Positions 1 to 64,000 of a stretch of 64,000 bases of DNA are shown here, in pieces. A program made the position numbers and the translations under genes. This DNA comes from Flavobacteriaceae bacterium. Its GTDB lineage: Bacteria > Bacteroidota > Bacteroidia > Flavobacteriales > Flavobacteriaceae. The number at the start of each line of letters is the position of its first letter. Within the stretch, counting starts at the first letter, position 1. The stretch lies in the NCBI GenBank assembly GCA_947456815.1, contig CANGTL010000003.1:30158-94157 (forward strand). The letters run 5' to 3'. A model generated the notes under the pieces. The model saw nothing but the letters and a program-made list of their open reading frames with translations, did no database searches and was not told the DNA's origin.

Positions 1-1
1 T

Positions 2-379
2 ATGCTTTTTGTTTTAAAGGCAACTGGTTGGACAGATGAATTAGAAATGCAAGTGAAAATAGATGAAGTCTTAGACAAAGTTGATTTGAAATCGATTGCT
101 GAAAAAATGCCTCATCAGTTGTCGGGAGGAGAACAACAGCGCGTTGCTATTGCTCGAGCTTTGCTTAATGACCCCGAATTAATTCTCGCAGACGAGCCAA
201 CTGGAAATCTCGATCCACAAACCAGCGTTGAAGTCATGGAAGTTTTACGCAAGATCAATTCTAATGGAAAAACCGTAATTATGGCAACACACGACTATGC
301 TTTATTGATGAAATATCCATCGAAGACTTTAAAATGTGAAGACAATAAAGTGTTTGAAGTTGTTCAAAGAACGGTTTAA
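2..379 (+). CDS. ftsE: ABC transporter ATP-binding protein, FtsE-like (partial; 5' end lies outside window)
   Basis: ABC signature LSGGEQQRVAIARALLNDPELILADEPTGNLD with Walker B and H-loop (MATHDY); N-terminal part with Walker A missing at window edge. Confidence 0.8.
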   Translation: MLFVLKATGWTDELEMQVKIDEVLDKVDLKSIAEKMPHQLSGGEQQRVAIARALLNDPELILADEPTGNLDPQTSVEVMEVLRKINSNGKTVIMATHDYALLMKYPSKTLKCEDNKVFEVVQRTV

Positions 380-1275
380 TGCTTTCGATATTAATACCAA
401 CGTATAATTATAATACTTTCCCTCTAGTAAAGGAATTGCACAATCAGATTTCATTGGAGAACATTGATTTTGAAATTATTGTGTCCGATGATGCTTCGAC
501 AGACTCAGCCATTATCAAAGAAAATGAAAAAATCGTTGGTCTAAGCAATTGCTACTATCTTTCAAATGTTGAAAATTTAGGAAGAGGATCGAACAGAAAT
601 AAGCTCTGTCAAAAAGCACGATGCGAATGGCTATTGCTTTTAGATTGTGATACTATGCCGGACTCTTCTTCTTTCATTAAGAACTATTTGGATTGCATTA
701 ATAGTAATAACGGCGCTGTCTTTTTTGGCGGCATAGCCTACTACGATAATAAACCGCTTGGGGAAGAAATACTTCGTTGGACTTACGGTCGAAAAAGAGA
801 AGCCATTCCACTTTTGACAAGACAAAAAAAAACATACGAAACAGCGCTTGTTTCTAATATTCTGCTTAAAAAACAAATATTACTTAAATATCCTTTCAAT
901 CCCTCTATTTATGAATATGGATTCGAGGATTTTGTTTTTATATCGGACCTGAAAAAAAATGGAATTCCTATAATTCACATTGAAAATCCAGCTTATCACC
1001 TCAACTTGGAAACTTCGATTGTATTCTTGAGTAAGCATCTTAGTGCTATCGACAATCTGAATAGTCTTATCATTCAAGGAATTATCAAGTCTAATGAAAC
1101 TGCATTGGGTAAAACGCATGAAACAATCAAGCGTCTAATGTTACAGCGAATTGTTGTGCTCTTTTTTAACTTATCTAAACAGCAGCTAAGACAAAATCTC
1201 TTATCAAAGAATCCATCGCTAGTCTTGTTTGACTTCTATAAATTAGGTTACTTTTGTAGCATCAAAAATCTATAA
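379..1275 (+). CDS. Glycosyltransferase family 2 protein
   Basis: N-terminal SILIPTYNYN and IIVSDDAST..., DCDTMPD (GT-A DxD-like). Start overlaps the preceding stop (TAATG). Confidence 0.8.
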   Translation: MLSILIPTYNYNTFPLVKELHNQISLENIDFEIIVSDDASTDSAIIKENEKIVGLSNCYYLSNVENLGRGSNRNKLCQKARCEWLLLLDCDTMPDSSSFIKNYLDCINSNNGAVFFGGIAYYDNKPLGEEILRWTYGRKREAIPLLTRQKKTYETALVSNILLKKQILLKYPFNPSIYEYGFEDFVFISDLKKNGIPIIHIENPAYHLNLETSIVFLSKHLSAIDNLNSLIIQGIIKSNETALGKTHETIKRLMLQRIVVLFFNLSKQQLRQNLLSKNPSLVLFDFYKLGYFCSIKNL

Positions 1276-2199
1276 ATGCCTTTTTTTTCAATTATCATTC
1301 CTGTTTATAACAAAGAGACTTTCCTTGAAAACACGATAAAAAGTGTTCTTCAACAAAGTTTTACGGATTTCGAATTGATTGTCATCAACGACGGTTCGAC
1401 CGATAATAGTGAAAGTAAAATCAAATCTTTTTCCGACCCTAGAATTAAGTACCTCAAAAAAGAAAACGGCGGTGTATCAACAGCGAGAAATCTAGGAATA
1501 GAAACGGCTGCCGCATCATACATCACTTTTATCGATGCCGATGATTATTGGTATCCAAATTTCTTAGAAGAAATGGTGTCTTCAATTGAGCAATTTCCAG
1601 ACCAGCACATTTTTTCTGCAGCCATTGAAGTAGAAACTGAAAAAACCGTATTTCCGGCGCAATATTCAATTGTAAAAGAAAAAGAAAAAGAGGTTGTCAA
1701 TTATTTTGACGCCAGTATGAAAACAACGGCAATTTGCACTTCTTGCGCCGTTTTTCATAAAAGCGTCTTTGAAAAAGTGGGCAATTTTGATGTTGACATT
1801 AGAAGTGGGCAAGACACCGACATGTGGATTAGAATTGGCCTACGCTATCCTATCGTTTTTAGTTGGAAAATTTTGGCTCGTTATGTTTATGATGCTCAAA
1901 GCCTTTCTAAGAAAAAAGAATATCTTAATAAGAAAATGAATTTTTCTAAATTCGAAATGTTAGAAAAAACAAACGAAAGACTGAAGAAGTTTCTAGATCT
2001 TAATCTATTTTCATTTGCTATTAGATCTAAACTAGCAAATGACAAAGCTAACTTTAAAGTTTACTATGATAAAATCAATCTCAAGGACCTTAATTTTAAG
2101 AAAAGGATTTTGCTAGAATTGCCCGGTTTTGGTTTACAATTCCTAGTCAGACTTAATCTATTTTTGGTTCAACTTGGCATAAAAAAATCTGTATTCTAG
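1276..2199 (+). CDS. Glycosyltransferase family 2 protein
   Basis: FSIIIPVYNKETFLENTIKSVLQQSFTDFELIVINDGSTDNS ... GGVSTARNLGI ... FIDADDYW, classic GT2. Confidence 0.9.
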   Translation: MPFFSIIIPVYNKETFLENTIKSVLQQSFTDFELIVINDGSTDNSESKIKSFSDPRIKYLKKENGGVSTARNLGIETAAASYITFIDADDYWYPNFLEEMVSSIEQFPDQHIFSAAIEVETEKTVFPAQYSIVKEKEKEVVNYFDASMKTTAICTSCAVFHKSVFEKVGNFDVDIRSGQDTDMWIRIGLRYPIVFSWKILARYVYDAQSLSKKKEYLNKKMNFSKFEMLEKTNERLKKFLDLNLFSFAIRSKLANDKANFKVYYDKINLKDLNFKKRILLELPGFGLQFLVRLNLFLVQLGIKKSVF

Positions 2200-2200
2200 A

Positions 2201-3292
2201 TTACTTTGTTAATATTCGAAGCCACTGCTTTTTCACTTCTTCAACCGACAAATTCGCGACACTATCAACAGCATTCAATTTGATTCTGTTATACAATTCT
2301 TGGTCTAATAGAAATCTATTCATTGCATTTGCAAATACCTCACTATTGTGGTTCTCGACTAGCAAACCATTTACCTCATTTTGAATAATTTCTTTTGGCC
2401 CTGACTGACAATTTACCGAAATAACCGGAGTTCCCAGCGCGAGTGATTCGATGATTACCAACGGAAAACCTTCATTCCTGCTCGTTAAAGTGGTAAATAG
2501 TGCGCCTTTAACATACGGGAATGGATTTGCCATTTTGGACTTAAAAATAACCTTATCTTGTAACTGAAGATTGCCAACTTTTTCCTTTATCGTGTCAAGA
2601 TCTTTTCCGTCACCAATGATATATAAATCGATTCCATTTTCGGGCAAAAGAGAGCGAGCGTAACTCTCAATAAGCAATGAGTAGTTTTTATGGGCATCAT
2701 CAATCCGTCCGTAGGCAAGGATAAATTTTCCACTTATCACCATTTCTTCCGCCATGTTATTCAACTTAATAAGGTCTACAGGATTGTAGAGCGTTAGCGT
2801 ATTTTGGTAATTATACTTATCGACTATCTGCCGCTCTATTTCTTTCGAAACGGCAATGATATATGGGGATTTGCGATAAATCTTTCGAGCGAGTTCAAAT
2901 CTTCTTGGAAAATATTTTTCAATTTTAAAATTGTGAACAAGATAAATTGTTCTCTCTGGCTTATAAATAAAGTTTGAAATAATCCATTCGGATAGATTGG
3001 AAGTTCTAATTCGATTATCAATAATCCAATCAAATTGAAATTGTTTGATATAATTTCTTAATGCAATGGAACGTTTAACTCGCCCAAGAATTGAATCGTC
3101 TTTTTTTTTCAAAAGCCCTAAATTGAGCAACTTACCGTCAAACTCATATTCAATTTCATCCAAAATAGTAATCACATGAATTTCAAATCCCAATTGCACT
3201 AACATTTTCGAAAGTAAAGCACTAAATCGCTCCATACCACCGTTTGCTAACGAACTTGTTACAATAGCGATTTTAATTTTCGTGTTACTCAT
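2201..3292 (-). CDS. Glycosyltransferase family 4 protein
   Basis: SSLANGGMERF N-terminus; C-terminal GRIDDAHKNYSLLIESYA and SRNEGFPLVIIESLALGTPVIS (EX7E motif). Confidence 0.88.
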   Translation of the reverse strand: MSNTKIKIAIVTSSLANGGMERFSALLSKMLVQLGFEIHVITILDEIEYEFDGKLLNLGLLKKKDDSILGRVKRSIALRNYIKQFQFDWIIDNRIRTSNLSEWIISNFIYKPERTIYLVHNFKIEKYFPRRFELARKIYRKSPYIIAVSKEIERQIVDKYNYQNTLTLYNPVDLIKLNNMAEEMVISGKFILAYGRIDDAHKNYSLLIESYARSLLPENGIDLYIIGDGKDLDTIKEKVGNLQLQDKVIFKSKMANPFPYVKGALFTTLTSRNEGFPLVIIESLALGTPVISVNCQSGPKEIIQNEVNGLLVENHNSEVFANAMNRFLLDQELYNRIKLNAVDSVANLSVEEVKKQWLRILTK

Positions 3293-3334
3293 TAATTGTC
3301 AAATAGTGAATATATTTGTCAAAGATAGCAATAT

Positions 3335-4492
3335 ATGAACATTTTACTTGTAGGAGAATATAGTCGTCTTCATAATTCTTTAAAGGAAGGTTTACAGCAA
3401 TTGGGACACCAAGTTGTGATTATGGGATTTAGGGACAGTTTCAAGCACTTTCCGGTAGATTTGCCTTTAGAACAAAAATGGAATACCGGTTTTCTAAAAA
3501 AAATAAAAGTAGCAGTTTACAAACTGACTGGATTCAATATCACTTCATGGCATACCTATCGTCAGTTTAAAAATTATGAGAAGCAGCTATCAAACTTTGA
3601 TGTTGTGCAGCTCATCAATGAAAATGCTTTTTACTGTGGCTATTATTTCGAAAAAAAAATGTTGCAGTTTCTATTTGAAAATAATAAGAAAGTCTTCCTC
3701 ATGTGCTGTGGTACGGATTATTTGACCGTGAAATATTACTTTGAAAATCCTTCTTTTATGTCTTTATTGCCTCCCTATTTTGAAGGAAAAGTTGAGCCAA
3801 AAGATTTTGACGGAGTGTTGAAATTTCGAAGAAACAACTACAAAAAAATACACGAATACATCTATCAAAATATTCAGGGAGTAATTGCTTCTGATATCGA
3901 TTATCATATTCCGATGCAAGGTGAAGAAAAATATTTAGGCATGATTCCAAATCCAATAAATACAGACAAAATAGTCTACGTTGCAAATGAAATTCGCGAT
4001 AAGATTGTCATTTTTCACGGAATTAATTCTGAAAGTTACTACAAGAAAGGGAACGATTACTTTGAAAAAGCACTTGCAATTATTGAAAAAAAATACCCAG
4101 ATCAAGTTGAAATTATCACCACCCGAAGCGTACCATATAGTCAATATATCGAATTATATGACCGCGCTCATATTTTATTAGATATGGTGTATGGCTACGA
4201 CCAAGGGTTTCATGCTCTTGAAGCAATGGCTAAGGGAAAAGTAGTATTTACTTGTGCGGAAAAAGAATTTTATGACTACTACGGACTCCAAGAACTTGTT
4301 AATATCAATGCCCGTCCAGATGTAACTTATTTGGTTGACCAACTAAGCCACTTAATTGACAATCCCAATGAAATTATCGAAATTGGCAAGCGAGCACGAA
4401 AATTTGTCGAGAAAGAACACAATCATATCTCGGTCGCTTCACAATATTGTTCGATTTGGATCTCGCCTAAAAATCAACAAAAAGCAAATTAG
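3335..4492 (+). CDS. Glycosyltransferase (GT-B fold, GT4-like)
   Basis: MNILLVGEYSRLHNSLKEGLQQLGHQV N-terminus; C-terminal YDQGFHALEAMAKGKVVFT resembling the GT4 donor-binding motif. Confidence 0.72.
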   Translation: MNILLVGEYSRLHNSLKEGLQQLGHQVVIMGFRDSFKHFPVDLPLEQKWNTGFLKKIKVAVYKLTGFNITSWHTYRQFKNYEKQLSNFDVVQLINENAFYCGYYFEKKMLQFLFENNKKVFLMCCGTDYLTVKYYFENPSFMSLLPPYFEGKVEPKDFDGVLKFRRNNYKKIHEYIYQNIQGVIASDIDYHIPMQGEEKYLGMIPNPINTDKIVYVANEIRDKIVIFHGINSESYYKKGNDYFEKALAIIEKKYPDQVEIITTRSVPYSQYIELYDRAHILLDMVYGYDQGFHALEAMAKGKVVFTCAEKEFYDYYGLQELVNINARPDVTYLVDQLSHLIDNPNEIIEIGKRARKFVEKEHNHISVASQYCSIWISPKNQQKAN

Positions 4493-4875
4493 TTTTGCGC
4501 TAAGACCACATCTTTTCTTCTTTTACTAGAAAAATTAGCAGGATATTTCTTTTTGTGTTCGTTAATCAAGGTATAAGGTTCATCATTTGTAAATCCATCT
4601 ATGACAACATAACTATTGTTATTTAAACAATACCCTCTATAATTTGCTGGAAGGAAATCCGATGTTATCCACTCACCTTCTTTCATATATAGGTATTTTG
4701 CGGTGCAAGTATCATAATACGCTTGTAAATTGGGGTAATAATAATAGCGTACGGCAGGAATGGCTTTAGTAGTCTTCTTCTGATAAACATAGACGTTTTC
4801 TAACTTAATCTGTGCAAAAGTGGACTGTATGAGCAGAAATAAGATGATCTGAAGTAATCTAACCCTAGCTTTCAT
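4489..4875 (-). CDS. Hypothetical secreted protein
   Basis: 128-aa ORF with signal-peptide-like N-terminus (ARVRLLQIILFLLIQSTFAQ); convergent 4-bp overlap with the upstream GT gene. Confidence 0.55.
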   Translation of the reverse strand: MKARVRLLQIILFLLIQSTFAQIKLENVYVYQKKTTKAIPAVRYYYYPNLQAYYDTCTAKYLYMKEGEWITSDFLPANYRGYCLNNNSYVVIDGFTNDEPYTLINEHKKKYPANFSSKRRKDVVLAQN

Positions 4876-5192
4876 AACATGACTATTAAAATTAATAAAT
4901 CACATACGATTTGGGTACATTAAAGTTAAGACATTCTTGCTCAAATAGCTAAAAAAAAAGTTGACTTGTAGTATTTCGACGTTGAACAACGTAAAAATCT
5001 CTTTTTTCGATAGAAACTTGATAGTAAAATCCAATCTGTTAAAGTTTGACGTCGTTTGTCGGTTATTTTTTTTTGAGAAATTATAAAAGACTAATTTGGC
5101 TAATTGTTTAAATACAAATGATTTAGTCAATTTTATCCCCAAAATTTACTTGTGAAAAATTGTTTTAAGAAAAAGACCTAAAATGAAAAGTT

Positions 5193-5768
5193 ATGGAAAA
5201 TGCAAGAAAATCAGACGAGAATTTTCCTGAAAAAAGGGAAAATGAAATCAAATCGATAAAACCAAAATTTCAGGGCGAAGCTGGACTCCGTGATTTGTTT
5301 CTTCAAGAACTTAAATCGATGTATTATGTTGAGAAAGTTGTTGCGAAATCTTTCCCGAAAATCATCAAGAATTCATGCAATTTTGAGTTGATTGAAGCGA
5401 TTTACATTCATCAGGAAGACACTCAAAAACAAGTGCTGCGCATAGAAGAATCATTCGACCTGCTTAAGGAGAAAAGCATCCTTGCGCCTTGCATGGCCAT
5501 CGACGCCATGGTTTCTGAACTCGACGAAATGATCGAAATTACAAAGTTTGGAATGATTCGAGATGCAGGAATCATTTTGTCTCTACACAAAATAGAGCAT
5601 TATGAAATAGCCTCCTATAGCATATTGACGGTTTACGCTGAAAACCTCAGAGAAACCAAATTACTAGAATTATTTGAAAAGTCACTCAATGAAGAAAAAG
5701 TAGCACAAATGCGCTTGGCAAAAATAGCAAACACGATTCAGTTCTATTCGCCAGATTCCTTAGTTTGA
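5193..5768 (+). CDS. YciE/YciF-like ferritin-like DUF892 protein
   Basis: LRDLFLQELKSMYYVEKVVAKSFPKI...IHQEDTQKQVLRIEESFDLL...ALHKIEHYEIASY-type pattern typical of DUF892. Confidence 0.8.
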   Translation: MENARKSDENFPEKRENEIKSIKPKFQGEAGLRDLFLQELKSMYYVEKVVAKSFPKIIKNSCNFELIEAIYIHQEDTQKQVLRIEESFDLLKEKSILAPCMAIDAMVSELDEMIEITKFGMIRDAGIILSLHKIEHYEIASYSILTVYAENLRETKLLELFEKSLNEEKVAQMRLAKIANTIQFYSPDSLV

Positions 5769-5770
5769 CA

Positions 5771-6226
5771 TCATTTTGTAAAGCTTGATTCATATAATTG
5801 AATCCACCTATCAGTAGTTAGTTTAGCAACTAACGCTCCTATCAGCGTATATGGGATTTCATTCATTTTCTTGAAACGAATACAGCTCTTTCCCATATCT
5901 AACTTCGATTTTACGTGATTAGGATATTCTGCAACAAACCAATTTAGCAGTTGGGGATCAGCATAAATTCCCATATGATAGAACGAAATATTATTCTTCT
6001 GTGAAGCCAAACCCATTAATGGCAGCGGTAGTTTTGGGTCGCAATGATAACCTTTCGGATAAATTGAATGCGGAACAACATAACCCAACATCCCATAATT
6101 CATCACTTCTTCAAAACCTACCGGAAGATTTTGAAGGATTGCTTCTCTAATTTTCAAGATCGCCTCTTTACGCTCTTCTGGCAAACTCTCGATGTATTCG
6201 AGAGGATTTTTTGCGGTTGATTGCAT
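5771..6226 (-). CDS. DUF1801 domain-containing protein
   Basis: SLPEERKEAILKIREAILQNLPVGFEEVMNYGMLGYVVPHS...GKSCIRFKKMNEIP, typical DUF1801. Confidence 0.78.
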   Translation of the reverse strand: MQSTAKNPLEYIESLPEERKEAILKIREAILQNLPVGFEEVMNYGMLGYVVPHSIYPKGYHCDPKLPLPLMGLASQKNNISFYHMGIYADPQLLNWFVAEYPNHVKSKLDMGKSCIRFKKMNEIPYTLIGALVAKLTTDRWIQLYESSFTK

Positions 6227-6306
6227 GATTGTTCTGGTTTTAGAATTGCAATTTAGAAATATTTTATAAATAAATTTACTTACTTTTAGCCAATCAATAG
6301 TATTCT

Positions 6307-7383
6307 ATGAGTCATAATGTTATCCGCAAAGACAAGACTTGTCTTAACTGTCGTCACGTTGTACAAGAGCGCTTCTGTCCGAATTGCGGACAAGAAAACA
6401 TAGAAAGCCGCAAGACATTTCACCAGCTATTTGTTCATTTCTTCGAAGATTTAACGCACTATGAAAATGCGTTTTGGAGAACTATTAAGCATTTATTATT
6501 CAAGCCAGCGGCTTTAACTAAAGAATATCTTTCAGGCAAACGTTTATCGTATTTGGCACCAGTGAGACTTTACATTTTTATCAGTTTCATTACTTTCTTC
6601 TTAATGACTTCACTTCCTAATACTGATTATAATTTAATTAATGTCAAAAAGAAAACAACGACAACGAAGTCTGGTTCTAATGTAAAAATTACTACGACAG
6701 AGAATGTCAGTATTGATGAGTTGATTGAGTCAGAAAAATCACGGCAGCAAATTGAAGATTCCATTCAATACAGTATTGCAAAAGAAAAAAACAAGAAAAA
6801 AGAGAAGTATGACAATATGTTTAATTTCGGTTTTGAATCTCAAGAGGAACTCGATTCGTTACAAAAATTTGGTCCTGAAGAAGATCGATTAGATGCAGTT
6901 GGATACTGGTTTGTTAAGAAGGCACTTGAAGTCAAAAAAAACAATACCAGCGAAGAACTAGTTGAAAAATTTAAAGAATCTTTTGTACACAACTTCTCTA
7001 AAACATTGTTCATATACATGCCGCTTTTTGCCATTTTCCTATGGCTATTTCATAGCAAGAAGCGCTGGTATTACTTCGATCACGGCATATTCACTTTGCA
7101 CTATTTTTCGTTTTTATTGCTTGTAACTTTAGTTGTTTTCCTGTTTAGTAAATTCTTGTCACTGTTTGGTAGTTCAGTGATAGCTGATACTTTAAAAGAA
7201 ATCGTTGATTTTGTTTCTATACTATGGATGTTTTACTACTTTTTCCCAGCGCATCATCGATTTTACGGCGAATCCAGAGGGGTTTCTTTTATCAAAAGTA
7301 TCGCCTTATTTGTGATCAATATGATCTTCATCATTATAATAATCTCTTTATTTGCACTTTACACCTTTATTAATATTAAATAA
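6307..7383 (+). CDS. DUF3667 domain-containing membrane protein with N-terminal zinc ribbon
   Basis: CLNCRHVVQERFCPNCGQ zinc ribbon, TFHQLFVHFFEDLTHYENAFWRTIKHLLFKPAALTKEYLSGKR, then several TM segments. Confidence 0.82.
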   Translation: MSHNVIRKDKTCLNCRHVVQERFCPNCGQENIESRKTFHQLFVHFFEDLTHYENAFWRTIKHLLFKPAALTKEYLSGKRLSYLAPVRLYIFISFITFFLMTSLPNTDYNLINVKKKTTTTKSGSNVKITTTENVSIDELIESEKSRQQIEDSIQYSIAKEKNKKKEKYDNMFNFGFESQEELDSLQKFGPEEDRLDAVGYWFVKKALEVKKNNTSEELVEKFKESFVHNFSKTLFIYMPLFAIFLWLFHSKKRWYYFDHGIFTLHYFSFLLLVTLVVFLFSKFLSLFGSSVIADTLKEIVDFVSILWMFYYFFPAHHRFYGESRGVSFIKSIALFVINMIFIIIIISLFALYTFINIK

Positions 7384-7386
7384 ACA

Positions 7387-8403
7387 ATGAAAAAAATTCT
7401 ATTTCCAATAATCTGTTATCTTGTTGTAATCAGTTGTGCCACCAAAAATAAAAGCACTCCTGATTATATTGCAAATTACATCAACTCGATTTCGTCTGAC
7501 AACCTCAAAAAAAATCTTACAGTAATTGCCTCTGATGAAATGGAGGGCAGAGAAACTGGTTCAGAAGGACAAAAAAAAGCCGGACGGTATCTTATCGAAC
7601 AACACAAAGCAAATGGACTCACATTTCCGAAAGGTGCCAGCAGTTTTTATCAACCGATTCCTGCCGCTTTTCTAAATGCCAAATACAATGAAAACCTTCC
7701 GGATTCGGAAAACATTTGGACATTTATAGAAGGTTCGGAAAAGCCTAATGAAATTGTTGTGGTTTCCGCGCATTATGATCACGTCGGTGTCAAAAAAGGA
7801 GAAGTCTATAACGGTGCGGATGACGATGGTTCTGGAACAGTGGCACTGATTGAAATTGCCAAAGCATTTCAAAAAGCAAAAAAAGAAGGTCATGGACCTA
7901 AGCGATCGATTCTTATTTTGCATGTAACCGGAGAGGAACACGGGCTTCATGGTTCGCGATATTATTCTGAAAACCCATTATTTCCTTTAGCGAGTACCGT
8001 TGCTGATGTCAATATTGATATGATAGGAAGACATGACGAATTTCATCCAGATAGCAGCGATTACATCTATCTAATTGGTTCTGATTACTTATCTACTGAT
8101 TTATTTAATGTTTGCGAAGAAACCAACAAAAAATATGGAAATCTTACACTAGATTATAAATACAATGATCGCGCTGATCCGAATCGCTTTTATTACCGGT
8201 CCGATCATTACAACTTCGCCAAAAATGGAATTCCTTCTGTTTTTCTTTTTACAGGCGTACACGAGGATTATCACAAACCTGGTGATGACGTTGATAAAAT
8301 CGAATTCGATGCCTTGACCAAACGAACAAAATATGCATTCGCTATCGCATGGGAAATTGCGAATAGAGAGAAACGATTGGTTGTTGATAAAGACGGGAAG
8401 TAA
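7387..8403 (+). CDS. M28 family metallopeptidase, lipoprotein-like
   Basis: Lipobox-like VISCA; M28 motifs VVVSAHYDHVG, NGADDDGSGTVALIEIA, TGEEHGLHGSRYY. Confidence 0.9.
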   Translation: MKKILFPIICYLVVISCATKNKSTPDYIANYINSISSDNLKKNLTVIASDEMEGRETGSEGQKKAGRYLIEQHKANGLTFPKGASSFYQPIPAAFLNAKYNENLPDSENIWTFIEGSEKPNEIVVVSAHYDHVGVKKGEVYNGADDDGSGTVALIEIAKAFQKAKKEGHGPKRSILILHVTGEEHGLHGSRYYSENPLFPLASTVADVNIDMIGRHDEFHPDSSDYIYLIGSDYLSTDLFNVCEETNKKYGNLTLDYKYNDRADPNRFYYRSDHYNFAKNGIPSVFLFTGVHEDYHKPGDDVDKIEFDALTKRTKYAFAIAWEIANREKRLVVDKDGK

Positions 8404-8448
8404 TCGAAGATTTCTAATATCAACACTAACATTCAACAATTACTTTTT

Positions 8449-9375
8449 ATGAAAAAATATGGTATTTTAATCTTGATGGTTTTTATTCATGTGAATATAA
8501 ACGTACAAAACTTATACAGCAAAGCGTTTGGTAATCCAAAAGACAAGCCCCTTCTTTTTCTCCACGGCGGACCCGGTTACAATTGTGCTGGATTTGAAGT
8601 CGCAGCAGCGCAAGTCCTAGCCGACAACGGATTCTATGTTATTGTATACGATCGTAGAGGGGAAGGAAGATCAACAGACGCCAGTGCAAAATTCAATTTT
8701 ATAGAAACTTTTGCAGATATTAATTTGATTCTAAATCAATATAACGTAAAAAAAGCAACGCTCATTGGTCACAGTTTTGGTGGCATTGTTGGTACGCTAT
8801 TTATGAAGCAATATCCAGAGAAAGTAAATGCACTTTTTTTGGTTGGAGCACCAGTATCGTTGCAGGAAACATTCAAAACGATTTTGAAATCGTCGAGAAA
8901 AATCTACGAAAGCAACAACGATAAGACCAATTTGAACTATATTGATATGATTGAAAAAATGAATCCGACATCAGCGGAATATTATGCCTATTCGTTCGGT
9001 CATGCCATGCAAAATGGCTTTTATACTCCCAAGAAAATGAGTGATGACGCGAAAGCAATCTACGGAAATGCTACAAAAGACCCGGCATTTACCTATGCTT
9101 CCAAAATGACTTACGATGCGCCACAAGGTTTTTTGAAAAACGAAAGCTACACGTCCATCGACTTGACTAATGATCTCAAATCATTGGTTGCAAGTAGCTT
9201 TAAAATCTTCGGCTTGTACGGTAAAGACGATGGCTTGTATTCGCCAGAGCAAGTAAAACAGCTACAAGAATTATTGGGAAATGATAAAGTAGATTATATC
9301 GATGATTGTTCCCATAGTGTTTTCATTGACCAGCAAAAACGATTTATTGCGTTTCTAAAATTAAATTCCAAGTAA
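8449..9375 (+). CDS. Alpha/beta hydrolase
   Basis: LLFLHGGPGYN, IVYDRRGEGRS, LIGHSFGGIVG nucleophile elbow, C-terminal DDCSHSVFID. Confidence 0.88.
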   Translation: MKKYGILILMVFIHVNINVQNLYSKAFGNPKDKPLLFLHGGPGYNCAGFEVAAAQVLADNGFYVIVYDRRGEGRSTDASAKFNFIETFADINLILNQYNVKKATLIGHSFGGIVGTLFMKQYPEKVNALFLVGAPVSLQETFKTILKSSRKIYESNNDKTNLNYIDMIEKMNPTSAEYYAYSFGHAMQNGFYTPKKMSDDAKAIYGNATKDPAFTYASKMTYDAPQGFLKNESYTSIDLTNDLKSLVASSFKIFGLYGKDDGLYSPEQVKQLQELLGNDKVDYIDDCSHSVFIDQQKRFIAFLKLNSK

Positions 9376-9396
9376 ACTCACGACAAAATCAACAAA

Positions 9397-9424
9397 AAAA
9401 GCTTCTAGTTTCCTAGAAGCTTTT
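9397..9424. terminator. Bidirectional Rho-independent terminator
   Basis: Perfect 12-bp stem AAAAGCTTCTAG / CTAGAAGCTTTT with TTTC loop, between the hydrolase gene and tRNA-His. Confidence 0.8.
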
Positions 9425-9431
9425 GCTTTTG

Positions 9432-9506
9432 GGTGGCTGACCGGGTTCGAACCGGCGACCCTCGGCACCACAAACCAATACTCTAACCAGCTGAGCTACA
9501 ACCACC
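9432..9506 (-). tRNA. trnH: tRNA-His (anticodon GTG)
   Basis: Reverse complement folds as a cloverleaf: anticodon loop TTGTGGT, T loop TTCGAAC, acceptor stem with extra G-1 opposite C73, diagnostic of tRNA-His. CCA is not encoded. Confidence 0.95.
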
Positions 9507-9567
9507 ATTTTTAACGAGTGCAAATGTATTGCAAAAGTTTTATTATACAAAGAAATAATTTAAAAAA

Positions 9568-10284
9568 TTAAATCAAATCCCCTAAGCTATTGACGCCCAA
9601 ATACCTTTCTACTGTGAAGCCTTCCGCATAATCTTTCCCAATCAGTCTGCCGAAATCTTGTGGGCGATAGTTCAAACTTTCCAAGAAATTTTTCGTCGCG
9701 ATTGGCGTTTCAGGCTCCTTGCTGTTCGGATCATAAAACTGCGAACTGTAGGCTAAAATTGCTTCAATTCTCTTTTCATTAAAGCCTGAAATATCCACGA
9801 CAAAATCAGGAGTTAAATTTTTCCATTGCAAATAATGAAAAACCGATTTTGGTCTCCAACCGTCTTGTTTATGTCCCTCATATTCCGTTTCAATCTTGAC
9901 CAAACCTGATAAAAAACATGCGTCAGAAACCAATTTGCTTCCTTTTCCGTGGTCGATATGTCTATCATCAACGGCATTACACAAGACAATTTCTGGTTGG
10001 TACTTACGTATCATTCTAATCACAGCCAATTGGTGCTCCTCGTCATTGACAAAAAAGCCATCTCTCATATTCAAGTTCTCTCGTATCTTGACACCCAGAA
10101 TTTCAGCGGCTTTCGCTGACTCCATATCTCTGGTTGCCGCAGTACCGCGAGTTCCTAATTCTCCTCTTGTCAGATCAACAATACCTACTTTTTTACCTAA
10201 AGCTACTTCTTTGGCAATGGTGCCTCCGCAACCTAATTCAACATCATCGGGATGTGCGCCAAAGGCTAATATGTCTAATTTCAT
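9568..10284 (-). CDS. bshB1: Bacillithiol biosynthesis deacetylase BshB1
   Basis: LDILAFGAHPDDVELGCGGTIAKE...VDLTRGELGTRGTAATRDMESAKAAEILG...DRHIDHGKGSKL, LmbE-like/BshB1. Confidence 0.9.
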   Translation of the reverse strand: MKLDILAFGAHPDDVELGCGGTIAKEVALGKKVGIVDLTRGELGTRGTAATRDMESAKAAEILGVKIRENLNMRDGFFVNDEEHQLAVIRMIRKYQPEIVLCNAVDDRHIDHGKGSKLVSDACFLSGLVKIETEYEGHKQDGWRPKSVFHYLQWKNLTPDFVVDISGFNEKRIEAILAYSSQFYDPNSKEPETPIATKNFLESLNYRPQDFGRLIGKDYAEGFTVERYLGVNSLGDLI

Positions 10285-10297
10285 AATTGATAATTGT

Positions 10298-11362
10298 TTA
10301 ATATAAAATCTTCTTTATGGTATGGGATTTATTAACCGTCTCTAGCCATTCGTTTTCTGCATTACTGTCGATTGTGATTCCTCCGCCCACATAAATATGT
10401 GCATTATTCTCTTCAATTTCCATGCATCGCAAATTAACGTATAAATCGGTTACCTTGTCTTTGGTATCAAAATCAAAATTAAACTCTCCCAAAAATCCCG
10501 CATAAAAACTACGCTCGTAACCTTCATTTTTAATAATAAAATCCATTGCAGCATCTTTCGGAAATCCGCAAACGGCAGGCGTTGGATGCAAAATTGAAAG
10601 CAAGTCTTTTAATTGCATTTCCTCTCTAAACTTCCCTTCTATATCTGTTTTTAGGTGAATTAAATTCCCAGCACGAAGCGCATACGGTTTTGAAACACTA
10701 ATTTCAGTGGATATCTCATTCAAATTTGAAACTAAAAAATCGGTAACCAATTGCTGTTCATCGACTTCTTTAGCACCCCATAAAATCGTAGCGGCATCAT
10801 TATATAATTGGGTACCTGCCACAGCCATCGTCCGAAAATTCATTCCCTGTACAAAAACCAATTGCTCAGAAAAAGCGCCTAACCATAGCCCTGCTTTGGG
10901 ATGGTAAAAGCAATACGCAAAAGCACTGGGATAAGTACTTGCTAATTTTTGAAAAATATCAAATAAGTCAAAGTCAGAAAGGGCAACGGTTTCTTTTCTG
11001 GAAAGAACTACCTTACTAAATTCTCCGTTCTTAATACTCTCAATGGCTTTCTCCACGAGTTCAATATGCTTCTTTTTTTCGAATGGATTTTCACCGTCGA
11101 TTTCAGCGATTTCATTCGAATTTACGTCAACAGGTTCAAAAGGCGTAATGATTACTTTACATTTATCTTCAGGAATTACAATGATTTTAGTCTCAATAAA
11201 CGGAGCAAAAACAAAACCCCTTTCCTCATTATTGCTCATGGTATTAACTGTATCATCTTCTTGCAACAGTGCGATTACCTTATTAGCATTGGGCTTTCTG
11301 TAAAGCACAAAAGGCAATTTATGGTTGTGCTGATCTCGGCATTTTTGAAACATATCGGACAT
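10298..11362 (-). CDS. Isochorismate synthase (chorismate-binding family)
   Basis: IKNGEFSKVVLSRKE, MAVAGTQ, LHPTPAVCGFPKDAA, EGYERSFYAGFLGE, YVGGGIT chorismate-binding motifs. Confidence 0.87.
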   Translation of the reverse strand: MSDMFQKCRDQHNHKLPFVLYRKPNANKVIALLQEDDTVNTMSNNEERGFVFAPFIETKIIVIPEDKCKVIITPFEPVDVNSNEIAEIDGENPFEKKKHIELVEKAIESIKNGEFSKVVLSRKETVALSDFDLFDIFQKLASTYPSAFAYCFYHPKAGLWLGAFSEQLVFVQGMNFRTMAVAGTQLYNDAATILWGAKEVDEQQLVTDFLVSNLNEISTEISVSKPYALRAGNLIHLKTDIEGKFREEMQLKDLLSILHPTPAVCGFPKDAAMDFIIKNEGYERSFYAGFLGEFNFDFDTKDKVTDLYVNLRCMEIEENNAHIYVGGGITIDSNAENEWLETVNKSHTIKKILY

Positions 11363-11790
11363 TAAAGCTTCCTTTTTGGTAAAACCATATTCGTCAATTT
11401 ACAAATTGAAATCAATTTTCCGTTTTCATCGGTAATTTTAATTTCCCACAAGTGAATGCTTTTCCCTTGATGCACAATTCTTGCAGTTCCAGTGACCATT
11501 CCAGTTCTTTTGGCTCTTAGATGATTGGCAGCGATTTCGATGCCGCGGATTTCACTGAGTTCATTATTGACGAGCAACATTGATGCAGCACTTCCAACGC
11601 TTTCCGCCAAAGCAACACTGGCGCCTCCGTGCAATAAACCCATCGGTTGATGAATTCTCGGGTTGACAGGCATTTGAGCCACCAAAAAATCTTCTCCAGC
11701 GTCGATGTACTTAATTTCTAAAGTCTCCATTAAAGTGTTCTTCGAAATTGTATTGCAAAGCGCAAGCATTTTTTCTTTATCAAAGGCCAT
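11362..11790 (-). CDS. Hotdog-fold thioesterase (PaaI family; possibly DHNA-CoA hydrolase)
   Basis: NPRIHQPMGLLHGGASVALAESVGSAAS hotdog motif; stop/start overlap with the isochorismate synthase gene. Confidence 0.85.
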   Translation of the reverse strand: MAFDKEKMLALCNTISKNTLMETLEIKYIDAGEDFLVAQMPVNPRIHQPMGLLHGGASVALAESVGSAASMLLVNNELSEIRGIEIAANHLRAKRTGMVTGTARIVHQGKSIHLWEIKITDENGKLISICKLTNMVLPKRKL

Positions 11791-11949
11791 ATCTTTTTTT
11801 TGGCAAAATTAAGATTTAATAGGTTTGGAAGCACGATAATTATGAACATTCCGCAATGAGAGAATAAAATTGAATTTTCACCGTTTTAAAAATCGTCACC
11901 GTTGATACACCAATACATTTTTTACTATTTTTACCAAAAATCAATTGTA

Positions 11950-13527
11950 ATGCGAAATATAATCTGTCTTCTTCTTATCGGTTTTATGATTTCTTTGAGT
12001 TCTTGCCGTAAGGATTTTGAAACTGTTCCAAGTTCAGGAAACCTCGGATTTTCAAAAGACACTGTTTACTTAGACACTGTTTTTACTAATATTGGTTCGA
12101 GCACTTACACACTCAAAGTTTATAACCGAAGCAATGACGATATCAAAATCCCTAAAATTCGCTTAGCAAAAGCCAATTCTAAATATCGTATGATGATTGA
12201 CGGAATGACGGGAGTTGATGAAGACAACAACGGTGTTGGTGATGGACGAATTTTCAATAACGTCGAATTACTTGCCAAAGACAGTATGTATGTTTTTATT
12301 GAAACCACGGCGAATATTGCCGATGCAAATCCAACCGATTTTCTCTACACAGATGACATCGTTTTTGATTCTTCGAATGGCCCACAGAAAGTTAATTTAG
12401 TTACCTTGATTCGCGACGCTTATTTCTTATTTCCAAAAAGAGATGTGAATGGTATTAAGGAAAACTTGCTTTTGGGAACAGATCAAAACGGAGATGAAGT
12501 CCGTATCAACGGTTTTGAATTGGATGAAAATGATCCTGTCAATGGAAACGAATACATTTTTAATAATACCAAACCCTACGTGGTTTATGGCTATGCTGGT
12601 GTTCCCGCCGGAAAAACGTTGAAAATAGATCCAGGAGCGAAAGTCTATTTTCATGCGGAATCTGGAATTGTAGTACAACCCGGTGCAACGCTTATTGTAG
12701 ATGGTGGCGTTTCTCCAACTAGTAATCCATTGTTAAACGAAGTCACTTTTGAAGGCGATCGACTCGAACCGCTATATGAAGATGTCCCCGGACAATGGGG
12801 AACGATTTGGTTGCGTGAAGGCAGTATCAACAATAGCATCAACCATTTGACTTTAAAAAATGCAACCGTTGGATTATTGGTAGAAAATTGTGTGTTGAAC
12901 CTCCAGAATTCACAAATCTATAACTCCGCTAATTACGGTATTCTAGCAAGAGCGGCAACTATGAATAACTGCGAAAATCTTGTGGTTAATTTAGCAGGAC
13001 AAGCCGCATTAGCCTGCACTATAGGCGGTAGCTATCAGTTTAAACATTGCACGTTCAACAACAATTGGTTGAGTTCAAATCAAGTAGCGGTGTTGATGAG
13101 TAATTATGAAGAACAACCAGACGGAACGAACATCAGTGGAGCGCTAACACAAGCCAATTTTTACAATTGCATCATCTATAGTTCCAACAATATTGGACTT
13201 TTCTTAGATAAAATTAACGATGATGCTATTCCATATTTATTTGACGTGAAATATTGCTTGATTAAGTTCAGAGATAGTGGAACGTCATTAGCCGGAAAAC
13301 CAATTTATAATTTCATTCGCAATCAATTAGATGGTAATATCAAAAATAAAGACCCAAGATTCTTTAATGCCAATTTGAATCAATTAAATATCAGCGATGA
13401 TCCAGAAGGCGGTGCTTTTCAAAAAGGCAGCTTGACTTACTTAGTTCTATTGGATGTTTTAGGTTTACCAAGAACCTCCAATCCTCCGGATATGGGAGCG
13501 TATCAAAGTGCTCCTTTTCCAGAATAA
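11950..13527 (+). CDS. Right-handed beta-helix-like lipoprotein
   Basis: Lipobox ISLSSC after M at 11950; repeated NxxxxxLxNxT-type segments (INHLTLKNATVGLLVENCVLNLQNSQIYNSANYGILAR). Confidence 0.65.
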   Translation: MRNIICLLLIGFMISLSSCRKDFETVPSSGNLGFSKDTVYLDTVFTNIGSSTYTLKVYNRSNDDIKIPKIRLAKANSKYRMMIDGMTGVDEDNNGVGDGRIFNNVELLAKDSMYVFIETTANIADANPTDFLYTDDIVFDSSNGPQKVNLVTLIRDAYFLFPKRDVNGIKENLLLGTDQNGDEVRINGFELDENDPVNGNEYIFNNTKPYVVYGYAGVPAGKTLKIDPGAKVYFHAESGIVVQPGATLIVDGGVSPTSNPLLNEVTFEGDRLEPLYEDVPGQWGTIWLREGSINNSINHLTLKNATVGLLVENCVLNLQNSQIYNSANYGILARAATMNNCENLVVNLAGQAALACTIGGSYQFKHCTFNNNWLSSNQVAVLMSNYEEQPDGTNISGALTQANFYNCIIYSSNNIGLFLDKINDDAIPYLFDVKYCLIKFRDSGTSLAGKPIYNFIRNQLDGNIKNKDPRFFNANLNQLNISDDPEGGAFQKGSLTYLVLLDVLGLPRTSNPPDMGAYQSAPFPE

Positions 13528-13577
13528 ATGTTCAAAAGTCGTAATAACTGTTGATTGTAAATTCTGGTTTTTTAACC

Positions 13578-13585
13578 TAAATTTG
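13578..13585 (+). promoter_or_regulatory. Candidate Bacteroidota -7 box (TAAATTTG) upstream of purL
   Basis: Exact match to TAnnTTTG, 25 bp before the purL start. Confidence 0.5.
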
Positions 13586-13610
13586 CGACAACAACTACAA
13601 CTACACAACA

Positions 13611-16600
13611 ATGATTCATTTCTTCGGAAACGAAAGTACAACTGTTTTTGCCGTGCAGACGCAAAACGAACTTTCGGCAGAAACCATTTCAAAATTAAAC
13701 TGGCTTTTTGGCAATGTCAATCAAATAGAAAAATCCGTACTCGCGGATTTTTTTGTTGGTCCACGTGCCACCATGATTACACCGTGGAGCACCAATGCTG
13801 TCGAAATTACTCAAAATATGGGAGTTTCAGGAATCATTCGTATTGAAGAATTTCAAAAGGCAACCGACGATTTCTCTGATTTCGATCCGATGCTTTCACA
13901 AAAATATGCTGAGTTAAATCAAGATATTTTTACCATTCACATTCAACCGGAACCAATCCTTGAAATAAACGATATTGCTGCATACAATCAAAAAGAAGGA
14001 TTGTCTTTAAGCACAGAAGAAGTCGATTACCTCAACAAACTTGCCATTAAAATTGGCAGAAAACTGACGGACTCTGAAGTATTTGGTTTTTCGCAAGTCA
14101 ATTCGGAACACTGTCGACATAAGATTTTTAACGGAACATTTGTCATTGACGGAAAAGAACAAGAATCGTCTTTGTTCAAATTGATTAAGAAAACTTCAGC
14201 AGAAAATCCAAACGATATTGTTTCGGCCTATAAAGACAATGTCGCTTTTGTGAAAGGACCTAAAGTGCAACAGTTCGCGCCTTTATCGCCTGAAAAACCA
14301 GATTATTATGCTGTAAAGGAGTTCGACTCGGTAATTTCACTTAAAGCAGAAACACATAATTTTCCCACAACGGTCGAGCCATTCAACGGCGCAGCAACCG
14401 GTTCTGGAGGAGAAATTCGAGATCGCCTTGCCGGTGGTCAAGGTTCATTGCCACTTGCAGGAACCGCCGTCTACATGACTTCCTTTTCCCGATTGCAAAA
14501 AAACAGAACTTGGGATGCTAATTTACCAGAAAGAAAATGGCTATATCAAACGCCACTAGATATTTTAATTAAAGCTTCGAATGGCGCTTCTGACTTTGGA
14601 AATAAATTCGGGCAGCCATTGATTACAGGTTCACTCTTAACTTTTGAAAATAAAGAAAACAACAGAACCTTAGGCTACGATAAAGTCATCATGCAAGCGG
14701 GCGGAATTGGTTACGGGAAACTAGATCAATCGCTAAAACACAAACCAAAGGTCGGCGATAAAGTCGTGATTTTAGGTGGCGAAAATTATAGAATTGGAAT
14801 GGGCGGTGCTGCGGTTTCCTCTGCCGACACAGGCGAATTTAATTCTGGAATTGAACTAAATGCCATCCAACGATCGAATCCTGAAATGCAAAAACGAGCG
14901 GCCAATGCCATAAGAGGTTTGGTGGAAAGCGACGTCAATCCGATTGTTTCCATTCACGATCATGGCGCTGGCGGTCATCTCAATTGTCTTTCTGAATTGG
15001 TAGAAGAAACGGGCGGTTTAATCGACCTAGACAAATTACCCATTGGAGATCCAACTTTATCTGCCAAAGAAATTATCGGAAACGAATCGCAAGAACGTAT
15101 GGGCTTGGTGATTGGTCAGAAAGATATTGAATTATTACAAAAAATTGCAGACCGTGAACGTTCGCCAATGTATCAAGTGGGAGACATTACTGGCAATCAT
15201 CGTTTTACTTTTGAATCGAAAACAACTGGAGACAAACCTATGGATTTTGCCATTGAAGACATGTTTGGAAGTTCACCAAAAGTGATTATGAATGATGTCA
15301 AGATTGATAGAAAATACAACGCTTTAGCGTATTCTCCAGAAAAAATAACAACATACATTCAGCAAGTTTTGCAACTAGAATCAGTTGCTTGCAAAGATTG
15401 GTTGACGAACAAAGTCGATCGCTGCGTTGGTGGAAAAGTAGCCAAGCAACAATGCGTCGGTCCATTACAATTGCCATTGAATAACGTTGGCGTGATGGCG
15501 TTAGATTTTCAAGGAAAAGAAGGCGTTGCAACTTCCATCGGACACGCTCCGATTGCCGCTTTGATTGACCCAGTTGCTGGGAGCAGAAACGCGATTGGAG
15601 AAGCCTTGTCGAATATCATTTGGGCGCCAATTAAAGATGGAATCAAAGGAATTTCTTTGTCCGCCAATTGGATGTGGGCGTGTAAAAACGAAGGAGAAGA
15701 CGCTCGATTGTATGCTGCAGTAAAAGGCTGTTCGGATTTTGCCATCGAATTGGGAATCAATATTCCGACTGGAAAAGATTCGCTATCGATGAAACAAAAA
15801 TATCCAAACGAAGAAGTCATTGCACCAGGAACGGTCATCATTTCTGCTGGTGGAAATTGTACCGATATTACTAAAGTTGTGGAACCTGTTTTGCAAAGAA
15901 ATGGCGGTTCAATTTATTATATTAATTTATCGCAAGATGAATTCAAATTAGGCGGCAGTTCGTTCGCTCAGATCTTGAATCAAATTGGTAGCGATGCACC
16001 TACGATAAGAGATAGCGACTTTTTTAAACGCGCTTTCAATACAATTCAAAATTTAATTGTTGACGATCAAATTGTTGCTGGACATGACATTGGCAGCGGT
16101 GGATTGATTACGACACTTTTGGAAATGTGCTTTTCCGATAACAATTTGGGAGCGAACATCGATTTGACTGTTTTTGATGAAAATGATGCCATCAAAGTAC
16201 TTTTTTCTGAGAATATTGGAATTGTAATTCAAGCCAAAGAAGATTCCGTTTTCGAAAGTGCATTAAAAAACAATGCAATTTCTTTTTACAAACTAGGAAC
16301 AGTTACAACAACCGACAAACTACAACTCACAACCAACAGCCATCAACTTACAACGTTTAACCTACAACTCTCAACCTATCGAGACATTTGGTTCGAAACC
16401 TCTTTCCTACTCGACCAACATCAAAGCAAAAACAACAAAGCAAAAGAGCGTTTTGACCAGTATAAAAATCAACCGTTAAACTATATTTTTCCAACTAATT
16501 TTACAGGAAAAAAGCCAATTATCGACACTTCAAAACCACGTCCAAAAGCGGCCATCATTCGTGAAAAAGGAAGTAATTCCGAGCGTGAAATGGCCAATGC

Positions 16601-17300
16601 AATGTATCTGGCAGGTTTCGATGTGAAAGATGTTCACATGACTGATTTGATTTCAGGTCGAGAAGATTTGAAAGACATTCAATTTATTGGTGCAGTTGGC
16701 GGTTTTTCTAATTCCGATGTATTGGGTTCTGCCAAAGGTTGGGCTGGCGCGTTTTTGTATAACGAAAAAGCCAAAAGTGTTTTAGAGAATTTTTTCAAGC
16801 GAGAAGATACTTTGTCGGTAGGAATTTGTAATGGTTGTCAGTTGTTTATGGAACTCGAAGTCATTTATCCCGAGCACGAAATTCATGGAAAAATGAAACA
16901 CAACGATAGCCACAAACATGAAAGTATCTTTACTTCTGTAAATGTTCAAGAAAACCATTCTATAATGTTAAGTTCTTTGGCTGGCAGTACTTTAGGCGTT
17001 TGGGTTTCTCACGGAGAAGGAAAATTTGATTTACCTTATGAAGAAAATAAGTACAATATCGTGGCAAAATATGGATACGAGAATTATCCAGCAAACCCCA
17101 ATGGATCTAACTACAACACCGCAATGCTGTGCGATAAAACAGGTCGACATTTGGTGATGATGCCGCACATAGAGCGTTCGACGTTTTCATGGAATTGGGC
17201 GCATTATCCAAAAGACAGAAACGATGAAGTTTCGCCTTGGCTGGAAGCTTTTGTGAATGCAAGATTATGGATTGAAAATGTGAATTCTAACAATAAATAA
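13611..17300 (+). CDS. purL: Phosphoribosylformylglycinamidine synthase (large, single-chain)
   Basis: GFSQVNSEHCRHKIFNG, AETHNFPTTVEPFNGAATGSGGEIRDR, C-terminal glutaminase domain with GICNGCQL; 1229 aa. Confidence 0.97.
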   Translation: MIHFFGNESTTVFAVQTQNELSAETISKLNWLFGNVNQIEKSVLADFFVGPRATMITPWSTNAVEITQNMGVSGIIRIEEFQKATDDFSDFDPMLSQKYAELNQDIFTIHIQPEPILEINDIAAYNQKEGLSLSTEEVDYLNKLAIKIGRKLTDSEVFGFSQVNSEHCRHKIFNGTFVIDGKEQESSLFKLIKKTSAENPNDIVSAYKDNVAFVKGPKVQQFAPLSPEKPDYYAVKEFDSVISLKAETHNFPTTVEPFNGAATGSGGEIRDRLAGGQGSLPLAGTAVYMTSFSRLQKNRTWDANLPERKWLYQTPLDILIKASNGASDFGNKFGQPLITGSLLTFENKENNRTLGYDKVIMQAGGIGYGKLDQSLKHKPKVGDKVVILGGENYRIGMGGAAVSSADTGEFNSGIELNAIQRSNPEMQKRAANAIRGLVESDVNPIVSIHDHGAGGHLNCLSELVEETGGLIDLDKLPIGDPTLSAKEIIGNESQERMGLVIGQKDIELLQKIADRERSPMYQVGDITGNHRFTFESKTTGDKPMDFAIEDMFGSSPKVIMNDVKIDRKYNALAYSPEKITTYIQQVLQLESVACKDWLTNKVDRCVGGKVAKQQCVGPLQLPLNNVGVMALDFQGKEGVATSIGHAPIAALIDPVAGSRNAIGEALSNIIWAPIKDGIKGISLSANWMWACKNEGEDARLYAAVKGCSDFAIELGINIPTGKDSLSMKQKYPNEEVIAPGTVIISAGGNCTDITKVVEPVLQRNGGSIYYINLSQDEFKLGGSSFAQILNQIGSDAPTIRDSDFFKRAFNTIQNLIVDDQIVAGHDIGSGGLITTLLEMCFSDNNLGANIDLTVFDENDAIKVLFSENIGIVIQAKEDSVFESALKNNAISFYKLGTVTTTDKLQLTTNSHQLTTFNLQLSTYRDIWFETSFLLDQHQSKNNKAKERFDQYKNQPLNYIFPTNFTGKKPIIDTSKPRPKAAIIREKGSNSEREMANAMYLAGFDVKDVHMTDLISGREDLKDIQFIGAVGGFSNSDVLGSAKGWAGAFLYNEKAKSVLENFFKREDTLSVGICNGCQLFMELEVIYPEHEIHGKMKHNDSHKHESIFTSVNVQENHSIMLSSLAGSTLGVWVSHGEGKFDLPYEENKYNIVAKYGYENYPANPNGSNYNTAMLCDKTGRHLVMMPHIERSTFSWNWAHYPKDRNDEVSPWLEAFVNARLWIENVNSNNK
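16303..16378 (+). repeat. Low-complexity CAAC-rich repeat-like segment inside purL
   Basis: gttacaacaaccgacaaactacaactcacaaccaacagccatcaacttacaacgtttaacctacaactctcaaccta; encodes TTTDKLQLTTNSHQLTTFNLQLST. Confidence 0.55.
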
Positions 17301-17312
17301 AAGACAACAATA

Positions 17313-17762
17313 ATGAAATCAAAAAACATATTTGTAGTTGCTTTGATGCTATTCATGATGAAAAGTTATGCGCAAAATGCAGTTAATGAAATAGACACAA
17401 AAACGGGAATCCATTTTATCAGAACCGATATTAATTATCCGATTGCTGGAACTTATCTGTTTAATGGCGGCGAACCTATCGTTGAGCTGAATGAAAACGG
17501 AACAGGGTTTTACCAACTGCACGGCCAACCAAAACGCCCCATCAAATGGGGAATTGAATGTGAGCAAACAGGCGAAACAATATTCAAAAAAGGATTTAAT
17601 ACCGCTGCCTATTTGCTGTGGTATCAATTTTTAACAACGTATGAGGCTGATACCAATCTTGACTGGAATCTTGTTCCATTTACCATACATTTTGAAACGT
17701 TGAAAATGTATATCCAAGGAGAACGCGTTAAAAGCTACAAGGAACCAGAAACCAAAGAATAG
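17313..17762 (+). CDS. Hypothetical secreted protein
   Basis: 149-aa ORF with signal peptide (NIFVVALMLFMMKSYAQ). Confidence 0.6.
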   Translation: MKSKNIFVVALMLFMMKSYAQNAVNEIDTKTGIHFIRTDINYPIAGTYLFNGGEPIVELNENGTGFYQLHGQPKRPIKWGIECEQTGETIFKKGFNTAAYLLWYQFLTTYEADTNLDWNLVPFTIHFETLKMYIQGERVKSYKEPETKE

Positions 17763-17774
17763 CAAACGGGAACT

Positions 17775-18539
17775 ATGAGTGCAACCAGATGTCTAAATTG
17801 TAATTGCGAAATTGAAAAAAACTACTGTTCATCCTGTGGCCAAAAAACAGACACACATCGAATTACAGTACGTCACTTTTTATTTCATGATTTGATGCAT
17901 GGCGTTTTGCATATCGACAAAGGCATTCTCTATACACTAAAAGAAGCCATTATTCGACCTGGACAAGCAGCGTTAGATTATATTAAAGGTAAACGTGTTC
18001 GTTATTATAATGTATTTTACCTTTGCTTATTGGTGATTGGTTTGCATCTTTTGTTGAGTCATTTTTACGATTCACTTTCGCATACGGCAGTTGATGCAAA
18101 AAACGATACTGTTGAAGTCAGTAATTTTTTTAATGAGCACATTAAAGCCATTCTACTGGGCATCATTCCAATCCTTGGATTAAATTCTCTTTGGATTTTT
18201 CGTAGACTCAAACTAAATATTGCAGAGCAATTTATCCTCAGCGGGTTTTGTTTATTGGGAATGCTTTTGATAGGAATCTTGTTTAATTTATTTGATTTTA
18301 TTAATAAACTAGATCTCCCTTCCTTTTTGACAGTTTTCGAAGTTGTTTCATTTTTCATGATTCCGCTATTCGCATTGTGGACTTATTACAATGCAACGAA
18401 AGGACTGTATTCCTTTGGAGGATTTTTGTGGAGAATGGTCGTATTCTACTTCTCCGTTTTCGCTATATTGATGGGTTTTCTTTCTATCATTGTTCTAAGC
18501 TTGACCGATGGAAAAGGACAATTCTACATCGATTTATAA
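17775..18539 (+). CDS. DUF3667 domain-containing membrane protein
   Basis: CLNCNCEIEKNYCSSCGQ zinc ribbon, RHFLFHDLMHGVLHIDKGILYTLKEAIIRPGQAALDYIKGKR; TM helices follow. Paralog of 6307..7383. Confidence 0.8.
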   Translation: MSATRCLNCNCEIEKNYCSSCGQKTDTHRITVRHFLFHDLMHGVLHIDKGILYTLKEAIIRPGQAALDYIKGKRVRYYNVFYLCLLVIGLHLLLSHFYDSLSHTAVDAKNDTVEVSNFFNEHIKAILLGIIPILGLNSLWIFRRLKLNIAEQFILSGFCLLGMLLIGILFNLFDFINKLDLPSFLTVFEVVSFFMIPLFALWTYYNATKGLYSFGGFLWRMVVFYFSVFAILMGFLSIIVLSLTDGKGQFYIDL

Positions 18540-18627
18540 TGTACACATCTTCAATTATTTGAAACAAATGTTAATCATTGAAGTGAAATCGAAATAAAGA
18601 ATATCTTTGAAATCTAATTTCACACTC

Positions 18628-21009
18628 ATGAAGATTTTCAAACTTGTTGTATTCTTTTGTTTTGTTTCCTTTTCCCTTTTTGCGCAACCCAAAGTGGAGC
18701 AATACCATCGTGCAAAAATCATTTACAATACTGTTGAAAATTTCAAGAAATTAGAAAAACTAGGCGTTCCAATGGACCATGGAATGCATAAAATGGGCTA
18801 TTCCTTGACTTCCGATTTTTCCGATTCCGAAATTCAAAAAGCAAAAAACTTGGGCCTTCAAGTCGACATTGAAATAGAAGACGTTCAAAAATTCTACATC
18901 GAACAAAACAAAGGAAAAGCAAAACGAATTGCCGCTCCCCAGAATGTTACTTGTGATGAAATCCAAGAAGATTATACCGTTCCTTTTAATTTTAGTTATG
19001 GATCGATGGGCGGCTACCTCACGTATGAAGAGATGCTCTTTCAGTTGGATGCCATGCATTCTGCCTTTCCCAATTTGATAACGGCAAGAGAAAATGTAAG
19101 TACTTTCTCGACTCAAGAAGGCCGTTTTTTGCAATCCGTAAAAATCACAAATAATCCGAGTTTTCCCTCGACAAAGCCACAAGTTTTATATACTGCAGTG
19201 CATCACGCAAGGGAGCCTATTTCATTGTCTCAAACAATCTTCTTTATGTGGTATCTGCTCGAAAACTACGAAAGCGATGAAAACATCAAAAGAATTGTTG
19301 ACAATACGGAATTATATTTTATTCCAGTGGTTAATCCGGATGGCTATATTTATAACCAAACCACAAACCCTGATGGTGGCGGAATGTGGCGAAAAAACAG
19401 AAGACCTTTTAGTGATGGACTTTTCGGCGTAGACAACAATCGCAATTATGACTATTGGAAAGAAAATGATCCATTTCAAAGTGTCTGGAATACGTTAGGA
19501 GTCTCTGCAGATGTTACCGGCGAAACTTACCCAGGAACAGCTGCGATGTCAGAACCAGAAAATTTAGCGATTCAATATTTTGTTGATACCCATAATTTTA
19601 AAGTAGCATTGAACGCTCATACCTTTAGCAATTTATTGCTGCATCCTTTTGGCTATGATTTGAATACGCCAAGCGCCGATGAAGCGCTATTTTCCAAACT
19701 AGGGGAATTAATGGTTTCAAAAAATGGCTATTCGAATATTATTTCCTCTTTACTTTACGCTGCTTCAGGAAATTCAGACGATTTTATGTATGGACAAACG
19801 ATGAATCATTCAAAAATTTATGCTTTTACACCAGAAATTGGAGATTCGTTTTGGCCACCAGAAACTGATATTATTCCGCTTTGTAAAGAAATGATGTACA
19901 CAAATTTGACGGCGGCTAAAGCAGTTAATAACTATGCATATTTTAATGACACAACCAATACTTTCATGGGGAGTTCAGCTATCGTTAATGCAAATTTTGA
20001 ATTAACAAGACTAGGGTTGAGCGGAAACGGTATTTTTACAGTTGAAATTAATCCAATTTCATCCAATATACTTTCAGTTGGAGTTCCTTTTAGTAGTAGT
20101 CCTTTATCAGTTTTGGAAACAGTAAATTCAAGTATCGAACTAGTTATTACTCCGGGTACTGCAAGTAATGATCTAGTTGTTTTCGAATATGTAATCAACA
20201 ATGGGTTGTTTGAAGAAAGAAAGCTAGTGACTAAACGTTTTGGACAATTTCAAACAATTTTAGAAGACAATGGTTCAACTTTATTACCAACGTGGACAAC
20301 TACAAGTTGGGGAACTACAACAGAAGATTTTGTCTCTCCAAACACTTCTATTACGGATTCTCCATTTAGTAATTACTCAAATAATTTAAATCGAAGAATC
20401 ACTTTATCAAATCCCATCAACTTAACTGGAGTCGCTAATGCATCTATTTCTTTTTCAGCAAAATGGAATTTAGAAAGAATATATGATTACGTATCATTTG
20501 ACGTTTCAACCAACAACGGTTTAACTTGGACGCAACAATGTGGTAAATTTACTAAAACTTTTACGCAAAACTTAGTTATGCCAAGTGTAACCGGATATAC
20601 GGGAAATCAAGAGAGCTGGGTAGATGAAGAAATTAGTTTAAGTGAATATGCCGGACAATCAATCAATGTTAGATTTCGCTTAGTTACAGACAATGGCGGG
20701 AATTTTGATGGTTTTTATTTTGATGACTTTAAAGTAAATTTACTACAAAGTTCAGTTCTTTCCACAAGTCAAGTTGAACTACAAAAATTTAAAATCTTCC
20801 CAAACCCAACCAATGCTGTGCTTACTATTAATACAGAACAAACCGAGTATGCTATTAAGATTTACAATTTAGTGGGACAATTGGTTTATTTTAAAAAATC
20901 AGCCGACGGACTTCAAAATATTGATGTAACCGATTTAAAAACAGGAATGTACTTTATCGAAATGAAATCGGACGACTTCATTCAAACACAAAAATTCTAC
21001 AAAAATTAA
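18628..21009 (+). CDS. Zinc carboxypeptidase (M14) with T9SS type A sorting domain
   Basis: YTAVHHAREPISLSQ, FIPVVNPDGYIYN, RKNRRP...GVDNNRNYDY; C-terminal FKIFPNPTNAVLTIN...GMYFIEMKSDDFIQTQKFYKN. Confidence 0.9.
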   Translation: MKIFKLVVFFCFVSFSLFAQPKVEQYHRAKIIYNTVENFKKLEKLGVPMDHGMHKMGYSLTSDFSDSEIQKAKNLGLQVDIEIEDVQKFYIEQNKGKAKRIAAPQNVTCDEIQEDYTVPFNFSYGSMGGYLTYEEMLFQLDAMHSAFPNLITARENVSTFSTQEGRFLQSVKITNNPSFPSTKPQVLYTAVHHAREPISLSQTIFFMWYLLENYESDENIKRIVDNTELYFIPVVNPDGYIYNQTTNPDGGGMWRKNRRPFSDGLFGVDNNRNYDYWKENDPFQSVWNTLGVSADVTGETYPGTAAMSEPENLAIQYFVDTHNFKVALNAHTFSNLLLHPFGYDLNTPSADEALFSKLGELMVSKNGYSNIISSLLYAASGNSDDFMYGQTMNHSKIYAFTPEIGDSFWPPETDIIPLCKEMMYTNLTAAKAVNNYAYFNDTTNTFMGSSAIVNANFELTRLGLSGNGIFTVEINPISSNILSVGVPFSSSPLSVLETVNSSIELVITPGTASNDLVVFEYVINNGLFEERKLVTKRFGQFQTILEDNGSTLLPTWTTTSWGTTTEDFVSPNTSITDSPFSNYSNNLNRRITLSNPINLTGVANASISFSAKWNLERIYDYVSFDVSTNNGLTWTQQCGKFTKTFTQNLVMPSVTGYTGNQESWVDEEISLSEYAGQSINVRFRLVTDNGGNFDGFYFDDFKVNLLQSSVLSTSQVELQKFKIFPNPTNAVLTINTEQTEYAIKIYNLVGQLVYFKKSADGLQNIDVTDLKTGMYFIEMKSDDFIQTQKFYKN

Positions 21010-21023
21010 CTTAAAGTGACCGA

Positions 21024-21614
21024 TTACTTCGCTTCCAGATTCAACTGCTTGCGACTTTTGTAGGCTTTTAAGTACTCGCCTTTTGGTGTTCCATCATCAA
21101 AAGAACTGAATTTTATCAACGTTCGTACGCCTTTTCTCGCCTGCTCATTAGTCCATTTTTCGTACTCAATTCGGTATAAAGCTGAGTACATTTCCGCTCT
21201 ACCAACACCATGGTAGCAATGAATCAAGACTGGATAATTTGCTGGATCGTCCATAATCTTGAAAAACGACGCTAAGTTTTCAGGTTTAGGAACCTGATCC
21301 GAGCCGTTATTGAAGTAATTTACTCCTTTAATCTTGGCAACAGCCTCTTTTTCAGCCGTTAATTCTTGCGGTATTTCTGGGTTGTTTACCAAGTCGGCAG
21401 TGCCAGGAAAACGCAGATCTACGATAGATTTTATTTTGTATTTCTTGACGTAACTTTCAATTTCGTTTGGCGGAATTACACCAGATTTATATACTTTACC
21501 TGCTGTGATCGTTTCAAAATTGTGATTGATGTTCATGTCATAAACATATTTCCCAACAAAAATCAAAACAACAACCAAAACTACTAAACCAATTCTTTTT
21601 AGACTTTTTTTCAT
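21024..21614 (-). CDS. Tyrosine/dual-specificity protein phosphatase family protein, membrane-anchored
   Basis: N-terminal TM; IKSIVDLRFPG; VLIHCYHGVGRAEMYSALYR matches the HCxxGxxR P-loop signature. Confidence 0.8.
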   Translation of the reverse strand: MKKSLKRIGLVVLVVVLIFVGKYVYDMNINHNFETITAGKVYKSGVIPPNEIESYVKKYKIKSIVDLRFPGTADLVNNPEIPQELTAEKEAVAKIKGVNYFNNGSDQVPKPENLASFFKIMDDPANYPVLIHCYHGVGRAEMYSALYRIEYEKWTNEQARKGVRTLIKFSSFDDGTPKGEYLKAYKSRKQLNLEAK

Positions 21615-21615
21615 C

Positions 21616-23565
21616 TTATTTCGTTGTTAATTTTTGATCTACGACACGTTCCATATAATCTTGTATAAACGCTTTACAACTAACTTCTAGGTCATTCATG
21701 TCGGCGTTCCTGCTGGCAATCAAATTATGAAGTAAAGCTTTATCATTCTTATCGTAAAAACCTATCGATTTTGTTCCGTCGAAAATACAAATATAATTAC
21801 CTCTAGAAAACTGGTACAGGCTACCGGTTGAATTTATTACAAAAGGCGCAGACGATTTCTTATCTAATAAACTTCTACCCCAACTTCTAAAGGGCTTTTG
21901 ATAGCCTATCATATCTAGGATTGTAGGATAAATGTCAATTTGTTGCGCCAAATCCTCATCAACACCAACATATTGGCTGTCTGGCTTGTAGATGATAATT
22001 GGAATGGCAAACCTTTCGATAGGTCTTCGATATTCATTATAAAAAGTGGAATTGCCATGATCGGCGACTAATACAAAAATGGTATTCTTGTACCACGGCG
22101 ACTTCTTAGCTTCGGTAAAGAATCTTTTTAATGAATAGTCCGTATATGCGATACATTTATGAATAGGAATATCTCCCTTTGGCATGACGCTTTTATATTT
22201 CGCAGGAATGTTATAAGGCTCATGAGATGACACAGTAAAAATCGTTGAAAAGAAGGGCGACTTTTCTTTGTCTAAAGTATTTTTCATGAATTGTAAGAAA
22301 GGTTCGTCCCAAATTCCCCAAAAACCATCGAACTTAGAATCATCGTTAAACTCAGTTCTACCGTAATACTTATCGATTCCAAGAATGTTAGAAAACCCTA
22401 AGAATCCCATCGAACCATTTGCCGCACCATGAAAAAATGAGGTTTTGTATCCTTCGCTTTCCAAAGTTGAAACTAAAGATTCAATTTTTTGTTTTGGGAA
22501 AGGCGATGAAGTAAAGGCATCTTTAAAAGATGGAATTCCTGCTAAAATCGATGACATTCCGTGAATAGATTGACGTCCATTAGTATACGCATTCGTATAA
22601 ATCATACTGTGTTGAGCTAATGAGTCTAAGAATGGTGTGTAGGATTTGAAATCGGCTATATTCGATTTTTTATTAAAAGAGCCATAGTATTCACGTCCGT
22701 TACTTTCTAGAATAAGTACCACAACATTTGGCTTTGTTGGAGGATTATTATGATACTGTTTGATTGGTTGTACTTTTTCCAGAATCAATTGCGATGAGAT
22801 GCCTTCATAATTAGTCTTGATAAAACTATTGCTACGAAGGGTTCGAATAATGGCAAAAGGCGTATTTAAAACAATATCAGCGTGAACGATATTTTCTACA
22901 TGACGATTGGCGTCCAAAAGATTAATCGGTCTTGTCGATTTTTTAAAATCACCACCGCGAATTCCGCCGACAATCATTAGAGAAATTAGTAAGAACCCAA
23001 CAATGGAAAGCCCGAAATATGCAAGCTTTGTGGTGGGCGTATAAATGACAACTTTAACTTTACGATAGAGATATATCCAAAGCCAAGAACAAATTATAAA
23101 CAGAACAAATACGTACCAAAAATCGACAATAAAACTCGAAAAAAGTTTAGTCAAATTGACTTCGTGTTCGATCACATTGAGAACTGCTGTGGTCGTTCTG
23201 GCATAAGTAAATTTATAGTAAATGAAATCAACAAAATTGGTGGAATAAGCCAATAAGTTCATTCCGAAATAAATAAAGAACAGGAACTTCTGATATCCTG
23301 GAGATGTATTACTCTTAAATGGCAAGATGGCTAAAACAATAAACAAGAGGTTGACATACAAAATGGCGGTCGTATCGAATACCAGACCATAGTAACAAAG
23401 TTCAAAAAACTCGCTAATCGAATGCACTTTTAGAAGCTTTGCATTAAAAAGATAGAAAAAAATTCGAGCAATAAAATAGAAAAAATAGGCCAATAAAATT
23501 CGATAAGCCAGTACTTTATATTCGTTTAATCTTAAGTGCTGCATCATTGGAAATAGATATGGCAC
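21616..23565 (-). CDS. LTA synthase family / sulfatase-fold membrane enzyme
   Basis: N-terminal multi-TM region; NVVVLILESNGREYYGSFN, NAYTNGRQSIHGMSSILAG, VADHGNSTFYNEY. Confidence 0.87.
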   Translation of the reverse strand: MPYLFPMMQHLRLNEYKVLAYRILLAYFFYFIARIFFYLFNAKLLKVHSISEFFELCYYGLVFDTTAILYVNLLFIVLAILPFKSNTSPGYQKFLFFIYFGMNLLAYSTNFVDFIYYKFTYARTTTAVLNVIEHEVNLTKLFSSFIVDFWYVFVLFIICSWLWIYLYRKVKVVIYTPTTKLAYFGLSIVGFLLISLMIVGGIRGGDFKKSTRPINLLDANRHVENIVHADIVLNTPFAIIRTLRSNSFIKTNYEGISSQLILEKVQPIKQYHNNPPTKPNVVVLILESNGREYYGSFNKKSNIADFKSYTPFLDSLAQHSMIYTNAYTNGRQSIHGMSSILAGIPSFKDAFTSSPFPKQKIESLVSTLESEGYKTSFFHGAANGSMGFLGFSNILGIDKYYGRTEFNDDSKFDGFWGIWDEPFLQFMKNTLDKEKSPFFSTIFTVSSHEPYNIPAKYKSVMPKGDIPIHKCIAYTDYSLKRFFTEAKKSPWYKNTIFVLVADHGNSTFYNEYRRPIERFAIPIIIYKPDSQYVGVDEDLAQQIDIYPTILDMIGYQKPFRSWGRSLLDKKSSAPFVINSTGSLYQFSRGNYICIFDGTKSIGFYDKNDKALLHNLIASRNADMNDLEVSCKAFIQDYMERVVDQKLTTK

Positions 23566-23713
23566 AAAATTATCAAATTAAATGGAAGAAAACCCTTATC
23601 GATCTAATTTAAGATAAAATTAATGGTCTTAGGTCATCCCTTTTTTGGAGCGAAAGAAAATAACACAAAATATTAAATAAATTGATTATTTTGCATTTCC
23701 AAAATGAAGAATA

Positions 23714-25492
23714 ATGACTCCAATTACACGTCTTTTTGATTTTCCATATTACCAATTAGAAAAGAATAATATTCCAGCCGCTTTAGTCACGAAGTATGAT
23801 GGGCAATGGATAAGAACTTCTACGCAAGAATATGTTGATCAATCCAATAAGATTTCAAGAGCTTTGCTGCGTTTGGGAATTCAAAAAAACGATAAAATCG
23901 CGGTCATTTCCTCCAGTAATAGGACAGAATGGAATATTATGGACATTGGTGTTCTTCAGGTTGGAGCTCAAAATGTGCCTATTTACCCAACCATCTCCGA
24001 ATTGGATTACGAATATATATTAAACCACTGTGAAGCTAAGTATTGTTTTGTTTCAGATGACGAAGTACTTCGAAAAGTAAATTTGATTAAGAAAAACTTG
24101 AATTATCTCATCGACGTTTATTCTTTCAACGAAATCGAAGGATGCAAAAACTGGAAAGAATTATTACAAATTGGAGAAGATGTCTCCAATCAAGATGTCG
24201 TAGAAGACCGAAAAAATCACGTCAAACCGGAAGATTTAGCCACCATCATTTATACTTCTGGGACAACTGGAAGACCAAAAGGCGTCATGCTTTCCCACCA
24301 TAATATTGTTTCGAATGTACTTGACAGTTCACCAAGAATTCCTTTTGAAGAAGGAACGAGTGTTGCGCTGAGCTTTCTTCCCATTTGCCATATTTTTGAA
24401 AGAGTAATTTTGTATATCTACCAGTATTATTCCGTTTCGATCTACTTTGCCGAATCCATCGAAAAGCTATCAGAGAATATCAAGGAAGTGAAACCTACTG
24501 TTTTTTCTGTTGTTCCCAGACTATTAGAAAAAGTATATGATAAAATCTATGCCAAAGGATCTGAGTTAACGGGAATCAAAAAGAAACTTTTCTTTTGGGC
24601 TGTCGATTTAGGACTGCGATACGAACCTTACGGCGCTAATGGATTCTGGTACGAAACCCAATTGAAAATTGCTCGGAAACTGATTTTTAGCAAGTGGAAA
24701 GAAGGATTAGGCGGTAATTTAAACGTGATGGTGTCCGGAAGTGCAGCATTACAAGCACGTCTGGCTCGAGTTTTCGCTGCTGCAGAAATGCCTGTTATGG
24801 AAGGTTATGGTTTGACTGAAACTTCACCAGTCATATCGGTAAACTGTCAAAAAGATGGCGGCTTCAGGATAGGTACGGTAGGCAGAGTAATTCATAATGT
24901 CGAAGTCAAAATAGCGCCCGACGGTGAAATACTTTGTAAAGGTCCAAATGTGATGATGGGCTATTATAAAGACGAAGTTTTAACCAATGAAGTTTTGAAA
25001 GACGGTTATTTCTTGACAGGTGATATTGGAGAAGTAGATAGCGACGGATTTCTAAAAATTACCGATCGCAAAAAAGAAATGTTTAAGACTTCAGGTGGAA
25101 AGTACATTGCTCCCCAAATTATTGAGAATGTAATGAAACAATCTAGATTCATCGAACAAATTATGGTTATTGGTGACGGTGAAAAAATGCCCGCGGCGTT
25201 TATTCAACCTAGCTTTGATTTTATCGGTGAATGGGGGAGAATTCACGGAATCGAAGTAGGAAAAACCAATCAAGATATTATCTCGAATCCCAAAGTAATT
25301 GACCGCATACAAGAAGAAATTGAGCGACTTAATGAAAAATTTGGGAGTTGGGAAAAAATCAAGCGATTTGAATTGACACCAGACTTATGGTCTATCGAGG
25401 GTGGACATTTAACACCAACAATGAAATTAAAACGGAAAATAGTATTGGAAAAATACAAAGACTTATACAAGAAAATATATCCCAATTCCTAG
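23714..25492 (+). CDS. Long-chain fatty acid-CoA ligase (AMP-binding)
   Basis: TIIYTSGTTGRPKGVMLSHHNIVSN, VMEGYGLTETSPVI, GYFLTGDIGEVDSDGFLKITDRKKEMFKTSGGKY. Confidence 0.93.
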   Translation: MTPITRLFDFPYYQLEKNNIPAALVTKYDGQWIRTSTQEYVDQSNKISRALLRLGIQKNDKIAVISSSNRTEWNIMDIGVLQVGAQNVPIYPTISELDYEYILNHCEAKYCFVSDDEVLRKVNLIKKNLNYLIDVYSFNEIEGCKNWKELLQIGEDVSNQDVVEDRKNHVKPEDLATIIYTSGTTGRPKGVMLSHHNIVSNVLDSSPRIPFEEGTSVALSFLPICHIFERVILYIYQYYSVSIYFAESIEKLSENIKEVKPTVFSVVPRLLEKVYDKIYAKGSELTGIKKKLFFWAVDLGLRYEPYGANGFWYETQLKIARKLIFSKWKEGLGGNLNVMVSGSAALQARLARVFAAAEMPVMEGYGLTETSPVISVNCQKDGGFRIGTVGRVIHNVEVKIAPDGEILCKGPNVMMGYYKDEVLTNEVLKDGYFLTGDIGEVDSDGFLKITDRKKEMFKTSGGKYIAPQIIENVMKQSRFIEQIMVIGDGEKMPAAFIQPSFDFIGEWGRIHGIEVGKTNQDIISNPKVIDRIQEEIERLNEKFGSWEKIKRFELTPDLWSIEGGHLTPTMKLKRKIVLEKYKDLYKKIYPNS

Positions 25493-25646
25493 AGGACAGC
25501 TTCGATTTTGAGTCCATTTTTCGGTGACAAAAAATTTCACTTATCAACAAATTAGCAATTAAAAGGTTCATAATTAATTTATTATAAAAATAAGGAAGCA
25601 TTCAATTTTAATACTTTTATAATACTAACCATAAATTATTAAAATT

Positions 25647-26030
25647 ATGAATGTAAAAAACTTTTTAATTTCAGGAATTGTGGGAGGACTAGTTAATTTC
25701 CTCTTAGGTTGGGTTTTGTATGGCATGTTGTTTAAAGATTTATATCCTCAAAATGAGAATATGAATTTAATGTTCATTTTTCTTGGTTGTATGACTTTGG
25801 GTTTATTTATCGCTTATATTTTTAGTAAGTGGGCACACATTAGAAATCCTGTAACTGGAATGAAAGCAGGCGCAACAATCGGAATATTCAATAGCTTGTC
25901 TATGAATTTTTTTATGTATTCCGGAATGGAAGTTAATTATCAAAATATGGCACTCGATATCGCGATATCAACTTTTATTGGGACCATAATGGGTGCTGCT
26001 GTTGCTCTGACTTGCAATAAATTGAAATAG
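25647..26030 (+). CDS. Hypothetical membrane protein
   Basis: 127 aa with about four hydrophobic helices; followed by a strong terminator. Confidence 0.65.
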   Translation: MNVKNFLISGIVGGLVNFLLGWVLYGMLFKDLYPQNENMNLMFIFLGCMTLGLFIAYIFSKWAHIRNPVTGMKAGATIGIFNSLSMNFFMYSGMEVNYQNMALDIAISTFIGTIMGAAVALTCNKLK

Positions 26031-26050
26031 AAATTCAAATAGAAAAAAGA

Positions 26051-26079
26051 AACTCCTCGAATTGAGGAGTTTTTTTTGC
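26051..26079 (+). terminator. Rho-independent terminator
   Basis: AACTCCTC-GAATT-GAGGAGTT followed by T-tract. Confidence 0.85.
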
Positions 26080-26135
26080 CCAATAACTTAAGGGAAAAAA
26101 ACATGTATTTATTATGCGTGCATAGTATTTTTTAT

Positions 26136-26143
26136 TATATTTG
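26136..26143 (+). promoter_or_regulatory. Candidate -7 box (TATATTTG) upstream of marR-type gene
   Basis: Exact TAnnTTTG match 18 bp before the ATG at 26162. Confidence 0.5.
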
Positions 26144-26161
26144 ACTTTCAATTCTCAGTTT

Positions 26162-26635
26162 ATGAAAGACAAAACTATTGATTATGTCCTAAGGGCAACC
26201 TGGCAAGCCGTCGCTAGAATGTATAATGAAGAAGCGACAAAATACGACGCAACAATGGCAACTGGATTTGCACTTTTAAGTTTAGACAGAGAAGACGGAA
26301 CACCATCTACTGCCTTGGCTCCAAAAATGGGAATGGAAGCGACAAGTTTGACACGCACCTTAAAATCGATGGAGGATCGCGGTTTGATTATTCGAAAGAA
26401 AAACCCCAACGACGGTCGTGGCATGCTCATCTATTTGACGGAATTTGGAAAGGAAAAAAGAGAACTATCACGCAATACAGTTTTAAAATTTAATGAATCG
26501 GTACGCAAAAATATACCCCAAGAAAAGCTACAACATTTTATCGAAGTAGCAGAATCCATCAACGAACTAATACAAGAAAAAAACATATTTAATCACCCGA
26601 GCGCTCACCATCTAGCGCAGCAAATTGACAAATAA
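26162..26635 (+). CDS. MarR family transcriptional regulator
   Basis: wHTH pattern LAPKMGMEATSLTRTLKSMEDRGLIIRKKNPNDGRGMLIYLTEFGKE; ATG at 26162 preferred over the upstream track start. Confidence 0.87.
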   Translation: MKDKTIDYVLRATWQAVARMYNEEATKYDATMATGFALLSLDREDGTPSTALAPKMGMEATSLTRTLKSMEDRGLIIRKKNPNDGRGMLIYLTEFGKEKRELSRNTVLKFNESVRKNIPQEKLQHFIEVAESINELIQEKNIFNHPSAHHLAQQIDK

Positions 26636-26638
26636 GAA

Positions 26639-29029
26639 ATGAAAAGAACTATTAAAAAAGTTGCAGTAATTGGTTCCGGAATCATGGGCTCTGGAATTGC
26701 CTGCCATTTTGCTAATATTGGTGTTGAAGTACTTCTCCTAGATATTATTCCTCGAGAACTTACTGAAACCGAAACAAAAAAAGGATTGACTTTAGATGAC
26801 AAAATGGTCCGAAATCGTATTGTCAACGATCATCTAACCAACGCGTTAAAATCGAAACCCTCTCCTATTTATCATCAGAAATTCGCAAGTCGAATTAAGA
26901 CTGGCAACACCACAGATGATCTCGCTCTAATTGCTACAGCCGATTGGATCATCGAAGTTGTGGTTGAACGATTAGACATCAAAAAATCTGTTTTTGAACA
27001 GATTGAAAAATACAGAAAACCAGGGACATTAGTAACGTCAAACACTTCTGGTATTCCGATTCAATATATGAGTGAAGGAAGAAGTGAAGATTTTCAAAAG
27101 CACTTCTGCGGCACACACTTTTTCAATCCAGCGCGCTACTTGAAATTATTTGAAATTATACCTGGACCGCAAACTTCAAATGAGGTACTCGAATTTCTAA
27201 CCAACTACGGCTCGCAGTTCTTGGGTAAAACTTCGGTAGTTGCCAAAGACACACCCGCATTTATTGGCAATCGAATCGGAATATTCGGCATTCAAAGCCT
27301 TTTTCATTTGGTAAAAGAAATGGGATTAACAATCGAGGAAGTCGACAAATTAACCGGTCCAGTAATTGGTCGTCCAAAATCTGCAACCTTCCGAACAGTA
27401 GATGTAGTAGGTTTGGATACGTTGGTTCATGTGGCGAACGGAATTTATGACAATTGCCCGAATGATGAAGCGCATGAACTTTTCAAAATGCCAGATTTCA
27501 TAACCAAAATGATGGGCAACAATTGGCTGGGAAGCAAAACCAATCAAGGATTTTATAAAAAAGTCGACAAAGATATCTTGTCTCTAGATTTAAATACACT
27601 CGAATATAGACCGGCGAAGAAAGCAGCATTTGCCACCTTAGAATTAACCAAAACCATCGACAAACCAATCGATCGCTTTAAAGTACTTGTAAAAGGAAAG
27701 GATAAAGCGGGTGAATTTTATAGAAAAAGTTTTGCAGGAATGTTTGCCTATGTGTCGAATAGAATTCCAGAAATAGCAGACGATTTATACAAAATTGACG
27801 ACGCTATGAAAGCTGGTTTCGGTTGGGAAAACGGACCATTCGAAATCTGGGATGCCATTGGAGTTACCCAAGGAATCGAAATCATGAAGGCTGAAAACTT
27901 AGCACCGGCAGCTTGGGTGTCTGATATGTTAGCTTCCGGAAATTCGAGTTTCTACACGATTAAAGAAGGTGCAACTTATTGCTATTCCACCGCAACAAAA
28001 TCACAAGTAAAAGTGCTGGGGCAAGATGCCTTTATCATTTTGGATAACATCAGAGAAACCAAAAAAGTATGGAGCAATAGCGGCGCAATAATTCAAGATC
28101 TCGGCGATGGTATTTTAAATCTTGAATTCCGATCGAAAATGAACACGATTGGCGGTGATGTTTTACAAGGCATCAACAAAGCCATTGACCTTGCAGAAAA
28201 AGAATACAAAGGATTGGTCATCGGAAATCAAGCCGCCAATTTTACCGTTGGTGCCAACATCGGAATGATCTTTATGATGGCAGTTGAACAAGAATACGAT
28301 GAATTGAACATGGCCATCAAAATGTTTCAAGACACCATGATGCGCGTGCGTTATTCGAGTATTCCGGTAATTGTAGCACCACATGGAATGACTTTGGGTG
28401 GCGGATGTGAAATGAGTATACATGCAGACAAAGTGGTCGCTGCAGCAGAATCGTATATCGGATTGGTTGAATTTGGCGTCGGTGTGATTCCGGGTGGCGG
28501 TGGATCCAAAGAAATGGCATTACGTGCCTCGGATTTATTTCGAAAAAACGATGTCGAATTGAATGTGCTACAAGAATACTTCCTAACAGTTGCGATGGCA
28601 AAAGTATCCACTTCCGCCTATGAAGCATTCGATTTAGGCATTTTACAACACGGAAAAGATATCGTCGTGGTCAACAAAGATCGCCAAATTGCGGAAGCAA
28701 AGAAACACGCGCTACTCATGGCCGAAGCGGGTTATACCCAACCTATTCGTAGAACGGATGTAAAAGTCTTAGGAAAACAAGCATTAGGAATGTTCTTAGT
28801 TGGAACCAATCAAATGGTTGCGGGAAAATACATCTCTGATCACGACTTGAAAATTGCCAATAAACTAGCTTACGTTATGGCAGGCGGTGATTTATCTGAG
28901 TCCACTTTGGTATCTGAACAATACTTATTAGATATCGAACGTGAAGCCTTCTTATCGCTTTGCACGGAAAGAAAAACGTTGGAACGAATTCAATTTATGT
29001 TAACAAAGGGAAAACCGTTGAGAAATTAG
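26639..29029 (+). CDS. 3-hydroxyacyl-CoA dehydrogenase / enoyl-CoA hydratase (FadJ/FadB-like)
   Basis: VAVIGSGIMGSGIACHFANIGVEVLLLDI NAD-binding site; GTHFFNPARYLKLFEIIPGPQTS; crotonase part APHGMTLGGGCEMSIHADKVVAAAESYIGLVEFGVGVIPGGGG. Confidence 0.94.
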   Translation: MKRTIKKVAVIGSGIMGSGIACHFANIGVEVLLLDIIPRELTETETKKGLTLDDKMVRNRIVNDHLTNALKSKPSPIYHQKFASRIKTGNTTDDLALIATADWIIEVVVERLDIKKSVFEQIEKYRKPGTLVTSNTSGIPIQYMSEGRSEDFQKHFCGTHFFNPARYLKLFEIIPGPQTSNEVLEFLTNYGSQFLGKTSVVAKDTPAFIGNRIGIFGIQSLFHLVKEMGLTIEEVDKLTGPVIGRPKSATFRTVDVVGLDTLVHVANGIYDNCPNDEAHELFKMPDFITKMMGNNWLGSKTNQGFYKKVDKDILSLDLNTLEYRPAKKAAFATLELTKTIDKPIDRFKVLVKGKDKAGEFYRKSFAGMFAYVSNRIPEIADDLYKIDDAMKAGFGWENGPFEIWDAIGVTQGIEIMKAENLAPAAWVSDMLASGNSSFYTIKEGATYCYSTATKSQVKVLGQDAFIILDNIRETKKVWSNSGAIIQDLGDGILNLEFRSKMNTIGGDVLQGINKAIDLAEKEYKGLVIGNQAANFTVGANIGMIFMMAVEQEYDELNMAIKMFQDTMMRVRYSSIPVIVAPHGMTLGGGCEMSIHADKVVAAAESYIGLVEFGVGVIPGGGGSKEMALRASDLFRKNDVELNVLQEYFLTVAMAKVSTSAYEAFDLGILQHGKDIVVVNKDRQIAEAKKHALLMAEAGYTQPIRRTDVKVLGKQALGMFLVGTNQMVAGKYISDHDLKIANKLAYVMAGGDLSESTLVSEQYLLDIEREAFLSLCTERKTLERIQFMLTKGKPLRN

Positions 29030-29039
29030 ATAATAGATA

Positions 29040-29099
29040 ATAGACGAAGAGATAATAGACAGAGTTGAAAAGTCTATCATCTATGATCTCTCTGTCTAT
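29040..29099. repeat. Imperfect inverted repeat between fadJ-like and thiolase genes
   Basis: Left arm ATAGACGAAGAGATAATAGA (29040-29059) pairs at 17/20 positions with right arm TCTATGATCTCTCTGTCTAT (29080-29099). Confidence 0.75.
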
Positions 29100-29118
29100 A
29101 TTCTCAAAAAATAAAAAA

Positions 29119-30300
29119 ATGAAAACAGCATACATAGTAAAAGCATACAGAACAGCCGTTGGAAAAGCGCCAAAAGGTGTTTTTCGATTCAAACGACCTG
29201 ATGAATTAGCAGCGGAAACCATTCATTTTATGATGAATGAATTACCTGACTTCGATAAGAAAAGAATTGACGATGTCATGGTAGGAAACGCTATGCCCGA
29301 AGCAGAACAAGGATTAAATGTTGGACGATTAATTTCATTAATGGGATTAAAAGTAACTGATGTTCCTGGTGTCACCGTCAACCGATATTGCGCCTCCGGA
29401 TTGGAAACCATCGGAATGGCAACGGCAAAAATTCAAGCCGGAATGGCAGACTGCATCATTGCAGGTGGCGCCGAAAGCATGAGTTTTATTCCAATGGGCG
29501 GTTACAAACCAACCCCTGACTATTCGGTAGCGAAAGAAGGACATGAAGATTACTATTGGGGCATGGGATTAACCGCAGAAGCTGTTGCAAAACAATTTAA
29601 TATATCGCGTGAAGATCAAGATGCTTTTGCTTTCAAGTCGCATCAAAAAGCACTAAAAGCGCAGGCAGAAGGAAAATTCGATAAGCAAATTGTGCCCATT
29701 ACCGTAGAGCAAACATTCATCAATGAAACTGGAAAAAAAGAAACCAAATCATATACGGTCAATAAAGACGAGGGTCCACGTACCGACACCAATATCGCCG
29801 CCCTTGGCAATCTAAAACCTGTATTTGCAGCAGACGGAAGTGTTACCGCTGGAAACTCTTCACAAATGAGTGATGGCGCTGCTTTCGTATTGATTATGAG
29901 TGAAGCCATGGTCAAAGAACTTAGCCTCACTCCAATCGCACGTTTGGTCAATTTTGCTTCTGCTGGTGTTGAACCCAGAATCATGGGAATTGGCCCTGTG
30001 CAAGCGATTCCGAAAGCACTAAAACAAGCTGGATTGCAATTGAAAGACATCGATTTGATTGAACTCAACGAAGCATTTGCCTCTCAATCTTTGGCAGTAA
30101 TTAGAGAATTAGGATTGAATCCGGATATCGTAAACGTCAATGGCGGCGCTATTGCTTTAGGTCATCCGTTAGGTTGCACCGGTGCGAAACTTTCCGTTCA
30201 ATTATTTGATGAGATGAAACGCAGAGGTAATAAATATGGAATCGTCTCTATGTGCGTGGGAACTGGACAAGGAAGCGCGGGGATATATGAGTTGATGTAG
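29119..30300 (+). CDS. Acetyl-CoA C-acyltransferase (thiolase)
   Basis: GVTVNRYCASGLETIGMA active site, GGAESMSFIPMGG, NVNGGAIALGHPLGCTGAKL, GIVSMCVGTGQGSAGIYE. ATG at 29119 preferred over track TTG at 29065, which lies in the inverted repeat. Confidence 0.94.
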   Translation: MKTAYIVKAYRTAVGKAPKGVFRFKRPDELAAETIHFMMNELPDFDKKRIDDVMVGNAMPEAEQGLNVGRLISLMGLKVTDVPGVTVNRYCASGLETIGMATAKIQAGMADCIIAGGAESMSFIPMGGYKPTPDYSVAKEGHEDYYWGMGLTAEAVAKQFNISREDQDAFAFKSHQKALKAQAEGKFDKQIVPITVEQTFINETGKKETKSYTVNKDEGPRTDTNIAALGNLKPVFAADGSVTAGNSSQMSDGAAFVLIMSEAMVKELSLTPIARLVNFASAGVEPRIMGIGPVQAIPKALKQAGLQLKDIDLIELNEAFASQSLAVIRELGLNPDIVNVNGGAIALGHPLGCTGAKLSVQLFDEMKRRGNKYGIVSMCVGTGQGSAGIYELM

Positions 30301-30312
30301 AAAAATTGAATT

Positions 30313-30361
30313 GAGTCAAGAGTCAAGAGCCAAGAGCCAAGAGTCAAGAGTCAAGAGTCAG
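30313..30361. repeat. 7-bp tandem repeat (about 7 units of GAGYCAA)
   Basis: gagtcaa gagtcaa gagccaa gagccaa gagtcaa gagtcaa gagtcag, directly upstream of the four-helix-bundle gene. Confidence 0.92.
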
Positions 30362-30403
30362 GATTAAAAAAATAAATATAAGCCAACAATTAAAAATTAT
30401 ACT

Positions 30404-30763
30404 ATGCGCCACAACTTTAAGAATCTAAAAATATGGAATTTGTCTATGGAAATCACATCAGACATTCATAAAATAGCATTGACATTTCCCAAGTATGAAA
30501 CCTATGGATTAGTTAGTCAAATGAATAGATGTTCAGTATCAATGCCATCAAATATTGCCGAAGGCTCAAATAGAACTAAAAGACATTTTGAATATTATTT
30601 GAATATAAGTTTGGGTTCTTCATTTGAACTACAAACACAACTATTAATAGCTCGGCAAAATGACTATTTAACCGAAGAAAAAACAATTGAACTTGAAAAT
30701 AAAATAATTGAATTTCAAAAGATGACCACTGGTTTTATAGACAAGTTAAATCTTGGTTCTTGA
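30404..30763 (+). CDS. Four helix bundle protein (23S rRNA intervening-sequence protein family, bAvd-like)
   Basis: FKNLKIWNLSMEITSDIHKIALTFPKYETYGLVSQMNRCSVSMPSNIAEGSNRTKRHFEYYLNISLGSSFELQTQLLIARQNDYL matches the IVP consensus (PSNIAEG...GSxxELxTQL). Confidence 0.9.
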   Translation: MRHNFKNLKIWNLSMEITSDIHKIALTFPKYETYGLVSQMNRCSVSMPSNIAEGSNRTKRHFEYYLNISLGSSFELQTQLLIARQNDYLTEEKTIELENKIIEFQKMTTGFIDKLNLGS

Positions 30764-30767
30764 TTCT
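30752..30767. repeat. Inverted, degenerate copy of the GAGYCAA repeat overlapping the IVP stop codon
   Basis: cttggttcttgattct; reverse complement agaatcaagaaccaag matches agagtcaagagccaag (30319-30334) at 14/16. Confidence 0.7.
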
Positions 30768-30797
30768 AACATCTTTTATCTAAAAAAAACAAAAAAA

Positions 30798-32588
30798 ATG
30801 AGCGATAAAACAAGAGGTGGACAATTCCTCGTAAAAGAAACCCCATGTGAAGACATTTTCACACCGGAAGATTTTAATGAAGAACAATTGATGATGCGCG
30901 ACTCCGTAAAAGAGTTTGTCGACAAAGAAATTTGGCCCAACAAAGATCGTTTCGAAAAGAAAGATTACGCGTTTACCGAGCAAAGCATGAAGAAAGCCGG
31001 CGATTTAGGATTTCTAAGCGTCGCCGTTCCTGAAGCCTATGGCGGTATGGGAATGGGATTCGTCAACACGTGTTTGGTCTGCGATTATATTTCAGGCGCA
31101 ACTGGTTCATTTTCTACCGCATTTGGTGCGCATACTGGGATCGGAACCATGCCAATAACACTCTACGGAACCGAAGCCCAAAAACAAAAATATGTTCCTA
31201 AATTAGCCACAGGCGAATGGTTCGGAGCGTATTGTTTGACTGAACCAGGTGCTGGATCTGACGCCAATTCCGGAAAAACAAAAGCAGTTTTATCGGAAGA
31301 TGGAACGCACTACAAAATCACCGGACAAAAAATGTGGATTTCTAATGCTGGATTCTGTTCATTATTTATTGTTTTCGCTAGAATAGAAGACGACAAAAAC
31401 ATCACAGGTTTTATTGTTGAAAATGAATCAAGTAATGGAATTTCGATGAATGAAGAAGAGCACAAACTTGGTATTCGCGCGTCATCAACTAGACAAGTAT
31501 TTTTTAATGAAACCAAAGTTCCGGTAGAGAATATGCTTTCTGAACGTGGAAATGGCTTCAAAATCGCGATGAACGCCTTGAATGTAGGCCGTATCAAATT
31601 AGCTGCTGCATGTTTAGACGCACAACGAAGAGTGACTTCTGGAGCTGTAAAATATGCAAATGAAAGAATGCAATTCAATACCGCCATCGCACAATTTGGC
31701 GCTATTCGATACAAATTAGCGGAAATGGCAACAAGCTGTTATGCAGGTGAAAGTGCTACTTATCGCGCGGCTAAAGACATTGAAGATCGCATTCAAATTC
31801 GAGAAAGCGATGGAAGTTCTCATCAAGAAGCGGAATTAAAAGGAGTTGAAGAATACGCTATCGAATGTTCTATCTTAAAGGTTGCGGTTTCGGAAGATGT
31901 TCAAAATTGCGCTGATGAAGGAATTCAAATTTTCGGCGGTATGGGATTTTCAGAAGACACGCCTATGGAAAGCGCTTGGCGTGATGCCCGTATTTCAAGA
32001 ATATACGAAGGCACGAACGAAATCAATCGAATGTTGTCCGTTGGGATGTTAATCAAAAAAGCCTTCAAAGGTCATGTTGATTTATTGGGTCCAGCCACAA
32101 AAGTGCAGGAAGAATTAATGGGAATTCCTTCGTTCGATACGCCTGATTATTCCGAATTGTTTGCCGAAGAGAAAGAAATGATTGGCAAATTGAAAAAAGC
32201 ATTTTTGATGGTAGCAGGCGGTGCGGTTCAAAAATACGGACCAGAATTAGATGGACATCAGCAACTTCTCATGGCGGCAGCGGATATCTTGATTGAAATT
32301 TATATGGCAGAATCGACGCTGCTTCGAACCGAAAAACTGGCCAAGAATAAAGGGGAAGCCAATGCCAAAGAACAAATTGCCATGGCAAAATTGTACTTAT
32401 ACAAAGCAGTTGATATCGTAACCCAAAAAGGAAAAGAAAGCATTATATCCTTCGCAGAAGGCGACGAACAACGGATGATGTTAATGGGATTACGTCGATT
32501 TACAAAATACACCAACATGCCCAATATCGTAGGATTACGCGAAACCATCACGACAAAGTTGGTGGCTGAAAACGAATATTGTTTTTAA
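30798..32588 (+). CDS. Acyl-CoA dehydrogenase
   Basis: YCLTEPGAGSDANSGKTKAV, KMWISNAGFCSLFIVFARI, FGGMGFSEDTPMESAWRDARISRIYEGTNEINRMLS; start placed at ATG 30798. Confidence 0.94.
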   Translation: MSDKTRGGQFLVKETPCEDIFTPEDFNEEQLMMRDSVKEFVDKEIWPNKDRFEKKDYAFTEQSMKKAGDLGFLSVAVPEAYGGMGMGFVNTCLVCDYISGATGSFSTAFGAHTGIGTMPITLYGTEAQKQKYVPKLATGEWFGAYCLTEPGAGSDANSGKTKAVLSEDGTHYKITGQKMWISNAGFCSLFIVFARIEDDKNITGFIVENESSNGISMNEEEHKLGIRASSTRQVFFNETKVPVENMLSERGNGFKIAMNALNVGRIKLAAACLDAQRRVTSGAVKYANERMQFNTAIAQFGAIRYKLAEMATSCYAGESATYRAAKDIEDRIQIRESDGSSHQEAELKGVEEYAIECSILKVAVSEDVQNCADEGIQIFGGMGFSEDTPMESAWRDARISRIYEGTNEINRMLSVGMLIKKAFKGHVDLLGPATKVQEELMGIPSFDTPDYSELFAEEKEMIGKLKKAFLMVAGGAVQKYGPELDGHQQLLMAAADILIEIYMAESTLLRTEKLAKNKGEANAKEQIAMAKLYLYKAVDIVTQKGKESIISFAEGDEQRMMLMGLRRFTKYTNMPNIVGLRETITTKLVAENEYCF

Positions 32589-32611
32589 GAAAACTGTTGA
32601 AATGAATGTTG

Positions 32612-32649
32612 AAAAACCGTTACTGTTTTACCGCAGAACGGTTTTTTTA
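32612..32649 (+). terminator. Rho-independent terminator
   Basis: AAAAACCGTT ... AACGGTTTTTTT stem-loop after the acyl-CoA dehydrogenase gene. Confidence 0.7.
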
Positions 32650-32688
32650 TTTGTCCTAAACGAGTATTTTAGTAAAAAATAATACAAC

Positions 32689-33213
32689 ATGAAATTACTT
32701 GGAATTGGTTCTAGAATAAATCACGCCGAATACGGGAAAGGCGTTATCACGAACGTATCTTCAACAGAATATTGGGTAACCTTTATTGAAAATGGATTAG
32801 AAACGATCGACATCGATAGTGAATTCGAGGTGATTGCCGCGGCCGAAAACGAAGTTGACACCGTTAGTTTTTACGATGTTGAACAAAGTCTTTTATCGAT
32901 ATTGAAAAAATGGAATGGACTTGGTGAACCTGTTGCAATTGGTGACAAATGGAAAGGTGGCAAAATGATTCTCGAACCCGGACAAGCTGGATTAGCGGCG
33001 AAAGACGTTCCGATTGATGTTTTCTTCCATAAAATTGTAATGCTACGCGACCGATTGCGAGTGATGGAGCAAAAAATCAACGCGAGCAATTTAGAAGAAA
33101 TTGAAAAAGTAGAATTGCAACAATACATTACCAGAATCTACGGCAGTTTGACCACTTTCAATGTTTTGTTCAAGTCGCCGAACGATTACTTCGTAGGAGA
33201 AAAAAGCAAGTAG
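32689..33213 (+). CDS. Conserved hypothetical protein
   Basis: 174 aa, MKLLGIGSRINHAEYGKGVITNVSSTEYWVTF beta-rich N-terminus; helical C-terminus. Confidence 0.65.
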   Translation: MKLLGIGSRINHAEYGKGVITNVSSTEYWVTFIENGLETIDIDSEFEVIAAAENEVDTVSFYDVEQSLLSILKKWNGLGEPVAIGDKWKGGKMILEPGQAGLAAKDVPIDVFFHKIVMLRDRLRVMEQKINASNLEEIEKVELQQYITRIYGSLTTFNVLFKSPNDYFVGEKSK

Positions 33214-33285
33214 TTTTAAGCTAAATTTAATGTGTACGACCGCTTTTAAATCGTAACTTTAAAGTTCATTTAAAAATTCCTTCTC

Positions 33286-33813
33286 ATGAAAAAAATAGCG
33301 CTCTCGATGATTGCCATTACAGCTTTGCTCATCAATTGTAAATCCAATAGCAATGCAAGCGACAGCAAAAAATTAGACATTGCATTCGAATCAAAAAGCA
33401 ATAGTACTGTGACTGGAACAGCTTCATTCATAGAGAAAAACGGCCAAGTCACTTTTGTTGCTAAAATCGCTGGATTGAAACCCGGAGAACACGCTATTCA
33501 CATTCATGAAAAATCAGATTGCTCTGCTGCTGATGGAAGTTCAGCCGGAGGACATTGGAATCCAACTTTCAAAAAACATGGCAAATGGGGTGTTGGCGAA
33601 TACCATAAAGGTGATATTGGCAACTTTACTGCGGATGAAAAAGGAAATGGAACCATTTCGTTAACCACAGACGAATGGTGCATCGGTTGTGGCGATCCTG
33701 CGAAAGACATCATGGGCAAAGGATTGATTGTACATGCTGGCACGGACGACTTCACAACACAACCAACTGGAAATGCTGGTGCAAGGGTGGCGTGTTCAGC
33801 AATTATAAAATAA
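33286..33813 (+). CDS. sodC: Cu/Zn superoxide dismutase family lipoprotein
   Basis: Lipobox ITALLINC; GEHAIHIHEKSDCSAADGSSAGGHWNPTFKKHG...HKGDIGNFTADEKGNG...GKGLIVHAGTDDF...GNAGARVACSAI. Confidence 0.92.
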   Translation: MKKIALSMIAITALLINCKSNSNASDSKKLDIAFESKSNSTVTGTASFIEKNGQVTFVAKIAGLKPGEHAIHIHEKSDCSAADGSSAGGHWNPTFKKHGKWGVGEYHKGDIGNFTADEKGNGTISLTTDEWCIGCGDPAKDIMGKGLIVHAGTDDFTTQPTGNAGARVACSAIIK

Positions 33814-33871
33814 TATTCAATTCTTCTTAAATTCTCAAAAAAGCATAGCTTTGTAGCTTTAAAGCAAAGCA

Positions 33872-35071
33872 ATGATTAACCCTTCAGTACACGGCTGGAT
33901 TGACAAGTTTTTTATCGAGCAGAAAGTTGCAAAACTTGAAGCGGTAGAAAGCGCGGATTCATTTTATACTGAGATTCGAAAAACGGGTTTCATTTACGGT
34001 CACATCATCGCTTTTGCTTCTCAAAACGGAAAAATTCCAGACGGATGGCTCGACGATGAAGTTTCAAAAGTAGCTTTATTGAGTGGCCTTTATGGTGTTT
34101 TCAATTTGAATTCTGCGGATAAGTCTGCCGATCAATTTCTTCAAAGCGCAGTGGCTTTCTATAACGAGATGAATCCACAAGGATTTAATTTCTTTAAGAA
34201 AGTATTGCCCCATTCGACAGCATCATCAACTTTAGAGAAAATTATTGATGAACGGGTCAAAACGAATGACAATATTATCAGTAAAAATTTCTCTCATATT
34301 GTCACGAATGCTTTATTATTTGTGGATATTCTCGCTTTTCAACATTATCTAAACGAAGGCCATATTCCGGAGAAATACTTAAAGAAGATTGAGGAAACGA
34401 TTGTCAGCATTGTTACTTTGTCATTGCGAACCAAATCTAATAAATCGCAACATGATGATTTATTAATCAAACTATTTGAAGCTTCCGTTCGATATAGTAA
34501 GTTTTCTAAGATCAGCAATCAGAATCTTGAAACGCTAGAACTAACCTATTTTGCTGACAAGTTAGAAAAGTATTATCTCATCGATATTGCTGGTTTAGCA
34601 TTGTGGAGTGATGGAGTAGTTGAAAAAGACGAAGCCTATTTTCTTCACGCTTTGGCAAACACTATGGAGATTGGAGATACTTTCGTCATTGAAAGTATTG
34701 AGGCTACAAATGCTTTTATTTCGAAACATAAAAAAAATATTCCTTACTTCAACTATTCAAATCCCGTTAAGCACTTTTATGATCAAACCACACAATTGGT
34801 TATTACACTAATCAACAGAAATAAGAAAAGGTTGTCGAAAGAAATTTCACAAAGTAAGGAGTTGATGGTGCTGCTCGCCTACTCTACTCAGAGGGATTTG
34901 AATAAAGACGAAAAAAAGAAAGTAAAAAAACAAATCTTAGATATCTGTAAAACCATTCCTTCATTAACCATTTTCTTGATTCCTGGAGGCAGTTTGCTTT
35001 TGCCAATTTTGATCAAATTCATACCGCAATTGCTACCCTCTTCTTTTAATGAAAATCTGGAGGATGAATAG
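33872..35071 (+). CDS. Hypothetical protein with TerB-like region
   Basis: 399 aa; LIDIAGLALWSDGVVEKDEAYFLHALANTMEI resembles TerB-type acidic helical repeats. Confidence 0.55.
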   Translation: MINPSVHGWIDKFFIEQKVAKLEAVESADSFYTEIRKTGFIYGHIIAFASQNGKIPDGWLDDEVSKVALLSGLYGVFNLNSADKSADQFLQSAVAFYNEMNPQGFNFFKKVLPHSTASSTLEKIIDERVKTNDNIISKNFSHIVTNALLFVDILAFQHYLNEGHIPEKYLKKIEETIVSIVTLSLRTKSNKSQHDDLLIKLFEASVRYSKFSKISNQNLETLELTYFADKLEKYYLIDIAGLALWSDGVVEKDEAYFLHALANTMEIGDTFVIESIEATNAFISKHKKNIPYFNYSNPVKHFYDQTTQLVITLINRNKKRLSKEISQSKELMVLLAYSTQRDLNKDEKKKVKKQILDICKTIPSLTIFLIPGGSLLLPILIKFIPQLLPSSFNENLEDE

Positions 35072-35987
35072 TGTGAATCCATGAAAAAGAGCTTTCAAAA
35101 ATAGCCTCTTTCTTTTCTTGAATAAACTCCAGAAATGCTTCCGCCACCGGAGTTAAGGGTTTGTTTTTTAGCCAGACCAAACGCCAGTCAGTTGTTATAG
35201 GAAGCCCTTTGATTGGGATAATTTTTAACTCACCGGATTCCAATTCTTTCTTTATTCCAATTAACGGCATGATTGAAATTCCTAAACCGGCTAGCAAGGC
35301 TTGCTTCACAGCTTCATTTGAAGTCAATTGAATTTTCATACTCGCAGAAATACCACGATTGCTCAAGAAATTCTCCATAGAAATTCTAGTTGCCGAACCT
35401 TCCTCTCGATATATTAACGGAAATTGAGTGAAGACTGTTTCTATTTTTGCTTTTTTATCAATGTCTAGATTACTATTTGCGACTAAGAATAACTTATTCT
35501 CAAGCAAAACAATATCTTCCAATTTTAGATCTTTTGGCAATACAGAAACTAGAGCAAAATCAACTTGATTTTCTTTCAAGCTTTGGATTACTTTAGCCCT
35601 ATTCGTAACATCCATATCGAGTTCAATACCTTTGTTGGTATTCATAAAACCGGCAAGATAAAAGGGCATCACGTACTTTCCGGTAGAAACAACGGAAATT
35701 CGCAAACGCCCTGAAACCATTCCTTTGAATTCGGAAGTTCGAAAATTGATTTTATTTACTTCATCAATAATTTTCTGTGCAGCGGTGGCAACTTCATTCC
35801 CAAACTCAGTAACATAAAGCTTTCTCCCCACAATCTCGGTTAGCGGAATGTCAAACTGATCCTGAAAATTTCGCAATTGTATCGAAATTGCCGGTTGTGT
35901 AAGATGCAACTCTTCTGCGGCTTTAGTGATGCTCTTGGTCTGCGTTATTTTTAGAAAAACTTGCAGTTGATGTAAGGTGTAGTTCAT
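35046..35987 (-). CDS. LysR family transcriptional regulator
   Basis: MNYTLHQLQVFLKITQTKSITKAAEELHLTQPAISIQLRNFQDQFDIPL HTH; C-terminal substrate-binding domain. Confidence 0.92.
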   Translation of the reverse strand: MNYTLHQLQVFLKITQTKSITKAAEELHLTQPAISIQLRNFQDQFDIPLTEIVGRKLYVTEFGNEVATAAQKIIDEVNKINFRTSEFKGMVSGRLRISVVSTGKYVMPFYLAGFMNTNKGIELDMDVTNRAKVIQSLKENQVDFALVSVLPKDLKLEDIVLLENKLFLVANSNLDIDKKAKIETVFTQFPLIYREEGSATRISMENFLSNRGISASMKIQLTSNEAVKQALLAGLGISIMPLIGIKKELESGELKIIPIKGLPITTDWRLVWLKNKPLTPVAEAFLEFIQEKKEAIFESSFSWIHTIHPPDFH

Positions 35988-36079
35988 AAAATATTTTAAT
36001 GCTTTACATTACAAATATAAATAAAAATATATGAAAAAATTCAATCAATTTTGTCCCATAAAATATTAATTACAATATC

Positions 36080-37516
36080 ATGACTAGAATAACAGTTGCA
36101 AAAGGAGACGGAATTGGTCCCGAAATTATGGATGCTACTTTGGATATCATCAAAGCGGCAGGTGCAAAAATTGAAATAGATGAAATTGAAGTAGGTGAAA
36201 AAGTATACCTTTCAGGAAATACTTCTGGAATCGCTGCAGAATCGTGGGATATCATCAGAAGGAATAAAATTTTCTTGAAAGCGCCGATTACCACTCCTCA
36301 AGGTGGCGGTTATAAAAGTTTGAATGTTACGACGAGAAAATTCTTGGGATTGTACTCAAATGTTCGACCATGTATGAGTTTGCATCCATTTGTAGAAACC
36401 AAACACCCTAAGATGGATATCGTCATTGTCAGAGAAAATGAAGAAGATTTATATGCTGGAATCGAGCATCAACAAACCGATGAGGTTGTTCAATGTCTAA
36501 AAATCATCAGTCGTCCAGGTTGTGAAAAAATTGTTAGATACGCTTTCGAATATGCAAAAGTCTATGGCAGAAAAAAGGTGACCTGCTTTACAAAAGACAA
36601 CATTATGAAACAATCTGACGGGTTGTTTCACCAAGTCTTTGACGAAATAGCTACTGAATATCCAGAAATTGAAAACGAACACTGGATTATTGATATCGGT
36701 GCTGCAAAAATGTCGGACACGCCTGAAGTGTTTGATGTAATAGTAACCTTAAATCTATACGGTGATGTTCTTTCTGATATTGCCGCTCAAATTGCAGGTT
36801 CTGTCGGATTAGCAGGTTCAGCAAACATCGGTGAAGAATGCGCTATGTTCGAAGCTATTCACGGTTCTGCGCCAAGACGTGCCGGTCAAAATTTAGCTAA
36901 TCCATCTGGATTACTTGAAGGTGCGGTGATGATGTTAAATCATATAGGACAAACGGAAGTAGCAGAAAAAGTTCAGAATGCTTGGTTGAAAACAATCGAA
37001 GATGGTATTCACACGTACGACATCTTTAAAGAAGGAATTAGCAAACAAAAAGTGGGTACAAAAGAATTTGCTCAAGCGGTAATCGCAAATTTAGGGCAAA
37101 CGCCAACCTTATTAAAAGAAGTGTCTTATGCAAAAGAAGCAGCACTTAATTTACCAAAATATTTGAAAAAGCCTGCTGCTAAAAAAGAACTTGTGGGTGT
37201 AGACGTTTTTGTACACTGGAACGGAACTAGCCCAAATGAGCTGGCAGAAAAAGTTCAAAAATTGAATAATGCATCAGCAAAACTTTCGATGATTACTAAC
37301 CGTGGTATTAAGGTATGGCCTGATGGATTTAGCGAAACATTTTGCACGGATCATTGGAGATGCCGATTCAAACCAACGAATGGAAACGCGCTAACAAAAG
37401 GAGATATTATTCAACTTCTCTCGAGTGCGGTTGAGAATAGCATCGATTCAATTAAGACTGAAAACCTCTACGAATTTGATGGGAAACCAGGTTTCTCATT
37501 AGGTCAAGGACAATAA
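36080..37516 (+). CDS. icd: Isocitrate dehydrogenase (NADP-dependent, with C-terminal extension)
   Basis: TVAKGDGIGPEIMDA, NVRPCMSLHPFVETKHPKMDIVIVRENEEDLYAGIEHQ, NLYGDVLSDIAAQIAGSVGLAGSANIGEECAMFEAIHGSAPRRAGQN. Confidence 0.92.
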   Translation: MTRITVAKGDGIGPEIMDATLDIIKAAGAKIEIDEIEVGEKVYLSGNTSGIAAESWDIIRRNKIFLKAPITTPQGGGYKSLNVTTRKFLGLYSNVRPCMSLHPFVETKHPKMDIVIVRENEEDLYAGIEHQQTDEVVQCLKIISRPGCEKIVRYAFEYAKVYGRKKVTCFTKDNIMKQSDGLFHQVFDEIATEYPEIENEHWIIDIGAAKMSDTPEVFDVIVTLNLYGDVLSDIAAQIAGSVGLAGSANIGEECAMFEAIHGSAPRRAGQNLANPSGLLEGAVMMLNHIGQTEVAEKVQNAWLKTIEDGIHTYDIFKEGISKQKVGTKEFAQAVIANLGQTPTLLKEVSYAKEAALNLPKYLKKPAAKKELVGVDVFVHWNGTSPNELAEKVQKLNNASAKLSMITNRGIKVWPDGFSETFCTDHWRCRFKPTNGNALTKGDIIQLLSSAVENSIDSIKTENLYEFDGKPGFSLGQGQ

Positions 37517-37523
37517 TAACAAG

Positions 37524-37763
37524 ATGGAACTACATTTAATAGATGGACAATTTAGCGCTACCGATGCCATCGCAATCATTACTCAATTGACTGAAGTGAA
37601 GATAAAATATCACGAAAACAAAATAAAGAGTAGCCACAACGAAGAAGATATTAAGATGCGAGAGCGAAAAATAAAAAATCTTCAAAAAGAATTGGCAGAT
37701 TCTAGGGAACATATTCAAAAGCAAACTAGTAATATCACTATTAATAGCACAATAAATCTTTAA
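37524..37763 (+). CDS. Small conserved hypothetical protein (LIDGxFSA family, copy 1)
   Basis: MELHLIDGQFSATDAIAIITQLTEVKIKYHENKIKSSHNEEDIKMRERKIKNLQKEL; start 8 bp after the icd stop. Confidence 0.7.
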   Translation: MELHLIDGQFSATDAIAIITQLTEVKIKYHENKIKSSHNEEDIKMRERKIKNLQKELADSREHIQKQTSNITINSTINL

Positions 37764-37767
37764 TATT

Positions 37768-38067
37768 ATGGAAAATAAAGAACTAAATTTCAAACTAATT
37801 GACGGCGAATTTTCAGCAGAAGAAGCTCAAAAAATCCTAATGTCATTAATCAATAATAAAATTGATTTTCATAGTTTATTTGCTTTTAGTAACCACATTC
37901 GTTTCAATGGTGATGTTAACGGTTCGAAGAAAAGAATCGAAGAATTGACCCAAACAAGAGAAGAAATTGCAGAAATAACAAAAAAAGCAAACATAGAAGG
38001 ATACCATTTTGTTATAAAAAGTACAATCTCACTTGAATTAATTAAAGACGCTGTGCTAACTGAATAA
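37768..38067 (+). CDS. Small conserved hypothetical protein (LIDGxFSA family, copy 2)
   Basis: FKLIDGEFSAEEAQKILMSLINNKIDFHS, similar layout to the preceding ORF. Confidence 0.7.
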   Translation: MENKELNFKLIDGEFSAEEAQKILMSLINNKIDFHSLFAFSNHIRFNGDVNGSKKRIEELTQTREEIAEITKKANIEGYHFVIKSTISLELIKDAVLTE

Positions 38068-38097
38068 ATTCTAGGAAAGCATTTTACCATAATAACT

Positions 38098-38940
38098 GTG
38101 GAATTATTTCAAAATAGGAAATTAGTCATCGCAACGAAACATGAAAAAGAAAAGGTGATTAAGCCTATTCTCGAAAACGCTTTAAGTGTTGATTGCTTTG
38201 TTCCTTACAATTTCGACACGGATCGGTGGGGTACTTTTTCGGGTGAAATAAAAAGGAATGAAGATGTACTAAATACCCTTCGCAAAAAATGTCTCAATGC
38301 TATGAAAGAGAATAATTGCGATTTAGCTATTGCAAGCGAAGGGTCATTTGGTGCACATCCTAGCATTTTTTTTGCCCACGCCGATGATGAAGTTCTTATG
38401 CTGATGGATTTGAAGCATGATTTGGAAATCGTCGCACGTGAATTAAGTACTGAGACCAACTTCAACGGAAATTACATTGCCAATACGACAGACCTATTCG
38501 CTTTTGCTACCAAAGCAAATTTCCCCACTCATGGACTAATTTTAAAATCATCGGAAAGCAACTTTGAAAAAGCAATAAAGGGTATACAAAATGAGAATAT
38601 GCTATTGGAAGGATTTCAAAGCTTGTTTCACGAATATGGAAAAGTTTATGTCGAGACTGATATGCGGGCACTATACAATCCGACAAGAATGAAAATCATT
38701 GAAAAAGCAACCTTCAAATTGGCTCAAGTTGCTCTCTCTCAATGTCCAAATTGCAGTACTCCTGGTTTTACAGTTACCGAAGCAATAGAGGGATTGCCCT
38801 GTGAATGGTGTAACTCACCTACCCGCTCTACTTTATGCTTTCGTTCAACTTGCAAAAAGTGTAACTTTGCCTCGGAAGAAAAATACCCACATCAAAAAAC
38901 AACCGAAGATCCGATGTATTGCGATTTTTGCAATCCCTAA
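38098..38940 (+). CDS. DUF6671 family protein with C-terminal zinc-ribbon cysteines
   Basis: ATKHEKEKVIKPILENALSVDCFVPYNFDTDRWGTFSGEI...CPNCSTPGF...CEWCNSPT...CKKCNFA...CDFCNP; GTG start. Confidence 0.72.
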   Translation: MELFQNRKLVIATKHEKEKVIKPILENALSVDCFVPYNFDTDRWGTFSGEIKRNEDVLNTLRKKCLNAMKENNCDLAIASEGSFGAHPSIFFAHADDEVLMLMDLKHDLEIVARELSTETNFNGNYIANTTDLFAFATKANFPTHGLILKSSESNFEKAIKGIQNENMLLEGFQSLFHEYGKVYVETDMRALYNPTRMKIIEKATFKLAQVALSQCPNCSTPGFTVTEAIEGLPCEWCNSPTRSTLCFRSTCKKCNFASEEKYPHQKTTEDPMYCDFCNP

Positions 38941-38943
38941 ACA

Positions 38944-39903
38944 ATGACATTAATCTCACAAGATATATCGAAAGCAGTTGCCATACTAAACCGCGAAGAA
39001 TTGGTAGCGATACCAACAGAAACAGTATACGGTTTGGCAGGAAACATCTACAGCGAAAAAGCTATAAAGGCTATTTTCGAGATGAAAAAACGTCCTTTTT
39101 TCAATCCACTTATTGTTCATATTCACGCGGTCGAGCAACTAGAGAATTTGGTGATAGAAATACCTGAAAAAGCAAAACTACTCGCTGAATCATTTTGGCC
39201 TGGCTCTTTGACTATGGTACTCAAGAAGAAAAGCAATGTGCCAGATTTGATAACAGCTGGTAAGGATTCTGTGGCAGTTAGGATTCCAAATCACCGAATT
39301 GCACTTGAATTGCTTAAATCATTAGATTTTCCTTTGGCAGCACCAAGTGCCAATCCCTTTGGATCGATTAGTCCAACCAATGCGTTTCACGTTGCGGATT
39401 ATTTTCAGGATGTTTTACCAATGGTTTTAGACGGTGGTAATTGCAAAAACGGCATAGAGTCGACTATAATTGGCTTCGAAAACGGAGAACCCGTTATTTA
39501 CCGATTAGGTTCAATTGCACTCGAGTCGATTGAAGAAATTATTGGAAAAGTCGAAGTTAAAAATAAAAAAGAAGCAGCGCCTGACGCACCCGGAATGTTA
39601 TCGAGACATTACGCACCAAAAACTACTACTTATTTAGAAAGTAATGTGGAAGAACAATTAACACGTTTTGCGGACCGACGAATCGGCGTGTTGTTGTTTC
39701 AGAAAAAAATTGAAAACCCAGCAATACAACACCAAGAAGTATTATCTGAGAAAGGTGATCTTTCGGAAGCTACTTCAAAATTGTACGCCGCCTTACATCG
39801 ATTAGACAAAATGAACCTCGATATCATCATTGCCGAAAAATTTCCCGATTTTGGCTTGGGAAAATCAATTAACGACCGTTTGGAGCGCGCGACAAAGAAG
39901 TAA
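38944..39903 (+). CDS. L-threonylcarbamoyladenylate synthase (Sua5/YwlC type)
   Basis: LVAIPTETVYGLAGNIYSEKAIKAIFEMKKRPFFNPLIVHIH, FWPGSLTMVLKKK, PLAAPSANPFGSISPT, APGMLSRHYAP. Confidence 0.94.
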   Translation: MTLISQDISKAVAILNREELVAIPTETVYGLAGNIYSEKAIKAIFEMKKRPFFNPLIVHIHAVEQLENLVIEIPEKAKLLAESFWPGSLTMVLKKKSNVPDLITAGKDSVAVRIPNHRIALELLKSLDFPLAAPSANPFGSISPTNAFHVADYFQDVLPMVLDGGNCKNGIESTIIGFENGEPVIYRLGSIALESIEEIIGKVEVKNKKEAAPDAPGMLSRHYAPKTTTYLESNVEEQLTRFADRRIGVLLFQKKIENPAIQHQEVLSEKGDLSEATSKLYAALHRLDKMNLDIIIAEKFPDFGLGKSINDRLERATKK

Positions 39904-39934
39904 ACTAATTGATTTTGTACTAAAAAACGCAAAA

Positions 39935-40579
39935 TTAAATTGAAAATTTTAGGCGATACACCTCATCTAATTCGTTATTTGAACTCATATTAACGCCCAA
40001 GTCGGTAACATAGCCTGAATTCAAACCATAGGTCCAACCATGAAGTGTTAGATCTTGCCCATTTCTCCAAGCACCTTGAACGATAGAAGTTTTTGCCAAA
40101 TCAAACACTTGTTCTTGTGCATTTATTTCAACGAACTTATTGAAACGTTCGTCTTCGTCTTCAAAAGAATTCAGATAATCCTCATGCAAACGATATACGT
40201 CTTTGATGTGTCTAATCCAATTGTCGATCAAGCCTATCGACTGATTGCCCATAGCCGCTTTCACTCCACCACAACCGTAATGTCCACAAACAATCACATG
40301 TTTCACCTTTAATACATTGACCGCATAATCCAAGACACTTAACATGTTCATGTCACTATGGATTACCATATTCGCAATATTTCTGTGGACGAAAACTTCT
40401 CCTGGTTTTGCACCAATAATTTCATTAGCGGGAACACGACTGTCAGAACATCCAATCCATAGCAGCGGCGGCTGTTGCCCTTTGGCTAAGTCTTTAAAAT
40501 ACTCCTTGTCGACGGCTAGTTGATCTTCTACCCACTTCCTATTATTATCTAATATCTTCTTGTAAAACTCTGCACTCAT
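39935..40579 (-). CDS. Beta-class carbonic anhydrase
   Basis: LWIGCSDSRVPANEIIGAKPGEVFVHRNIANMV, VLKVKHVIVCGHYGCGGVKAAM. Confidence 0.95.
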   Translation of the reverse strand: MSAEFYKKILDNNRKWVEDQLAVDKEYFKDLAKGQQPPLLWIGCSDSRVPANEIIGAKPGEVFVHRNIANMVIHSDMNMLSVLDYAVNVLKVKHVIVCGHYGCGGVKAAMGNQSIGLIDNWIRHIKDVYRLHEDYLNSFEDEDERFNKFVEINAQEQVFDLAKTSIVQGAWRNGQDLTLHGWTYGLNSGYVTDLGVNMSSNNELDEVYRLKFSI

Positions 40580-40593
40580 AACTATAATATTTA

Positions 40594-42246
40594 TTATTCA
40601 AAAAAAATCTCCTTGTTCTCAACAAGCTCCATCTTACGTTTCATCACATTGTATTTTTGTTCGATGGTTACTGTATTCTTATAGCCTTCGCTATTTTCTA
40701 AATTGTATTCGGACTTGAAGCCCACCAATTTAACATTAATATTGAGTTCTTTAGATTTTATTGTATGGAATTCATTAATTAAATCTAGTACATCATGAGC
40801 AATATATACGGTTTCGCTTGCATTAATAACAACTTTTGAGTTCTTTGGTAACTCATTTAAAGTTGATTTTAAGGCGGCTTTATTTAGAAATGAAATTTCT
40901 TGAGCCAATTCAATGTGAATAATATCTCCTTCTTGGTATTCTTCTTTTCTAAATTTGAAGGCTCTTTTCATATTACCTTTTAAGACAAAGATTGCACTGA
41001 TAACCATTCCTAAAGCGACACCTTTCAACAAATCTAAAAAGACTACTGCAAAAAAAGTAGCGATAAATGGTACAAATTGATACTTCCCTTTTTTCCAGAA
41101 ATGCAGCATTATTTTTGGATTGGCCAATTTGTAACCGACCAAAAGTAGGACTGCTGCAAGAGTTGCTAAGGGAATCTTATTCAATAGCACTGGTATCGAC
41201 AAAACACTAATCAACAATAACACCCCATGTAAAATTGCTGACATTTTTGATTTAGCTCCAGCAGCGCTATTGGCTGAAGTTCGCACCACCACTGAAGTCA
41301 TCGGCAAACCTCCAAGTAATGAACTCAAGATATTTCCAATTCCTTGCGCTTTCAATTCAACATTCGTATCGGTGTATCGTCTTTGAACATCCATCCTATC
41401 CGCTGCTTCAATACATAATAAGGTTTCTATAGAAGCTACAATGGCAATCGTAACACCAACAATCCAGACCTTAGAATTTGCAAACGCGGCAAAATTTGGA
41501 GTAATGATAATATTTCTAAAATCTTCAAGCGATTGAGGTACTGGCAGACTCACTAAATGACTTTCTAAAATTTGCAATGAACTTCCAGTCGAGAGAAAAA
41601 ACTCATTAAGCAAAATACTTACGATAACTGCAATCAACGCTGGCGGAATTAACTTTATCTTTTTGAAAACGTCAAATTTAGTCCAAGCGATTAAAATTGT
41701 CAATGAAACTAAAGTAACTATTATAGAACCAATTTGAATATGATTGACAACACGCAATATCTCCGAAAAAGAATTTTGTCCATCAATTTGCATAAAAGCT
41801 TCATCACCTTCAAAATCTGGATCATAGCCAAAAGCATGTGGAATTTGCTTAAGAATGATGATAACACCAATTCCCGCCAACATTCCCTCAATTACATTTG
41901 TTGGAAAATAATTTGAAATACTTCCTGCCTTTATGAAGCCTAGTGCCAATTGCAATATTCCAGCGATAAAAACCGAAGTTAGAAATATGTCAAAAGCACC
42001 AAGATCGGTAATTGCAGTAAGCACAATAGCTGTTAAACCTGCCGCTGGGCCAGAAACACTAAGGTGCGACGTACTAAGATAACCAACGACAATTCCGCCA
42101 ACAACTCCCGATATAATACCTGAAAATAAAGGCGCTCCACTCGCCAACGCAATTCCTAAACATAACGGAAGAGCAACTAAAAAAACCACTAAACCTGATG
42201 CAAAGTCAGACTTAAATGTTCCAAATAGATTACTATTTTTTTTCAT
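40594..42246 (-). CDS. SulP family inorganic anion transporter (likely bicarbonate-type)
   Basis: FASGLVVFLVALPLCLGIALASGAPLFSGIISGVVGGIVVG, LSVSGPAAGLTAIV, C-terminal STAS-like domain; gene pair with the carbonic anhydrase. Confidence 0.9.
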   Translation of the reverse strand: MKKNSNLFGTFKSDFASGLVVFLVALPLCLGIALASGAPLFSGIISGVVGGIVVGYLSTSHLSVSGPAAGLTAIVLTAITDLGAFDIFLTSVFIAGILQLALGFIKAGSISNYFPTNVIEGMLAGIGVIIILKQIPHAFGYDPDFEGDEAFMQIDGQNSFSEILRVVNHIQIGSIIVTLVSLTILIAWTKFDVFKKIKLIPPALIAVIVSILLNEFFLSTGSSLQILESHLVSLPVPQSLEDFRNIIITPNFAAFANSKVWIVGVTIAIVASIETLLCIEAADRMDVQRRYTDTNVELKAQGIGNILSSLLGGLPMTSVVVRTSANSAAGAKSKMSAILHGVLLLISVLSIPVLLNKIPLATLAAVLLLVGYKLANPKIMLHFWKKGKYQFVPFIATFFAVVFLDLLKGVALGMVISAIFVLKGNMKRAFKFRKEEYQEGDIIHIELAQEISFLNKAALKSTLNELPKNSKVVINASETVYIAHDVLDLINEFHTIKSKELNINVKLVGFKSEYNLENSEGYKNTVTIEQKYNVMKRKMELVENKEIFFE

Positions 42247-42298
42247 AATTTGAACAAAGATTAAAATTAAAGCGCATTACTAAGACCGCAAAATGCAA

Positions 42299-42592
42299 TC
42301 AACTAAAATTTAATAAAGCTTGTTCAGGAGGAGGAATAAAAATTGAATAGAATAGAAAAGTCCGCTTGAGGATACTTCTGAAACGAATTTTAGTACAATA
42401 TTTTGCAATTTTAATAGAAAAAAATAGAATAGAAACCGATCTACAATCAATATTAAAGAGGTCATTCTGATCCTCATCAATCGAATCGATGACCAGTGAA
42501 ACATCAGTACTGCTGTCTATCAAACTGACTATACTCGACGTTGTCAGAGAAGAAATAAAAAGCAACAAAAGAAATCCTACAGCTAATTTCAT
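42299..42592 (-). CDS. Small secreted protein with C-terminal FIPPPE motif
   Basis: MKLAVGFLLLLFISSL signal-like N-terminus at 42592; DQNDLFNIDCRS ... IFIPPPEQALLNFS C-terminus. Confidence 0.5.
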   Translation of the reverse strand: MKLAVGFLLLLFISSLTTSSIVSLIDSSTDVSLVIDSIDEDQNDLFNIDCRSVSILFFSIKIAKYCTKIRFRSILKRTFLFYSIFIPPPEQALLNFS

Positions 42593-42731
42593 ATAACAAA
42601 AATAGGAGTTACTTCCGGTAAACAAAATTAAATGCCACGAATTCTTAAACAATTAACAACCAAAAGTTCATTAAGAAGAAAATGTGCTTCAAAAAGAAAA
42701 GCTGACTTATATAGTTTTAGCTTATAGTAAT

Positions 42732-42739
42732 TATATTTG
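42732..42739 (+). promoter_or_regulatory. Candidate -7 box (TATATTTG) for the oxyR-like gene
   Basis: Exact TAnnTTTG match 21 bp before the ATG at 42761. Confidence 0.5.
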
Positions 42740-42760
42740 CATCATAAAAAACTATGTGAA

Positions 42761-43702
42761 ATGACCATCACCCAACTCCAATATGTTCTTGCTGTCGCAG
42801 AGTACAAGAATTTTACTCTAGCCGCTGAAAAGTGTTTTGTTACCCAACCAACCTTGAGTATGCAAATCCAAAAAGTAGAAGAAGAGCTCAATATTCAAAT
42901 TTTTGATAGAAGTAAAAAACCCATACAGTTGACAGAAATTGGGCAGAAGATTGTCAATCAAGCGAAGAACATCGTCAATGAAGCTGATCGCATGCAAGAC
43001 ATTGTTGAGCAACAAAAAGGTTTTATTGGAGGTGAATTTCGATTGGGAATTATCCCAACGATCATGCCGACACTTTTGCCTATGTTTTTGAATAATTTCA
43101 TCAAGAAATATCCAAAAGTTAAATTAATCATCGAAGAATTGAACACCGATGAAATTATTCTAAAACTCAAGAATGGCCATCTCGACGCCGCGATTGCAGC
43201 AACGCCTCTGATGGAAGAAAAGATTAAAGAAGTTGTTTTATACTTCGAACCATTCATGGCTTATATTCCGCAATCACATAAGTATTACAACAAAACTGAA
43301 ATAGAAGTGAGCGATTTAGATGTAGATGAAATTTTGCTTTTGCAAGACGGTCATTGCTTTAGGGACGGCATTCTTAATCTTTGCAAGAATGTAAGTAAAT
43401 CTGAATTCAGCCATTTTCAATTGGAAAGCGGCAGTTTTGAAACATTAATAAAGTTGGCTGATGAAGGGCTGGGAATTACTTTGCTTCCCTATTTGCATAC
43501 TTTGGATTTGAAAGACAGCGACAAGCTAAAATTGAAACATTTTGTCGAACCAAAACCGGCAAGAGAAGTAAGTCTAATCTTTCCTAAAACAGAACTAAAA
43601 ATTCAAATTATTGACGCGTTGCGAAGTACCATTGCTGGCGTTATCAAAGGCGCTATTGTTTTTCAAAATATCGAGATTATTAGTCCAATGCCTAAAAAAT
43701 AA
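42761..43702 (+). CDS. oxyR: LysR family hydrogen peroxide-inducible activator, OxyR-like
   Basis: MTITQLQYVLAVAEYKNFTLAAEKCFVTQPTLSMQIQKVEEELNIQIFDRSKKPI; LLQDGHCFRDGILNLC with the two OxyR-type cysteines. Confidence 0.88.
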   Translation: MTITQLQYVLAVAEYKNFTLAAEKCFVTQPTLSMQIQKVEEELNIQIFDRSKKPIQLTEIGQKIVNQAKNIVNEADRMQDIVEQQKGFIGGEFRLGIIPTIMPTLLPMFLNNFIKKYPKVKLIIEELNTDEIILKLKNGHLDAAIAATPLMEEKIKEVVLYFEPFMAYIPQSHKYYNKTEIEVSDLDVDEILLLQDGHCFRDGILNLCKNVSKSEFSHFQLESGSFETLIKLADEGLGITLLPYLHTLDLKDSDKLKLKHFVEPKPAREVSLIFPKTELKIQIIDALRSTIAGVIKGAIVFQNIEIISPMPKK

Positions 43703-43727
43703 AAAAGGAACCAAATAGTTCCTTTTT
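43702..43727. terminator. Bidirectional Rho-independent terminator
   Basis: AAAAAGGAAC-CAAATA-GTTCCTTTTT between convergent genes. Confidence 0.8.
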
Positions 43728-43732
43728 AGATA

Positions 43733-43927
43733 TCAATTCACAATATTTATATATTGTTGAAGTTCCGGCTTTTCACTGGTGAAATTCTGTAACCATTTCC
43801 TTAGTTGTTCTAGCTCATAAGGCAATAAATTCTTGATTGCTTTACGCAATTCTTTGCAAAAAAGAACCGGATCGAAGCTCACTCTCTCAAGCACCGATTT
43901 TGTGTAGTCGTAGATCATTCTAGGCAT
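43733..43927 (-). CDS. Small conserved hypothetical protein (ERVSFDPxLFCK family, copy 1)
   Basis: MPRMIYDYTKSVLERVSFDPVLFCKELRKAIKNLLPYELEQLRKWLQNF, closely similar to 44112..44309. Confidence 0.78.
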   Translation of the reverse strand: MPRMIYDYTKSVLERVSFDPVLFCKELRKAIKNLLPYELEQLRKWLQNFTSEKPELQQYINIVN

Positions 43928-44084
43928 AATTGTAAGATTTAGGGGTTATCTTAATAAGAACGTGAGGTAAAAGTAAAATTAAAAATAAATTACGACGTTT
44001 AAATACATAAAAATCCGATGAAATGCATATTTTGTTAAAATAAATAGAGTATAAACTTACAAATAAATGAAATCACCACAAAAA

Positions 44085-44107
44085 AAAGGAGCCGTTTAAG
44101 CTCCTTT
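44085..44107. terminator. Rho-independent terminator for 44112..44309
   Basis: AAAGGAGC-CGTTTAA-GCTCCTTT with A/T flanks. Confidence 0.7.
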
Positions 44108-44111
44108 AGTT

Positions 44112-44309
44112 TTATTTGTTAACGTAGATTAGACATTGCCTTAATTCTGGTCTTTCAATTGTATAACTCAAAAGCCATTCTGTTAGCTGCTCAATTTCAT
44201 AAGGCAAAAGCACTTTTAGTGCTTTTGCCAACTTCTTACAAAAAAGTAATGGATCGAAACTCACTCTTTCGAGTATGTTTTTGGTGTAAGCAAACATGGT
44301 TCTTTTCAT
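44112..44309 (-). CDS. Small conserved hypothetical protein (ERVSFDPxLFCK family, copy 2)
   Basis: MKRTMFAYTKNILERVSFDPLLFCKKLAKALKVLLPYEIEQLTEWLLSY, paralog of the neighbouring gene. Confidence 0.78.
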   Translation of the reverse strand: MKRTMFAYTKNILERVSFDPLLFCKKLAKALKVLLPYEIEQLTEWLLSYTIERPELRQCLIYVNK

Positions 44310-44427
44310 AAATGATGTAGAGGATTTAAAGAACTGGTTGATTAATTCTGTATCAAATTTAAATAAAAAAACATTCGATTATACAAACGAAATGTTAATT
44401 GGGAATATTGTCGTTGCATTAAAAATT

Positions 44428-45093
44428 TTAGGTTTTTTTCGCTCTAAACATTTCTCTTTTGCCAGGAGGACCTTCCAGTTTTTCAACGGTAAATCCAGCT
44501 TCAAGCATATTGCGTTTGACCACTCCTCTTGCAGCATAAGTTACCAATATGCCATTAGGTCTTAGCGCGGAATACATCTTTGCAAATACTTCTACTGTCC
44601 ACAATTCCGGCTGAACACGATATCCAAATGCATCAAAGTAAATCAAATCAAAAGCAGAAGCATCATCAATGTCCTGAAAAAATTGCTTTCTTTTCGTTAA
44701 TTGGAACTCGTTTGAAAGCAGATTCTTCTTTTCCCAATCACAGGAATGCATCATTTGAAAAACTGAAATATCGTCTGTCGCATTCAGTTCCTCAACATAA
44801 TTCATTAAACTAACTTCTTCCGTCAAAATTGGGTAGGCTTCAATACCAATGTAGTTGATTCTTTGTTGATTTTTCTTAGTTTCTAAGAACGTAACAAAGG
44901 CATTCAAACCTGTTCCAAAACCAATTTCAAGTACATCTAGAGAAGAATGCTGGTGAAATAATGAAAGACCATTCTTTATAAATACGTGCTTTGCCTCCTG
45001 AATGGCGCCATGCTTCGAATGATAATTCTCATCCCAATCGGGCAAATGAATTGTAGTAGAACCATCGGAAGTAATTTGTATTTCTCTTCGCAT
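44428..45093 (-). CDS. mnmD: tRNA (5-methylaminomethyl-2-thiouridine)(34)-methyltransferase MnmD
   Basis: LDVLEIGFGTGLNAFVTFLE, FDLIYFDAFGYRVQPELWTVEVFAKMYSALRPNGILVTYAARGVVKRNMLEAGF...GPPGKREM. Confidence 0.92.
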   Translation of the reverse strand: MRREIQITSDGSTTIHLPDWDENYHSKHGAIQEAKHVFIKNGLSLFHQHSSLDVLEIGFGTGLNAFVTFLETKKNQQRINYIGIEAYPILTEEVSLMNYVEELNATDDISVFQMMHSCDWEKKNLLSNEFQLTKRKQFFQDIDDASAFDLIYFDAFGYRVQPELWTVEVFAKMYSALRPNGILVTYAARGVVKRNMLEAGFTVEKLEGPPGKREMFRAKKT

Positions 45094-45096
45094 GAA

Positions 45097-45543
45097 TTAG
45101 GGAATATACAATTTCTTAATCTTCGAAATTGGTCCACCGCATTTAACTTCATGACATTGCAAGCACGCATCAACTCCCTCATTAAAATGCTGCTTTGCAT
45201 TCTTTGGATCTTGGTAAATGAGTTCCTGTGCTTTAATAAAAAGTTTAGCTTGCTCCTTAAAGAATGCATCATTCTCGGTTGAATCCGTCATCACTGCACG
45301 ATGAATTTTCAAAAAATGATTTGGAAATTTACCAATGGTGTCGCCATTCAATATCCTCGCTTTCAATCTTTGATTATCAACATACATCTGTTCCATCAGT
45401 GTCGACATTTCAGACATTTGGTACATTTTGAATGACTTTCCTTTGGATCCTTTTGCACAAGATTCCTGCTCTTCTTTCGACTCTTTTTTAGCACAACTAA
45501 TTAAAGTCAAAAACAAGAACAATATAATTGTACTATTTTTCAT
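45097..45543 (-). CDS. Lipoprotein with single CxxCH (cytochrome-like) motif
   Basis: Lipobox LTLISC; CLQCHEVKCGGPISKIKKLYIP near the C-terminus. Confidence 0.65.
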   Translation of the reverse strand: MKNSTIILFLFLTLISCAKKESKEEQESCAKGSKGKSFKMYQMSEMSTLMEQMYVDNQRLKARILNGDTIGKFPNHFLKIHRAVMTDSTENDAFFKEQAKLFIKAQELIYQDPKNAKQHFNEGVDACLQCHEVKCGGPISKIKKLYIP

Positions 45544-46027
45544 TTTTCTTGATTAAGACACCGTTCGCTGCGAATGAATAGGTTTTGATTGGAGTCGTGA
45601 TACTATCAATTGCCGCTTGTGATTTGCCTGCGTCTTTCGCGTAATGTTTTTGTTCATCAACACCTTCAATACTGAGAAAAGCTTTTCCATTGACGATTAC
45701 ATCTTCGCCTTTAGAATTTAAGGGCATAAAGAAACCATAGTCCTTAAATTTCACAAATGCTTTCTCATTCTTTCCTAAATCAACATTCATCCAACAACCT
45801 TTCTTTTGACAAACGTCATTAATTTTAGAGGAAAATTTAAGACTTACTGTGTCGCCTTCTTTCATTGACTGAAATCTATTCAAAAGATCTTCCTTTGAAA
45901 TTGCGCTATCAGCGGTAATGCTGTCACCAAAAGAAGCATAAGAGACATTCGAATCGTCAGAACTAATTGAGTATTTACAACTTGTTAGGACAAAAGCCAC
46001 AGAAATAATGCAGGTTCTAAGTATCAT
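45533..46027 (-). CDS. DUF4920 domain-containing lipoprotein
   Basis: SYASFGDSITADSAISKEDLLNRFQSMKEGDTVSLKFSSKINDVCQKKGCWMNVDLG typical DUF4920; lipobox VLTSC. Confidence 0.82.
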   Translation of the reverse strand: MILRTCIISVAFVLTSCKYSISSDDSNVSYASFGDSITADSAISKEDLLNRFQSMKEGDTVSLKFSSKINDVCQKKGCWMNVDLGKNEKAFVKFKDYGFFMPLNSKGEDVIVNGKAFLSIEGVDEQKHYAKDAGKSQAAIDSITTPIKTYSFAANGVLIKKNEK

Positions 46028-46201
46028 AATAATTCGATTTTATAATTGAGACAAAAATAGACACTAATGCCATTCAAAAGAAAATATCACAGCGTTTTTT
46101 GATACCAATTATCAAAATAGAATCAAATTAAGGGTAAATCGTCATAATTGGAAAAACTGACAAAATAATTCGTGTCAAATTATTAGAATGGTGTAATTTT
46201 A

Positions 46202-46220
46202 TTATTTTAGCCTAAAATAA
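46202..46220. repeat. 19-bp palindrome TTATTTTAG-C-CTAAAATAA
   Basis: Perfect 9+1+9 inverted repeat in the intergenic region upstream of ilvE. Confidence 0.85.
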
Positions 46221-46309
46221 GTGAATAAAAATAGCTAAGTCTTATTTTAATTGCTTTACGTTCATTATCAGTAACTTATAATTTTATTTCACTTAAAAAC
46301 TCCCCAATA

Positions 46310-47377
46310 ATGAGTTCAAATATTACTAACGAAATCGATATCGTAACTGTTCCTCACTCAAAAATAGAAACAGTTGACTTTGAAAACCTTTCTTTTGGAA
46401 GTGTTTTTACTGACCACATGTTTGTTTGTGATTTCAGAGAAGGGAAATGGCAGAAACCCGTGATTAAGCCATATGAACCTTTTTTGATTGATCCATCGGC
46501 AAAAGTTTTTCATTATGGGCAAGCCATTTTTGAAGGAATGAAGGCATATAAGGACGATAATAATGATGTGTGGCTATTTCGCCCAGATCAAAATCTAGAT
46601 CGATTAAATAAATCGGCGGTACGTATGGCAATGCCAGAAATCCCCGAAGATATTTTCATGAGTGGTTTGCACCAATTGTTAGATTTGGAGCGAAATTGGG
46701 TTAAAAAAGGTTTTGGTAACACCTTATATATTCGTCCCTTTATGATTGCAATTGGAAGTGGCGTTATTGCAGCACCATCAACACAATATCGATTTATGAT
46801 AATACTTTCACCAGCAAAGTCCTATTATTCAGGTGAAGTGAAAGTTTTGATTGCCGAACATTACAGTCGCGCTGCCAATGGTGGAATTGGTGCCGCAAAA
46901 GCAGCCGGAAATTACTCGGCACAATTTTACCCTACTAAATTAGCAAACGAAAAAGGATTTCAACAAATCATTTGGACAGACGATGCTACGCATACCAAAT
47001 TGGAAGAGGCTGGAACAATGAATGTCTTCTTTCGAATAAACGATACACTCTACACTGCTCCAACTAGCGAAAGAATTCTAGACGGTGTGACTCGTAAGAG
47101 TTTAATTGCAATTGCAAAAAGAGACGGAATAAAAATTGAAGAGCGGTCTGTCCTTGTTTCTGAAATCATCCAAGGTGCAAAAGACGGCAGTTTGAAAGAG
47201 ATTTTTGGCGCAGGAACCGCAGCAGTTGTAAATCCGATTGTAGGGTTTTCGTACGAAGATGTTTATTACGAATTGCCGAAAATTGAAAAATCGATTGCAT
47301 TAGAATTAAAAGAGAAATTGACAAATATCCAGTATCGACTGGCGGAAGACACTTTCGGTTGGATGGTTAAAATCTAA
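46310..47377 (+). CDS. ilvE: Branched-chain amino acid aminotransferase
   Basis: FHYGQAIFEGMKAYKDDNNDVWLFRPDQNLDRLNKSAVRMAMPEIPE, GGIGAAKAAGNYSAQFYPTKLANEKGFQQIIWTD, GAGTAAVVNPI. Confidence 0.95.
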   Translation: MSSNITNEIDIVTVPHSKIETVDFENLSFGSVFTDHMFVCDFREGKWQKPVIKPYEPFLIDPSAKVFHYGQAIFEGMKAYKDDNNDVWLFRPDQNLDRLNKSAVRMAMPEIPEDIFMSGLHQLLDLERNWVKKGFGNTLYIRPFMIAIGSGVIAAPSTQYRFMIILSPAKSYYSGEVKVLIAEHYSRAANGGIGAAKAAGNYSAQFYPTKLANEKGFQQIIWTDDATHTKLEEAGTMNVFFRINDTLYTAPTSERILDGVTRKSLIAIAKRDGIKIEERSVLVSEIIQGAKDGSLKEIFGAGTAAVVNPIVGFSYEDVYYELPKIEKSIALELKEKLTNIQYRLAEDTFGWMVKI

Positions 47378-47392
47378 TTAATAATAAAAATT

Positions 47393-47425
47393 AAAGGCAA
47401 AATTTTCAGTTTTGCCTTTTTTTTG
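47393..47425 (+). terminator. Rho-independent terminator of ilvE
   Basis: AAAGGCAAAA-TTTTCAG-TTTTGCCTTT followed by T-tract. Confidence 0.85.
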
Positions 47426-47461
47426 TTTCTTACCAAACGAACAATATTTTGCAATTTCAAC

Positions 47462-47845
47462 TTATAGCAAGATGCGAGAAAAATCAGGCTTGAAATAATT
47501 GGGACCTTTCATCACTTTACCATCCTCGCGATAAATAGGACTCCCGTCTTCACCTAATTTACTCATATTACTGCGTTGAATTTCATCAAAAACTTCTTCT
47601 ATTTTATGTTGTAATCCATGTTCGATGATGGTGCCACAAAGTATATACAGCATGTCTCCTAAAGCATCGGCAATTTCAATGAGATCATTATTTTGAACTG
47701 CTTCAAAATATTCTTCATTTTCTTCTTTCATTAAATTGAAACGAAGTAAGTTTTTGACTTCACCCAAATCAGCTCTTGGATGTTCACTGTGTCCGATGGC
47801 AAAGGCGGTATGAAATTCTTTGACCGCGAGAAGTTGTTTTTGCAT
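47462..47845 (-). CDS. MazG-like / phosphoribosyl-ATP pyrophosphohydrolase-like protein
   Basis: LRFNLMKEENEEYFEAVQNNDLIEIADALGDMLYILCGTIIEHG, all-alpha NTP pyrophosphohydrolase motif. Confidence 0.85.
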   Translation of the reverse strand: MQKQLLAVKEFHTAFAIGHSEHPRADLGEVKNLLRFNLMKEENEEYFEAVQNNDLIEIADALGDMLYILCGTIIEHGLQHKIEEVFDEIQRSNMSKLGEDGSPIYREDGKVMKGPNYFKPDFSRILL

Positions 47846-47899
47846 TAGGTTAAGGTTTTAATTACTACTGCAAAATAGAAACTTTACCATACATTTGAT

Positions 47900-47907
47900 T
47901 ACATTTG
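47900..47907 (+). promoter_or_regulatory. Candidate -7 box (TACATTTG)
   Basis: TAnnTTTG match 18 bp before the ATG at 47925; a second TACATTTG lies at 47890-47897. Confidence 0.4.
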
Positions 47908-47924
47908 GCAAAAATTTTATCACA

Positions 47925-48113
47925 ATGTTTTCGACAGGACAATGGATTTTTGCGGCTTTCTTTTTACTTACTTTTATAGTAGTTATGATCTTTGCCTACA
48001 GAAAAGATATCCAAATTCATAAAAAATTCTATAAAGGCAGCTACAAAGTGCTTTTTGCTTTCATTTTATTTATCTTCATGCTTTTTCTTATAAAAGTCTA
48101 CTTGAAACGTTAG
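47925..48113 (+). CDS. Small membrane protein
   Basis: MFSTGQWIFAAFFLLTFIVVMIFAYRKDIQIHKKFYKGSYKVLFAFILFIFMLFLIKVYLKR, two TM helices. Confidence 0.72.
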   Translation: MFSTGQWIFAAFFLLTFIVVMIFAYRKDIQIHKKFYKGSYKVLFAFILFIFMLFLIKVYLKR

Positions 48114-48185
48114 GGAAAACCCTAAGGAAAACCCTTATTTTTCTTGTAATTCGTTTTTTAACTTTGCCATTCAAAAGCTAACGAG

Positions 48186-48467
48186 ATGGCAAATTTTACA
48201 GAAAATGATTTACGGTATTCCTACCGATGGAATCCACAGACTGTGGAAAAGCTTCCAAAGAAAATCAGGTTCAAAGACACTGTAGAATTGAACCTTGAAG
48301 AAGGCTATGAGGTTCTACTTTTCATCAACAGTTATATGGAATTAAAGAATTTGGGGATGAAATGTACTTTTGAAAAAATAGAACGTATTTTAAAAGAAGA
48401 ATTACCACAATCGACTAGAAGTCTAAATAAGGTTAAAAGATATATTTCAGACAACTACTTCTTTTAA
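48186..48467 (+). CDS. Conserved hypothetical protein
   Basis: 93-aa ORF followed directly by a terminator hairpin. Confidence 0.65.
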   Translation: MANFTENDLRYSYRWNPQTVEKLPKKIRFKDTVELNLEEGYEVLLFINSYMELKNLGMKCTFEKIERILKEELPQSTRSLNKVKRYISDNYFF

Positions 48468-48473
48468 CACAAA

Positions 48474-48502
48474 ATGCCCACACGGCGGCGGGCATCTTTT
48501 TT
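48474..48502 (+). terminator. Rho-independent terminator
   Basis: ATGCCC ... GGGCAT followed by CTTTTTT. Confidence 0.65.
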
Positions 48503-48566
48503 ACAAAATACAGTCGTTGACCTTTTTTGATTGAATCAAAGTAGAAGAAGTGACCTCATTCTTATT

Positions 48567-50600
48567 CTAATTTTCTAAAGGCAAGAAACTATAATTTTTA
48601 GAATAATTCAGCATTTGCTCTGCAAAACTCTTTGGTTGCTCGACATCTATTGCAATAATGTTTCCTTTATCATCTGTTTTTGGAACCAACATTGGATTAA
48701 CAAAACCATTGTAAGGTGCCGCGGTAAATTGTTTGCAACGCTCCAAAACTTCGGCATGCAATTTTTGATCGACTTTCACTCCGTAATTTTCTACCAAGTT
48801 TTTTCCTGCAGTGTAATCACCTTCAGATTTTATTCTTTGTACCTCTCTAAGAAGTTGACCAAACAAATCATGTAATTTTTCGTAATCATTAATATTAAAA
48901 TAGGTTTTACCATCACGAGAAATTCTCTCAATTACATTTTCTTTCTGACCTTTTTCAAAAACCCAAGCGCTAACCCACTGACGATTTCTCATATGCGCTT
49001 CTTCAATATTTTGCCCCAATTCTAGTCGAGCCATCTGCATCATCAATCCATTTCGGATATAACCATCATAAGATTCCATTCCCAATTTTTTCCAATCATC
49101 AACCAAGCCAATTTCTTGTAACTTGGGGTTGTATAAATAGTACAAACCAACCAAATCAGCTCTTCCTTCCTCTAATGTCGAGGCATAACTTTTTAAGGTT
49201 TCTTTCGGTGTTCCTACTCCAGGATTAATCTGACCTGAAGCATGACCCACAACTTCATGCAAAGCAGTATGCATCTTATCTCCAAGTTCACCATACTTTT
49301 GAGCCAACGCAATTTCCTCCTCATCATGGGCAAATTCTAATAATTTTCCTTTTCCACCAGACTTAGCGTAAGCGTCTATGATGTTTCCGAGCGACACCGA
49401 TTTTGAACCATAGGCAGCACGAATCCAATCGGCATTCGGAAGATTTACACCAATCGGCGTACTTGGTGAAGAATCTCCTGCCTCTCCAGCAACTACAACG
49501 GTCTTGTACGAAACACCGACAACATTTTTCTTTTTGTGTTCCTCCATTAAAGGTGAATTGTCTTCAAACCACTGTGCGTTCTTCGAGACCACCTCCATTT
49601 TGGCAGACATATCAAAATCTTTGATTTGTACCACGCTTTCATAGGAACCTCTGTAACCTAAAGGATCATTATACACTTCGACAAAACCACTGATATAATC
49701 AATGTTTCCGTCGGTGGCTTGTAACCAAGCAATGTTATAATCATCCCAGGTTTTTAAATCACCAGTCTTATAATATTGTATCAACAGACCCAATGCATCT
49801 GCTTGCTTTTGATTTTCAGCTACAGATTTTGCTTTTTCTAGCCAATAAATAATTTTGTCTATGGCTGCACCATACATGCCACCACTCTTCCACACTTTCT
49901 CTTCTAACTGCCCTTTTTTATTTCGCGTTAATTTCGAGTTTAAACCATACGAGTATGGCTTGGGAGGATCTGGGCTTTTCATAGAGGCATAGAATACCTC
50001 AGCTTCTTTCTCTGTAATTCCTTTGTCGTAAAAGTTTATAGCAGAACCCGCAATCAAGCCTTTAGATTCATCCAAATTGACTTTCTTAGCATCTAGGTCA
50101 TTAAACAAAATCGCAACAATATTTGGGTCGAGACTGGTTTTAGTGGCAGTCATCAAACCTTTGAAATAATCTTTTGAAAAAGAAGGCTTGATTTTGTCGT
50201 TAGAATAGTGATGGTGAATTCCGTTCGAAAACCAAACACGTTTGAGATACACTTCAAAGCTCTTCCAATCTCCAGATTTCCTATCACCCTTAAATTGTGT
50301 ATAAATATTTTCTAATGCTTTTCTAATTTTTAGATTATGCTTGTAATGTTGATCCCACATAATATCTCGACCACAGGTTCCCGCTTCGGTAAGGTAATAA
50401 ACCAATTGTTTTTCTTTCAGTGTCAGGTTTTCCCAACTTGAAATTTGATAGCGCAATACATTGATATCTGCAAACTGCTCAACTACGTACGAAAATGAGT
50501 CATTCTGGTCTTTTGGTTTGCTAGATTTCTGTTCTTGAGCGATTGAAATTGCGACTGATCCAACAGCTAGGGCAACAGTAAAAAGTTTAATTAATTTCAT
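48567..50600 (-). CDS. Dipeptidyl peptidase III family metallopeptidase (M49)
   Basis: HEVVGH (HExxGH) with downstream EEGRADLVGLYYLY; start taken at internal Met MKLIKLFTVALAVGSVAISIAQE (signal peptide) rather than the longer track ORF. Confidence 0.9.
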   Translation of the reverse strand: MKLIKLFTVALAVGSVAISIAQEQKSSKPKDQNDSFSYVVEQFADINVLRYQISSWENLTLKEKQLVYYLTEAGTCGRDIMWDQHYKHNLKIRKALENIYTQFKGDRKSGDWKSFEVYLKRVWFSNGIHHHYSNDKIKPSFSKDYFKGLMTATKTSLDPNIVAILFNDLDAKKVNLDESKGLIAGSAINFYDKGITEKEAEVFYASMKSPDPPKPYSYGLNSKLTRNKKGQLEEKVWKSGGMYGAAIDKIIYWLEKAKSVAENQKQADALGLLIQYYKTGDLKTWDDYNIAWLQATDGNIDYISGFVEVYNDPLGYRGSYESVVQIKDFDMSAKMEVVSKNAQWFEDNSPLMEEHKKKNVVGVSYKTVVVAGEAGDSSPSTPIGVNLPNADWIRAAYGSKSVSLGNIIDAYAKSGGKGKLLEFAHDEEEIALAQKYGELGDKMHTALHEVVGHASGQINPGVGTPKETLKSYASTLEEGRADLVGLYYLYNPKLQEIGLVDDWKKLGMESYDGYIRNGLMMQMARLELGQNIEEAHMRNRQWVSAWVFEKGQKENVIERISRDGKTYFNINDYEKLHDLFGQLLREVQRIKSEGDYTAGKNLVENYGVKVDQKLHAEVLERCKQFTAAPYNGFVNPMLVPKTDDKGNIIAIDVEQPKSFAEQMLNYSKNYSFLPLEN

Positions 50601-50763
50601 TGTAAATGTTATTTGTAATAATCGTTTAATGGTTATCAAATATAAGGATTGTTTGTCAATATTAAATCTAGATAAAGAACAGATTTCGAGAGAATGTTTT
50701 TGACTCATGGCATTAAGATTACGATAAAATCTCTAACTTTACACCAATAACACCTCCAATACA

Positions 50764-51879
50764 ATGAGAATCCTAAAATATCTTTTCCTTCTTTCCTTGC
50801 TGGCAATTTTTGCAACAACGGTTTACATAGCAACGCTTAAAGGCGATTTTGAAGTTGAAAGAAGCATTGTAGTTAAATCTCCTAGAACGACCGTATTCAA
50901 TTACGTAAACGACTTTCGCAACTGGGAAACTTTTGGTTCGTGGAAAAAAGAAGATCCAAGCATGACGTTCGACTATCCCAAGAATACTGTTGGCAAAGGC
51001 GGTTCCTACTCTTGGTCAGGTAATGATGGTGAAGGTGGCATGAAAACAACAGCCGTTGTAACGAACCAAATCATTCGACAAAAAATGGATTATAACGGAA
51101 CAGAAGGAATCGTTAATTGGAAATTCAAAGATACAATTGGTGGAACTAAAGTGAGTTGGCATGTAAAAGGCATTATGAGTTTTAGATTTAAAGTCAATTC
51201 AATTTTTAGTGGTGGTGCGGCGCGGGTTTTTGGAGCCATGTATGAAAAAAGTCTTGCGAATCTTGGTAAAACTATTGATTATGAAATGCGCACCTATAAA
51301 ATCAAAGTGAATGGTGCTACTAAAAAAACAGGAACTTTCTACTTAAACCAAACCATCACAAGCAAAATAAGTAATGTATCGAATAATCTTCGGATATTAA
51401 TTCCACGAATGATTCACTTTTTCGCGAAAAATAAATTAGTGATGTCGGGTAAACCTTTTGTCATCTACCATACTTATGATCTTGCCAACGGTATTACAAG
51501 ATTGTCTGTCTGCATTCCGGTTAAGGAAGAAATACATATCCAAGGTGGAAGTGACATGAGTTCAGGATTATTGCTTCCCTTTTCTTCCGTAAAAACGACG
51601 CTAAGTGGTGATTACTCGCATAGCAAAGAGGCATTAGATGAAACCATTGAATATATTGAAAAGAATAACCTATCACAAAATACGGATGTACCCAGAATCG
51701 AAGTTTATACAAAAAACATGGTGCAAGTTGCCAACCCTTCTCAATGGATTACCGAAATATACGTTCCCATAAAGGCAGCTGCAGTTGTTACTTCAACCCC
51801 TAAACCTAATAGCGCGACAATAGTCAATACAGCGCCGGCCGCTACTCCAGTGCCTGCCGTTGAAAAGGAAATACCTTAA
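50764..51879 (+). CDS. SRPBCC family protein (polyketide cyclase-like), membrane-anchored
   Basis: N-terminal TM; FEVERSIVVKSPRTTVFNYVNDFRNWETFGSWKKEDPSMTFDYP...SWSGNDGEGGMKTT. Confidence 0.82.
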   Translation: MRILKYLFLLSLLAIFATTVYIATLKGDFEVERSIVVKSPRTTVFNYVNDFRNWETFGSWKKEDPSMTFDYPKNTVGKGGSYSWSGNDGEGGMKTTAVVTNQIIRQKMDYNGTEGIVNWKFKDTIGGTKVSWHVKGIMSFRFKVNSIFSGGAARVFGAMYEKSLANLGKTIDYEMRTYKIKVNGATKKTGTFYLNQTITSKISNVSNNLRILIPRMIHFFAKNKLVMSGKPFVIYHTYDLANGITRLSVCIPVKEEIHIQGGSDMSSGLLLPFSSVKTTLSGDYSHSKEALDETIEYIEKNNLSQNTDVPRIEVYTKNMVQVANPSQWITEIYVPIKAAAVVTSTPKPNSATIVNTAPAATPVPAVEKEIP

Positions 51880-51937
51880 TTTAGAATTCCTTTTAAACCT
51901 TTTTAGGATCTAGCACTCCAATACCAAAAAAAATTCT

Positions 51938-52477
51938 TTGGAAGAAAAAGATTTCATACAAAATCTATTGGACCCTAAAACGCAAAATTCCGCGTTTCAG
52001 CAACTCTTGAAAGAATACCAACGTCCTTTATATAGCTTGATTCGAAATATCGTTCTAAACCACGACGATGCTGACGATGTGCTACAAAACACTTTTGTAA
52101 AAGTCTTTCAAAATTTAAAGAACTTTAAAGGTGAAAGCAAGTTGTTTTCTTGGATGTACCGAATCGCAACTAATGAAGCCATCACATTTATCAATAAAAA
52201 AGCGAAAAGAAACGGCATTACGAGTGAAGCTTTACAATCAAAAATCGTCGACAATCTGAAAGCCGATGATTATTTTGATGGAAGTGACATTCAGATAAAA
52301 CTGCAAAAATCTATTGCACTGTTGCCACAGAAACAGCAGTTGGTATTTAAAATGAGGTATTTTGATGAAATAAAGTACGAAGATATGTCGGAAATTTTAG
52401 GAACATCTGTAGGAGCACTGAAAGCATCTTATCACCACGCAGTAAAAAAAATTGAAATTTACATGACCTCAAATTAA
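51938..52477 (+). CDS. ECF-type RNA polymerase sigma factor
   Basis: NHDDADDVLQNTFVKVFQNLKNFKGESKLFSWMYRIATNEAITF (sigma2) and LPQKQQLVFKMRYFDEIKYEDMSEILGTSVGALKASYHHAVKKI (sigma4). TTG start. Confidence 0.92.
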   Translation: MEEKDFIQNLLDPKTQNSAFQQLLKEYQRPLYSLIRNIVLNHDDADDVLQNTFVKVFQNLKNFKGESKLFSWMYRIATNEAITFINKKAKRNGITSEALQSKIVDNLKADDYFDGSDIQIKLQKSIALLPQKQQLVFKMRYFDEIKYEDMSEILGTSVGALKASYHHAVKKIEIYMTSN

Positions 52478-52507
52478 ACGAATTAAACTAGATAAAGTCC
52501 AACGACC

Positions 52508-52918
52508 ATGAAAGAATTCAAACTAGAAAATGAACCAAAAATAACTTCCGGATTTAAGGTCCCTGATAGTTATTTCGAAAACCTAGAAAATTCAGTTTTT
52601 AGTAAGATTACTGAGAAAGAAACTCCCGTTTTTACGCTATTTTCGAAGAGAAATTTGATATTTGCTGCAGCGGCGATTTTTGTGATTGCCTTGTCAATTC
52701 CAATATTAAATCAAAGCAGTATTTCAAATACTAAAATCGATGAAGTTCAATTAGAAAGCTATCTCATCGAACAATCCAATTTATCAGAAGATGACATCGT
52801 CGACTTGCTAGACGAAGAAAAAATACAACAAATAAAATTAGAACTAAATATTGACTCAAATGAATTGGAAGAAACTTTACTAAACAACTCCAATTTAGAA
52901 GATTACATTATCAATTAA
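52508..52918 (+). CDS. Hypothetical membrane protein downstream of ECF sigma (possible anti-sigma or associated factor)
   Basis: Single TM (LIFAAAAIFVIALSIPIL) and acidic C-terminus; gene order. Confidence 0.6.
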   Translation: MKEFKLENEPKITSGFKVPDSYFENLENSVFSKITEKETPVFTLFSKRNLIFAAAAIFVIALSIPILNQSSISNTKIDEVQLESYLIEQSNLSEDDIVDLLDEEKIQQIKLELNIDSNELEETLLNNSNLEDYIIN

Positions 52919-52931
52919 CACCCAAAATCCT

Positions 52932-53387
52932 ATGAAAACTACAAAAATATTCTCCACTCTTGCCCTGCTTTTTGCTATAATCGCAACTAGTCAGCCGCGA
53001 TTGAACCAAAAAAGAGAGCAAATTAAAGCATTGAAAATCGCTTTTATTACAGATGAATTAAAACTAACTTCTGAAGAAGCTGCGAAATTTTGGCCACTAT
53101 ATAATGCCTACGAGGAAAAACAAAAGAACTACCGGAAAGAAAGAATTCGTGCCTACATGGAGAGTAAAGAGAGCGGCGATATTGATAAAATGAGCGACAA
53201 AGAAGCTGCAACATTTCTGAATGAAATAGAAAATTCTGAAGAAGAAGCTTTTCAAGCTCGTAAAAAATTTATTGCAAGCCTAAAAGCGATTCTACCTCCA
53301 ACTAAAATACTAAAATTAAAAAAAGCGGAAGAAGGATTTAATAAAAAACTACTAAAGCAATTTAGAGACAAGGTTGGAAAAGAATAG
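52932..53387 (+). CDS. Spy/CpxP-like periplasmic sensor-type protein
   Basis: Signal peptide; RLNQKREQIKALKIAFITDELKLTSEEAAKFWPLYNAYEEKQKNYRKER. Confidence 0.75.
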   Translation: MKTTKIFSTLALLFAIIATSQPRLNQKREQIKALKIAFITDELKLTSEEAAKFWPLYNAYEEKQKNYRKERIRAYMESKESGDIDKMSDKEAATFLNEIENSEEEAFQARKKFIASLKAILPPTKILKLKKAEEGFNKKLLKQFRDKVGKE

Positions 53388-53533
53388 TAAGAGTTATGGA
53401 TAAGCCTATTTACTGTTAAAGGAAACTTGACTTATATCACGAAAAAATATACTGGCACAGTAATTGAAAATCGAAAAAGGAAATGTGAAACAAGTAGTTT
53501 TCATATTTATTTATTAACCAAATTTCTAAGAAT

Positions 53534-54673
53534 ATGAGAACTTCAATCAGTACCTTAAGTTTATTTTTCTCCCTTTTCGCCCTCCCTATTTTTGCGCAAG
53601 ATCGAACTACAATAAATGCTACAAGTTCTGAAATTAGCGATAATCTCGACCTAAGAGCCATTGCTTCTATTTTCGGTGATGCAAAAAACTTAGAAGATTT
53701 CGAAAGGCAACTAAATGATCCAAATACTCAAATTTCTAATTTAGATTTAAACAGCGATAACCAAGTAGATTACTTGAGAGTTATCGAGTCTGTCGAGGGA
53801 AATGCACATTTGATTATTGTCCAATCCGTTTTAGGAAAAGACAATTATCAAGACGTTGCGACGATTGAAGTAGAAAAAGATCGCAACAATCAAGTGCAGG
53901 TTCAAGTTGTAGGTGATGTTTTTATGTACGGTGAAAATTACATATATGAACCTATTTATGTTGCTACTCCAATAATTTATTCTACTTTTTGGATTCCAAC
54001 ATACAGACCATACTGTTCTCTTTGGTACTGGAATTACTATCCGACTTTTTATTACGCTTGGCAACCATGGCCAGTGTTTCGCTACCGAAATCACATAAGC
54101 TTACATATCAATATCAATCATCATTACAATTATACAAACACAAGACATTGTCATAGAGCCTTGGCTTTGTATGATGGACGAAGATCAAATTACTGTGAGA
54201 GAACTTCGCCAAGCAATAGTTTTACTTATAGAAATAAATCAGTAAAAAACAGGTTTGAATTGGATCAAACAAGAACAGTAAAAAATGTTGCAAGAGGAAG
54301 TGAACTTGCCTACACAGGCAGTCGGAAAAACGATGCAACTCCCAGACAAGTCAACGATACAAGAAATACATCAAACAGTAATAGTACCTCTAGGGGTGAA
54401 ACGACTCCAACACGAAACACAACTTCAGTAAGCAGTAATGAAACAAATAGAGAAACTATTTCGCGCCTGCCTAGAAATCCTTCTAGTGATAAAAATACAA
54501 CTGAAAAAAATACAATTGAAAGAAGTAATTCATCCTATCAAAATTCAAGAGCAAAAGGTACTTCAAATGGTGATTATGTGAGGAATAAGAGTGGACAAAC
54601 TAGAATTGCAGCGCGCTCAAGGACAGAAAATAGTGGAAGACAAAGAAACACTACTTCCACTAGTCGTCGTTAA
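53534..54673 (+). CDS. Hypothetical secreted protein with aromatic-rich centre and low-complexity Ser/Thr/Asn/Arg tail
   Basis: Signal peptide LFFSLFALPIFAQ; YRPYCSLWYWNYYPTFYYAWQPWPVFRYRNH; long polar tail. Confidence 0.72.
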   Translation: MRTSISTLSLFFSLFALPIFAQDRTTINATSSEISDNLDLRAIASIFGDAKNLEDFERQLNDPNTQISNLDLNSDNQVDYLRVIESVEGNAHLIIVQSVLGKDNYQDVATIEVEKDRNNQVQVQVVGDVFMYGENYIYEPIYVATPIIYSTFWIPTYRPYCSLWYWNYYPTFYYAWQPWPVFRYRNHISLHININHHYNYTNTRHCHRALALYDGRRSNYCERTSPSNSFTYRNKSVKNRFELDQTRTVKNVARGSELAYTGSRKNDATPRQVNDTRNTSNSNSTSRGETTPTRNTTSVSSNETNRETISRLPRNPSSDKNTTEKNTIERSNSSYQNSRAKGTSNGDYVRNKSGQTRIAARSRTENSGRQRNTTSTSRR

Positions 54674-54702
54674 AGCGATTTAACTATTATCAGCTTATGA
54701 TT

Positions 54703-54732
54703 AGGCAGCGAAAATATTCGTTGCCTTTTTTT
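54703..54732 (+). terminator. Rho-independent terminator
   Basis: AGGCAGCGAA-AATA-TTCGTTGCCT followed by TTTTTTT. Confidence 0.8.
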
Positions 54733-54753
54733 ATTTCAAGCTATAAAAAATAA

Positions 54754-54761
54754 TATCTTTG
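54754..54761 (+). promoter_or_regulatory. Candidate -7 box (TATCTTTG) for kup
   Basis: TAnnTTTG match 22 bp before the kup start. Confidence 0.45.
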
Positions 54762-54783
54762 CTCTCTTTTTTAATCGCATTTC

Positions 54784-56757
54784 ATGAGTTCAAATAGTCA
54801 CTCACATCAACTTCATAGCAAGCTTTCTGCTGCAGGTTTATTAATTACACTAGGCATTATTTACGGCGATATTGGAACTTCTCCACTATACGTTATGAAG
54901 GCCATTATAGACAACAGTATCATAACCAAAGACTTAGTTCTAGGTGGACTTTCTTGTATATTTTGGACGCTTACTTTACAAACAACTCTGAAATACGTAA
55001 TAATAACATTGAGCGCCGACAATCATGGTGAAGGTGGAATTTTTGCGTTGTACGCGCTTGTTAAAAAAACAAAAATTCAATGGTTAATTGTTCCTGCCAT
55101 CATCGGAGGAAGTGCTTTGTTGGCAGACGGAATCATTACGCCGCCAATATCAGTGTCTTCTGCGGTTGAAGGACTGCGGATTTTTAAACCAGACATTCCT
55201 ACTATTCCAATTGTAATCACAATCTTGTTTATCTTATTTACCATTCAACAATTTGGAACAAAACTCGTCGGTAAGTTTTTTGCGCCCATGATGTTGATTT
55301 GGTTCTCGATGTTGGGCATACTCGGAATGGTACAAATGTGTACCAATTTAGAAGTATTCAATGCGATAAATCCTTATTATGCTTATCATTTATTAACTTC
55401 TGACGTTAGTAGTCAAGGCTTTTTTATTCTTGGAGCAGTATTCCTTTGTACTACTGGAGCTGAAGCACTTTATTCTGACATGGGACATTGCGGACGAAGA
55501 AATATTCGAATCAGTTGGATATTTGTAAAATCAACTTTGGTGATCAACTATTTTGGTCAAGGAGCTTATTTGCTGCTTCATGAAGGAAAAACATTAGAAC
55601 AATTAGGAAGCTCAAATCCTAATCCGTTTTATTTAATGATGCCTGTTTGGTTTCAACCCATCGGTATTGTTATTGCCACATTAGCCGCGGTAATTGCTTC
55701 TCAAGCATTAATAAGTGGTTCATTTACGCTTATCAATGAAGCAATGCGTTTGAATTTCTGGCCAAAAGTCAAAATAAAATTCCCAACGGATGTCAAGGGT
55801 CAATTGTATATACCTTCTATCAACTGGTTGCTATTTTTAGGTTGTGTCGGCATCGTAATCTATTTCAAAGAATCAAGTAACATGGAACATGCCTACGGTC
55901 TAGCGATCGTTTTATGCATGATTATGACGACTATTTTGCTCAACTTCTACTTGATTATGAAAAGAGTACAATGGTACTTTATTGCCCCAATTATTCTCGT
56001 TTACTTGACGATTGAATTTAGCTTTCTTGCCGCTAACATTGTAAAATTTTTCGACGGTGGTTTTGTTACACTTTTTATTGCTACTATCTTGATTGGAATA
56101 ATGTCAACGTGGTTTCTCGCCAAACGAATTAGTAAAAATTACACAAAAATTGTAAAAATTAACGACTACAAAAAAGTACTGGCTGAGTTGAGTGTGGACC
56201 TTTCAATTCCAAAATACGCAACGCATTTAGTTTATATGACCAACTCTACAAGAGCAGATGAAATTGAGGAAAAAGTAATGTATTCCATTCTTCAGAAAAG
56301 ACCTAAAAGAGCAGATATTTATTGGTTTATTCACGTAAATGTAATGAGCGAACCATACAGAAAATCTTATAAAGTAACTGAAATCGTCCCAGACGATATT
56401 TACCGAATTGATTTCTATCTTGGATTCCGTGAACCTACCAAAATCAATTTGATGTTTAAAGAAGTAATCAAAGACATGGTAAACAATGGAGAAGTTGATA
56501 TTACCAGCCGTTACGAGTCGTTAAATAAAAACAACATCCTCGGGGATTTCAAATTTGTGCTTTCGGAAAAATTCTTATCCAACGACAGCGATGTGACCTT
56601 CTTTGAGAAAATAGTGATGAATGCTTATTTCATTATGAAGAAATTCAGTTTGTCTGAAGAGAAAGGATTTGGATTAGATAGTAGTTCTGTAAAAGTGGAG
56701 CAATTTCCACTTGTATTACACGCGCCAGAAAAAATTCATTTAGACCGAATCAAATAA
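54784..56757 (+). CDS. kup: KUP/HAK/KT family potassium transporter
   Basis: LGIIYGDIGTSPLYVMKAI, DNHGEGGIFALYALVKK, GAVFLCTTGAEALYSDMGHCGRRNIRISW. Confidence 0.95.
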   Translation: MSSNSHSHQLHSKLSAAGLLITLGIIYGDIGTSPLYVMKAIIDNSIITKDLVLGGLSCIFWTLTLQTTLKYVIITLSADNHGEGGIFALYALVKKTKIQWLIVPAIIGGSALLADGIITPPISVSSAVEGLRIFKPDIPTIPIVITILFILFTIQQFGTKLVGKFFAPMMLIWFSMLGILGMVQMCTNLEVFNAINPYYAYHLLTSDVSSQGFFILGAVFLCTTGAEALYSDMGHCGRRNIRISWIFVKSTLVINYFGQGAYLLLHEGKTLEQLGSSNPNPFYLMMPVWFQPIGIVIATLAAVIASQALISGSFTLINEAMRLNFWPKVKIKFPTDVKGQLYIPSINWLLFLGCVGIVIYFKESSNMEHAYGLAIVLCMIMTTILLNFYLIMKRVQWYFIAPIILVYLTIEFSFLAANIVKFFDGGFVTLFIATILIGIMSTWFLAKRISKNYTKIVKINDYKKVLAELSVDLSIPKYATHLVYMTNSTRADEIEEKVMYSILQKRPKRADIYWFIHVNVMSEPYRKSYKVTEIVPDDIYRIDFYLGFREPTKINLMFKEVIKDMVNNGEVDITSRYESLNKNNILGDFKFVLSEKFLSNDSDVTFFEKIVMNAYFIMKKFSLSEEKGFGLDSSSVKVEQFPLVLHAPEKIHLDRIK

Positions 56758-56760
56758 TAT

Positions 56761-57948
56761 TTAGTTCTTTATTATTTTCCCTTTTGCAGTAAATCCATCA
56801 TCAGATACAATTTCATATAGGTAAATTCCGGAAGCAAAGAAAGAGGTGTTTAAGTAGCCTTGCTCACTGCTTACTTCTGCTGTGTACAAAGCTCTTCCAG
56901 CACCGTCATACAACTTAAAAATAAACATCTTCTTGTTTGGGTTCTTAATATTCAAGACGGAAGAAAAAGGATTTGGATACACTTCAATTTTGTCTTTTTG
57001 CACGATGGCAACACGCAACGGCTCACACTGTGAACAATTTTTCTGAAACGTGACTCTCGAGTCAGTGCCAATTAAGTTGTTGAATCCTTGTCCAGCAACA
57101 CAATTCGATTTTAACTGCGCATCAAGCCATAATACTAAATAGTCTTCTAAAACAAGATGTTGTTCGTCTCTAGTTATTGTAGGTTGAGGTGTACAAGTTG
57201 ATTCTCCAAAATTGCACAAAAAATTACTATTTGCCATTTGACAATGACTAGCACCGTTTATTGACACATACGTTTTACAAACGCTACCTAAAGAAGAATA
57301 CATTTGTAATTGATTTGCAGCTGGCGGCGTTACACAGTCATTCTCTCCCGCCAAAACAAATGCTGGCAAAACCAAACTAGTCGCTGCAGCAATTGCCGAC
57401 GGATTAGTTTCGGCCGCAGCCAAAGTTACAATAGTCTTAATATTAGGTTCAAACTGAGGTGCCAAAAAAGCAGCGCCACCACCCATACTGTGCCCCATAA
57501 CTGCATTCATCAAACTCACTCGACCAAAAAATACGCTGCTTTGAAGCATCCCTAAATTAAAGATTTGCCTTGATACAAAAGCCAAGTCTTTACCAAACTC
57601 AATATGTGACGGAGAAAGCCCACCTTCTGTTTTTGGAAAAGCCATAATGTAACCTTTAGGCACCAATGCTTCCCAAATATTCTGGTAAGCGTCCCACGTC
57701 ATTACAAAACCATGTCCAAAAGTTAGTGTCGGAAATGCTTCTGTCGTAGCATTCGTAAAAGGGACATTATTCCCAGTTATGTCAGCAGGATAGTATATTT
57801 CAGTTGCGATACTTCTATTTCCTCGTGAAGAATCAATCAAATTAATTGTAGTGTGTCCGATGGAAAACGGTTGGCTCCAAACTGAAATTATTGAAAAAAT
57901 AAAAAACAGCACTTGAATCAAAAATTGGTTTTGTGTTTTTGCAGTCAT
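56761..57948 (-). CDS. Secreted alpha/beta hydrolase with T9SS C-terminal sorting domain
   Basis: AVMGHSMGGGAAFLAPQFEPNIKTIVTLAAAETNPSA; C-terminal IEVYPNPFSSVLNIKNPN...GIYLYEIVSDDGFTAKGKIIKN. Confidence 0.85.
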   Translation of the reverse strand: MTAKTQNQFLIQVLFFIFSIISVWSQPFSIGHTTINLIDSSRGNRSIATEIYYPADITGNNVPFTNATTEAFPTLTFGHGFVMTWDAYQNIWEALVPKGYIMAFPKTEGGLSPSHIEFGKDLAFVSRQIFNLGMLQSSVFFGRVSLMNAVMGHSMGGGAAFLAPQFEPNIKTIVTLAAAETNPSAIAAATSLVLPAFVLAGENDCVTPPAANQLQMYSSLGSVCKTYVSINGASHCQMANSNFLCNFGESTCTPQPTITRDEQHLVLEDYLVLWLDAQLKSNCVAGQGFNNLIGTDSRVTFQKNCSQCEPLRVAIVQKDKIEVYPNPFSSVLNIKNPNKKMFIFKLYDGAGRALYTAEVSSEQGYLNTSFFASGIYLYEIVSDDGFTAKGKIIKN

Positions 57949-58037
57949 CGCTAAATATTTATAGTAAATGTATAAAATCTTCGTTTGCAATAATGATGAA
58001 CATCAAATAAATCTAATTTTCATTCATCATTTAGTGC

Positions 58038-58045
58038 TACCTTTG
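58038..58045 (+). promoter_or_regulatory. Candidate -7 box (TACCTTTG)
   Basis: TAnnTTTG match 18 bp before the ATG at 58063. Confidence 0.5.
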
Positions 58046-58062
58046 CGCCACAATTAGAAAAA

Positions 58063-59280
58063 ATGAGATTACACAGAAATTTAGTTTACACGACCATCGA
58101 CTCTTTGAATGCCATCTTTAATGAGGGAGAATACGCCGATAAAGTTGTAGCCCGCGCTTTAAAAAAGGACAAACGCTGGGGCAGTTCTGACCGAAAATTC
58201 GTAGCGGAAACCATCTATGAAATCGTGCGTTGGAAAAGACTATACGCAGAAATAGCAGAAGTTAAAGAACCTTATAACAGAGAGAATCTTTGGAGAATGT
58301 TTTCTGTCTGGGCGGTATTAAGAGGCTATCCTATCCCCGACTGGAAACAACTAGAAGGAACACCAGAGCGAAAAATTAAAGGACGATTCGATGAACTTTC
58401 AAAAATTAGAACATTCAAAGAATCTATTCCGGATTGGATGGACGAATTGGGTGTTAAAGAACTAGGAGAAAAAGTGTGGGCAAAAGAAATTGCAGCGCAA
58501 AATCAAACAGCCAAAGTGATCTTACGCGTAAATACACTAAAGACAACCAAAGATAAATTAAGAGCAATTTTAATGGATCTTAATATCGAAACGGAATACC
58601 TAAAAGATCAACCAGACGCTTTAGTTTTAAAAGAACGGGCCAATGTTTTTCTGACCGTTGCTTTTAAAGAAGGAATGTTCGAAGTTCAAGATGCCAATTC
58701 GCAATTAGTGGCTCATTTCTTAGAGGTAAAACCAGGAATGCGCGTGGTGGATGCCTGTGCCGGCGCAGGAGGAAAAACCTTGCATATTGCTTCAATCATG
58801 GAGAATAAAGGGCAATTGATCGCGATGGATTTATACGAAAGCAAACTCAAGCAACTTAAACTTAGAGCCAAAAGAAATAGCGCTTTCAATATCGAATACC
58901 GTATTATAGACTCGACAAAAGTAATCAAGAAATTGCACGAGAAAGCGGATAGAGTATTAATTGACGCGCCATGCAGCGGCTTAGGAGTATTGAAAAGAAA
59001 TCCAGATGCGAAATGGAAATTGCAACCTGAATTCATCGAAAATATAAAGAAGGTTCAAACTGAAGTTCTAGAAAATTACTCCAAAATGGTAAAACCAGGA
59101 GGCAAATTAGTCTATGCAACGTGTTCCGTATTGCCTTCAGAAAACCAAGAACAAATTAAACATTTCTTAAGTGGCGAAACGGGTAAAAACTTTACCTTTG
59201 TCAAAGATTCTAAAATTCTAGCTTCTGAATCTGGCTTCGACGGATTTTATATGGCTTTGCTAGAACGAAAAATCAATTAA
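58063..59280 (+). CDS. RsmB/NOP family RNA m5C methyltransferase
   Basis: VVDACAGAGGKTLHIASIMENKGQLIAMDLYESKLKQLKLRAKRN, VLIDAPCSGLGVLKRNPDAKWK, LVYATCSVLPSENQEQ. Confidence 0.93.
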   Translation: MRLHRNLVYTTIDSLNAIFNEGEYADKVVARALKKDKRWGSSDRKFVAETIYEIVRWKRLYAEIAEVKEPYNRENLWRMFSVWAVLRGYPIPDWKQLEGTPERKIKGRFDELSKIRTFKESIPDWMDELGVKELGEKVWAKEIAAQNQTAKVILRVNTLKTTKDKLRAILMDLNIETEYLKDQPDALVLKERANVFLTVAFKEGMFEVQDANSQLVAHFLEVKPGMRVVDACAGAGGKTLHIASIMENKGQLIAMDLYESKLKQLKLRAKRNSAFNIEYRIIDSTKVIKKLHEKADRVLIDAPCSGLGVLKRNPDAKWKLQPEFIENIKKVQTEVLENYSKMVKPGGKLVYATCSVLPSENQEQIKHFLSGETGKNFTFVKDSKILASESGFDGFYMALLERKIN

Positions 59281-59291
59281 TACTTTGCTAC

Positions 59292-60377
59292 ATGAAAAAT
59301 TATCTACTTATAGTCTTGCTTTTCTCTCTTGCAACTAGTTTTGCACAAATACCTGCAGGATACTACAATAGTGCAACCGGTAACGGATATACTTTGAAAA
59401 CACAATTGTTCAATATTATTAAGGTTAGCACTGACCGAGGATATTCTGGACTATACACAACTTATCTCACTTCTGACGTCGATTCCTTTTATGAAAATGA
59501 CGGAACCATGTTGGATATGTACACCGAAAACCCAACTGGCGCGGAATGTGAATTTACCTACGGAACAGGTCAAGATGACGGCACATTAGGAAATAATGAG
59601 TGTGAGCGTTACAATCGCGAACATTTGGTTCCTCAATCCGTTTTTGGTGCTCAAACACCAATGTATTCAGATGCACACTTTGTAGTCCCTTCCGATAAAC
59701 ACGTTAATGCAATAAGAGGTGACTTGCCTTTCGGAATAGTAAATAATGCCAATTGGACAGGAACGAATGGAACCAAACGAGGTTCAAATCTTAACTCCGG
59801 TTATTCTGCTGGCTATACTGGTGTAGTATTCGAGCCTATTGATGAATTTAAAGGAGATATCGCTAGATGTTTGTTATACTTCGCAACAAGATATGAAGAT
59901 GTCGTAGCTGCATATACTTATGATATGTTTAACGGAACGTCAACGCAAGTTTTTGCCCAACCATTCTTAAATATCTTACTAACATGGAATGCGCTAGATC
60001 CTGTTAGTCCACGAGAAATTGCAAGAAACAATGCCATAGGTACAAATGCCCGCCAAAAAAACCGGAATCCATTTATCGATAATAATACGTATGTTGGGCG
60101 AATTTGGGGCGCACCATTGGGACTATCATCATTTGATTTGGTTGATGCTGCACAGATCTTTCCAAATCCAACTACTACAAATTCCGTTACCATTTCATCT
60201 GCAACTTCAATCGACAATATCCAAGTTATTAGTATTAATGGGCAGATTATTAAAGAAATTACTAATCCTAAAATGCAGGACAATATTTATGTACTAGACC
60301 AATTAAATTCTGGATTCTACTTCATAAAATTGTCGTCAGGAGATGCTTCCGCGATAAAAAAATTGATTGTAAAATAA
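59292..60377 (+). CDS. Secreted endonuclease I family protein with T9SS sorting domain
   Basis: ECERYNREHLVPQSVFGAQTPMYSDAHFVVPSDKHVNAIRGDLPFG, FKGDIARCLLYFATRY; C-terminal AQIFPNPTTTNSVTI...GFYFIKLSSGDASAIKKLIVK. Confidence 0.9.
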   Translation: MKNYLLIVLLFSLATSFAQIPAGYYNSATGNGYTLKTQLFNIIKVSTDRGYSGLYTTYLTSDVDSFYENDGTMLDMYTENPTGAECEFTYGTGQDDGTLGNNECERYNREHLVPQSVFGAQTPMYSDAHFVVPSDKHVNAIRGDLPFGIVNNANWTGTNGTKRGSNLNSGYSAGYTGVVFEPIDEFKGDIARCLLYFATRYEDVVAAYTYDMFNGTSTQVFAQPFLNILLTWNALDPVSPREIARNNAIGTNARQKNRNPFIDNNTYVGRIWGAPLGLSSFDLVDAAQIFPNPTTTNSVTISSATSIDNIQVISINGQIIKEITNPKMQDNIYVLDQLNSGFYFIKLSSGDASAIKKLIVK

Positions 60378-60398
60378 TCTCTATACAAACCAAAGTAA

Positions 60399-60431
60399 AA
60401 TGTCTTCAAATACTGAGGACATTTTTTTTGC
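60399..60431 (+). terminator. Rho-independent terminator
   Basis: AATGTCTTC-AAATACT-GAGGACATT followed by T-tract. Confidence 0.75.
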
Positions 60432-60499
60432 AGTAAAACAAAAGTTAATTTATACGGCAATCCAAAAAAACAATCTAGATTTACACTTTTAAAATAAAA

Positions 60500-61591
60500 A
60501 TGAAAAAAATCTACACTCTTCTACTTGTATCATATTGCTGTTTGATTCTTGCACAACCCGGAAGTCCTGCTCTTCCGTATTATAGCGGATTCAACTTCAA
60601 CCAGTCAGGCAACAGTTTGAAAAATGATTTGAGTGCAAAAGTAATTGCCATGCATACCGTGTTCTTATCTTACCAAGATGCAGAGAATGCAATCAAATTA
60701 ATTGACAGAGACCCTTCTGATCCTAGTGGCTTAAATCTCTTGCTCGTTTACGGATTTAGTGAAAATATGTGTCCAGACAACACCACCGATTTTCAAGATC
60801 ACAGAAGAAGAAATCGTTTTGATGACGGAACGGGTTTTTGCCAATGGAACCGAGAACATACGTATCCAAAATCGTTGGGAAATCCAGATTTAGGTACAGA
60901 CGGACCGGGAGCAGACGTTCATCATCTTCGAGCGTCAGACGTTAACAGGAACGCATTTCGAGGCAATACAAAATTTGGCCCAGGTTCTGGAGTTTCAGGT
61001 TATATCAATAGCTTTTGGTATCCGGGTGATGAGTGGAAAGGCGACATCGCAAGAATGATGATGTATATGTATTTGCGCTATGGCGATCAGTGCTTGCCTA
61101 AAAATGTTGGCGCTGGAAATGTAGTAAGTACAGATAACAATATGATCGACTTGTTTCTTCAGTGGAATGCAGAAGATCCAGTCTCGGAAATTGAAGATCG
61201 AAGAAATACTTATTTAGGCAATACGACTAACTTTTATGCGCAAGGAAATCGCAACCCATTTATTGACAATCCTTATTTGGCAACTTTAATTTGGGGTGGT
61301 GAACCTGCAGAAAATCGTTGGTCAGCACTCTTGTCTAATCCAAATTTTGATATCTATAGTTCTGTAACTATTTATCCGAATCCGACGCAAAATAATCAAG
61401 TTACAATTATTGCAACTACTCCAGTTGATGTCATTCAGGTACTCAACCTCAACGGTCAAGTTATTCAGGAAATCAATCACCCGACCAGCGTCAATAGTAC
61501 TTACACTTTGAATATAGGAACGAAAGGGTTTTATTTAGTAAAACTAAATTCGAACTCACAATCAACTACTAGAAAAGTGATCGTGAATTAA
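60500..61591 (+). CDS. Secreted endonuclease I family protein with T9SS sorting domain (second copy)
   Basis: FCQWNREHTYPKSLGNPDLGTDGPGADVHHLRASDVNRNAFRGNTKFG, WKGDIARMMMYMYLRYG; VTIYPNPTQNNQVTI...GFYLVKLNSNSQSTTRKVIVN. Confidence 0.9.
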   Translation: MKKIYTLLLVSYCCLILAQPGSPALPYYSGFNFNQSGNSLKNDLSAKVIAMHTVFLSYQDAENAIKLIDRDPSDPSGLNLLLVYGFSENMCPDNTTDFQDHRRRNRFDDGTGFCQWNREHTYPKSLGNPDLGTDGPGADVHHLRASDVNRNAFRGNTKFGPGSGVSGYINSFWYPGDEWKGDIARMMMYMYLRYGDQCLPKNVGAGNVVSTDNNMIDLFLQWNAEDPVSEIEDRRNTYLGNTTNFYAQGNRNPFIDNPYLATLIWGGEPAENRWSALLSNPNFDIYSSVTIYPNPTQNNQVTIIATTPVDVIQVLNLNGQVIQEINHPTSVNSTYTLNIGTKGFYLVKLNSNSQSTTRKVIVN

Positions 61592-61602
61592 CTTTATTCT
61601 AA

Positions 61603-61660
61603 AAAAAACTTAGCCACGAAGTCAAGAATTATAAAGTACAATTCGTGAATTCGTGGCTAA
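61603..61660 (-). terminator. Long hairpin serving as probable intrinsic terminator of rho
   Basis: TTAGCCACGAA (61610-61620) / TTCGTGGCTAA (61650-61660) plus inner TCAAGAATT/AATTCGTGA; on the minus strand it is followed by TTTTTTTT. Confidence 0.7.
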
Positions 61661-61683
61661 AATATTTTAACGCAAAACGAGGT

Positions 61684-63435
61684 TTAATCATTCATCGAAA
61701 TCAAGAACTCATCGTTATTTCTTGTTTTCTTAAATCGGTCATTGATAAAATCCATAGCTTCAACAGGATTCATATCTGCTAAGTATTTTCGCATAATCCA
61801 CATACGTTGTAAAGTCTTCTCATCTAATAATAAGTCGTCTCGACGTGTACTTGATGAAGTCAAATCAATCGCAGGGAAAATACGTTTGTTTGCAATCTTA
61901 CGATCCAATTGTAACTCCATATTTCCAGTTCCTTTGAATTCCTCAAAAATCACCTCATCCATTTTGGAACCGGTTTCTGTCAATGCCGTAGCGATAATAC
62001 TCAATGAACCACCATTTTCTACATTACGAGCAGCTCCGAAAAATCGTTTAGGTTTTTGCAAAGCATTCGCATCTACTCCTCCACTCAAGACTTTTCCTGA
62101 TGCCGGTTGCACAGTATTGTAAGCTCTTGCCAAACGTGTAATTGAATCTAACAATATCACCACATCGTGACCACATTCTACCAAACGTTTGGCTTTTTCC
62201 AAAACAATATTGGCAATCTTCACATGCTCCTGTGGCTCTCTGTCGAAGGTAGAAGCAATCACTTCTCCGCGCACAGAACGTTGCATATCGGTAACCTCTT
62301 CTGGTCGTTCATCAATTAGTAACACCAACAAATAAACTTCCGGATGATTCGCCGCAATCGCATTGGCAATGTCTTTCAACAACATCGTCTTACCCGTTTT
62401 GGGTTGCGCCACGATCATTCCACGTTGGCCTTTCCCAATTGGTGAAAATAAATCAATAATACGCGTTGAAATGGAACTGCCTTTCTCGGCTATTTTGAAT
62501 TTCTCGGTTGGGAACACTGGAGTCAAATGTTCAAAAGAAACACGGTCTCTCACTACTTGTGGATCATGACCATTAATTTTCAAGACACGAACCAATGGAA
62601 AAAACTTCTCTCCTTCTTTCGGCGGACGAACAACTCCTTTAACGGTATCACCAGTTTTTAATCCAAACAAACGAATTTGCGAAGTAGACAAATAAATATC
62701 ATCCGGAGACGCCAAATAGTTATAATCGGACGAACGTAAGAACCCGTATCCGTCGGGCATCATTTCTAAAACGCCTTCGCTCTCTATAATCCCGTCGAAC
62801 TCAAAATCAGCATCTCTGAAGTTGTTGTTCTTTTTATTTTTGAAATTCGGATTTTGATTTCCGTTTTGATTTCCGTTGCCGTTTTGATTCGGATTTTGGT
62901 TTGGATTCTGGTTTGGATTCTGCTTGTGCTGTTGATTTGGATTGACTTTCTTCTCTTGAACTGGGTTTTCACTCGCATCCGCAGTTTTTTCTGTCGATTC
63001 GTTTTCTTCAGAACCAGTTGGTTCTACTATTGCAGACTTCTCTATTTTATTGGCGACTTTCTTTTCGTAATCCGCTTTCTTAAACTTGACCACTTTCGGT
63101 TCTTTTTGGGCGGGATTTACCTCAGTCGATTGAGACATTTCGTTCGGCGCTGGCTCCGCAACTGCTGCTGGTTCTTCATCTGAGAAAAGTGTCGCAGATT
63201 TTGTAATGGCAGGTTTTTTATCAGCAGTAATTCTCGCTCTCTTTGATTTCTCCTCCGAATTATTCTCTTTAGTAGGCTTGTTGTTATCATTGACTTCACT
63301 TGCCTTTTGATTTTCAATAATCATGGCAATTAAAGCTTCTTTCTTAACTCCGGCAAACTTGATTGTTTTTGCCAATTTGGCAATATCTTGAAGCTCAGTT
63401 AGCTTCATTTCTTTTAATACAGAAATATCAAACAT
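61684..63435 (-). CDS. rho: Transcription termination factor Rho
   Basis: [105 protein letters not shown]. Confidence 0.97.
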
Positions 63436-63592
63436 GAATGTTATTTGAATTTAGATTGATTTGGATTTTTCTAAAAAATTGTAGTGAAATAATATGCGGT
63501 CAACAGGTCGTAAAATGAAGTACTTACGAATTAGTCATGCAATAATACGAATAAAAATCTATCATACAATAGTATTTGTAAAAAAGAAAATA

Positions 63593-63600
63593 TATTTTTG
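63593..63600 (+). promoter_or_regulatory. Candidate -7 box (TATTTTTG)
   Basis: TAnnTTTG match 20 bp before the ATG at 63620. Confidence 0.45.
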
Positions 63601-63619
63601 TGGCACAATAAAACAAAAA

Positions 63620-64000
63620 ATGATTCAAAGAATACAGACGGTTTATTTGGCATTAGCCTTTATTGTGACTGGAGTTTTGCCTTTCTTTTTTTCTTTGTGG
63701 AAGTTAAGTGACGGGAAAGCGGAAATGTTTATGAGCAGTCAATGTTACTCCGCAATTTTTGGCTTAAGTACATCATTGTCCTTATTGAGTATTTTATTTT
63801 ATAAAAAAAGACAACATCAATTTGTCATTGGCAGATTGAATATCATATTAAATTTAATTTTATTAGGCTTATTTGTATATCGTTCACTAAATCTATCTGG
63901 AGAAGCAGTTGCTGTTTCTGAGAAGGGTATTGGGATGTTTCTACCAATTATTGCTATCGTTTTTTTAGTGTTGGCTAACAAAGCCATCCAAAAGGATGAA
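63620..64000 (+). CDS. DUF4293-like membrane protein (partial; runs off window end)
   Basis: ATG at 63620 opens an uninterrupted frame MIQRIQTVYLALAFIVTGVLPFFFSLWKL... to the window edge; absent from the supplied ORF track. Confidence 0.75.
   Translation, partial: MIQRIQTVYLALAFIVTGVLPFFFSLWKLSDGKAEMFMSSQCYSAIFGLSTSLSLLSILFYKKRQHQFVIGRLNIILNLILLGLFVYRSLNLSGEAVAVSEKGIGMFLPIIAIVFLVLANKAIQKDE

Follow-up and report, generated by a model that had tools for sequence, protein, structure and literature searches.

An IVP gene between inverted heptanucleotide arrays: a candidate minimal mobile unit in Flavobacteriaceae

The IVP proteins, known from intervening sequences (IVSs) of 23S rRNA, and the heptanucleotide repeats of cyanobacteria, Xanthomonas and Beggiatoaceae are two old and separate puzzles. 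They meet in a Flavobacteriaceae genome, in the stretch of 64,000 nucleotides analysed here (henceforth "the window"), where a small ORF of the IVP family lies in a beta-oxidation gene cluster and is bordered by repeats of a 7-nt word. An earlier note on this DNA had proposed that the gene and the repeats may move or be maintained as a unit. The locus raises the question of whether such a unit exists, and whether it is peculiar to this site or typical of IVP genes.

The ORF (30404-30763, plus strand) is an IVP of the PF05635/TIGR02436 family. It matches PF05635 (23S_rRNA_IVP) with E=4e-32 and 111 bits (cut-off 33.8) and TIGR02436 with E=1e-29 and 102.7 bits (cut-off 24), while the profile search with PF01797 (Y1, TnpA-REP) gave no match to this protein. 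The AF2 model is a four-helix bundle (pLDDT 95.8) whose nearest folds are 2gsc (the top PDB match, TM about 0.90), an IVP encoded by Xanthomonas campestris (XCC0516), and 2rld, followed by the Avd protein of diversity-generating retroelements (DGRs; 4dwl/8ub7, TM about 0.78). The solved relative 2GSC is a homopentamer that forms a ring (PMC4990558). The upstream neighbour is a thiolase (acetyl-CoA acyltransferase) gene at 29119-30300, counted from the ATG at 29119 (a TTG further upstream is listed as its start), and the downstream neighbour is an acyl-CoA dehydrogenase gene at 30798-32588, with its ATG at 30798. All three genes are on the plus strand, and the IVP unit is intergenic and outside rRNA genes.

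Direct reading of the region upstream of the ORF reveals a 5' arm (30312-30367, plus strand) of eight tandem 7-nt units (TGAGTCA, six AGAGYCA, and GGATTAA), which in register from 30312 run TGAGTCA-AGAGTCA-AGAGCCA-AGAGCCA-AGAGTCA-AGAGTCA-AGAGTCA-GGATTAA. The seven GAGYCAA units (30313-30361) that the earlier note had described before the ORF are thus confirmed, also by TRF (30313-30360, period 7, 6.9 copies, 95% matches). The inverted copy that it had placed at the end of the ORF is real as well, but longer than described: direct reading and complementarity delimit a 3' arm (30747-30781, minus strand) of five inverted 7-nt units, AGATAAA-AGATGTT-AGAATCA-AGAACCA-AGATTTA, all of which begin with AGA (pattern AGANNNN), and the final 17 nt of the ORF lie within it. 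Pairing between the two arms is best at 30319-30335 (plus strand) in the 5' arm, where 15 of 17 positions match; dinucleotide shuffling of the 3' side reaches this value in 6 of 2000 cases, and 4 of 2185 other 58-nt windows do so. Between the arms there is only the IVP ORF, without a match to any transposase family, which distinguishes this arrangement from an insertion sequence or a MITE. A hairpin without any ORF (29028-29089, no strand assigned, score 13) occupies the preceding junction, between the 3-hydroxyacyl-CoA dehydrogenase and thiolase genes; it is composed of inverted AGATAAT-type heptads, with arms at 29028-29045 and 29072-29089 and a loop of 26 nt. The same junction contains an IVP ORF in 8 relatives.

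The host genome (91.6% complete) contains 10 IVP ORFs, most of which are flanked by inverted arrays, as judged by eye and by alignment, with a different word at each; these words include AGTTGTA, AATTGAT, GTTTACA/GTTAACG, CAGTGGT, and the 8-mer AGGTTCTA. Only the IVP in the window has GAGYCAA, and GAGYCAA-like arrays elsewhere in the host genome are without an IVP. A search for GAGYCAA around other IVP ORFs, suggested in the earlier note, was therefore negative, and we reject this heptamer as a mark of all IVPs. Since each IVP clade has its own word, that search alone would have led away from a correct idea. Tandem arrays of the window type, counted in 782 kb of the host genome, have a period of 7 in 24 cases and of 8 in 9 cases, with 0-4 for other periods. 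In these 782 kb most heptad arrays are not close to an IVP, and several consist simply of a hairpin built from similar words. The loops of five hairpins without an ORF yielded no IVP remnants at E 0.01, and among viral contigs chosen by the heptamers GGGAATC or AGAGTCA an IVP was nearby in 0 of 8. Because most of the host arrays and all eight of these contigs are IVP-free, heptad arrays can exist or spread without an IVP; they outnumber the IVP units and may have an independent life.

In order to assess the generality of the layout, we analysed 215 IVP loci from the genus, from Bacteroidota, from other phyla, and from viral contigs. Complementarity between upstream and downstream flanks was compared with that of mis-paired flanks taken from different loci, which set the 5% level, and with that around 96 control genes from the same loci. 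The median was 16.0 for 188 IVP loci versus 8.5 for the 96 control genes (MWU p=4e-31), and 79% of these IVP loci exceeded the 95th percentile of the control genes. The 95th percentile of mis-paired flanks was exceeded in the genus by 24 of 36 loci, in Bacteroidota by 67 of 100 (partly orthologous loci), in viral contigs by 21 of 27, and in other phyla by 21 of 25, several of the cross-phylum cases being metagenome bins that could be mis-binned. In the set from the beta-oxidation junction the proportion was only 6/27, probably because its members have common arms. Plasmid loci fetched later (cyanobacterial and Riemerella, mostly cyanobacterial) have arms in 8/8 cases, with scores of 17-26.5 and with TCAGGAG-type heptamers among them. 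Detectable arms are absent at about 20% of IVP loci. The dominant arm period is 7 bp in 102 and 8 bp in 43 of 153 loci, while shuffled arms give a flat distribution; in three loci (L034, L039, L048) the unit in some arms is longer, about 10 bp (TTAGACTTCT type). The arms have median lengths of 4.4 and 4.6 units (mode 4-5), with a span of 468 bp for the entire unit. AG exceeds CT in the 5' arm at 120 loci, and the reverse is true for 11. We dropped a claim of arm polarity relative to gene direction, because a hairpin is identical when read on either strand, and retain only the statement that AG reads toward the ORF.

Comparison of the loci with each other shows that the sequence of the arms and the length of their units go with the IVP protein, and not with the host or the site. 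In pairs of loci whose neighbours are not homologous, the arms are more similar the more identical the IVPs are (p=2e-21), with values of 14.5-16 below 50% identity, 20 at 60-70% and 33.5 at 70-80%. One 8-mer arm family (AGGCACAA) is common to IVPs from KSB1, Nitrospirae, and Desulfobacteraceae bins and from Bacteroidota, at 61-70% protein identity. On a tree of IVPs under 70% identical, unit length switches between 7 and 8 a total of 9 times, versus 19.8 in shuffles (minimum 16), and the assignment to Bacteroidota or other phyla changes 12 times versus 16.1; that the host phylum barely follows the IVP phylogeny suggests frequent horizontal transfer. Noncoding arms would be recognisable at such protein distances only if they were selected, which may point to cognate recognition of the arms by the IVP.

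Empty sites, which the earlier note had recommended looking for at the thiolase-acyl-CoA dehydrogenase junction, do exist: among 55 genus genomes an IVP is present at this junction in 25 and missing in 30. Among the IVP-free junctions are clean gaps of 27-46 nt, remnants of heptads without an ORF, disrupted ORFs, and hairpins of two other families. Mapped on the thiolase tree, occupancy shows 18 changes, which is not below the random level. The IVPs found here belong to three clades and have arms of three families; two more occur at the neighbouring 3-hydroxyacyl-CoA dehydrogenase-thiolase junction. In a second junction that was compared, 3 genomes have an IVP and 25 do not, with short heptad hairpins in many of the 25. 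The thiolase-acyl-CoA dehydrogenase junction seems to receive small elements of several kinds. In six loci where it is free of an IVP (L097, L102, L104, L109, L113, L120) it holds a hairpin of 120-170 bp, GCCCCCTAACCCCCAAAGGGGG...CCCCCTTTGGGGGTTAGGGGGC, and a different hairpin, TTTGTCATTTCGACGAAGGAGAAATC...GATTTCTCCTTCGTCGAAATGACAA, is found there in L105, L108, L118, L130, and L131.

In a single viral contig (L275) we found one IVP unit nested in another. The outer IVP ORF (MQDFKKLQVWQKAHNFTV ... VNLYKISSSFPDSEKFGLT), which has GAGTTAT arms (5' arm from 1701, 3' arm from 2681), is interrupted by another IVP unit, which has TAGCTTTT arms (5' arm from 1909, ATG at 1983, 3' arm to about 2355), and resumes near 2392. 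The inner arms are separated from the break by short hairpins; no clean target duplication is readable there, nor at the empty sites. In another contig (L304, positions 1-731) two IVP copies, 99% identical, follow each other in the same direction and are joined by a fused arm; this resembles a head-to-tail dimer, but it is located at the contig start and may be an assembly effect. As judged from sequence comparison, mobility of the gene together with its arms is well supported. The idea of gene and repeats as a unit thus holds in its general layout, in the covariation of arms and protein, in the empty sites, and in the nested unit, and fails with respect to GAGYCAA as a family-wide mark.

Our preferred interpretation, to which we assign a probability of roughly 0.7, is that the IVP ORF and its two inverted arrays constitute a single minimal mobile unit, about 470 bp long, whose IVP binds the cognate arms. 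Such a unit, i.e. tandem 7- or 8-nt words, an IVP gene, and then the same words inverted, would seem to be a very small mobile element of a type not described before. The protein is a four-helix bundle with a pentameric ring as its solved relative, and would bind its own arms as single-stranded DNA or RNA, possibly with one subunit per 7-8-nt word, in the manner of ring proteins wrapping a repeated word; arms of 4-5 units and a pentameric relative suggest this. Binding could protect the hairpin, or hand it over to an enzyme, from the host or acting in trans, that finishes the insertion. Operon read-through is the likely mode of expression, since such units are sense-oriented inside operons (123 of 134 where the neighbours are co-directional). 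The 23S rRNA IVSs that encode IVPs would be units of the same type resident in rRNA, tolerated there because RNase III removes the hairpin.

The same IVSs suggest an alternative, in which the unit is an RNA element: the arms would pair in the operon transcript, RNase III would trim the stem, the IVP would bind its own message or the excised hairpin, and spread would be rare and passive. The 23S rRNA IVSs of Leptospira and Coxiella (PMC4990558) are similar to our units in having an IVP-family protein in an inverted-repeat loop, a patchy distribution, and suspected mobility, and differ in that units of the window type lie between protein genes and have clade-specific 7- or 8-mer arms. In Coxiella the layout is even the same, with tandem GACAGAT heptamers, reported merely as a strain polymorphism, upstream of the IVP ORF, in an IVS cut by RNase III. 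The prevailing sense orientation agrees with this explanation, as does the predicted folding of the unit in the window, which contains a 17-bp arm stem (z=-2.0). However, arm mismatches show no G-U bias (132 vs 160, p=0.11), hence no sign of selection for an RNA stem, and none of the 40 IVP loci sampled from other phyla and viral contigs is located in rRNA. Taken alone, an RNA element also leaves the nested insertion and the ORF-less DNA hairpins unexplained, and we regard it as rather unlikely.

A mobile unit of gene and arms could also be moved in trans, in the manner of REP/RAYT systems, with Y1 or another distant transposase acting on the hairpin arms and the IVP being a passenger or accessory. 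The analogy with REP/REPIN-RAYT drawn in the earlier note is apt as far as it concerns a small gene, cognate inverted-repeat hairpins, and intergenic hairpin-only copies across the genome. The differences are that the IVP is not a Y1 transposase, that the arms are tandem 7/8-mers, and that Y1 is missing from the host. We did find Y1 matches in two relatives, in an enlarged 3-hydroxyacyl-CoA dehydrogenase-thiolase interval (G005 C33:239086-239430 and G025 C48:54455-54799; loci L113 and L101). Yet 20 of the 60 genus genomes lack Y1, among them that of the host, which has 10 IVPs, and arms go with the IVP clade rather than with the host, which makes this version improbable.

Slightly less probable still is that the IVP acts as an Avd-like accessory of a reverse transcriptase (RT) provided in trans, so that the unit would move by target-primed reverse transcription of its hairpin RNA. 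DGR Avd is pentameric and works together with RNA, and the four-helix bundle common to the IVP and Avd/bAvd, together with weak profile matches to the bAvd and DGR-Avd models, is what favours this possibility. These matches are, however, under the cut-off, and no RT (PF00078) was found in the 91.6% complete host genome. A resident RT or Y1 transposase is therefore rejected as the mobilising enzyme, as neither was detected in the host genome at this completeness.

Least probable of all, and already contradicted, is the notion of two independent things, i.e. slippage-prone repeats or terminators that arise anywhere and IVPs that are ordinary host genes among them: it accords with the many arrays that have no nearby IVP and with heptamers being common simple repeats in bacteria (PMC4679880, PMC4692102), but not with the enrichment over control genes from the same loci, the locus-specific pairing of arrays, the arms that track IVP phylogeny at unrelated sites, or the nested unit.

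Returning to the unit of gene and cognate arms, intergenic heptamer arrays of the same kind have been described in cyanobacteria (STRR), Beggiatoaceae (TAACTGA), Bacteroidetes, and Xanthomonas (GGGAATC), where they mostly have about four units and form about 70 convergent inverted pairs (PMC4679880, PMC4692102). They were published as repeats only, and we found no IVP protein in the text of these two papers; neither did a full-text literature search, confined to papers outside subscription, reveal one that links heptamer repeats to IVPs as a general rule. If gene and arms indeed form a mobile unit with cognate recognition, IVPs and heptamer repeats would each partly explain the other, and a class of mobile elements without a known recombinase would be added. 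A broader proposal, to which we would give somewhat less than an even chance, is that such units are minimal selfish elements spanning phyla, in which a small ring protein reads tandem 7/8-nt arm words, one per subunit, and the clade-specific word coevolves with the protein. This would account for the function of IVP/S23 proteins, for the 23S rRNA IVSs, and for a share of bacterial heptamer repeats. A search of phage records for IVPs gave no match. A survey of rare CRISPR-linked genes has the 23S rRNA IVP among its listed domains (PMC10910872); heptad arrays near IVPs might pass for CRISPR-like repeats. Elsewhere in the window, at 62852-62922, there are tandem repeats of 12 bp (TTTTGATTTCCG, TTTTGGTTTGGA).
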